DNA of 33,404 nt. Origin: Bryobacterales bacterium. GTDB taxonomy: Bacteria; Acidobacteriota; Terriglobia; Bryobacterales; Bryobacteraceae. Under the pieces are notes generated by a model, which saw nothing but the letters and a program-made list of their open reading frames with translations, had not been told where the DNA came from and made no database searches. The DNA lies in assembly GCA_003142185.1 (NCBI GenBank), contig PLOR01000074.1, positions 1 to 33,404 on the forward strand. The letters run 5' to 3'. Shown here piece by piece: positions 1-33,404 of the stretch (the stretch's first letter is position 1; each line of letters opens with the position of its first letter). Made by a program: the position numbers and the translations under genes.

Positions 1-71
1 ACAACTTGACTTGTTAACGACATTCTGTGCTCGCCTACGGGGCGCCCACCGAGCTCTTGCCGGCGCGCAGG

Positions 72-974
72 CTAGCTGACTTCACGCGCTGAGAGCACAT
101 CCCGCGCAATCGTCCAACGAATACTGGGATAGCGATCATTGTCGAGCGGCTCTAGCTTTGCCCGGCCGTCGAACATGTTACGCATGTACTGCATGCCCTG
201 CCATACCGGGAAAAGTTCCTTCTCTCCGGGGGCGACCGCGCGCACGACCTTGATCAGCGTGCCGAGCATTCCCAGACCCCCGGCGCGGAACAGGCGGAAC
301 TTCTTTCCGGTCACCTCACTTGCGACCGCCGTCAATTCCCGGGCGCTGATTTGATCGCCGGCAATTCGTAGAAAGCGAGGGGTGGACGTAGCAAGTGCTG
401 CGCTCGCCGTGAATGCGGCCGTGTCGTCCATCGTCGTGAAGTCCATGCGCTGGTCCGCGTCGCCCCAATAGAGGACCCGCTTCAGCTTGAAGAGAATGAG
501 CGGCATCTGACCGGTCAGCATGTCGGCAAACGCACCGTTGAAGATCGTGGTCGCTGAAATCGGAGTCTTATCGAGGCGCTTGTGGAAGTCTCGGCGCAGA
601 TCGAGATTGCGATTCTCTCCGGGTGGAAACTTGGTGAAATCGATCGAGTAGTCGGACGGAATGAAACGTGGCACGCCAGCCTTGATCGCAGCGTCGAGCA
701 GAACCGTTTGCGCTTCCACGATCACGTCCTGCAATCCCTGCAGAGCGGACACCACACAGGACACACGCGAGCACGCCGGTGTCACTTGGGAAGGGCTGCT
801 CAGGTCGACACTGGCAATCGTTACGCCGAGCTCCTGCAATCGCTCAACCTTGTCTCGCGCAGTGCCGTGGCGAACAAACGCTTTTACGCTGGCGCCCCGT
901 TCGAGCAGAGCTCTCACGATGCGTCCGCCGAGATTACCGGTGGCCCCCGCCACGACGATGGTCGAGTCATTCAT
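72..974 (-). CDS. NmrA-like NAD(P)-binding oxidoreductase (atypical SDR)
   Basis: A 300-residue cytosolic Rossmann-fold protein. The N-terminus holds the dinucleotide-binding motif GATGNLGG (residues 10-17) after a short beta strand (STIVVA), and an Arg at the end of the second strand (FVRHG) suits an NADPH-type pocket. The segment VPRFIPSDYSIDFTKFPPG is typical of the NmrA/isoflavone-reductase branch. Family members are redox sensors or reductases of small aromatic or quinone substrates; the substrate cannot be read here. The start is the ATG opening MNDSTIVV, with GGGATC just upstream. It stands alone: the neighbour on the other side is a divergent recombinase, so no operon context helps. 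Length is normal and the frame intact. Confidence 0.85.
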   Translation of the reverse strand: MNDSTIVVAGATGNLGGRIVRALLERGASVKAFVRHGTARDKVERLQELGVTIASVDLSSPSQVTPACSRVSCVVSALQGLQDVIVEAQTVLLDAAIKAGVPRFIPSDYSIDFTKFPPGENRNLDLRRDFHKRLDKTPISATTIFNGAFADMLTGQMPLILFKLKRVLYWGDADQRMDFTTMDDTAAFTASAALATSTPRFLRIAGDQISARELTAVASEVTGKKFRLFRAGGLGMLGTLIKVVRAVAPGEKELFPVWQGMQYMRNMFDGRAKLEPLDNDRYPSIRWTIARDVLSAREVS

Positions 975-1181
975 GATCCCGATATTAAGAGAAAAGGACA
1001 GCGTCGGCGGCGGATGATCGAAGATAGCTTACCAGCTTAAACCGGCTGGTGCAAAATCCTGGGAGACGAAATTTGCCTGCGACTCCCGCCGCCGGCCGCC
1101 TCGTTCTTACGCTTGATGTCCTGGCCTACCGCGAGGTAAGGTTCACATGGCTGCCGATATTGCCCATTATGAGGACCTTAA

Positions 1182-2108
1182 ATGAATGATTTGATTGTAG
1201 TTCCGCAAACGAACCAGTGGCGGAAGCTCAAGGCGCTGGTGCTGGACAGCGTCTCCTCACCGATCACCAAGCGCGTATACAACCTCGGTCTCGACGAGTT
1301 CTTCGGCTGGCTGTCCGTGCAGGAACCGCGGCCCGGATTTACCAAGGCGACGGTGAGCTCCTGGCGAGTGGCGTTGGAGGCGCGCGGGCTCGGCGCCGTG
1401 TCGATCAACGTGCGGATCACCGCGGTGCGCAAGCTGGCGGTGGAAGCTGCCGACAACGGGTTGCTGGCGCCGGAGCTGGCCAACGGCATTACGCGTATGA
1501 AGGGCGTGGCATCCAAGGGCGTCCGCTTGGGGAACTGGCTTTCGCTCAGGCAGGCGCAGGCGCTCCTGAACGCGCCGGATATCGCCACCGTGAAGGGCAT
1601 GCGCGACCGCGCCATTATCGCGGTGCTCCTGGGCTGCGGCCTGCGCCGGTCTGAGGTGGCGGCACTTACGACGGAGCACATACAACAGAGGGACGGCCGC
1701 TGGTGCATCGTGGATCTTTTCGGGAAGCACGGGCGCGTGCGGACCGTGCCGATGCCTGTCTGGGTAAAGGTGGCGATTGACGCGTGGACCGCCCTGGTAA
1801 ACGTGAGCTCTGGATACGTGTTTCGGCCTGTGAATCGAGGGGACCAGACTGTGGGCGAGCGTCTGTCCGGGAAGGTTGTGTGGCAATTGCTCCGGCCATA
1901 CGCCAGCGCAGCCGGCGTGCCCGGTATCGCACCCCATGACTGTCGCCGGACCGCCGCGAAATTGTGCCGGGCGGCCGGCGGGGAGCTGGAGCAGATCCAG
2001 TTGCTCCTGGGCCACGCTTCGGTCCAGACCACCGAGAGATACCTCGGCACCAAGCAGGACCTCGTGAACGCGCCGAACGATGGGATCAAATTGAGGCTAG
2101 CGATGTAG
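1182..2108 (+). CDS. Tyrosine recombinase / integrase (XerC/D-like)
   Basis: A 308-residue site-specific recombinase. An N-terminal SAM-like core-binding domain (about residues 10-110) is followed by a catalytic domain with the expected residues: Arg in GCGLRRSEVAAL, Lys in FGKHGRVRTVP, His and Arg in HDCRRTAAKL, His in LLGHASVQTTERY, and the nucleophile Tyr in ERYLG. All are present, so the enzyme may be active. The ATG is preceded by GAGG seven bases upstream. Family members cut and rejoin DNA for integration, excision or dimer resolution. It is a lone gene with no phage or plasmid genes beside it and no tRNA nearby. It lies 0.5 kb from the duplicated segment and may belong to a remnant island, though nothing links it directly. 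Confidence 0.9.
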   Translation: MNDLIVVPQTNQWRKLKALVLDSVSSPITKRVYNLGLDEFFGWLSVQEPRPGFTKATVSSWRVALEARGLGAVSINVRITAVRKLAVEAADNGLLAPELANGITRMKGVASKGVRLGNWLSLRQAQALLNAPDIATVKGMRDRAIIAVLLGCGLRRSEVAALTTEHIQQRDGRWCIVDLFGKHGRVRTVPMPVWVKVAIDAWTALVNVSSGYVFRPVNRGDQTVGERLSGKVVWQLLRPYASAAGVPGIAPHDCRRTAAKLCRAAGGELEQIQLLLGHASVQTTERYLGTKQDLVNAPNDGIKLRLAM

Positions 2109-2153
2109 CCACATTCATCGGTGTTGCGCCATCGCATGCGAGTTTCCCTCGGG

Positions 2154-2435
2154 TCACGGCACGGACGGGGTGCTCCCCGGAGCCTTCGGCTCACTGCGGA
2201 TGACCACGATGGTGAACTTGGCGACCAAGGCAGAGATAGCGCCGATGGCGGCGAGGAGCGGAGAAACGACCGCGCCAACCGCAGCGATGGTCACGGGAAT
2301 CTCGACGAACGTGTTGCCATGCTCGTCCTTTACCACGATGCGCCGGACGTTTCCCTCGTGGATCAAGTCGCGGATCGTATCGACGAGGTCGCGGCCCAAG
2401 ACATGAACTTCTTCCACAAGGCTCTCGATGCTCAT
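2154..2435 (-). CDS. DUF4342 domain small membrane protein
   Basis: A 93-residue protein if translated from the ATG opening MSIESLVEEV. The frame stays open upstream to 2561, but the family homology begins near this Met, so I prefer the short form. Residues 1-40 (ELVDTIRDLIHEGNVRRIVVKDEHG type) match the amphipathic front of DUF4342. They are followed by EIPVTIAAVGAVVSPLLAAI and ISALVAKFTIVVIR, a hydrophobic hairpin. Function is unknown; related proteins are small, one or two per genome, and often annotated as membrane or ubiquitin-associated-like proteins. It converges with the integrase, 45 bases apart. Confidence 0.75.
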   Translation of the reverse strand: MSIESLVEEVHVLGRDLVDTIRDLIHEGNVRRIVVKDEHGNTFVEIPVTIAAVGAVVSPLLAAIGAISALVAKFTIVVIRSEPKAPGSTPSVP

Positions 2436-2769
2436 AGCAAAGAGTACGTGGGTGCCTGTCGGTAAGTTCCCGCGCGAAACAGTCCAAACGGACCCCTGGT
2501 GTGCAACTCGGAGTTCGCTGCGCGGGGCCATTTGGCGCCCGTCTCTCAGACTCTCCGACAAGGCTGCGCATTTGGTTAACTGGCACGCTGGCCTGCAACC
2601 ATGCGGTCGCCGAGGCGCCGGGGTGCCCGATGCCGTTCCTTACATGCTCCTGGGCATGCCGAGCCCGGACCGAATCGCTTCGGGCCGACCAACTGCCAAA
2701 TGCGCAGCTTCGTCAGCGCCGCTCACCCCAAGCGTTGAGAATCAAGGGCTACCAGCAAGGCCATTGTCT

Positions 2770-2955
2770 TTACCACCCGATGGCACAATTGTTCGGCGGG
2801 AGCAGGATCTCGGAATCTGGGGGCAATCTGATTTCCATGTCATACCCGGAATTACCGGACGAGATCAGGAGTTCTGAAATGGTTGCGACACTGGCCAGCC
2901 CGAGAAATGGCAACAATCCCCGGCGCGTGCGATTGATGACGGCGATATTTGGCAC
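2770..2955 (-). CDS. Small exported or membrane-anchored protein, copy 1 (shortened)
   Basis: A 61-residue copy of the 68-residue protein at 25596-25802. It begins at GTG (VPNIAVINRTRRG) with GGGAG upstream, then a basic stretch and a hydrophobic segment (LLPFLGLASVATISELLIS) that reads as a signal anchor or signal peptide. The C-terminal part is polar (YDMEIRLPPDSEILL). A CAA to TAA change relative to copy 2 ends it seven residues early, and Cys and Pro replace Ser and Ser near the end. No family was recognised. Its upstream partner gene is reduced to a 3' fragment here, so expression is doubtful. Confidence 0.4.
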   Translation of the reverse strand: MPNIAVINRTRRGLLPFLGLASVATISELLISSGNSGYDMEIRLPPDSEILLPPNNCAIGW

Positions 2956-2957
2956 GT

Positions 2958-3031
2958 TCAGTCTCCCGGCTTCACCGCCGGGCGTTGAGTCCTTATAATC
3001 TCGCCAACGAGAAACATGTCCGTGAGCAGCG
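2958..3031 (-). pseudogene. 3' fragment of the helical protein gene found whole at 25805-26221
   Basis: About the last 24 codons (ending in MFLVGEIIRTQRPAVKPGD) are identical to the end of the complete gene in copy 2. Homology stops at 3031, where unrelated sequence with short repeats begins. The gene has lost its start and most of its length. Confidence 0.8.
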
Positions 3032-3399
3032 GGACTCATTTGTGCACTGTAGCGACCTTTCTTGAGGTAGAGTCGCTACATTTTCCGCTACAGTTGAGTG
3101 GCCCGACTTGTTTTGGAAGGCTGTAGGCCATTTTTGTAACCATCGCGCTGCGACGCTGCAAATTCGCTCTACGAGTGGGTATGCGCAAAATGAGTTGTTA
3201 GGGTGCCGTTTTGGGACAGGCAATGACGGCCTTGCGGTTTGCGGTGACAGTTTGTACGGCATTCGCAGGGAGGAGGGGGCGAGCTTCGTGGCGGAGCGCC
3301 GGACGCTCTTGGAACCAAGAGCCTACGTTCGGGCGACCTCACATGCGCACGGAAGATGCTAATGGGACTGCCAAGGCCAGCAGGCGAGGTCTCGCAGGA
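3032..3399. other. Gene-free stretch beside the truncated duplicate
   Basis: No supportable gene in 368 bases. It begins at the break in the duplicated segment with GGGACTCATTTGTGCACTG, then holds the inverted and direct repeats at 3048-3092. The rest is lower in GC than the neighbouring genes up to about 3250 and shows only short frames. I read it as the residue of an inserted element plus intergenic DNA; this is inference. Confidence 0.45.
3048..3092. repeat. Short inverted and direct repeats, possible IS end
   Basis: GTAGCGAC (3049-3056) and GTCGCTAC (3072-3079) form a perfect 8-base inverted repeat around a 15-base loop. CGCTACA occurs at 3074-3080 and again at 3086-3092, a 12-base period, and TGTAGCG at 3048-3054 is its complement. 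Clusters of short repeats like this occur at the ends of some insertion sequences. It sits 17 bases past the break of the duplicated segment. No transposase remains. Confidence 0.45.
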
Positions 3400-3657
3400 T
3401 CAGCTCTGAAGTTCGACCGTTTCCCACTCTGAAGAAAACTGCGAACTTGAATCCTCGGCTTCGCTGGGAAGGGAAGCGACGGAGTCGCAAAACTCAGTTG
3501 CGAGAAACGCGATTATCGCGGCTCCGGCGAGCACCCACGACAGCGGGAATCCGGCATGCTCGAAGCGCGAGACCAGTTCGGTGTTGCCGGCCACGACCGT
3601 GGCAAAACACGCCAGCGTCAAAACGACGCCAATCCAATTAAACATCCGCGCAGACAC
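3400..3657 (-). CDS. Small two-helix membrane protein
   Basis: An 85-residue protein when started at GTG (VSARMFNWIG), which has GAGGAGG six bases upstream. The internal ATG (MFNWIG, 3645) would sit 18 bases from that site, and the TTG at 3672 would overlap it. Two membrane segments are visible: FNWIGVVLTLACFATVVAG, and PLSWVLAGAAIIAFLATEF, followed by a Ser/Glu-rich tail (SLPSEAEDSSSQFSSEWETVE). No family recognised. Its upstream region carries a copy of the KdpE-like box found in the signalling region, so it may be an outlying member of that regulon. Confidence 0.6.
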   Translation of the reverse strand: MSARMFNWIGVVLTLACFATVVAGNTELVSRFEHAGFPLSWVLAGAAIIAFLATEFCDSVASLPSEAEDSSSQFSSEWETVELQS

Positions 3658-3714
3658 GATAGGCCTCCTCAACGGTCATTCAAATCCGTCAATTCCAGTT
3701 TACACGAGTTTTTT

Positions 3715-3758
3715 ATGGACCGTGAAAGGTTTTTCATGGACCGTGAAAAAGTTATAAA
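3715..3758 (-). promoter_or_regulatory. KdpE-like box plus 21-base direct repeat upstream of the small membrane protein
   Basis: Read on the minus strand, 3758-3743 is TTTATAACTTTTTCAC, one or two bases from the boxes at 14344, 17298, 18063 and 21458. ATGGACCGTGAAA occurs at 3715-3727 and again at 3736-3748, a 21-base period (two helical turns). A -10 candidate TAAACT lies at 3702-3697. Unlike the other five boxes, no -10 hexamer sits 11 bases beyond it, so this is the weakest member of the set. Confidence 0.45.
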
Positions 3759-3969
3759 TGTGACGCTGGCCGCCGGACGACTGGGACCGTCAAGTGCCTG
3801 GTTTAGCAATGAGATCCGTGGGATGCGACGCGCAGAGTCGTTATCGAGGTGGGATTATGCCGCTCGGGGCGTTCGCGAGGGCCCCGGCCGGAAGCCTCAC
3901 GCAGGAACCCGCGTCAACTCCGTCCCTCGGAGCGGCTCTGGTCCAAGCCGGCAGCAACCGGCGATCGAC

Positions 3970-4746
3970 TCAGTTCTTCCAGTAAGGTCCGGAGGGCGGG
4001 ACTCTCTTGATCGTGATGCTTCCGCAACCCATGCGCAGAGAGACTCGCCGTGACGGAGTCTGGCTTGCGTAAGCGAAGTGATTGCCCGCCACGAATCGGT
4101 ATTGCCCCTTACCCATAGCGTCGGAAGAAACGCTGCCCAGCCTGGTTCGCGCGTCGACCGAGTATGAGATGGTGTCCGGCAGCATCACGATCATGTCGCC
4201 AGTGCGGCTGTTGACGTCGATGTCTCCGGTCACGTCGCTTACCCATATGTAGCCGGTGTCGTGGCGAACCACCAGCCGGGAATCACGCGGCACCAGGACC
4301 TTGTATTCAACCGTTACGCGGCACCTGTTGTTCGGCACTAATGACTTGGTGAGAACGATGCGGTCCAAAGGAAGGACGGATCGGAAGAACGGATTGCGAG
4401 CCGGCAGAATCGTCGAAATCGTTATTTCTTTATCCGATTTCCGTTCGGTGACCACGCGGACCTGGCCAAAGCGCCGCTCGGCTTCCTGCTTATTCTCGGA
4501 GCCGTAGAAACGATCAGTCGACTTGGTCACGGTGACCTCAACCTCTGGCTCGTCCCACCCTTCCACGGTCAGGTAGCCGTACGAATCGACCAGCCGAATG
4601 GTGCCGCCCGGCGAGAAGTTCACCCGCTCCGTGCTCGTGACTTCAAAAGACTGTTTGGGCCCTTTCGTCTCGGGTCCGTCCGCCGCGAGCAAAGGCAGTG
4701 CGGCTCCCAGAACACTCAGCGCGAAAACCATCGCCAGTTTTCTCAT
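3970..4746 (-). CDS. Exported DUF4097-type beta-strand repeat protein
   Basis: A 258-residue protein with a clear signal peptide (MRKLAMVFALSVLGAALPLLAA, cleavage near residue 22). The body has the pattern of DUF4097/adhesin-like beta-helix proteins: GGTIRLVDSYGYLTVEGWDEPEVEVTVTK near the front, then SRLVVRHDTGYIWVSDVTGDIDVNSRTGDMIVMLP, where short strands alternate with G-D turns. The family is exported and of unknown function. The start is fixed by AAGG overlapping the stop of the upstream aldolase gene; only five bases separate the two, so it is the last gene of the efflux operon. The final residues (RMGCGSITIKRV) fit a closing strand. No frame damage. Confidence 0.75.
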   Translation of the reverse strand: MRKLAMVFALSVLGAALPLLAADGPETKGPKQSFEVTSTERVNFSPGGTIRLVDSYGYLTVEGWDEPEVEVTVTKSTDRFYGSENKQEAERRFGQVRVVTERKSDKEITISTILPARNPFFRSVLPLDRIVLTKSLVPNNRCRVTVEYKVLVPRDSRLVVRHDTGYIWVSDVTGDIDVNSRTGDMIVMLPDTISYSVDARTRLGSVSSDAMGKGQYRFVAGNHFAYASQTPSRRVSLRMGCGSITIKRVPPSGPYWKN

Positions 4747-4751
4747 GTTGG

Positions 4752-5411
4752 TTACCTTGCGTTCTTTTTCGCGCGGGCGGCCTTCACCATTCCCAGGTAT
4801 CTGCGCGCGAGTTCCTGGATCTGTTCTTCCTTCATTACGGGGAGAGCCTCCGGGTTGATCAACTCGGCCCCGATGCCCAGAGCGGTGGCCCCGGCCAGGA
4901 TGAAATTGGCGGCGGTTCGCTGATTCACGCCGCCAGTGGCAATCATCGGCACTTGGGGAAACGGTAGCTTCAAAGATTGAATGTAAGAAGGACCGCCCAG
5001 GGGCCCGCAAGGGAAGATCTTGACGAAGTCGGCGCCGGTCCTCCATGCGGCAATCACATCCGTTGGGGTCATCGCGCCAGGGAAAACGACGAGATCGTGC
5101 TTTAACGCGAATTCCACAACCTCCGGGACCAGTCCCGTGCTCGTCAAGAACGTGGCGCCGGCGTCCAGGCAGCGCCAGGCCGTTTCGGCGTCCAGAACGG
5201 TTCCCGCCCCTACTGCCATTTCCGGGAGGGTCTTGGCCAGGTAGGAAATTACATCGAGTGCGCGAGGAACAGTCATAGTGATCTCCGCGATGGGAATGCC
5301 GGCACGGTTGACCATCTCCGCAGCGAAACGGGCGCGCTCGGGCGTAGATACGCGAATGCCGGGGATGATGCCGATTTCCTCAATGCGGGCGCGAACTTCT
5401 GCTTTTTTCAT
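4752..5411 (-). CDS. eda: 2-dehydro-3-deoxy-phosphogluconate / 4-hydroxy-2-oxoglutarate aldolase
   Basis: A 219-residue class I aldolase of the KDPG/KHG family, cytosolic, which splits KDPG to pyruvate and glyceraldehyde 3-phosphate in the Entner-Doudoroff pathway. The Schiff-base Lys is in DFVKIFPCGPLGG (about residue 131). The catalytic Glu is in AEITMTVPRA, the pyruvate-binding region is GAGTVLDAE, and the phosphate loop is ATGGVNQRTAANFILAGATALGIGAEL. Length is normal. The ATG overlaps the TGA of the outer-membrane-factor gene (TGATG), so translation is probably coupled; a GTG one codon earlier is the alternative start. A sugar-acid aldolase inside a metal-efflux operon is unexpected. It may be a family member with another 2-keto acid substrate. 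Confidence 0.9.
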   Translation of the reverse strand: MKKAEVRARIEEIGIIPGIRVSTPERARFAAEMVNRAGIPIAEITMTVPRALDVISYLAKTLPEMAVGAGTVLDAETAWRCLDAGATFLTSTGLVPEVVEFALKHDLVVFPGAMTPTDVIAAWRTGADFVKIFPCGPLGGPSYIQSLKLPFPQVPMIATGGVNQRTAANFILAGATALGIGAELINPEALPVMKEEQIQELARRYLGMVKAARAKKNAR

Positions 5412-6706
5412 CACTGCAAACTCCTGCTTCCCACCGCCTGGCGAAGTTGCTCGACCGAAGTCAGGTAAGCGGCCACCGACTGACGGTAGGCCAGTTCGAT
5501 GGCGTCATAGTTGCGCTGAGCGACGAGGAAATCGAGCAGCGCCGTGGCGCCACGCCGGTACGAGTATTCGCTGATATCGCGGCTTAGCTTCGCGTCGGCC
5601 CGGACGCCCGAGACGTAGATCTTCGCCACGCGGCCGTTCGATTCCATCCCAACATACGCGTCTCTTACGTCGGTCAGTACCTGTCCGCTAGCCGCCTTCT
5701 GCTGCTCCTCCGCTTGCCGGATGGCAACGCGTGTCTGCGCTATATTGCCCTGGTTTCGGTCAAAGATAGCGAGCGGAATGCTGAACGACCAGGTGAGGGC
5801 ACTGATCCCGTTGACGTGCGAGTAATTGCCCGAGATAGTAGGATCCTGTTTTCCATTCGCCTTGGCAAGCGCATATTGGCTGTTGGCGGCGGTGACGCCC
5901 AACACGGCCGCGCGCAGATCCGGGCGATTCTGAAGGGCTTTCACCTGCAATTCTTCGAGACTGACCGCCATCGGTTGGTATTCGAAATCGCCGGCGACAC
6001 CGTAATCGGCAGGCACCGATTCGTAACCTAGTTGTTGCCGGAGGTCCGACAGCGCTTGATCCCGCGCCAGCACCGCCTGTTCCGCATTAGTCTGAAATTG
6101 CACCAATTGGAGCTTGATCTGCAGGTAGTCGTTCTGGCTAATGGCGCCGATCTTGTATTGGCGTTCGCCTATGTCCACGGTAGTTTGAAAGCTCTTCACA
6201 TCCGCGTTCGCCAAGTCAAGCACCGATTTCGCAAGCTGAACGTTGTAGAAGAACTGGCCGACCTGAAACGCCACACCACGCTCGTTATCGAACACCTGCG
6301 AGCGGGTCACGGCCGTCGCGTCCTTGGCGGCCTGCAGGCGGCGTTGGCGCTTCTTGCCTCGTTCAATCAGGTAACTCACCCCAAGGTCGCCCTCGGTCGA
6401 GCCTTGGAGATACTCCGCCACCGACTCGCCGGGCAGTTTCGAGATCGGCAGGTATTCCCAGTCGGTGAAAATCGTCGGGTTCGGGCGCAGATAGGCCGTG
6501 ATTTCCGCGGCCTGGCTCTGTTGGATGGTGGTCCGCGCAGCCTGCAAGGTGTGGTTGTGCTTCAGCGCCAGATCGATGGCTTGCTCCAGCGTAATCTTGA
6601 CCGGAGCCTGCGCGAACGCCAAATTCAACCCCAAGCCGAGCACGACGGCCGCAACGACAACACTCCGATAGCCCTTCATAGGCAACATCTCGCGCTCAGT
6701 TTTCAT
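5411..6706 (-). CDS. TolC-like outer-membrane efflux protein (CzcC family)
   Basis: A 431-residue outer-membrane factor of a tripartite efflux pump. A signal peptide follows a short basic front (MKGYRSVVVAAVVLGLGLNLAFAQ). Two OEP repeats follow: the first starts at ITLEQAIDLALKHNHTLQAARTTI, the second at SLEELQVKALQNRPDLRAAVLGVTAANSQYALAKANGKQDPTISGNYSHV. Both have the long coiled helices typical of the TolC tunnel. The chosen ATG (MKTEREML) overlaps the stop of the pump gene in ATGA, indicating coupling; the in-frame ATG nine codons on (MKGYR, 6679) would give a neater signal peptide. Partners are the two genes upstream in the same operon. Confidence 0.88.
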   Translation of the reverse strand: MKTEREMLPMKGYRSVVVAAVVLGLGLNLAFAQAPVKITLEQAIDLALKHNHTLQAARTTIQQSQAAEITAYLRPNPTIFTDWEYLPISKLPGESVAEYLQGSTEGDLGVSYLIERGKKRQRRLQAAKDATAVTRSQVFDNERGVAFQVGQFFYNVQLAKSVLDLANADVKSFQTTVDIGERQYKIGAISQNDYLQIKLQLVQFQTNAEQAVLARDQALSDLRQQLGYESVPADYGVAGDFEYQPMAVSLEELQVKALQNRPDLRAAVLGVTAANSQYALAKANGKQDPTISGNYSHVNGISALTWSFSIPLAIFDRNQGNIAQTRVAIRQAEEQQKAASGQVLTDVRDAYVGMESNGRVAKIYVSGVRADAKLSRDISEYSYRRGATALLDFLVAQRNYDAIELAYRQSVAAYLTSVEQLRQAVGSRSLQ

Positions 6707-9700
6707 TGACCCTCGAAAGAACCTTCCGGTTCGGGAAGTTGATCGCCATCCCGCGCGATCCAGACATAAAATGTAGGCAACAGAATGATGCTCAGTAGCA
6801 GGTCGGAAATCAGGCCGCCTACGATCACGATCGCGAAAGGCCGCTGCGAATCGGATCCGATGCCGTGCGACAACGCCGCCGGCAGGAGCCCAAGAGTCGC
6901 CACCAGCATAGTCATCATGATGGGACGAAGCCTGAGGACCGCACCATCGACGGCGGCATCCTCGATCGAGTGCCCTCTGGCCCTGAGCTGGTTGATGTAC
7001 TCGAGCATGATGACGCCCGTTTGCACCGATACGCCAAACAGCGCCAACATGCCGACGCCCGACGACACGCTGAGGTAAGTTCCGGTAATCACGAGAGCCA
7101 GCAAACCGCCGATACGAGCCATGCCGACGTTCAACAGAATGAGCAGCGCCCATTTGTAAGAGCGAAACATGGTGTAGAGAATAATGAAGATGACAAGGAT
7201 CGTAAGCGGGACTATGACCGCCAGCCGCGCCTCGGCGCGCTTTTCGCTCTCGTATTCGCCCGACCAGCCTACGCTATAGCCCGGCGGCATCTTCACCTTT
7301 TGACTAATAAGTTTGATCGCTTCTTCGACCGTGGTCCCCAGGTCCCGGCCTCTCACGTTGAAAGTTACTGCCACATAGCGGCTGTTGCCTTCCCGGTAGA
7401 TGTCATACGCCCCATCCTTGACTTCTACGTGAGTCAACTGGGCCAGCGACACCCGCTCTCCGGAGGGGGAAAGCAGGCGAACTTTTTCGATGGCCTGCTG
7501 GGTATTCCGATAGGGCTCCTGGTAGCGCACCACCACGTCGTACCGCTGCTCATTAATCAGCACTTGACTGACTGCATTTCCGCCCACGGCCGTCTGGACG
7601 GCGTCTTGTATGTCTGCCACGTTGATTCCAAAACGGGCCGCCTGCTTGCGATCGACGGTGAGATCGAGGTTCGGCTGGCCGAAATCGCGCAACAGCTTGA
7701 CATCATGCATACCCGGTATGGTCGCCATCAGGGCAGTGACCTCTTCGCCCTTCTGTTCGAGTAGCTTCAAGTCATCCCCGAAGATCTTGAGCGCCGCCGA
7801 GCCCTTGGTGCCAGTCATCGTCTCGCCGACGTTATCTTCGATCGGCTGCGAGAAGTTCCAGATCGCCCCCGGGTACTTTTCCAAGGCTTTGTTCATGGCG
7901 GCGATCAGTTCCTCTTTGTTCTTGTGAAAGACGGGGCGCCACTGGTCGTGCGGCTTCAAGTCGACAAAATACTCGGTGTTGCCGAATCCCCCGGTGTCGG
8001 TGCCGTCGTCGGGGCGGCCAACCTCCGATACGACCGTCGTGACCTCAGGGAACGAGGCGAAAACATAACGGCAGTTAGCCGTGAATTTCTCGCCCTCGTA
8101 GAGGCTGGTACTGTTCGCGAGGCTGCCGCGCGCCCAGATAGCGCCTTCATCCAGATGAGGCAGGAATTCCGCGCCGATGACGCCACCAAAGCCCAGATAG
8201 ACCGTGCCCGCCAGGGAAATAACTGCGATGCAAGCGACGAACCAGCGATGCTGAACGGCCCACCGTAACCGTCTGCGATACTGCTCCGCCAGGAAGTCCA
8301 TCACCAGGTTGCGCCGCTCGCGAACTCCGTGGCGGAAAAATGTAGCTGCCAGCACAGGAGCGATAAGAATCGAAAAGGTCATCGCACCGAGAAGCGCGAA
8401 GGCGACGGTCCAGGCCATCGGCCTGAACAGTCGGCCTTCCACGCGTTGCAGGGTGAAGATCGGCAGATAGGCGGTGATGATAATAGCGACGGCGTAGAAG
8501 ACCGGCCGCTGGACTTCATGGCAAGCCTCGCGGATGAGGTCGCCAGCCGTCTTTGGAGTCCCGGAGAGAGTCTGGTTGCGGCTGCGACTCAGATGCCGGA
8601 TGATGTTCTCCACCATGACCACCGTTCCATCCACCACCATCCCGAAATCCAGTGCGCCCAGCGAAAGAAGGTTTGCCGGAATGTGGCTCAAATCCAGCCA
8701 GATCGATGCAAACAACAGTGAGAACGGAATCGTGAGGGCGACGATGAGAGCGGCACGAGCATTGAGCAAGAACAGGAAGAGGATGACGCTGACCAAAATC
8801 ATGCCTTCGGTCAGGTTATGCATCACGGTGTGCAGCGTGAAATGAAGGAGATCGCTGCGATCCAGCATTGGCACCACCGTCACGCCAGGAGGCAGGATGC
8901 CGTGGTTGAGCTCATAGACTTTCTTGTGAATGGCATCGAGCGTTGGTTGCTCCTCGGCGCCCTTGCGTAACAACGCCATGCCCTGGATAACATCGGGCTC
9001 GTCAATGATCCTGCCGTCCTCCATGTGGTTGGCTCTGGCCATGTGACCCAACCGGATTTTGGGACCCTGGGTTACGTAGCCGATGTCCTTGATCCGCAGA
9101 GGAGTCCCGGACTTTGTGGTGAGCATGGTCTCCTCGATGTCGTGAACCGTGCTAAACAGGCCGAGCGCGCGAACGTTCATCTGCTGCATGCCCTCTTCTA
9201 CGAAGCTGCCGCCGGCATTGATGTTGTTATTGGCGAGCTGCTGCTCCACTTGGCCGATGCTCAATCCGTACGACACCAGCTTGTTCGGGTCAACGCGTAT
9301 CTGGTACTCCTTTACCGTGCCGCCAAAGTCGGAAACGTCCACCACGTTGGTGACGGATTTGAACTGCTTGAGAAGAACCCAGTCCTCCAGCGACCTCAAT
9401 TCCATCAGGTCATAGCGAGGATTTGTGCTTCTGATCGTGTACCAGTAGATCTGACCCGTGAGGCCCCAGTCCGTACCGATCTGAGGCTGGAGGTTCTGGC
9501 CGCTAGGAAGATTGACCTGGGTGAGTCTTTCCAGCACCTTCTGACGGTTCCAATCGTTGACGGAACTGTCGTCGAAGATCATGATTACGAACGACAGGCC
9601 AAAAATGGATTCGGAGCGCAGAAAGGTCATGTGCGGCATTCCGGCCATTTGGATCTCGATCGGAATCGTCACTTGCTGTTCCACTTCCTCGGCGGAACGG

Positions 9701-9864
9701 CCCGCCCACTGGGTAATCACCGTCACATAGTTGTCGCCGATATCGGGGTAGGCTTCCACGGGCAGATCGTGGAACGAGATGGCCCCCCATCCGAGCAGCA
9801 AGACGGCAATCGCCAACACCACAAACTTGTTGTTGAGCGCGAAGTCTACAAGAGCGCGAATCAT
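6703..9864 (-). CDS. Heavy-metal-type RND efflux pump (CzcA/CusA family)
   Basis: A 1053-residue inner-membrane proton antiporter, full length for the family. The N-terminal helix (ALNNKFVVLAIAVLLLGWGAISFHDLPVEAYPDI) is standard for HME-RND pumps. The fourth membrane segment carries GALDFGMVVDGTVVMVEN, with Asp406, Asp412 and Glu419 in the positions of the CzcA proton-relay acids. Two large periplasmic loops and a second half ending in LLSIILLPTFYVWIARDGDQ are present. In CzcA and CusA such pumps expel divalent or monovalent metal ions from periplasm or cytoplasm to the outside. The ion is not evident: no Met-rich CusA-type entry was noticed, which slightly favours Co/Zn/Cd/Ni, but this is weak. 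It is second in the operon, 67 bases after the adaptor gene. Confidence 0.93.
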   Translation of the reverse strand: MIRALVDFALNNKFVVLAIAVLLLGWGAISFHDLPVEAYPDIGDNYVTVITQWAGRSAEEVEQQVTIPIEIQMAGMPHMTFLRSESIFGLSFVIMIFDDSSVNDWNRQKVLERLTQVNLPSGQNLQPQIGTDWGLTGQIYWYTIRSTNPRYDLMELRSLEDWVLLKQFKSVTNVVDVSDFGGTVKEYQIRVDPNKLVSYGLSIGQVEQQLANNNINAGGSFVEEGMQQMNVRALGLFSTVHDIEETMLTTKSGTPLRIKDIGYVTQGPKIRLGHMARANHMEDGRIIDEPDVIQGMALLRKGAEEQPTLDAIHKKVYELNHGILPPGVTVVPMLDRSDLLHFTLHTVMHNLTEGMILVSVILFLFLLNARAALIVALTIPFSLLFASIWLDLSHIPANLLSLGALDFGMVVDGTVVMVENIIRHLSRSRNQTLSGTPKTAGDLIREACHEVQRPVFYAVAIIITAYLPIFTLQRVEGRLFRPMAWTVAFALLGAMTFSILIAPVLAATFFRHGVRERRNLVMDFLAEQYRRRLRWAVQHRWFVACIAVISLAGTVYLGFGGVIGAEFLPHLDEGAIWARGSLANSTSLYEGEKFTANCRYVFASFPEVTTVVSEVGRPDDGTDTGGFGNTEYFVDLKPHDQWRPVFHKNKEELIAAMNKALEKYPGAIWNFSQPIEDNVGETMTGTKGSAALKIFGDDLKLLEQKGEEVTALMATIPGMHDVKLLRDFGQPNLDLTVDRKQAARFGINVADIQDAVQTAVGGNAVSQVLINEQRYDVVVRYQEPYRNTQQAIEKVRLLSPSGERVSLAQLTHVEVKDGAYDIYREGNSRYVAVTFNVRGRDLGTTVEEAIKLISQKVKMPPGYSVGWSGEYESEKRAEARLAVIVPLTILVIFIILYTMFRSYKWALLILLNVGMARIGGLLALVITGTYLSVSSGVGMLALFGVSVQTGVIMLEYINQLRARGHSIEDAAVDGAVLRLRPIMMTMLVATLGLLPAALSHGIGSDSQRPFAIVIVGGLISDLLLSIILLPTFYVWIARDGDQLPEPEGSFEGQ

Positions 9865-9931
9865 TTCCTGTTCCCTGTTCTATGGCTGCTGTGCTGGCAC
9901 TCTCCCCGGAGCCCGAGCATCCCAGTTACAA

Positions 9932-11077
9932 TCACTGAGCGAGCACGTGATCCAGAACCAATGCGTTCGTGACCACCTGTTGGCCTGGCTCCAGCCCCGA
10001 TTTGATCTCTTGCAAGTCCGTGTGGTCCTGCAAGACGTCTCCGCTGACGACTTCCACCCGGCGAAATTTCTTTTCCGGCGCTGGAACGTAGACGAACTCC
10101 CGATCGTGCATGTGCAAGATTGCGGATGCCGGCACAATGGTGTGCATTTCCCTGGTTTGCCCGCGGAAGGTAGCCGTTACGAACATGCCCAGCCGCATGA
10201 TTCCGGGATTCTGCACTTCTATTCGAACCTTGCCTGTGCGCAGGTTGGGATCGAGAATCGGTAGAATGTTACTCACCCGTCCCCTGAACGTGCGATCGGG
10301 ATATGCATTCAGTTTGATCTCGGCCGTGTCGCCGATCCGGACAGAGGCCAGGTCATTCTCGTACACGTCACAGACAATCCAAGTTGACGAAAGATCCGAG
10401 ATCGTGAACGGGGACGGCGTGCTGTACGCCTGCACGAGAGACCCCGCCGTAACTTCCTGATCGGTGATTGTCCCCGAGACCGGCGCGAAGATATCCACCG
10501 TGAAGTTCATCTTGTCGGGATCGTTACCGAGCAGCCGCAAGTGCTCCGCCGCCGTGTCCACGGCTACCTTGGCCTTGTCTTCAGTGTCTTGTGCGACCTG
10601 AAGGTCGTTCAACGCGAAAGCACCGTGCTCGTAAAGATCCTTGGTGCGCTCCAATTGGGCGCGCGCGAGGGTTTCATCCGCGACAGCCATTTTGTAATTC
10701 GAATAACCGCCCGACACGTCGTCGCTTCGAATCGTCATCAATAACTGGCCCTTTTGCACGGTGTCGCCCAGGCGCGTCCGGATAACCATGACACGTCCCG
10801 AGGCGAGAGAAACGACCGGAACGTTGCGGGAAACGTCGGGGGTAACCGTTCCCGTGACGACCAATTCCGACGCAGTGGGATGCTCGGCCGCCGCGGCCAG
10901 TGGAAACTGCTCCGGATGATCCACCGTGAAGAGAGCGGCGTCCGCGAACGGAACAACTTTGGCGGGTGGCGGCGCGCCGTCCGCCGTGTCGCCCTTGACG
11001 CTGCTGCAAGCCTGCAATAGCAGCAAGACTGGGATCGAGACCACCAGAAGACCAGTTTCAACGGTTTTCAGTTTCAT
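9932..11077 (-). CDS. Efflux RND periplasmic adaptor lipoprotein (CzcB family)
   Basis: A 381-residue membrane-fusion protein, first gene of the efflux operon. The ATG opening MKLKTVETG has GGAG seven bases upstream; longer frames to 11182 lack such a site. The signal ends in a lipobox (LLLLQAC, Cys near residue 22), so it is probably a lipoprotein. The order is a front half-motif (VTGTVTPDVSRNVPVVSLASGRVMVIRTRLGDTVQKGQLLM, a lipoyl half), a hairpin (ADETLARAQLERTKDLYEHGAFALNDLQVAQ), a second lipoyl half (FAPVSGTITDQEVTAGSLV) and a beta-barrel (IKLNAYPDRTFRGRVSNILPILDPNLRTGKVRIEVQN). It links the pump to the outer-membrane factor. No His-rich metal-binding extension is seen. Confidence 0.9.
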   Translation of the reverse strand: MKLKTVETGLLVVSIPVLLLLQACSSVKGDTADGAPPPAKVVPFADAALFTVDHPEQFPLAAAAEHPTASELVVTGTVTPDVSRNVPVVSLASGRVMVIRTRLGDTVQKGQLLMTIRSDDVSGGYSNYKMAVADETLARAQLERTKDLYEHGAFALNDLQVAQDTEDKAKVAVDTAAEHLRLLGNDPDKMNFTVDIFAPVSGTITDQEVTAGSLVQAYSTPSPFTISDLSSTWIVCDVYENDLASVRIGDTAEIKLNAYPDRTFRGRVSNILPILDPNLRTGKVRIEVQNPGIMRLGMFVTATFRGQTREMHTIVPASAILHMHDREFVYVPAPEKKFRRVEVVSGDVLQDHTDLQEIKSGLEPGQQVVTNALVLDHVLAQ

Positions 11078-11419
11078 TAGAAAGCTCCATTCTGCCGGAG
11101 GCGCGTCTTTCCGGGCTGGCCATGGTCCAAAGCCGTGCGAACACTCGTGCAGTCCACCTGTAAAGAATAGGACAGGTGACATAAGGAAGGCATGAGGAAC
11201 AGAGACGAAAAACCCTATACGTCCTATACAAGGTGTTTATGGTGAGATGCGGCATACCGATACATACATCGGGAGCCAGCGCCAACACTTAGACTTGACT
11301 TGCGGTAAACCACGGGTTCGCTAACGGCGCGTTGTTTTATAAGTATGCTGAGAGTGTTGCGTCAGAGCATCGAAATACGGGCCTTGGGTTGCACGTTCGA
11401 GGCAGTCTGCGTGGCTGCG
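11078..11419. other. Intergenic region upstream of the efflux operon
   Basis: 342 bases with no supportable gene; a 76-codon minus frame ending at 11058 has no start signal or recognisable product. The stretch holds the operator-like repeats at 11214-11229 and 11257-11272 and is the likely promoter of the efflux operon. Confidence 0.5.
11214..11272 (-). promoter_or_regulatory. Candidate operator region of the efflux operon
   Basis: CCTATAC is repeated at 11214-11220 and 11223-11229 (9-base period). A near-palindrome, CCGATACATACATCGG, lies at 11257-11272 with perfect 5-base arms (CCGAT/ATCGG). Both lie 135-195 bases before the adaptor start. Metal-efflux operons are usually controlled by MerR-, ArsR- or two-component regulators, but no regulator gene adjoins and no clear -35/-10 pair can be fixed here. 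Confidence 0.3.
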
Positions 11420-11872
11420 TTATTGGCTAGTCTCGTCTCCAGGCCCCCGTTTGCTCACCGGCGGGTAGCTTGGAGCGACGTAGGTCTCGGCAAAGGACTC
11501 GTCTGGCGAGGTCGCCGGCCAGCCGACCATGACCAGGAACACGTCAAGCACAAATAGGGCGATGGCAATGTCATTAAAGAGAACCGCCTGGCGTAGGTCC
11601 GGCCAGAGTTGATTGGCCGCCCAGAACGCAAAGGCGACCGCGAGCATGGTGGCTTTCACCAACTCCCGGAACGGAGGCCGGTGTACAATCTGATAGACGA
11701 AATAGGCAAATGCAATCATCGCCAGCGGAAACGCGGCGAGAACATCATGAGCTCTAGCGGGAAAGTACCCCGGGAGGACATCCCATGCAAAGAGCACTCC
11801 GATGGCCACAAGGGCGAAGCCCCCGAGGATGACCGGCACCGCCCGGTGGACGCGATCAAGGCGAATGTACAT
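11420..11872 (-). CDS. Four-helix integral membrane protein, unknown family
   Basis: A 150-residue protein with four hydrophobic segments: AVPVILGGFALVAIGVLFAW, VLAAFPLAMIAFAYFVYQIV, ATMLAVAFAFWAANQLW and NDIAIALFVLDVFLVMVGW. A hydrophilic C-terminal tail follows (TSPDESFAETYVAPSYPPVSKRG), probably cytosolic. No catalytic motif or named family was recognised. It stands between the efflux operon and the first two-component pair, same strand, with a 231-base gap upstream. The regular membrane pattern and normal codon use make it a real gene. Confidence 0.6.
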   Translation of the reverse strand: MYIRLDRVHRAVPVILGGFALVAIGVLFAWDVLPGYFPARAHDVLAAFPLAMIAFAYFVYQIVHRPPFRELVKATMLAVAFAFWAANQLWPDLRQAVLFNDIAIALFVLDVFLVMVGWPATSPDESFAETYVAPSYPPVSKRGPGDETSQ

Positions 11873-12103
11873 AGAGCAAGCCTAAGGCGAAGCGATGCTC
11901 ATTTCCCGCGTCGAGTTTGAAAACCTCGTCGAGTGTTTGGATGAGCTACGTCGTGAACCGTCCGCCATTATACATGACCAACTGTGCCCTGCTGAATGGG
12001 ATAGCCGCTCCGGGTCCTGCTGCGCGATGGTATGCAAAGCTGGCCACATGGCCCTTGCCGTTATCCTAACCAACTCACCCGCGAAGTCCTCTGGGGGCCA
12101 TAA

Positions 12104-12805
12104 CTAAGAGGGCTCTCGAAAACGATAACCAAAGTAAGGCTCGGTGAGCAGATACTCGGGAGATGACGGATCATCTTCCAGCTTTTTGCGGAGTTGGTGC
12201 ACGAATGTGCGCAGGTACTCCAATTCCTGCCCGTACTCGGCGCCCCAGACCGCTTGCAGAAGTTTCGCATGGGCCAAAGGCAACCCTGGGCGGTTCATCA
12301 GGTATTGCAGCAAATCGAACTCTTTCGGCGTCAGGCGGAGAACCGAACCGGCTTTGCGCACGGTCCGGTGTGCGGGGTCAAGCTCAATATCACCGATCGT
12401 GATGGGTGCACCCGGATCGGGCTCAGTCGTCGTGGAGCGGCGGACCGCGGAGCGCAGGCGGGCCGCCAGTTCCGGGATGGAGAAGGGTTTCGTAATATAG
12501 TCATCGGCCCCGGCGTCGAGCGCCTCGATCTTGTCCGCTTCCCTATCCCGCACCGTCAGCATCAGGATCTGCAGCCGCGGGTCTTTGCGCCGCATCTCGC
12601 GGCACGTCGCAATTCCGCCGGCACCCGGCATATTGACGTCTAATAGAATCGCATGGAACTGATGCGTTTCAACCTGCTTGAGAGCCTGCTCCCCATTGGA
12701 AGACTCGGCAACTTCGAAGCCGAGCGCGTCCAATGTCCGCCGCAGCACCCGGCGCAGATCGGGGTCGTCGTCGGTAACCAGAATGTTTCCGTTGAGAGCA
12801 GGCAT
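12104..12805 (-). CDS. KdpE-like response regulator 1 (OmpR/PhoB family)
   Basis: A 233-residue regulator. The receiver domain has its acidic pocket (VTDDDP, residues 12-14), phospho-acceptor Asp56 (HAILLDVNMPG), Thr84 (LMLTVRD) and Lys106 (YITKPF), all intact. The winged-helix DNA-binding domain follows (RLTPKEFDLLQYLMNRPGLPLAHAKLLQAVWGAEYGQELEYLRTFVHQLRKKLEDDP), with the KdpE-type pattern around the recognition helix. It lies nine bases after the stop of kinase 1, so the two form an operon read from the promoter at 14359-14327. The product is probably phosphorylated by that kinase and may bind the shared box. Confidence 0.9.
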   Translation of the reverse strand: MPALNGNILVTDDDPDLRRVLRRTLDALGFEVAESSNGEQALKQVETHQFHAILLDVNMPGAGGIATCREMRRKDPRLQILMLTVRDREADKIEALDAGADDYITKPFSIPELAARLRSAVRRSTTTEPDPGAPITIGDIELDPAHRTVRKAGSVLRLTPKEFDLLQYLMNRPGLPLAHAKLLQAVWGAEYGQELEYLRTFVHQLRKKLEDDPSSPEYLLTEPYFGYRFREPS

Positions 12806-12814
12806 AGTCGTAAC

Positions 12815-14290
12815 TCAGTGCGCGTGGGCTGCCGGAAGAGCCAGAGAGAAAGATGTCCCATAGCTCGCTTCGCCTTCTGCCCAGACGCTCCCGCGGTGAG
12901 CCTCCACAATCTTCTTTACAATCGAAAGTCCCAGACCCGTACCGGCGGGGAGGTGATGGGTCTCCGGCGCCCGATAAAATCGCTCAAAGACCCGTTCGCG
13001 ATCCCTTGGCGATACCACGATTCCTTTGCTTCTCACTGTCAGGATCACTTCGGAGTTCCTGGCCGCAAACTGGATGTCGATCGGCGATCCTGGTTCGGAA
13101 TACTTGACCGCGTTATCGACGAGCTGCGCGATCGCGGTTAGGATCAATTCCTGGTCCGCCAGCACGGGGACTTCCTGGCTTGGGCCGGAGACGCGGAATC
13201 GCTCCCGATCCATCGGCGACTCGAGTTTTCGCAGGACGACGCCCACCAGGCTGGAGAAGAGCAGCGGTTCCCGCTGTGGTTTGAACTCCGTGTTGTCCAG
13301 CATCGCGGCCCTTAGCAGGCGCGAGGCGAGGTGATCGAGCTTTTTCGCTTGTTGGTCGATCGTCGTGACAAGCTCCGTCTGCAGGTCCGAGAGGCCACCG
13401 ACAGCGAGCAGGCCGGAGCTGGCGGTCCGGGCCACCGCCAGGGGCGTCTTGAATTCGTGTGCCAGTGCGTCGAGAACAGCGGTGCGCAGTTGTTCGGTTT
13501 GACGGGCGGCCTGGGCGCGGTACTCTCTCTGCAGCGTTCGGGCGCGCTCGAGCGCAATTCCGCCCAGCGACGCGAGCGCCGTAGCCGCCAGCTTCGTCAT
13601 TTCCGTATCGATCAACGCCAGGCCGCCCACGGGCCGCACACCCAGGCGGACCACGCAATACCAGCTTCGTGTCTCCGGATCGAAAGTGTCGGTGCCTCGA
13701 AAGTACGCGTCCCGAGTTTGCTGCTCGGCCGCCGACAAGCTCTCGCCGCTCTGATATGTCGCGGCCGATTGAGCGTCGAACAGTTGAACCGCGCGCAGAT
13801 CGAAGATGTCGCGAATCAAGGACGGGATCAGCTTGCCAGGCTCGCCCGAACTATCCAGCAGCAGTATCCGCCGCGAGGTTTCGTAAAGCCGCTCCATGTC
13901 GCGCCGGCCCGCGACGGCCTCCTGGGCCCGCAGTTGGACCCTCTGCGAAAGCCGGCTGATCACTAGCGCCGTGAACTCAAACGCACCCAGCGCCACCCAG
14001 TTTGCCGGGCTGTTGGCGAAGCTGAATATCGGTGGAACAAAGTAATAGTTGAGGCAGGCAGCCGCCGCAACAGAAATCACGGTCGCCTGCCAAAAGCCGC
14101 CATAGAGCGCAGCCAACACTACGAAGACAAGATAGAGAAATCCCGTGAACGCGAAAGTCTGCCCGAGGCGAAACGAAACCCAGGTGCACACCGCAACCCC
14201 GCCCAGAGCCAGGCAACCCGGCAGCGTGGGCATAAGCGTTCTCTTTAGCTTTTGAGCCGCGCCGCCGCACGCCAGATTTGCCGCGCCCAT
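12815..14290 (-). CDS. KdpD-like sensor histidine kinase 1 (DUF4118-HisKA-HATPase)
   Basis: A 491-residue inner-membrane kinase from the ATG opening MGAANLACGG (GGAG nine bases upstream); MPTLPGC at 14233 is the alternative start. The frame runs on to 14365 but would then cover the promoter box. The order is four membrane helices of the DUF4118 type (LALGGVAVCTWVSFRLG to SPANWVALGAFEFTALVISRL), a GAF-like region, an H-box with His278 (LDALAHEFKTPLAV), N-box (AQLVDNAVKYSEPG) and G2 box (GTGLGLSIVKKIVEAH). Compared with KdpD it lacks the N-terminal KdpD/Usp-like cytosolic part. The G1 box reads VRSKGIVVSP, where D-x-G-x-G is expected, so the adenine-contacting Asp is missing. The signal sensed is unknown. 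Confidence 0.88.
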   Translation of the reverse strand: MGAANLACGGAAQKLKRTLMPTLPGCLALGGVAVCTWVSFRLGQTFAFTGFLYLVFVVLAALYGGFWQATVISVAAAACLNYYFVPPIFSFANSPANWVALGAFEFTALVISRLSQRVQLRAQEAVAGRRDMERLYETSRRILLLDSSGEPGKLIPSLIRDIFDLRAVQLFDAQSAATYQSGESLSAAEQQTRDAYFRGTDTFDPETRSWYCVVRLGVRPVGGLALIDTEMTKLAATALASLGGIALERARTLQREYRAQAARQTEQLRTAVLDALAHEFKTPLAVARTASSGLLAVGGLSDLQTELVTTIDQQAKKLDHLASRLLRAAMLDNTEFKPQREPLLFSSLVGVVLRKLESPMDRERFRVSGPSQEVPVLADQELILTAIAQLVDNAVKYSEPGSPIDIQFAARNSEVILTVRSKGIVVSPRDRERVFERFYRAPETHHLPAGTGLGLSIVKKIVEAHRGSVWAEGEASYGTSFSLALPAAHAH

Positions 14291-14326
14291 CCTCGGCCAC
14301 TCCAATGGCCTGAGAGTACCTTCCGA

Positions 14327-14359
14327 GTTATACGGCGCGGCGAGTGAAAAAGGCATAAA
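14327..14359 (-). promoter_or_regulatory. Kinase-1 promoter: KdpE-like box, 11-base gap, -10 TATAAC
   Basis: On the minus strand TTTATGCCTTTTTCAC (14359-14344) is followed by 11 bases and TATAAC (14332-14327). The box covers the place where a -35 hexamer would be, as in PhoB/KdpE-activated promoters. A start near 14320 would leave a leader of about 30 bases before the ATG at 14290. Confidence 0.65.
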
Positions 14360-14390
14360 AACCAAAGTCTGGGCGCGGCAGCGCCGAACG

Positions 14391-15119
14391 TCAAAGTTCT
14401 AGCTTGCCCATAAACTCCATTTCACGCAGATCGAAGGTGTGGTTGACGACAATCCGGCCGATCTGCGCCTCGAATTGGATTTGCCGGTCTTTCTTGCTGA
14501 TTTCCGCGGACAAAGGAAACAAATAGACCACCACCACGCCGTCTTCCAAGCGGAACACCTCGGCGCTAACCGGCCTCACATCCTTTTTCGCCTCGCGCTT
14601 TAACGCGGCCAAGCCCTTCAGAGGTTTCCCCAAATCCTTGGGATCGCCCTTGAAATTGGCGTTGGGAACGCCGTAGACGGCGATGCAATACCCGTCGACG
14701 TCCAACGTGGGAGACTCGACCTCGTGCGATTTCAACTCGGCGAGCCGAACCGGGAGAGCGCTCTCCCACCGCAGTTTCAGTGTAATGGGCCGGGGAAGAG
14801 ACCGGGCGCTGCGGTCATCGCCACCGGGGCCCGTGAAGACATTCAATGAAACCTTCTCGCCGCTGCCCTTCGGGTCCACCCCCTCATTGCCGACGCCTTG
14901 GGGTTGTCCCATTTGTCCGCCTTCCCTAAGTTGGTCCTCGGTCAGCCGGCGCGTGACAGTAGCTGTAATCTCCTTCGCCCAGGGCGACGCAGCGAGGATC
15001 TGCTTAGCGTCCTCTTCGGTCCATTGGGCGGCCGGCTTACTCTTCCAGGCCGGATCCGCTGCCATGAGGCTAGCCGCGGCTACGATCAGGCTGAGCGGCG
15101 GCAGCAAGACTTTGCGCAT
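14391..15119 (-). CDS. Exported protein of unknown function, acidobacterial type
   Basis: A 242-residue protein from the ATG opening MRKVLLPPLS, which has GGAG seven bases upstream; a start four codons earlier (MESRMRK) would overlap that site. The signal peptide is RKVLLPPLSLIVAAASLMAADPAW. The front of the mature part (KSKPAAQWTEEDAKQILAASPWAKEITATVTRRL) resembles a type I recall in acidobacterial periplasmic proteins of unknown function. The C-terminal half is beta-rich (VVVVYLFPLSAEISKKDRQIQFEAQIGRIVVNHTFDLREMEFMGKLEL). It follows the porin gene by 18 bases and is probably co-transcribed with it, so it may assist or modify the porin. No catalytic motif was found. Confidence 0.7.
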   Translation of the reverse strand: MRKVLLPPLSLIVAAASLMAADPAWKSKPAAQWTEEDAKQILAASPWAKEITATVTRRLTEDQLREGGQMGQPQGVGNEGVDPKGSGEKVSLNVFTGPGGDDRSARSLPRPITLKLRWESALPVRLAELKSHEVESPTLDVDGYCIAVYGVPNANFKGDPKDLGKPLKGLAALKREAKKDVRPVSAEVFRLEDGVVVVYLFPLSAEISKKDRQIQFEAQIGRIVVNHTFDLREMEFMGKLEL

Positions 15120-15137
15120 TCGTGACTCCACGCGGCC

Positions 15138-17261
15138 CTAGAACTTCACCATCACGCCAACCGAGATCTTCGCTTCGCTACGGCGCAGGTCGGGGAACCA
15201 GACGCCGCCGGAGCTGGCGCAGTTTGTGGTTGCCGTCGGGAGATCGCTAGCTCCGGACGGTGCTCCGCTCATACAGGCGAACTGCCCGGGAGCACCATTA
15301 GTTCCACCGACTTGGTAGCCGGGCGGCGTGACCCCGCCTCGTCCCGCGAAATACGGAATATCGGAGTGACGGTATCCGAACTCTCCCCACCAGGTGATGT
15401 ACTGTCTGGGCATGTACTGGAGAGTGACAGTGCTGTCCCACATGTGCGCCCTTTGGCCGGGAAGCTGCGTGAAGTAAGGTGAGCCCGTCACAGCGTCGGC
15501 CCCGTTGATCGGCGGCAGCAGCGTCAAATAGCGGCCCCAGTTGCTCATGTCTCCGCCGCCAACCGTTACGGCGAACAGGTCCTTGTGGAACCACACCCGG
15601 TTGTACATCATCCACCCTACAAACGAATCCTTGTTCTTGCTGGGCGCGCCGGTGCACTGAATGCCGCCGCCATATTGGCATCCCGCATCCACCGTAAGAG
15701 TGTATGCGATTTTATCGACACCCATCTTATCCGGCTTGTTATAGTACCTTACCTCGATGCTATCGTCCGTGTGAATGCGCTCCGTGTGGGGAAGACCCAA
15801 GTTATCCTGTCCGTAGCCATACTGGTTCGCGACCAGCTTAAACCATTCCGTTGGCTGCCAGAGAAGCTGTCCTCCCAGGCCGGGATGGCCGTTGAACTTG
15901 GCGTAAGATTGCCATCCGTTGATGAACCAGGGTTCGATTTTCAGCTTGTTGGTGGGGAACCACTGGACACGCACGCCGTTGAAGAACCAAGGCGTGTTCG
16001 AGGACACGTACGACGGCTGGTAAGTCCAGTTATCGAAATTATAGTAGCTGAACAAGCCAATGTACGAGACGAAGATTCCCGCGTCCACGTTGAGTCCGTG
16101 ATTCACGTTAAAGTGGTACCCGCCCCAAGCTTCCGACGTGTACTTATATGCGCCGCGAAGGTCCCACTGGCCGACCGCGTAGCTGGCGTCATTGCGGGGT
16201 GTTGTCGTGGCAAACATGCCGAACATGAACAAGATTCTTCCGCGGACGTTCTGCCAGTGAAAATCGCCGCCCACGCTTTCCTGTTCGATCTGCACTTCAC
16301 CGGAACGGAAGGACTCGGTCGCACCGACGATGGTGTGGTCGTGCGGCTGGTTAAAATCCGTCATGTAATTGGTGTCGAACCGGATTTCCGGAGTGAAGAA
16401 CTTCGTATCCAGCACGGTGTCTTTGGAGCGCGTGGTGGCGTTCATCCAGGTGAAATCGGCGAAGGCGAAGGGAGTGAAGTTATCGACCGCGGGACCGGGC
16501 GCCGGCGCCGATAGGGCGTCCGGGAGAGCCGATGCAGCGGGCGCGGCAGCCGGAGCTGTCGCAGCGGGAGCGGCAGTTGGAGCTTGCGCGGGCGCCGGTG
16601 CGTCCTGTGGCACAGGAAGCGGAGTTCCCACGTCGGCAGTCGGAGTATTGGCTACCGGAATTCCAAACGCGGCAATCGGTGGGTACTTCAGTGAAGCAAC
16701 CGTGTCCGGCGGCGCTGTCTGCGATTTTGACACGAGCGCCGGCTGCGGTTTCACCAAGCGCGCCAACAGGCTCTGCTTCGCCTTGTCGCGCGGCGCGGCC
16801 GGTGGTGTTGTGCTCGAATTCGCCGTGATGACTGCTGGCTGAGGAGTGACGTTGGCGGCCATAATGACATCCGTTCTGGTCGCCCGGCCCGCCGTGATTT
16901 GTAACTTGGAAACTGTGGTGTCCGGATAACCGTCGGCTTGCGATGTCACCAAGTATTCGCCTGGAGCGACATTGGGGATCGAGAATATCCCTTCGCTGCC
17001 CGAGATCGTCGTCCAGATGCCTTTGCCGTCGGCCTTGGCCACGGTTACCATCGCGCCGACGATGGGAAGCTTCGATGAAGTTCTGACCACGCCGGCGATA
17101 GCTCCGAACACCGGCTGCACCTGCGTCGGTGCCGTTGAAACGTCTGAAGCCTGAGCCACATTCCGTGGCACCTGTTGCCCATATGCTGGAACGCCAAGGG
17201 ACTCCGCGCCAATCACCAAAGCGAAACACGAAAGAGCAGTCATTATCGATTTGCGAGTCAT
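15138..17261 (-). CDS. BBP2/OmpL-like outer-membrane porin with N-terminal carboxypeptidase-regulatory domain
   Basis: A 707-residue outer-membrane protein. A signal peptide (MTRKSIMTALSCFALVIGAESLGVPAYGQ) is followed by a CarboxypepD_reg-like beta sandwich (FGAIAGVVRTSSKLPIVGAMVTVAKADGKGIW to LQITAGRATRTDVIM, about residues 52-133). A Pro/Ala-rich linker (about 190-255, with PAPAQAPTAAPAATAPAAAP) leads to a C-terminal barrel of about 450 residues. The barrel has alternating aromatic strands of the BBP2 kind (FTPFAFADFTWMNATTRSKDTVLDTKFFTPEIRFD) and ends in SVGVMVKF, the terminal Phe expected for BAM insertion. I recall porins of this type next to kdp genes in some acidobacteria, which would fit the Kdp-like regulators here; this is memory, not checked. 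It has its own box at 17298-17313. Confidence 0.8.
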   Translation of the reverse strand: MTRKSIMTALSCFALVIGAESLGVPAYGQQVPRNVAQASDVSTAPTQVQPVFGAIAGVVRTSSKLPIVGAMVTVAKADGKGIWTTISGSEGIFSIPNVAPGEYLVTSQADGYPDTTVSKLQITAGRATRTDVIMAANVTPQPAVITANSSTTPPAAPRDKAKQSLLARLVKPQPALVSKSQTAPPDTVASLKYPPIAAFGIPVANTPTADVGTPLPVPQDAPAPAQAPTAAPAATAPAAAPAASALPDALSAPAPGPAVDNFTPFAFADFTWMNATTRSKDTVLDTKFFTPEIRFDTNYMTDFNQPHDHTIVGATESFRSGEVQIEQESVGGDFHWQNVRGRILFMFGMFATTTPRNDASYAVGQWDLRGAYKYTSEAWGGYHFNVNHGLNVDAGIFVSYIGLFSYYNFDNWTYQPSYVSSNTPWFFNGVRVQWFPTNKLKIEPWFINGWQSYAKFNGHPGLGGQLLWQPTEWFKLVANQYGYGQDNLGLPHTERIHTDDSIEVRYYNKPDKMGVDKIAYTLTVDAGCQYGGGIQCTGAPSKNKDSFVGWMMYNRVWFHKDLFAVTVGGGDMSNWGRYLTLLPPINGADAVTGSPYFTQLPGQRAHMWDSTVTLQYMPRQYITWWGEFGYRHSDIPYFAGRGGVTPPGYQVGGTNGAPGQFACMSGAPSGASDLPTATTNCASSGGVWFPDLRRSEAKISVGVMVKF

Positions 17262-17280
17262 AGTGTTTTCTCGTTCTTCG

Positions 17281-17313
17281 ATTGTGGGGGACGACCCGTG
17301 AAAAAGGTATGAA
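17281..17313 (-). promoter_or_regulatory. Porin promoter: KdpE-like box, 11-base gap, -10 CACAAT
   Basis: On the minus strand TTCATACCTTTTTCAC (17313-17298) differs from the consensus at positions 3 and 6. It is followed by 11 bases and CACAAT (17286-17281). The leader would be only about 13 bases if the ATG at 17261 is used. The spacing is the same as at the other four promoters. Confidence 0.55.
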
Positions 17314-17360
17314 AGCGCCGATCAGGAATTTCTATAACTCACATAACCGGTAAGGCGCGG

Positions 17361-17993
17361 CTATCGGTCTCGGCCGGGCGGGGGAATTCGCAGTTGGTAG
17401 CCGATGGCCCGATCGGTAACGATATATTGCGGGCGCGCCGGATCCGGTTCGAGTTTCTTGCGCAGGTTCTTGATGAATGCGCGGAGAGAATGAACGCCTT
17501 TGGTTGGATCGGAAGGCCAGAGCTTGCGGACCAGCTTCACCGATGGCACGGTTTGATTCATGTGGGCCAACAGGTGGGCGAGAATGCCGTATTCGAGCCA
17601 CGTGAGGCGAACGTCCCCAAAACTTCCTCGAACCAAGCGGGCGTTGAGAACTACGGTCTTGTCGCCGAGCTTGATCGCTTTGAGCGGCGTGCGCCCCTTG
17701 CGTCGCATCTGCCGAGGTTTGCGCCCCACGAACCTTTGCGATGCGGAGTTCGCGGAGCTTGGAAGAGACAGGGGCGAACCGTTGCCCAAGTGTGATGCGA
17801 GCAAGCCCAGAGCGCCCGGCGCGGTCGCCAGCGCGTCCAGCAGGATCAGGCAACACTTGTCGGCGTCGAAAGGCAGTTTGCCCATGTCGAGCGATGCTTC
17901 GATCACGTCATAGCGCTCGCGCGTCAATACTGACTTCAGGGCAGAGCAGTCGAAGTTCTGTCGATGAATAATCAGGACCTTTTCCGGACCCAT
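17361..17993 (-). CDS. Orphan KdpE-like regulator with reduced receiver domain
   Basis: A 210-residue protein from the ATG opening MGPEKVLIIHRQNF (GGAG nine bases upstream). The C-terminal half is an OmpR/PhoB winged helix (RLTWLEYGILAHLLAHMNQTVPSVKLVRKLWPSDPTKGVHSLRAFIKNLRKKLEPDP to GYQLRIP), close in pattern to the KdpE-like regulators nearby. The N-terminal part keeps the first strands of a receiver (VLIIHRQ and CLILLDALA with an Asp) but lacks the acidic pair, the Thr and the Lys. It stops at about 60 residues where a receiver has 115. Phosphorylation by a kinase is therefore unlikely; it may bind the box in a constitutive or ligand-dependent way. No kinase gene adjoins it. It is divergent from the VWFA gene and upstream of the porin gene. 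Confidence 0.8.
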   Translation of the reverse strand: MGPEKVLIIHRQNFDCSALKSVLTRERYDVIEASLDMGKLPFDADKCCLILLDALATAPGALGLLASHLGNGSPLSLPSSANSASQRFVGRKPRQMRRKGRTPLKAIKLGDKTVVLNARLVRGSFGDVRLTWLEYGILAHLLAHMNQTVPSVKLVRKLWPSDPTKGVHSLRAFIKNLRKKLEPDPARPQYIVTDRAIGYQLRIPPPGRDR

Positions 17994-18045
17994 CGTGCGA
18001 TCTCCAGAGTACGCGGTCGGCGGATCGGTTACTCTGCCAGCCACC

Positions 18046-18078
18046 AGTGTAGGAGAGGAGTTGTAAAAAAGTCATAAA
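18046..18078 (-). promoter_or_regulatory. Orphan-regulator promoter: KdpE-like box, 11-base gap, -10 TACACT
   Basis: On the minus strand TTTATGACTTTTTTAC (18078-18063) is followed by 11 bases and TACACT (18051-18046). A start near 18039 would give a leader of about 46 bases to the ATG at 17993. With the next base the box reads as TTTATG and TTTACA separated by five bases. Confidence 0.65.
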
Positions 18079-18108
18079 GGAACTTACCCGTTTCGCCACG
18101 CCGCGCCT

Positions 18109-18141
18109 TTTATGCCTTATTCACAACTTTTGCCGCATGAT
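18109..18141 (+). promoter_or_regulatory. VWFA-gene promoter: KdpE-like box, 11-base gap, -10 CATGAT
   Basis: TTTATGCCTTATTCAC (18109-18124) is followed by 11 bases and CATGAT (18136-18141). It is on the plus strand, 30 bases from the minus-strand box at 18063-18078, so the divergent pair is controlled from back-to-back boxes. The leader to the GTG at 18170 is about 22 bases. Confidence 0.6.
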
Positions 18142-18169
18142 CAAGTGAGAAGAGAAGCAAGGAGGGTAT

Positions 18170-19147
18170 GTGACCAATATCGGTGAGACAATCTGCCGGC
18201 TGGCGTTACGAATCGCAATTGCGGTTTGCGCCGCGAGCTATCTGTTTGCCCAGCCGCTGTCGCTTGCGATGCGTGCCCCCAAAGGCCCGGGAGACGCGGT
18301 GGCCGAGGCTTCGACGCACGTGATTCGGGCGGATGTGAACCTAGTCCTGGTTCCCGCCGTGGTGACGGACCGCAAGGGAGCCACGGTGAATGGCCTCGGC
18401 CGCAATAACTTCACTGTGCTCGAGAACAAAGTTCCGCAAGCGATTGTCGCTTTGAGCAGTCAAGACGCGCCGTGCTCCGTCGGCATCGTTCTCGATTTGA
18501 GCGGCAGCATGCGGACGAAGTTGCGCGCCGCCACCGATGCCGTGCGCGCATTTCTCCAAACCGCAAATCCGGAGGACGAGGTGTTTCTGCTCACTGTCGG
18601 CTCCCGCCCGCATAGCTTGTCGGATTTCACGGCCGACTTCGCCACGCTGCAAAACAGGGTCGTTGCGGCCCGTGCCGATGGCGACACCGCTTTGGTCGAT
18701 ACCGTGTATATGGGCCTGAACCGCTTACGCTCGGGGCGAAAAGGCAGGGGCGCCCTCCTGGTTGTCTCCGATGGCATGGATAACAACAGCCGTTATTCCA
18801 AGTCGGAACTGCTGCGGGTTGTCGAAGAGTCCGACGTGCAGATTTACACGATCGGCATAGCGGACAGTCCGGCTTGGAAGAAGGCCATCGAACTCACTGA
18901 GCAATCAAGGGGTTTGGCTTTCCTGAGCGATCTCGCAGACCGGAGCGGCGGCATGAGTTTCAAAGCCGTTATTTCCGACGATGTCGAGCCGGCCGCACTC
19001 AAGATCGGCCGCGCGATCCGCAACGAGTATGTGATCGCGTATGGCCAGACCAGCGCCAGTGACGCCGGTAAGTGGCGCAGCATCCAGGTCAAGGTGAATC
19101 CGCCGCAGTTCCGGGTCTATGCGCGCGCGGGATACTTTGCGCAATGA
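18170..19147 (+). CDS. Exported VWFA-related protein (acidobacterial type)
   Basis: A 325-residue protein started at GTG behind AAGGAGG; the overlapping ATG at 18168 meets a stop at once. A signal peptide or anchor (ALRIAIAVCAASYLFAQ) precedes a short beta domain (VIRADVNLVLVPAVVTDRKGATVNGLGRNNFTVLENKVPQAIVALS) that is standard in the VWFA-related acidobacterial family. A von Willebrand A domain follows with MIDAS residues Asp109, Ser111 and Ser113 (VLDLSGSM), a Thr/Asp loop (DGDTALVDTVY) and VVSDGMDN. Such domains bind metal and a partner protein, usually at the cell surface. The partner is unknown. It shares a divergent promoter with the orphan regulator, so its expression is probably tied to the same signal. 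Confidence 0.85.
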   Translation: MTNIGETICRLALRIAIAVCAASYLFAQPLSLAMRAPKGPGDAVAEASTHVIRADVNLVLVPAVVTDRKGATVNGLGRNNFTVLENKVPQAIVALSSQDAPCSVGIVLDLSGSMRTKLRAATDAVRAFLQTANPEDEVFLLTVGSRPHSLSDFTADFATLQNRVVAARADGDTALVDTVYMGLNRLRSGRKGRGALLVVSDGMDNNSRYSKSELLRVVEESDVQIYTIGIADSPAWKKAIELTEQSRGLAFLSDLADRSGGMSFKAVISDDVEPAALKIGRAIRNEYVIAYGQTSASDAGKWRSIQVKVNPPQFRVYARAGYFAQ

Positions 19148-19161
19148 TCGGGCGACGGCCC

Positions 19162-19869
19162 TTAAGAATCCGAAGGTGAGCGGAAGCGGTACCCGAGCCA
19201 TGGCTCGGTTAGAAGGTATTGTGGCTGCGTCGGGTCTTCCTCAATCTTTTTGCGGAGTAACCGGACATAGGCGCGAAGATACTCGAGCTCTTGGCCGTAC
19301 TCCGGCCCCCAGACCGCTTGCAGAAGGCGAGCGTGCTCGATTGCGACGTCCTGGTGTTGCATAAGGTATCTGAGCAGTTCGAATTCGGTTGGCGACAGGC
19401 GAACCTCCTCTCCCGATCTGCGCAGCCTGCGGTGCGGGACATCGAGTTCCAGGTTGCCGGCTCGGAGCACAGACTCGCCCTCCGCGCTTTCCACGCGAAT
19501 GCGCCGAAGGACCGCCTGGAGACGCGCGATCAACTCCCGCACCAGAAAGGGCTTCGTCACATAATCGTCCGCGCCGGCCTCGAGCGCCTCGATCTTGTCG
19601 TCCTCCGTATCGCGAATCGTGATCATCACGATTCCGGCACCGGGGGCCAGAGCGCGGATTCGCCGGCACGCTTCCACCCCGCCCATGCCCGGCATGTTGC
19701 TGTCCAACAGCACCAGGTCTACGGACCTTTTGGCGACTAGTTCGACGGCCTCCTCGCCGTTTCGAGCCTCTTCAATAATGAAGCCGCTGGCGCTCAAAGT
19801 GGCGCGGAGCGCGCGCCGCATAGCCGGCTCATCATCCACCACTAGGATTCTAATTCGCTTGGAGTTCAT
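19162..19869 (-). CDS. KdpE-like response regulator 2 (OmpR/PhoB family)
   Basis: A 235-residue regulator with an intact receiver: VVDDEP acidic pair (residues 12-13), phospho-acceptor Asp56 (LVLLDSNMPGMGG), Thr84 (VMITIRD) and Lys106 (YVTKPF). A winged helix follows (RLSPTEFELLRYLMQHQDVAIEHARLLQAVWGPEYGQELEYLRAYVRLLRKKIEEDP). It is strongly similar to regulators 1 and 3 in the recognition region, suggesting overlapping DNA targets. The gene starts 20 bases inside the end of kinase 2, so they are co-translated. Its 3' end is 14 bases from the end of the convergent VWFA gene. Confidence 0.9.
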   Translation of the reverse strand: MNSKRIRILVVDDEPAMRRALRATLSASGFIIEEARNGEEAVELVAKRSVDLVLLDSNMPGMGGVEACRRIRALAPGAGIVMITIRDTEDDKIEALEAGADDYVTKPFLVRELIARLQAVLRRIRVESAEGESVLRAGNLELDVPHRRLRRSGEEVRLSPTEFELLRYLMQHQDVAIEHARLLQAVWGPEYGQELEYLRAYVRLLRKKIEEDPTQPQYLLTEPWLGYRFRSPSDS

Positions 19870-21349
19870 GAAACGCTTCGCTCTTCACCGCCGGCAGCAG
19901 CATACAAAACGTTGTGTCTTCGCCGTTTGCCGATTGGCAATCGAGCTCCAAACTCCCTCCATGCGCTACGACGATTTTGCGGGCAAAGTAGAGTCCCAAC
20001 CCCGACCCAGACGCCGCGTGCCCAACGCTGGGACCGCGATAAAATCGTTCGAAGACGCGCTCGCGCTCTTCGGCTGGTATCGGAACCCCTTCACTGGTTA
20101 CCCGAATGCTGGCGATGCCTTCGCCGAATTCGAGGCAAACGCCCACGGCGCTGTTGGAGCTGGAGTATTTCAGCGCGTTATCCAGTAATTGCATCAGCGC
20201 CAGGCCCAGGAGTTCAGAATCGGCCAGCACCTCCACGCGCTCGCGACCCAGCTCCAGCGCGACCGACCGTTGGGCGGATTGCCGCCGCAATTGATTGACT
20301 GTGTGGCCGATCAGGGCGGCAAGATCCTTGCGCTCCAGCCTCGGCTTGACTTCTTCACGATCCAGCCGTGCCATGCGCAGAAGGCGGGTGGCGAGGTGGC
20401 TCAATCGGGAGGCCTCGCTTTCGACAATTTCCGCCATTTCGATCTGCTCCGGCCCCAGAGCGCCGGCCTGGCGCAGGCCTTCGGTGGCCGTGATAATGGT
20501 TGCCAGAGGCGTCTTGAACTCATGGGCGAACGCGTCCAGCAGGGCGGAACGCAGAACTTCCGCCTGCGTCGCGGCGGCTGCCGCGCTTGCCGCTTGCCAG
20601 GATCGAGCCCTGTCCATCGTTCCGGCAGTCAGCGTGGCCAGGGAGCCGACGGTCGATTCAGCGTCGTGGAGTCCTTCGAATCCCACTACCCCGGTGATTT
20701 TTCCGGCCACCCGCAGGCAGCGGACATACACCTTCGAGGGCGGATCGTCGTAGTCCTGACGTTCCAGGAACGCGTGCCGCGTGCGTTCCGCCAATCCGTA
20801 TTGCGAATCTCCGTCCAATTGCGCATTCGCGTCGTTGGCATCGAACAAGCACGCGGCATCAAGTCCGAAAATCTCGCGCAAGATTCGCAAGAATCTCTCA
20901 CCGGCCGCCGCTTCAGGCTCCAGAGACAACAGTTGGCAGGCTGCTTCATAGAGCAGAGCTAGCGCTTTGCGTTTGCTCTCCGAAGTGCGGGCCGCGCCCC
21001 GGGCTTGCGCGGCGAACCGCGTTATCACCAGGCTCGTCGCCAGGTAAGTAGCCAGCGCCATGCTGTCCAGTGGACGGTTGATGTCCCAGGCCAGAATTGG
21101 AGGGACGAAGAAATAGTCCAGAGTCGCGACCGCGATGACCGAAACAATGGCGGACGCGGCAAATTCGGCTACCGCCGATTGCAGCACCACGAGCAGCAAA
21201 TAGAGGAATGCGGGTATGGCAAGGTCGGGGTGCAAGGGAAAGCAGACGGCAGTGATGGCCGCTACGCCGCACGCGCCCATCGCCACCTGGCCCGCCCCCC
21301 GCAGAAGTCGGCGCAACCCGCGTTGCATCATCGTCGCTCTCGGGGCCAT
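19850..21349 (-). CDS. KdpD-like sensor histidine kinase 2 (DUF4118-HisKA-HATPase)
   Basis: A 499-residue inner-membrane kinase. Four hydrophobic helices (GACGVAAITAVCFPL, LAIPAFLYLLLVVLQSAV, FAASAIVSVIAVATLDYFFVP, ALATYLATSLVITRF) form the DUF4118 sensor. A GAF-like region, H-box with His276 (LDAFAHEFKTPLATI), N-box (MQLLDNALKYSSSN) and G2 box (GSGLGLYFARKIVVAH) follow. No N-terminal KdpD/Usp part is present. The G1 box is VTSEGVPIPAEE in place of D-x-G-x-G-I, so the Asp and second Gly are lost. The start is ATG (MAPRATMMQRG) with AGGA just upstream; the leader from the boxed promoter is about 85 bases. It overlaps regulator 2. Confidence 0.88.
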   Translation of the reverse strand: MAPRATMMQRGLRRLLRGAGQVAMGACGVAAITAVCFPLHPDLAIPAFLYLLLVVLQSAVAEFAASAIVSVIAVATLDYFFVPPILAWDINRPLDSMALATYLATSLVITRFAAQARGAARTSESKRKALALLYEAACQLLSLEPEAAAGERFLRILREIFGLDAACLFDANDANAQLDGDSQYGLAERTRHAFLERQDYDDPPSKVYVRCLRVAGKITGVVGFEGLHDAESTVGSLATLTAGTMDRARSWQAASAAAAATQAEVLRSALLDAFAHEFKTPLATIITATEGLRQAGALGPEQIEMAEIVESEASRLSHLATRLLRMARLDREEVKPRLERKDLAALIGHTVNQLRRQSAQRSVALELGRERVEVLADSELLGLALMQLLDNALKYSSSNSAVGVCLEFGEGIASIRVTSEGVPIPAEERERVFERFYRGPSVGHAASGSGLGLYFARKIVVAHGGSLELDCQSANGEDTTFCMLLPAVKSEAFHELQAN

Positions 21350-21440
21350 TTCCTGCGATCCTCTCTCCCACAGGTTTGGATCCGGATCGACTGGGCCGGT
21401 TAATGACGAAGGCGGACGAGGAGCTTCGGCATCATCTACG

Positions 21441-21473
21441 AGTGTAGGGTGACCTTCGTGAAAAAGTCATAAA
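21441..21473 (-). promoter_or_regulatory. Kinase-2 promoter: KdpE-like box, 11-base gap, -10 TACACT
   Basis: On the minus strand TTTATGACTTTTTCAC (21473-21458) is followed by 11 bases and TACACT (21446-21441). The -10 hexamer is identical to that of the orphan-regulator promoter. It lies between the end of regulator 3 and the start of kinase 2, so kinase 2 and regulator 2 form a separate operon. Confidence 0.7.
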
Positions 21474-21503
21474 GGTCATGAAAAAACTAGAAAAGCCTTC
21501 AAA

Positions 21504-22247
21504 TCACTCGTTGTCGGGTAGGGGTGACTCGGCGTCGCAGGGGTTGCGGAAACGGTAACCAACCCAAGGCTCGGTAAGAATGTATTCCGGTTGCGACGGG
21601 TCGTCTTCGATCTTCTTGCGAAGCATTCTCACGTACGACCTGAGATACTCCAGTTCACCACCGTACTCGGCTCCCCATACGCCTTGCAATAGCCGGGAAT
21701 GGGTGATCAACGCTCCCTGATGTTTGAATAGATACGACAGCAGGTCGTACTCTTTAGGCGAGAGATGAATCTCGGCGCCGGACTTAGTGACCAGGCGCCG
21801 CTCCGAATCCAGCTCCAGGGCTCCCGCGCGGAATACGGTTCCGGGAACTTCGTCGGGCGGATGCAGCCTGCGCGTTACCGCCCGCAGGCGCGCGATCATT
21901 TCCCGCAGGCGGTATGGCTTAGTCACAAAATCGTCGGCTCCCGCTTCGAGGGCCTGAACCTTGTCCTCTTCGGCGTCCCGCACCGTCACCATCAGGATGC
22001 CAATGCGCGGCGAAAGGCTCCTGATCTTGCGGCATGTTTCGATGCCGCCCATCCCTGGCATATTGATATCCAGCAACACGATATCGCCGGGCTTATCGCG
22101 CAGGACAATCAGCGATTCCTCTCCATTGCGCGCTTCCGAGACATCGAATCCGCTGGCGGCAAGCGACGTCCGGAGCGCCCGCCGGAACGCGGGATCGTCG
22201 TCGACAATCAGGACCTTGCAGTTCTCACTCGGCAAAAGACGCCTCAC
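21504..22247 (-). CDS. KdpE-like response regulator 3 (OmpR/PhoB family)
   Basis: A 247-residue regulator with an intact receiver: IVDDDP (Asp16/17), phospho-acceptor Asp60 (IVLLDINMPGMGG), Thr in LMVTVRD and Lys in FVTKPY. The winged helix is HLSPKEYDLLSYLFKHQGALITHSRLLQGVWGAEYGGELEYLRSYVRMLRKKIEDDP. The start is GTG (VRRLLPSENC), inside the end of kinase 3 by 23 bases. It keeps the same wing and recognition pattern as regulators 1 and 2, so the three may compete for or share sites. It ends in a short acidic tail (DAESPLPDNE). Confidence 0.88.
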   Translation of the reverse strand: MRRLLPSENCKVLIVDDDPAFRRALRTSLAASGFDVSEARNGEESLIVLRDKPGDIVLLDINMPGMGGIETCRKIRSLSPRIGILMVTVRDAEEDKVQALEAGADDFVTKPYRLREMIARLRAVTRRLHPPDEVPGTVFRAGALELDSERRLVTKSGAEIHLSPKEYDLLSYLFKHQGALITHSRLLQGVWGAEYGGELEYLRSYVRMLRKKIEDDPSQPEYILTEPWVGYRFRNPCDAESPLPDNE

Positions 22248-23682
22248 TTTTCGAAAGCGGCAGAGTCAGACGGAAGGCCACGCCGTCCCCTGCGGTATCC
22301 ACCAACGCCAAGTCGCCTCCATGGGCCAACGCGATCTTGCGCGCGATGTACAGCCCGAGGCCGGAACCCGCGGCGGTTCGCTTGGCATAGTTACCCCGGT
22401 AAAACCGGTCGAAGACGCGGCTCTGCTCGTTCGGCGGAATGGGGTCGCCGTCATTCCAGACATTGATCGCGGCGGCGTTCTCGCCGGCCGAGAGCTCGAC
22501 CAGGACTCGCGCATCCGGCCGCGAATACTTACACGCGTTTTCCAGGAGTTGGCTGATTGCCAGGCTCATCAATTCGGGATCCACCCGCACGTCGCCCGCC
22601 TCGCCATTTTTGTGGAATGAGATCCGGCGGTCGGGCCAGAGCTTCGCATACCGGCGCGCGGATTGCTGGGCGAGTTCGGCCGCGTCGGCCGGTTCCAGAC
22701 GCGGTTTGACTTCTTCCCGGTCCAGCCGCGCCAGCCGCAGCAGTCGTGAGGTCAGATCACCCAGGCGCGAGGCCTCGGTTTCGATCATCCCGGTCAGTTC
22801 CTCCTGGCCCGTAGACATCGGTCCAGTGGCGCGAAGGCCGCCCGCCGCGGTCACGATGGTGGCCAGCGGAGTCTTGAACTCGTGGGCCAGCGCATCGAGG
22901 ATCGCGGAACGCAGTGTCTCGGCTCGCGCGTTGGCCGCTGCGGTCGCGGCCGAGCGAAAGATGCGTGACCTTTCCAACGCGGACGCCGCCAGGCCAGCCA
23001 TCGCAGGCGCCAACAACTCCGGGTTGCGCAATCCCTCGAAGCCAATCGCGCCCAGAATCGTGTCCCGCTCTCGCAGGCAGTACACCACAATCCCGAGTTC
23101 CGGGTACGCCGCGTTGCGGCCCGAGATGTATCCATTGCGGGTCTTCGAGGCCAGATCGCCGCGGGACGATCCGACCTCGTGCAGTTCCATCGCCGCCTGG
23201 TCGAAGAGGCAGACCGCATCCAGTTCGAAGCACGTCCAGAAGGGCCGCAGCAGCGCCGGTCCCAGCGTGGTGGATGGCGCTTGGGCAAACAACTCCGACC
23301 CGGCCCGGTTGAGCCTTGCCATGTTTTCCCGCTGCAGTTTCGATTCGCGCGCTTCCGAACGGCTGCGGGACTGAACTCTGGTCACTACCAGCGAGACGAT
23401 CAGCAGGCAGACCAAAGTGACCGCATCCAGGCCATGAGACACCGTGAAGGTGAAGAGCGGGTCGATGAAGAACCAGTCCAGGCTCGCAGTCGCGAGCACG
23501 CAGACGATGGCGGCCTCCCAGAATCCGCAATCCAGGGATTGCAGAACAACTGCGATGAGGAATAGCAGAGCCGTGGACGCCGAGTTGAGGTGGATTCGAA
23601 AACAGACCAACGTTACGGCGGCGATCAATGCAGCGCCGCGCACCAGGACCAGGGCACGGCGCAATGCATGGCTGGGCGACAT
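22225..23682 (-). CDS. KdpD-like sensor histidine kinase 3 (DUF4118-HisKA-HATPase)
   Basis: A 485-residue kinase from the ATG opening MSPSHALRR; the frame is open to 23817 but the extra 45 residues are unlike any kinase front. Four helices (LVRGAALIAAVTLVCF, TALLFLIAVVLQSLDC, AAIVCVLATASLDWFF, AVTLVCLLIVSLVVTRV) form DUF4118. A GAF-like region, H-box with His267 (LDALAHEFKTPLATI), N-box (SQLLENACKYSRPD) and G2 box (GSGLGLYIARKIALAH) follow. The G1 box is VWNDGDPIPPNE, with Asn replacing Asp and Pro replacing the second Gly. No KdpE-like box lies in the 157 bases upstream; a TACAAT hexamer (about 23713-23708) could serve as -10. The decayed recombinase region begins just beyond, so the original promoter may be lost. 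Confidence 0.85.
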   Translation of the reverse strand: MSPSHALRRALVLVRGAALIAAVTLVCFRIHLNSASTALLFLIAVVLQSLDCGFWEAAIVCVLATASLDWFFIDPLFTFTVSHGLDAVTLVCLLIVSLVVTRVQSRSRSEARESKLQRENMARLNRAGSELFAQAPSTTLGPALLRPFWTCFELDAVCLFDQAAMELHEVGSSRGDLASKTRNGYISGRNAAYPELGIVVYCLRERDTILGAIGFEGLRNPELLAPAMAGLAASALERSRIFRSAATAAANARAETLRSAILDALAHEFKTPLATIVTAAGGLRATGPMSTGQEELTGMIETEASRLGDLTSRLLRLARLDREEVKPRLEPADAAELAQQSARRYAKLWPDRRISFHKNGEAGDVRVDPELMSLAISQLLENACKYSRPDARVLVELSAGENAAAINVWNDGDPIPPNEQSRVFDRFYRGNYAKRTAAGSGLGLYIARKIALAHGGDLALVDTAGDGVAFRLTLPLSKSEASFAE

Positions 23683-23838
23683 TCGATACCGGTTTGGCTT
23701 CAGCTCTATTGTACTTCCGCCGGCGAAACCTGTTCGCGGGTGGTGTCGGATGCAAACTCTCGTCGCGGCCAAACGATTCGACGTTGGTGACGACGACTCA
23801 GCGACTACGCGCCGCATATCGACCAGTGCCCAGGTTCA

Positions 23839-23986
23839 CTAGTCCGTTCTCGGCTCTCCCCGCGTAATCAGCCGGAGCGGTTGGCTTGGGTCGAACTGGA
23901 AGTCGTCTGGCGGTCGGCCACTCTCTGCGCAACTCCGGAGAGCGCGCAGTCGGGCCATTTCGCGCAAACTCCGGGCTGTCTGGGCG
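23839..23986 (-). other. Short frame after the recombinase remnant
   Basis: A minus-strand frame reads IDAQTARSLREMARLRALRSCAESGRPPDDFQFDPSQPLRL up to a stop at 23839, in a different frame from the recombinase-domain part. It could be a scrap of the recombinase tail after a deletion, or of another gene. I could not match it to a known domain. It marks the left edge of the mobile region, 157 bases before kinase 3. Confidence 0.3.
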
Positions 23987-24750
23987 TCAATAGACGATGT
24001 TGGCGAGCAGGTTATAAATATGGCACCGGCACAGCGGGCTGCCGCCGTAGGGCTTGCCGTCCCGAGTCGTCCATTGCTTGTTCCGCCAGCCCAGGCGGTC
24101 AAGCCGCCGAACGATATCCAGAACCGGCGTGCCTTCCAGGTAGAACTGGAACACCTCGCGGACACGCTCGGCCTCTTCGGCATTGACGATCGACCGACCA
24201 CCACGCGGGTCGAGGTCGTACCCCAGAATCAAGTGGCCCCGGTCCACTTTCCCTTCTTGCGAGCGGCCACCTGCTTGTCGCGCGTGCGCTCCGAGATGAT
24301 CTCCCGCTCGAACTGGGCGAACGAAAGCAGGACATTTAACATCAGCCTGCCCAGTGATGTGGCCGTGTTGAACTGCTGCGTCACCGACACAAAGCTGACG
24401 CCCTGCTTGTCAAACACGTCCATGATCTTCCCGAAGTCGCGGATGGACCGGCTTAGGCGATCTACCTTTTATGCGACAACGCAGTCCACGTCGCCGGCCT
24501 GGATATCAGCCAGCAGCCGCTTCAACGCGGGCCGTTCCATGTTGGCGCCGGTGTAGCCGCCGTCGTCGTATTGCGCGGGCAGCAGGCTCCAGCCCTCGCC
24601 CATCTGGCTGCGGATGTATGCCTCGCCGGCTTCGCGCTGCGCGTCCAGGGAATTGAACTCCTGGTCCAGCCCCTCCTCGGTGGACTTGCGCGTGTAAATC
24701 GCACAGCGGACTGGCGTCGGGATCAGTGCGAGGTTACTTCGCGCTGCCAT
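23987..24750 (-). pseudogene. Large serine recombinase, broken by a stop and a frameshift, 3' part missing
   Basis: From the ATG opening [10 protein letters not shown] (GGGAGG five bases upstream) the product has a resolvase domain with nucleophile Ser23 ([10 protein letters not shown]). At 24469-24471 a TAA replaces the Tyr codon expected in VV[10 protein letters not shown]; the frame continues in phase ([19 protein letters not shown] to ISERTRDK). Near 24237-24240 one base is missing from a G run. The next frame carries the recombinase domain ([35 protein letters not shown] to LLANIVY) and stops at 23987. About half of the usual length, including the coiled-coil and zinc-ribbon end, is absent. 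It overlaps the end of the DUF2924 gene by 17 bases, as is usual for this pair. Confidence 0.9.
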
Positions 24751-25270
24751 GTTTCCTCCCCGGTCTGCCGCCGAGCCCAAAGAACGCGAACCCGTTCCAG
24801 GGCGTGCCCGTCGCTGCGCGCACCGCCGAGCTCAAGGAACGGTGGAGCTCGCCGTCGTACTCGAAGCCATCCTCCCGGACGCGCACCACGACGTCCTTTC
24901 CCCGGTAGCGTCGCACGAGCATCGAGCCGGGCATCGGGAGCCGCGGGTCGTCGGCCGGGGCGCGTGTCTCAATCGTCCGGCTCTCGTCGAGTTCCGCCTT
25001 CAAAAAGTTCTTCGGGGCCCGGATGCGGAGATCGGCGGCGTCGGCAAGCTCCAGCGCCCGCCGGTGCGCCCGCTCGGAGAGGCCGCCCAGAGCGTTCGCC
25101 TGGATGCGCCAGGCGATCCTCCGGAAGAGGAACTGCTTATGATTCGATCGGCTGCGGTCGCCGAGGCGCCGGGGTGCCCGATGCCGTTCCTTACATGCTC
25201 CTGGGCATGCCGAGCCCGGACCTCCTTCTCCGATGGGATGCAGGCAGGTGGGCCGACGCGCTCGATCCAC
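24734..25270 (-). pseudogene. DUF2924 protein gene, 5' end replaced
   Basis: Residues from about 40 onward match DUF2924, a family usually encoded just upstream of a large serine recombinase: KQFLFRRIAWRIQANALGGLSERAHRRALELADAADLRIRAP, then [49 protein letters not shown]. The normal front of the family (about 40 residues, ending near the SN-Q-FLFRRIAW motif) is missing. The frame instead enters the 70-base repeat at 25153, and the encoded front (MDRARRPTCLHPIGEGG...) is not protein-like. Truncation falls exactly at the repeat edge. The function of the family is unknown; it is probably an accessory factor of the recombinase. Confidence 0.8.
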
Positions 25271-25518
25271 GACACCTCAGCGATGTACCATCGCTCCATC
25301 AGGGTGATCTGCGTGGTTCCCGACTTGGCTCAATTCAGGCCACAGTAAAGGTTTCGGGTCAGGTCAGTTTCCTTGAGATCAGGAGGTCTGCATTTATTAC
25401 AATCAGCCGCTGCTGACCGAGATTACCGCGTGCGGCAATCTGCCTGATTACCACCTCGCACGAGGAACGCCACGTCTGCGTCCGTTGTGCATCGAGAATG
25501 GCTCAGGAAAGAAGAGCA
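25223..25518. other. Copy-2-specific 296-base insert or retained segment
   Basis: Absent from copy 1. A minus frame (ITLMERWYIAEVSWIERVGPPACIPSEKEVRARHAQEHV) from about 25320 runs into the 70-base repeat and looks protein-like, but I recognise no family. The right half (25340-25518) shows no gene. Confidence 0.4.
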
Positions 25519-25595
25519 GAATCGCTTCGAGCCGACCAACTGCCAAATGCGGAGCTTCGTCAGCGCCGCTCACCCCAAGCGTTGAGAATCAAGGG

Positions 25596-25802
25596 CTACC
25601 AGCAAGGCCATTGTCTTTGCCACCCGATGGCAGAATTGTTCGGCGAGAGTAGGATCTCGGAATCTGGGGGCAATCTGATTTCCATGTCATACCCGGAATT
25701 ACCGGACGAGATCAGGAGTTCTGAAATGGTTGCGACACTGGCCAGCCCGAGAAATGGCAACAATCCCCGGCGCGTGCGGTTGATGACGGCGATATTTGGC
25801 AC
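25596..25802 (-). CDS. Small exported or membrane-anchored protein, copy 2 (full form)
   Basis: A 68-residue protein started at GTG with GGGAG eight bases upstream, two bases after the stop of the preceding gene, so translation is probably coupled. It has a basic front (PNIAVINRTRRG), a hydrophobic segment (LLPFLGLASVATISELLISSG) and a polar tail (NSGYDMEIRLPPDSEILLSPNNSAIGWQRQWPCW). No family recognised. The pair with the upstream gene is conserved in copy 1 only as remains. The role is unknown. Confidence 0.5.
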   Translation of the reverse strand: MPNIAVINRTRRGLLPFLGLASVATISELLISSGNSGYDMEIRLPPDSEILLSPNNSAIGWQRQWPCW

Positions 25803-25804
25803 GT

Positions 25805-26221
25805 TCAGTCTCCCGGCTTCACCGCCGGGCGTTGAGTCCTTATAATCTCGCCAACGAGAAACATGTCCGTGAGCAGCGCGCGCAGATGGATGGACGCGTT
25901 CAGATTGTCGATCAACTGAGAACCGATGATCGGCTGGGCTAGTACCAGTTCAATGGCCGCGAGCGAGTCGCGAGCGTCGCGGTCCAGGACATCGAGGAAC
26001 GCGTGGTACTTCCCGGCGGGCTCCATCCCTTCCTCTTTCACCGCCGTGCGAAAGCTCACGGCCAACCCGGTCAACGCATTGACGGCGCGATTCAGGAATT
26101 CGCGCACTTGTCCACCCGCGCGGCTGCCTTCGTCGCTGGGGAGTCCCTGCGCGGCATAGGCAAGCATGAACTCGTAGCACTCCTCGATGGTTTCACCACG
26201 CTTCAAGATGTTGACGAACAT
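25805..26221 (-). CDS. Helical protein of unknown function
   Basis: A 138-residue, mostly helical soluble protein (MFVNILKRGETIEECYEFMLAYAAQGL; EFLNRAVNALTGLAVSFRTAVKEEGMEPAGKYHAFLDVLDRDARDSLAAIELVLAQPIIGSQLIDNLNASIHLRALLTDMFLVGEII). The pattern of heptads suggests a four-helix bundle. No motif or family was recognised. The frame is intact and followed at once by the small anchored protein, so the two form a gene pair. A GC-rich hairpin (CCCGGC/GCCGGG, about 25812-25828) near the end of the frame lies just before the ribosome site of the second gene. The pair is mobile-region cargo or chromosomal DNA captured by it. Confidence 0.6.
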   Translation of the reverse strand: MFVNILKRGETIEECYEFMLAYAAQGLPSDEGSRAGGQVREFLNRAVNALTGLAVSFRTAVKEEGMEPAGKYHAFLDVLDRDARDSLAAIELVLAQPIIGSQLIDNLNASIHLRALLTDMFLVGEIIRTQRPAVKPGD

Positions 26222-26483
26222 ATCTTAAGCCTGAGTATTCCTTCCGTCGGATTTCGATGATGGCGTTGAGGCTTCGACGGGCCATCGTTCCTGGTCGTAG
26301 TGTTGCAGATAAGACTCGCGCTTCATCGATCCGAAGATCATAGATTTCGTAATCTCCAGTTTTTCCGGCCGACTAGAGAGTTTAAGTTCGCATTATCCAT
26401 TATGTCGATAGACTATACAGTATTCGCCGCGAGACGGCAAGAGTCGGCTGTCGGACAGAGTCGGCTGTCGGACAGGGGTGGGG
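26222..26483. other. Gene-free junction between mobile region and truncated GH3 gene
   Basis: No supportable gene. It is lower in GC than its neighbours around 26340-26430 and holds the 17-base tandem repeat at 26441-26474, right at the break of the GH3 gene. Confidence 0.4.
26441..26474. repeat. 17-base tandem repeat at the GH3 break
   Basis: GAGTCGGCTGTCGGACA occurs twice in direct succession (26441-26457 and 26458-26474), followed by GGGGTGG. It lies 10 bases from the stop of the truncated GH3 gene. It could be a doubled terminal repeat of a lost insertion sequence. Confidence 0.7.
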
Positions 26484-27059
26484 CTATGGACGACCACCGA
26501 GTGCACCGGCGCCCTCGACGATGCGCCCCCAACGGGCATCGCGCGCGATGTCGACCATGGGACCGAACGTCCAGTTAATGCCGGAGACGGACGCTTCATG
26601 GGCCGCCATCGCCTGGGCGCTCTCCACCATCGCCGGGTCCCAACTGGACGCCATCGCGAGCGGCACGGGGAAAACGTTCTTATAGCCGTGGATCACATCG
26701 TAGCCGAACAGCAGCGGGATCTCGAGACGGCTCTCCTTCACCGCGGTTTCCTGCACCTTCCGAATTCGCGCGGAATCGATCGTCCACAGCACCGTTCCGG
26801 CGCGGCCCTGACGAATGAGGTCCTCCGGCTGCGGGCCGTTCGGCCCGACGGGGTCAGGACCGACCTGCGTGATCTGCCCGATCTTCTCATCGAGAGTCAT
26901 CTGCCGGAGCAGCGATTCCACTCTCTCGGTGACCTGAGCGTCGCTCTGCGACGATGCGGATGGCGGTTGGGCCAACGACGCAGCAAGGTTCGCGAGCGGC
27001 ATGAAAAGCATTGCCAGCATCGCGGCGCTCGCCAGCGGGCGCGGTCCGGTGCAGCTCAC
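26484..27059 (-). pseudogene. GH3 beta-glucosidase, N-terminal third only
   Basis: A 191-residue fragment of a periplasmic family 3 glycoside hydrolase (BglX type). It has a signal peptide (ASAAMLAMLFMPLANLAASLAQ), VESLLRQMTLDEKIGQITQV, LFGYDVIHGYKNVFPVPLAMASSWDP and GINWTFGPMVDIARDARWGRIVEGAG. Family homology stops at this last motif and six unrelated residues (ALGGRP) lead to a stop. The catalytic nucleophile Asp and the whole second domain lie beyond the break and are not in the window. The GTG start is five bases after the stop of the TonB receptor gene, so the two formed an operon for import and cleavage of an oligosaccharide. The fragment cannot be an active hydrolase. Confidence 0.85.
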
Positions 27060-27064
27060 CTATG

Positions 27065-30000
27065 TCAGAACATCGCCTTCAGCGAGAACTGGATCTGTCG
27101 CGAGTTGGTGGCGGTGCGGCTGAGAATGCCGAAGCCCGATCCCGTCAGGATGTTCGACGGCAGCCCGAAGTTGACGATGTTGAACAGGTTGAACAGTTCA
27201 GCCCGAAATTGCAGGTTCACGGATTTCCGGGACGGGCCGACCTCCCAAGCCGTGTCTTTGATCAGCGCGAAATCGAAGTTGCGCAGAGCCGGCCCGCGGA
27301 ACGTATTCCGCCCTAGCGTGCCGAACACGCCGCTGTTAGGCCCGGTACCTCCCGGCGCGTTCACCGGAATCGAAAAGTACGAAGCGTTGGCCGCGCCTAG
27401 GCCGAAGTAGTCTTCGCGAACCGTGCGGCCTGTGGACAGCACCGGCGTGCCGATCTGATCCGGCCGATCCGTCCCCATCGAACCCACTCCGGTCTGCTGC
27501 ACTCCCGAGTACACCGTGAACGGCAATCCGCTGGTCAGGGTCGATATGCTCAGCAACTGCCAACCACCCGTCAATTTCCGGCCGAGCAGTCTGAGCCCCG
27601 GCGCGCGCTCCGCATGCAGATCCTGCACGACCGTAGCGGTGAAGGCAAGCTTCACATCGAAGCTGGACGGTCCCTTATCCGCGCTGGTATCGAACGGATT
27701 CTGCGGCCATGCCGGCGACGACGCGCCGGACGTGCTCCCCACGCCGGGCCCGATCGTGCTGCTGGTGTCGTCGATCGATTTGGACCACGTAAAGTTCAAC
27801 TGAATCTGCGGGCCGCCGTTCGCAATCGACCCCTGCGCCGAAGTCTGCAGCGCATGATAGGTGGAGTGCGAACGGTTGGTCACGAGCATGTCGGTGCCGA
27901 ATCCGCCCGTAATCTGCCCCGCAGCGTTGAACTGCGTGTAACGCGCGAATGCCGGCGTCGCTCCGGGGAAGGCGTTCGGGAAATCGATGGCGGGCAGGTC
28001 CTCTCCCGCCGTGCCGACGTACCCCGCGCTGAGGCCGACCCCGTGCACCGCGCGCTCCACGCTCAGCGTCCACGTCCCCAGATACGCATTTCGGAAGTTC
28101 TCGGCGATCGCCGACGCGTTCAGCGGGCTGATCAGGTGGCTCGGCGAGAGCAGTGCCAGCGCCTGGTCGAAGCGGTTCACGTCCCAGACTGTGTTATCCG
28201 GCACGGCCTTCGAATTGCCAGACGCCAGGATGTTGACTCCCTGGGGCGTAAACACACCGGGAAGATCCGCGGGCGTGATCGCCGTTCCAATCGGCAGCGG
28301 CGCGCCCGGAGCCGCCGTGATGCGCGGGTAGTCGACATAAGGCGCCGCGCCGGTGAGCAGATTGTCCTGCCAGATATTGGGCGGAATCGTCGTCAGCGCA
28401 CCACCCGCCCGGACCCAGAGACCCTTCGATGCCTGCCAACTCATCCGAACGCGCGGTCCCCAGTTGTTCCCGAGCCAGTGATACGGCGGCTCCGGATTAA
28501 TCAGGTAAAACTGCTCCGGCCCTAACGGTCCGTTGACGAACCCCATGCCCGCGGTCCGCCGGGCACGCTCCGTAATCGGCGAGTACAGCTCGAACCGCAA
28601 GCCGTAATCCACAAGCAGCCGCGGCGAAATCCTCCAACTGTCTTCCGCATAGAGATTCAGGTTGTAGCGCGAAATCGCCGCCACGCCGATCTGGTTGCCC
28701 TGCGGGAACTGCGGCGGTGCCACTGCCACCGTATATGAGAACGCGCTCCCCGAGAGGAACCCGCTCAGCGTGTCGGGCAACTGCTGTCCGGCGCTGATGT
28801 CGTGGTCTCCGCTCGCCGACCGGATCGCGCTCGTCGCAAACGCCGCCCCACCGCCGAACACATATTGCCCGTTGGGACTTTGCCCGAAATACGTCGTGTC
28901 GCGGTTCGCCCGGAACTCCCCGCCGAACTTGAACGCGTGCCGCCCCCGCGTCCACGCAAAGCTCTGCCGCCCCACGAACAGGTTGCCGAGCGACGCGGTA
29001 ACCGATCCGCCGGTTGCGTCGAACGGCTCATAGAGCCCGTCGCCGAACACCACCGAGGGATCGGTGTGGTCCGGAGTCGGGAAGTTCGGCGTCGTCCGCG
29101 TCACGCTCAGCGACGACTCCCAGGTGAACTTGGGAGACGACGTGTGCGACCACGTCACCACCCCGTTGCGCTGGTGATCGACATACCGCACTCCGAACGC
29201 CGGATCGATGGCCGTCTGGTCCGGATTGGTCGTGGGCCCACGCAGGTCGTTGAAGGTGAACCGCTCAAACAGCTTGTCCTTTCCCGACAGTTCGTGATCC
29301 AGCCGGACCGAGAACTGGTCCGCGCTCGTTCCCACCGGCGACGACGTCGCGTACGTCCGCGCCCCGAACGCGCCCGTCGGATCATTCGGCAAGGGATACC
29401 GGTTTAGAATGCCGGCCACGATCGGGTTAATGGGCACATACAGCGTGTCCCCCGGAAACGCCGTGGTGTCGATTCCCTTGCGCTCGGCTGCTGTCGGCAC
29501 CGGCATCACCTGCGTTGTGCCCAACACCTGCCGGAACCCTTGATACTCCACGAAAAATGTCGTCTTGTGGCGCCCGCGCGGTCCGCCGAGCGCCAGCGGC
29601 CCTCCCAGTGTAAACCCGAACTCGTTCCGCCGGAACGGCGGGATGCGCTCCGGGTTTTCCGGCGTCGAGCGGTCGAAGAAGTTCCGCGCGTCCAAGCTTG
29701 AATTGCGCAAGAACTCGAACACCGACCCGTGCAATTCATTCGTGCCCGAGCGCGTGCTGATGTCCGTGAACCCTGCCGCTCCGCGCCCGATCTCTGCCGG
29801 CATCCAGCCTGACGACGACTGGATCTCCTTGACCGCATCCACATTGAAGTTGGAAAACGTCGCGCCGCCCATTTCCGGATCGCTCGAATCGGCGCCGTCC
29901 ATGGCGAAGACGGCCTCCACGCCGCGCTGCCCGTTCACCGCGAACTGCTGGGTGAAGTTCGTGGTCCCGTTCGTATCCGTCATGGTGCCGGCTGCGAGCA

Positions 30001-30442
30001 GAAGCAATTGGCTGAAGTCCCGCTTGTTGAGCGGAATCGATGTCACCGACTTGCCGCTGAGGTTTTCGCCGCCGCTCGCCTGCGTCTGGCTTTCTTGGTC
30101 AATCGCAATTGACCCGTCGGCCTGCAGCGTGACTCTCGATCGGCCCTCAATCGGAATAGCGACCGAAGCCGCCATCCGGAACAGCCGCCCTTCGAAGCTC
30201 ACCGTCAGCTGGTACGAACCCCGCGCCGGCGCGCCGAAGTGAAAGCTCCCGCTCTCCGTCGCCACCGCCGAATATCGGTTGCCGTCCCGCTGTAACAGCA
30301 GCTCGGCTTTCGCTGCGACCCCACCCGCAGCGTCGTGCACCGACCCGTTCCAGTCCGGAGAAGTCTGAACCTGTCCTGCGGCCGCCCCACACGCCAGAAT
30401 CCCGGCGATCCCAACCAGGGTGGAGAGCTTCACATTCCGCAT
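27065..30442 (-). CDS. Oar-like TonB-dependent outer-membrane receptor
   Basis: A 1125-residue protein from the ATG opening MRNVKLSTLVG; the frame runs upstream to 30604 without a better start. A signal peptide (LVGIAGILACGAAAGQ) is followed by a carboxypeptidase-regulatory-like sandwich (about residues 30-110, GSVHDAAGGVAAKAELLLQRDGNRYSAVATESGSFHFGAPARGSYQLTVS). A plug domain follows (NKRDFSQLLLLAAGTMTDTNGTTNFTQQFAVNGQRGVEAVFAMDGADSSDP), then a very long barrel ending in IQFSLKAMF with the terminal Phe. This is the acidobacterial expansion of TonB receptors, many of them tied to glycan uptake. The downstream GH3 gene suggests a beta-glucoside substrate; that gene is now broken. Confidence 0.88.
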   Translation of the reverse strand: MRNVKLSTLVGIAGILACGAAAGQVQTSPDWNGSVHDAAGGVAAKAELLLQRDGNRYSAVATESGSFHFGAPARGSYQLTVSFEGRLFRMAASVAIPIEGRSRVTLQADGSIAIDQESQTQASGGENLSGKSVTSIPLNKRDFSQLLLLAAGTMTDTNGTTNFTQQFAVNGQRGVEAVFAMDGADSSDPEMGGATFSNFNVDAVKEIQSSSGWMPAEIGRGAAGFTDISTRSGTNELHGSVFEFLRNSSLDARNFFDRSTPENPERIPPFRRNEFGFTLGGPLALGGPRGRHKTTFFVEYQGFRQVLGTTQVMPVPTAAERKGIDTTAFPGDTLYVPINPIVAGILNRYPLPNDPTGAFGARTYATSSPVGTSADQFSVRLDHELSGKDKLFERFTFNDLRGPTTNPDQTAIDPAFGVRYVDHQRNGVVTWSHTSSPKFTWESSLSVTRTTPNFPTPDHTDPSVVFGDGLYEPFDATGGSVTASLGNLFVGRQSFAWTRGRHAFKFGGEFRANRDTTYFGQSPNGQYVFGGGAAFATSAIRSASGDHDISAGQQLPDTLSGFLSGSAFSYTVAVAPPQFPQGNQIGVAAISRYNLNLYAEDSWRISPRLLVDYGLRFELYSPITERARRTAGMGFVNGPLGPEQFYLINPEPPYHWLGNNWGPRVRMSWQASKGLWVRAGGALTTIPPNIWQDNLLTGAAPYVDYPRITAAPGAPLPIGTAITPADLPGVFTPQGVNILASGNSKAVPDNTVWDVNRFDQALALLSPSHLISPLNASAIAENFRNAYLGTWTLSVERAVHGVGLSAGYVGTAGEDLPAIDFPNAFPGATPAFARYTQFNAAGQITGGFGTDMLVTNRSHSTYHALQTSAQGSIANGGPQIQLNFTWSKSIDDTSSTIGPGVGSTSGASSPAWPQNPFDTSADKGPSSFDVKLAFTATVVQDLHAERAPGLRLLGRKLTGGWQLLSISTLTSGLPFTVYSGVQQTGVGSMGTDRPDQIGTPVLSTGRTVREDYFGLGAANASYFSIPVNAPGGTGPNSGVFGTLGRNTFRGPALRNFDFALIKDTAWEVGPSRKSVNLQFRAELFNLFNIVNFGLPSNILTGSGFGILSRTATNSRQIQFSLKAMF

Positions 30443-30571
30443 ACCTGAGAATAACTCTACGCGTTCGTGCGCGCTCTTAAAAGGAGGATCGCGTATCGAC
30501 CAGCCCTCCGCTGCCGCAATACCCGGCGAATCGCAACGAATCTGGTCCACTTTCGGAGGGGGGTAAGGGGG

Positions 30572-31246
30572 GTGAGCGAATTCCTGAAGGGGTGGGAGGC
30601 ACATTTCGGGTGGAGGCCACAGAAGGGTATCCTTCGGTGCTTTGACTATATCATCCTCAGCCGTTTGACCGGTCTTTCAGAAGGTGCATCTGAGACGTGG
30701 CGCACTGCATTCATTCGTGGTTTGAAGTCCGCCTCAGAGAAGGGCAACGTCTACATCGCGACCGTCTTTCACAACGTCCTCGCGACATACTACCTAAACC
30801 GTGCAGCAACCGTGCGTCAGTTCCAAGCCGAGCGCCTTACCGGACGAGTCGTGTACATCGATACGAACGTGCTGTACTCTCTGCGTGTCGAGGCGAGTAG
30901 CTACCATGATATCTCGTTGTACTGTATTGAAAGGCTCAGGCAACTCCAGGTCGACATCAAGATATTCCCTTTCCCTATAGAGAAATTTGAGCATTCCTTG
31001 CGACGCGTTGAGAATGGCTTCCGCAATGGCGTGGCCGAGCCATGGACTGTATCTGAGAATCCGTGGCTGTACCAGGAGTACAAGTTACATCAGCCTCGGT
31101 ACTTCAGCATTGACGCCTGCCGCCTCGTGCCCAGTGTGACGAAGAGAGAGGCTTTCTCTGAGGCGAATTATGACGAGGTCGGCAAAGAGCTAGCTCCCCA
31201 AGTCAACCGCCATGGTATCGCGTGCCGCGAGAGCGCCCCACAATGA
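30572..31246 (+). CDS. PIN-domain-like protein, possibly a fragment
   Basis: The frame is open from 30467; the GTG at 30572 (VSEFLKGWEAHFGW) behind AAGGGG is my choice of start, giving 224 residues. The first part is helical (RCFDYIILSRLTGLSEGASETWRTAFIRGLKSASEKGNVYIATVF). RVVYIDTNVLYSL then matches the first strand of a PIN nuclease with its Asp, followed by CIERLRQLQVDIKIFPFPIEKFEH. Later acidic residues of a PIN site (EANYDE) are possible but not certain. The end (VNRHGIACRESAPQ) looks out of register with the preceding helix, so the gene may be truncated or frameshifted. The base composition is less GC-rich than the receptor gene next to it. If whole, it would be an RNase-like protein without an obvious antitoxin. 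Confidence 0.45.
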   Translation: MSEFLKGWEAHFGWRPQKGILRCFDYIILSRLTGLSEGASETWRTAFIRGLKSASEKGNVYIATVFHNVLATYYLNRAATVRQFQAERLTGRVVYIDTNVLYSLRVEASSYHDISLYCIERLRQLQVDIKIFPFPIEKFEHSLRRVENGFRNGVAEPWTVSENPWLYQEYKLHQPRYFSIDACRLVPSVTKREAFSEANYDEVGKELAPQVNRHGIACRESAPQ

Positions 31247-31628
31247 AGCTTCCGTGATCCCGGAGTTCGTGGTGGGTAACGGCTACCCGGAAGCTGCCCA
31301 AGCTAGCAGGCGTGCGGGCAAACAGATCTGCAAAGGCCGCAAGCCGTGCAGCGAGTCTTCCGCACAACGGGAACCCTTTTGACTCGCTCTGCCGGTCGCG
31401 TGGAATTTCGCCGAAGGAGTCCCAACAGCCGAGGCGTCTGGTGGATAGCCGGCGGCGAGAATGCGGGCGGTGGATCGGAGATCCTCGGCTGGAATGCTCA
31501 AGACGGTTCGCCTCAATGTGGATTGGCGCCACAGCGAGAGTCCGCCTCGCGGTCGTTCCGCCGATCCCGACCATGCCGACGACCCTCCCGCCCTTTCCGC
31601 GTACGCGAAAAGGCTGTACACTCGGCGC
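31247..31628. other. Stretch without a supportable gene
   Basis: 382 bases with only overlapping short frames on both strands. It contains the first unit of a diverged direct repeat (31499-31563). I see no promoter I can defend and no RNA gene. Confidence 0.4.
31499..31563. repeat. Diverged direct repeat, unit 1
   Basis: Begins CAAGACGGTTCGCCTC and ends GCGGTCGTTCCGCCG. It aligns over about 65 bases with unit 2 at 31828-31893. The two units flank the 47-residue membrane protein gene. Confidence 0.65.
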
Positions 31629-31772
31629 ATGGAACGAAAGATGTTCTGGCTTACGTTCACGGTCCTGGGTCTTGGGGCCGATTTCGTTCTGCCGCTATGG
31701 TGGGCACTGGGCGCAACGATCCCAGTTTTTATCTTGAGCTGGTGGGTGGCCTATCGCAGCGACTGGTTCTAG
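31629..31772 (+). CDS. 47-residue two-helix membrane protein
   Basis: Starts at ATG (MERKMFWLTFTV) and ends SDWF. Two hydrophobic helices, MFWLTFTVLGLGADFVLPLWW and ALGATIPVFILSWWVAYR, are joined by a short turn. The basic front and W/R-rich end suggest both termini in the cytosol. AAAAGG lies about 16 bases upstream, which is far for a ribosome site. No family recognised, though I have the impression of similar small proteins in acidobacteria. The function is unknown. It sits between two diverged direct repeats. Confidence 0.5.
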   Translation: MERKMFWLTFTVLGLGADFVLPLWWALGATIPVFILSWWVAYRSDWF

Positions 31773-32128
31773 AGTTCGGGTTAGTGCGCGATTTGCTGCA
31801 TGGTTGCAGTTCTTCGATCGGGACAGCCAAGACGGATCGCCTCGCTGTGGATTTGGCACCCACGGCGTTGTCCGCCTGGCGGTCGTTCCGCTGCCGGGCG
31901 CCGCATCATGCCACTCTCCCATTACCCTCGCGCCCCACCGCACGGTGAACCTAACACTACCGGCAGTTCGTGCCCCATACTAAAAGGTGGATAGGCAGTC
32001 GGCAGAACCTCGGCGGTCACCCAAAACCGGCCAATGAGAAGTAGCGCGCCATGGGAGGCTTCTGCCAAGCCTCGCGAATTATGTATACTAGCGGCTATCT
32101 TGAGCGAGCGCCGAAAGAGCTACACTAT
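31773..32128. other. Intergenic stretch before the PQQ-dehydrogenase fragment
   Basis: 356 bases without a gene. It holds unit 2 of the diverged repeat and, at 32084-32089, a TATACT hexamer 40 bases before the fragment start, a plausible -10 without a convincing -35. Confidence 0.4.
31828..31893. repeat. Diverged direct repeat, unit 2
   Basis: Begins CAAGACGGATCGCCTC and ends GCGGTCGTTCCGCTG. It matches unit 1 at 31499-31563 at roughly three quarters of positions by eye, in the same orientation. Confidence 0.65.
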
Positions 32129-32401
32129 ATGTTCCTCAAAACAGAAACGCCGAACAATTTCGCGTTGCCGTCTTTAGCGGTGGCTCTATTGCTTGCGTCC
32201 CTTCCCGCGCAAATGTGGGGTCGCGCCGCAGGCCAGCCGTCAACGAAAAACGGCGAATGGCCTTACTACACTGCCGATGCCAGAGGCAGCAAATATTCGC
32301 CTTTGGATCGAATCGACGCATCTCCAGACAGTGGCGGGGGAACCATTCCGATCGCCGTGCGGCCGCGGGCCGCGGAGGTCGCCAAGAATGTCAACCAATG
32401 A
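32129..32401 (+). pseudogene. Start of a PQQ-dependent dehydrogenase gene, truncated
   Basis: A 90-residue frame. Its signal peptide (FALPSLAVALLLASLPAQMWGRAAG) and the following NGEWPYYTADARGSKYSPLDRIDAS are the standard front of periplasmic PQQ (quinoprotein) dehydrogenases, where W-x-x-Y-x-x-D-x-x-x-x-x-YSPL opens the first beta-propeller blade. Homology ends there; the tail (PDSGGGTIPIAVRPRAAEVAKNVNQ) is unrelated and all catalytic and cofactor residues are lost. Its stop overlaps the beginning of the next gene by 14 bases. The deletion joined this gene's start to the region just upstream of the BrkB gene, which may now be read from the dehydrogenase promoter. Confidence 0.75.
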
Positions 32402-33404
32402 ACCTTCGGCGATTCAAGAGGTTGTACAGCGCATCCGACAGTTTTTAAGGCTCCGGCGCGCCGAGATCGGCGCACTCCTAAAGGAGACAGGCAACGCCTG
32501 GATCGACGACAACGCACCGCGCCTCGGCGCCTCCCTGGCCTTTTACACGTTGCTGTCCCTGGCTCCTATCCTCATCGTCGTTGTTGCCGTCGCTGCGCTT
32601 GCGTTTGGCCAAAAGGCGGCTCAAGGTCAGCTCATATGGGAGATCCAGGATCTGGTCGGAACGGAAGGGGCGCGAGCAATCCAAGGTTTGATTCAGTCTG
32701 CTTCCAAGCCTGCAACGGGCACTACGGCGACTGTACTTGGCGTTCTCACGCTGGTTTTGGGAGCGTCCGCGGTAGTGGTGGAACTGCGCGACGCGCTTAA
32801 CACAATTTGGCATGTTCCGGCGGCGACCTTTTCAAGCCTTCGCAGCTTTCTTCGTCTGGCAAAAGAGCGGTTCTACTTGTTTGGATTGATCTTGGGCGTG
32901 GGCTTCTTGTTGTTGGTCTCGTTAGCGCTGAATGCCGCTATTGCCGCCCTGGGCTCCCTGTTTGGTTCACTGCTGCCCGCTCCCGAATCCGTATTGCACC
33001 TGGCCGTATTTGTGATTTCGTTTCTGGTGATCACATTCCTGTTCGCAGCCATTTACAAGTTTCTGCCGGATGTTCAATTGAAATGGAGTGACGTAATCGT
33101 CGGTGCATGTTTTACCTCCTTACTGTTTACAATTGGCAAGGAGCTCATCGGAATCTATCTCGGCAAAGCGAGTTTCGGCTCGACTTACGGGGCGGCCGGT
33201 TCTCTCGTCATCGTGCTGGTGTGGGTGTATTACTCATCCCAATTGTTCTTCTTTGGTGCCGAGTTCACAAAAATCTATACAAACACATTTGGTTCTCGAC
33301 TGGACGCTAAACTTAACGTGCATCCTCCTAAGCCTGAGAGCGTAATTGTATCTCCCACTACTGGCTTACCGGCGGGAAAATGCAACGAGGAGGCTTCGGT
33401 TAAG
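32388..33404 (+). CDS. YihY/BrkB-family inner-membrane protein, open at the window end
   Basis: At least 339 residues with no stop before the window edge. Start ATG (MSTNEPSAIQEVV) with GGAGG nine bases upstream (32374-32378). The family signature ETGNAWIDDNAPRLGASLAFYTLLSLAPILIVVVAVAALAFG is at residues 34-75, then EIQDLVGTEGARAIQGLIQSA. Further helices follow (ATVLGVLTLVLGASAVVVELRDALNTIW, FGLILGVGFLLLVSLALNA, LAVFVISFLVITFLFAAIYKFLPDV), with GSTYGAAGSLVIVLVWVYYSSQLFFFGAEFTKIY near the end. About six membrane segments are visible. The family was once thought to be RNase BN and its function is unsettled. The length suggests the end is close. The first codons overlap the truncated PQQ gene. 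Confidence 0.9.
   Translation, partial: MSTNEPSAIQEVVQRIRQFLRLRRAEIGALLKETGNAWIDDNAPRLGASLAFYTLLSLAPILIVVVAVAALAFGQKAAQGQLIWEIQDLVGTEGARAIQGLIQSASKPATGTTATVLGVLTLVLGASAVVVELRDALNTIWHVPAATFSSLRSFLRLAKERFYLFGLILGVGFLLLVSLALNAAIAALGSLFGSLLPAPESVLHLAVFVISFLVITFLFAAIYKFLPDVQLKWSDVIVGACFTSLLFTIGKELIGIYLGKASFGSTYGAAGSLVIVLVWVYYSSQLFFFGAEFTKIYTNTFGSRLDAKLNVHPPKPESVIVSPTTGLPAGKCNEEASVK

Follow-up and report, generated by a model that had tools for sequence, protein, structure and literature searches.

The regulator gene REG4 (17361-17993, reverse strand, stop codon counted) lies in a stretch of 33,404 nucleotides from a Bryobacterales bacterium (contig PLOR01000074.1), here called the window, and encodes 210 amino acids that join half a receiver to a KdpE-type winged helix. 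The divergent VWFA gene claimed beside it in the earlier note is borne out: its product (18170-19147, forward strand, 325 aa) is a member of TIGR03436 (196.9 bits against a cut-off of 81.25) and carries LDLSGSM, which we take to be the DxSxS metal-site motif. Downstream of REG4 lies the gene of a BBP2-type outer-membrane protein with a carboxypeptidase-regulatory-like domain (15138-17261, reverse strand), and the same strand encodes three response regulators with canonical receiver residues, RR1 (12104-12805), RR2 (19162-19869) and RR3 (21504-22247). A potassium system was considered for the locus and rejected, as no kdp transporter was found among the window genes scanned and the genome has its two kdpA loci elsewhere, on other contigs. 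The regulator reading frame with its KdpE-like winged helix and cut receiver was confirmed with two corrections, one to the start codon and one concerning a retained Asp. The start first assumed, GTG 18044 (227 aa), does not hold, since this codon stands one base beyond the -10-like TACACT (18046-18051, reverse strand) of REG4's own promoter and GGAGA stands 5' of ATG 17993, which makes the latter the likely start. A frame error hiding a full receiver was also rejected: when eight cluster receivers were run by tblastn against 17301-18110, all matches were weak (best E=0.15) and none restored the missing half. The frame is open, and its first 100 codons too have coding-type G+C by codon position (0.61/0.47/0.73).

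The receiver remnant comprises residues 1-70 (17784-17993, reverse strand), and the claim that it had been cut to about 60 residues agrees with both structure and alignment. Prediction of the N-terminal structure, which the earlier note had proposed, was made with AlphaFold2 from an alignment of nine window and locus proteins (mean pLDDT 74.2, pTM 0.50) and gave only b1 (5-10), a1 (17-25), b2 (29-34), b3 (47-52) and a3 (59-69), followed by a disordered stretch at residues 69-103 with pLDDT below 50; the b4-a4-b5-a5 part of a receiver is absent from alignment and model alike. A profile of the eight cluster receivers aligned weakly, to residues 5-64 only (in a search of four sequences, E was 0.0072 for residues 1-100 and 0.042 for full-length REG4). 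The NCBIfam ArcA model, at 16.5 bits (E=0.0041) far under its cut-off of 334, aligned to residues 4-65. The receiver fold is thus only partial, and Pfam returned no match to Response_reg (PF00072) at E<=1. H10/R11 stand in place of the acidic pair, and the strands that bear the Thr and Lys are missing, as had been claimed from the sequence; to this we add that D53, which aligns with the phospho-acceptor Asp, is still present. Set against the marks of a pseudo-receiver, REG4 lacks the key phosphotransfer residues, but its receiver is not recognised by domain software. Judged from the missing receiver residues and strands, the view that REG4 would act independently of phosphorylation is well supported.

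The DNA-binding part is far better preserved. The winged helix occupies residues 107-201 (17391-17675, reverse strand), with Trans_reg_C (PF00486) matched over residues 128-201 (E=3.6e-16, 59.4 bits, cut-off 26.2) and pLDDT of 87-95 per block of ten across residues 111-200. Foldseek with the REG4 model put KdpE-DNA complexes at the top, with TM 0.44-0.48 by query length. The winged helix shares 35% identity with the KdpE DNA-binding domain 3ZQ7 (TM 0.88 by target length, rmsd 1.6), though REG4 stays under the cut-off of the KdpE model NF007820 (59.6 bits against 325). R171, R178 and T193 are retained and correspond to KdpE R193, R200 and T215, whose Ala mutants failed to bind DNA according to the available excerpts of PMC3264566; this correspondence supports the suggestion of a binding domain of the same kind. 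The recognition helix is less uniform. It begins with HS or HN in all four proteins of the REG4 type (see below) and with EY in 18 of 18 cluster response regulators, so REG4 specificity may differ from that of the cluster regulators. The residue at KdpE Y191 is S169 in REG4 and S, S and N in its three relatives, and this change from Tyr to Ser or Asn is the main reason to doubt that the specificity of REG4 is identical. The box regulon might accordingly control REG4 while REG4 itself binds other DNA sites. The separate clade that the four proteins form, apart from the 18 cluster regulators, also speaks for this, but KdpE shares the H before Y191 that REG4 has before S169, and the three residues essential in KdpE are all kept, so that we hold such a shift in specificity to be unlikely.

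The back-to-back boxes between REG4 and the VWFA gene are real. The REG4 box, TTTATGACTTTTTTACA (18062-18078, reverse strand), and the VWFA box, TTTATGCCTTATTCACA (18109-18125, forward strand), stand 30 bp apart, and each is followed 10 bp on by a -10-like hexamer, the TACACT given above and CATGAT (18136-18141, forward strand), so that REG4 has its own box and hexamer at the spacing of the regulon. Further boxes precede the BBP2 gene (TTCATACCTTTTTCACG, 17297-17313), HK1-RR1 (14343-14359) and HK2-RR2 (21457-21473), all on the reverse strand. The boxes are 17-bp KdpE-like direct repeats, TTYATG-N5-TTYAYG, mostly placed 10 bp ahead of a -10-like hexamer; the six counted in the window fit TTYATR-N5-TTYAYN, and a seventh site at 21911 (forward strand) was dropped because it has three mismatches and lies within RR3. 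In the KdpE site the 6-bp direct repeats TTTATA and TTTACA are separated by 5 bp (PMC3264566, excerpts), and we therefore regard the window boxes as KdpE-type and infer that RR1-3 bind them. The TTG-started open reading frame of HK1 (14365) runs through its box, so that HK1 probably starts downstream of it. For HK3-RR3 (22225-23817) the window shows no box immediately upstream, in contrast to HK1 and HK2.

Counts across genomes set the boxes apart from background. In the 5.79-Mb genome that holds the window, the pattern TTTATRNCTTTTTCAC had four exact and three one-mismatch matches, six of these seven within the window; a further four sites with two mismatches all lay outside it and mean little, given that a reversed-pattern control at up to two mismatches gave 5 sites against 11 for the true pattern. 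Across 13 loci, 53 sites lay within two mismatches of TTYATGNCTTTTTYAYG, against 0, 0, 1, 0 and 0 in five Markov-randomised sets, a count that includes overlapping sites and is enriched by the selection of the loci for a box or cluster. That selection does not affect the -10 signal, which lies outside the search pattern: A at position 29 (42/53) and T at position 33 (46/53) mark a hexamer beginning 11 bp past the box. The exact pattern TTYATGNCTTTTTCAC occurred at 21 sites in 15 of 400 relatives, and its reverse at two (G059, G238). Seventeen of the 21 (12 of the 15 genomes) fall in loci with DUF4118 kinase/regulator genes or BBP2. Elsewhere, the site in G344 has only a weak (24%) match nearby and that in G113 only VWFA homologues (36-38%). 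In G271 an RND-type gene contains the site, and the kinase and regulator homologues in the neighbourhood are distant (about 27%). The only site with at most one mismatch outside the window in its own genome (C109:148067, L132:8068) has a -10-like TAGGAT 10 bp on and precedes a protein that lacks a significant Pfam match and looks secreted by eye. Within the window, a box-like site at 3742-3758 stands before a small open reading frame (3400-3672), with no -10 at the usual spacing, and the pattern is matched less well at the equivalent place in G001, a genome of the same genus. Four loci (L153, L155, L159, L160) carry doubled boxes 11 to 26 bp apart, which suggests that an 11-bp unit, TTYATGNCTTT, is repeated in arrays there.

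REG4 belongs to a small and scattered family. A profile of its DNA-binding domain scored 201.8 bits in its own genome (G000), 196.7 in G154 and 189.1 in G275, with the next among the matches listed from 400 genomes at 99.6 bits (at most 11 candidates scored per genome), and a four-member profile that includes G171 places the type in at least 4 of 237 genomes of the taxonomic family at E<=1e-28 (at most 20 candidates per genome); members could be missed at these numbers of scored candidates. The idea that the type is a common feature of the group was rejected on this sporadic occurrence. A search with whole REG4 over 151 genomes, a set outside which G154, G171 and G275 lie, recovered only REG4 itself at E<=1e-20. 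All four members have a box in the vicinity and BBP2 or RR2 as a neighbour, those of G275 and G171 being divergent from BBP2. Their receivers differ in extent. The G154 member (235 aa) has a full-length pseudo-receiver (Pfam receiver E=0.13, below cut-off) that has lost the acidic pair, carries His at the Asp position and retains the Lys; REG4 has half a receiver; in the G275 member (148 aa) no receiver was found at E<=0.5, and in that of G171 (open frame of 181 aa, start uncertain) none at E<=1. The distance from box end to start codon is 27 bp in G275 and 112 bp in G154, and upstream of the G171 member are a one-mismatch site and, nearer, a three-mismatch site; this member also lacks the Thr equivalent to KdpE T215.

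In a tree of 109 columns and 63 rows (L163 and L187 dropped from 65 as duplicates), the four members form one clade (100/96, with G171 on a long branch) separate from the 18 cluster regulators (100/98). The tree drew on 9 of 80 loci from a contig scan, these 80 being retained from 95 and nearly all matched through the DNA-binding domain only. It places REG4 outside the RR1-3 clade, and on this ground we rejected the possibility that REG4 is a recent copy of RR1-3. The nearest row to the REG4 clade is a pseudo-receiver regulator of G153, in a sister place with only 85/88 support, whose receiver is found by Pfam (E=1.2e-13) and by eye lacks the acidic pair, Thr and Lys and retains the Asp; its gene (L159:13510-14304) follows BBP2 and a small protein gene on the same strand. 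Upstream of BBP2 in G280 lies a gene resembling a regulator (L152:5730-6588) that is split between frames and holds two incomplete stretches of winged helix. To arrange the receivers as full, pseudo, half and none is to read living stages rather than a dated history.

Whether the half receiver belongs to a working gene bears on a further explanation, that REG4 is a decaying relic on its way to being lost as in G001. That genome carries homologues of HK3-RR3, HK2-RR2, VWFA, BBP2, HK1-RR1, CzcB, CzcA, CzcC and KDPG aldolase in a row, and REG4 is absent between VWFA and BBP2, which face each other; its intergenic DNA aligns with the window to about the REG4 stop codon and resumes at the REG4 box, where the matching sequence is altered. 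The frameshifted remnant upstream of BBP2 in G280 and the poorly conserved N-terminal part of REG4, which shares 26% identity with the G154 member over 82 uncertainly aligned codons (differences by codon position 0.63/0.39/0.67), could be read in the same way. However, the alignment of G001 with G000 would fit either a deletion in the former or an insertion in the latter, and REG4 has an open frame, coding-type G+C, a -10, a ribosome site and a conserved DNA-binding domain, in which the differences from G154 (0.35/0.35/0.67 over 110 codons) appear consistent with purifying selection; we consider decay improbable. The divergent position itself has varied occupants. The partner in G154 is HK2-RR2 and in G171 a regulator gene with a partial kinase open reading frame, and G021 and G167 have a small helix-turn-helix gene divergent from VWFA with a box in front. 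Their open reading frames, of 115 and 158 aa, score 32.0 and 23.3 bits against Sigma70_r4, whose cut-off is 24.1. These genes, at L129:11273-11620 and L154:9005-9481, stand where REG4 is absent, so that its slot seems to have been refilled by an unrelated DNA-binding protein.

We propose, at a little short of an even chance, that REG4 is a winged-helix protein deaf to the kinases, its amount set by the local two-component systems, that damps the boxes of its own regulon. Through the box at 18062-18078, at least one DUF4118 kinase/regulator pair of the locus would turn on REG4 expression. The product would then act on its own box, that of VWFA 30 bp away, that of BBP2 and those ahead of the kinase genes; most probably it would occupy them without dimerising, in competition with the phosphorylated regulators, and so dampen the response. 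The signal would be carried by the amount of REG4, not by phosphorylation, and occupancy of the boxes would limit the response. OmpR/PhoB receivers dimerise on the a4-b5-a5 face (PMC12632262, excerpts), a face absent from REG4, and the KdpE DNA-binding domain alone is described, in the excerpts of PMC3264566, as binding each half-site independently at 200-350 nM with no activation. Since the residues essential in KdpE are retained, the dimer face is lost and the lone KdpE domain is inactive, occupancy carried by amount is the plainest model, and competition is likelier than activation. The REG4 box with its hexamer at the usual spacing, the placing of most exact boxes among kinase/regulator or BBP2 genes, the single clade of four box-associated members and the sign of purifying selection also speak for the proposal. 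We infer that REG4 binds the boxes, stays undimerised and acts negatively; the earlier proposal of competition through the same domain is partly supported. Against this reading may be set the Ser at position 169 of the recognition helix, the grouping of REG4 outside the RR1-3 clade, the lack of the Thr equivalent in G171 and the three mismatches in its nearest box, the sporadic presence of the gene, which G001 lacks here, and the poorly conserved N-terminus. The main rival makes REG4 a constitutive activator, induced by the kinases, that would bring polymerase to the boxes it binds and so prolong or strengthen the response by feed-forward. It is the main rival because the PhoB DNA-binding domain can initiate transcription (PMC3264566, excerpts) and the boxes stand just before the -10, with the hexamer 10 bp past the box in the set of 53 sites, an arrangement in which the winged helix, once bound, could reach polymerase. 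The excerpted 2025 review (PMC12632262) also proposes that a two-component system may work simply through the quantity of a pseudo-receiver protein that is constitutively active. KdpE, the closest characterised relative, is inactive as a lone DNA-binding domain, but its box in E. coli kdp lies at -72 to -50 (PMC3264566, excerpts), unlike the boxes here, and with the PhoB precedent this leaves lone-domain activation by REG4 possible, if rather doubtful in our estimate. For the wider history we suggest, tentatively and at somewhat below even probability, that the REG4 lineage shed its receiver stepwise and kept a kinase-responsive promoter, so that control by amount would have replaced control by phosphorylation and made REG4 a governor of the parent boxes.

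Among atypical OmpR/PhoB regulators, HP1043 retains a whole receiver domain, and to our knowledge neither HP1043 nor ChxR stands in a local box regulon. Both are described in excerpted accounts as acting free of phosphorylation, as proposed for REG4, and HP1043 resembles it further in a highly degenerate receiver, whereas ChxR has a normal receiver structure and dimerises. KdpE of E. coli (OmpR/PhoB; 4KNY, 4KFC, 3ZQ7) is like REG4 in its winged helix and three essential DNA-contact residues and like its locus in a direct-repeat box with a 5-bp spacer; it differs in having a full receiver and a box far upstream, where those of the window directly precede the -10. In CmrT/CmrR of Clostridioides difficile, a phosphorylation-defective OmpR-type regulator likewise stands under a true response regulator of the same system, but CmrT probably has a pseudo-receiver and forms homodimers (PMC12548384, PMC12632262, both excerpted), and in REG4 half the receiver is lost and with it the usual dimer face. 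NnaR, likened here by description only, is named a response regulator despite having no receiver, and the same review calls the on/off switching of phosphorylation-blind pseudo-receiver proteins a mystery (PMC12632262, excerpts). Here a natural series offers one DNA-binding domain with receivers at different stages of loss, recognisable regulons and readable promoters, and would allow the role of each lost receiver piece to be measured. Among the matches listed from the open-licence literature, no description of such a receiver-loss series appeared, and nothing relevant to an acidobacterial DUF4118/porin regulon. The receiver series and the promoter geometry of the boxes extend beyond what had been read from the window earlier.

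The cluster of about 22 kb is flanked by a direct repeat (2602-3031 against 25153-25222 and 25519-25878), of which 360 bp match at 98% and 70 bp at 100%. The window also holds a phage-type integrase gene (1182-2108) and, upstream of HK3-RR3, a resolvase-domain fragment (24472-24780), and in G001 two resolvase-family genes adjoin the cluster (L127:1-2332). The REG4 cluster may be mobile, now or formerly.
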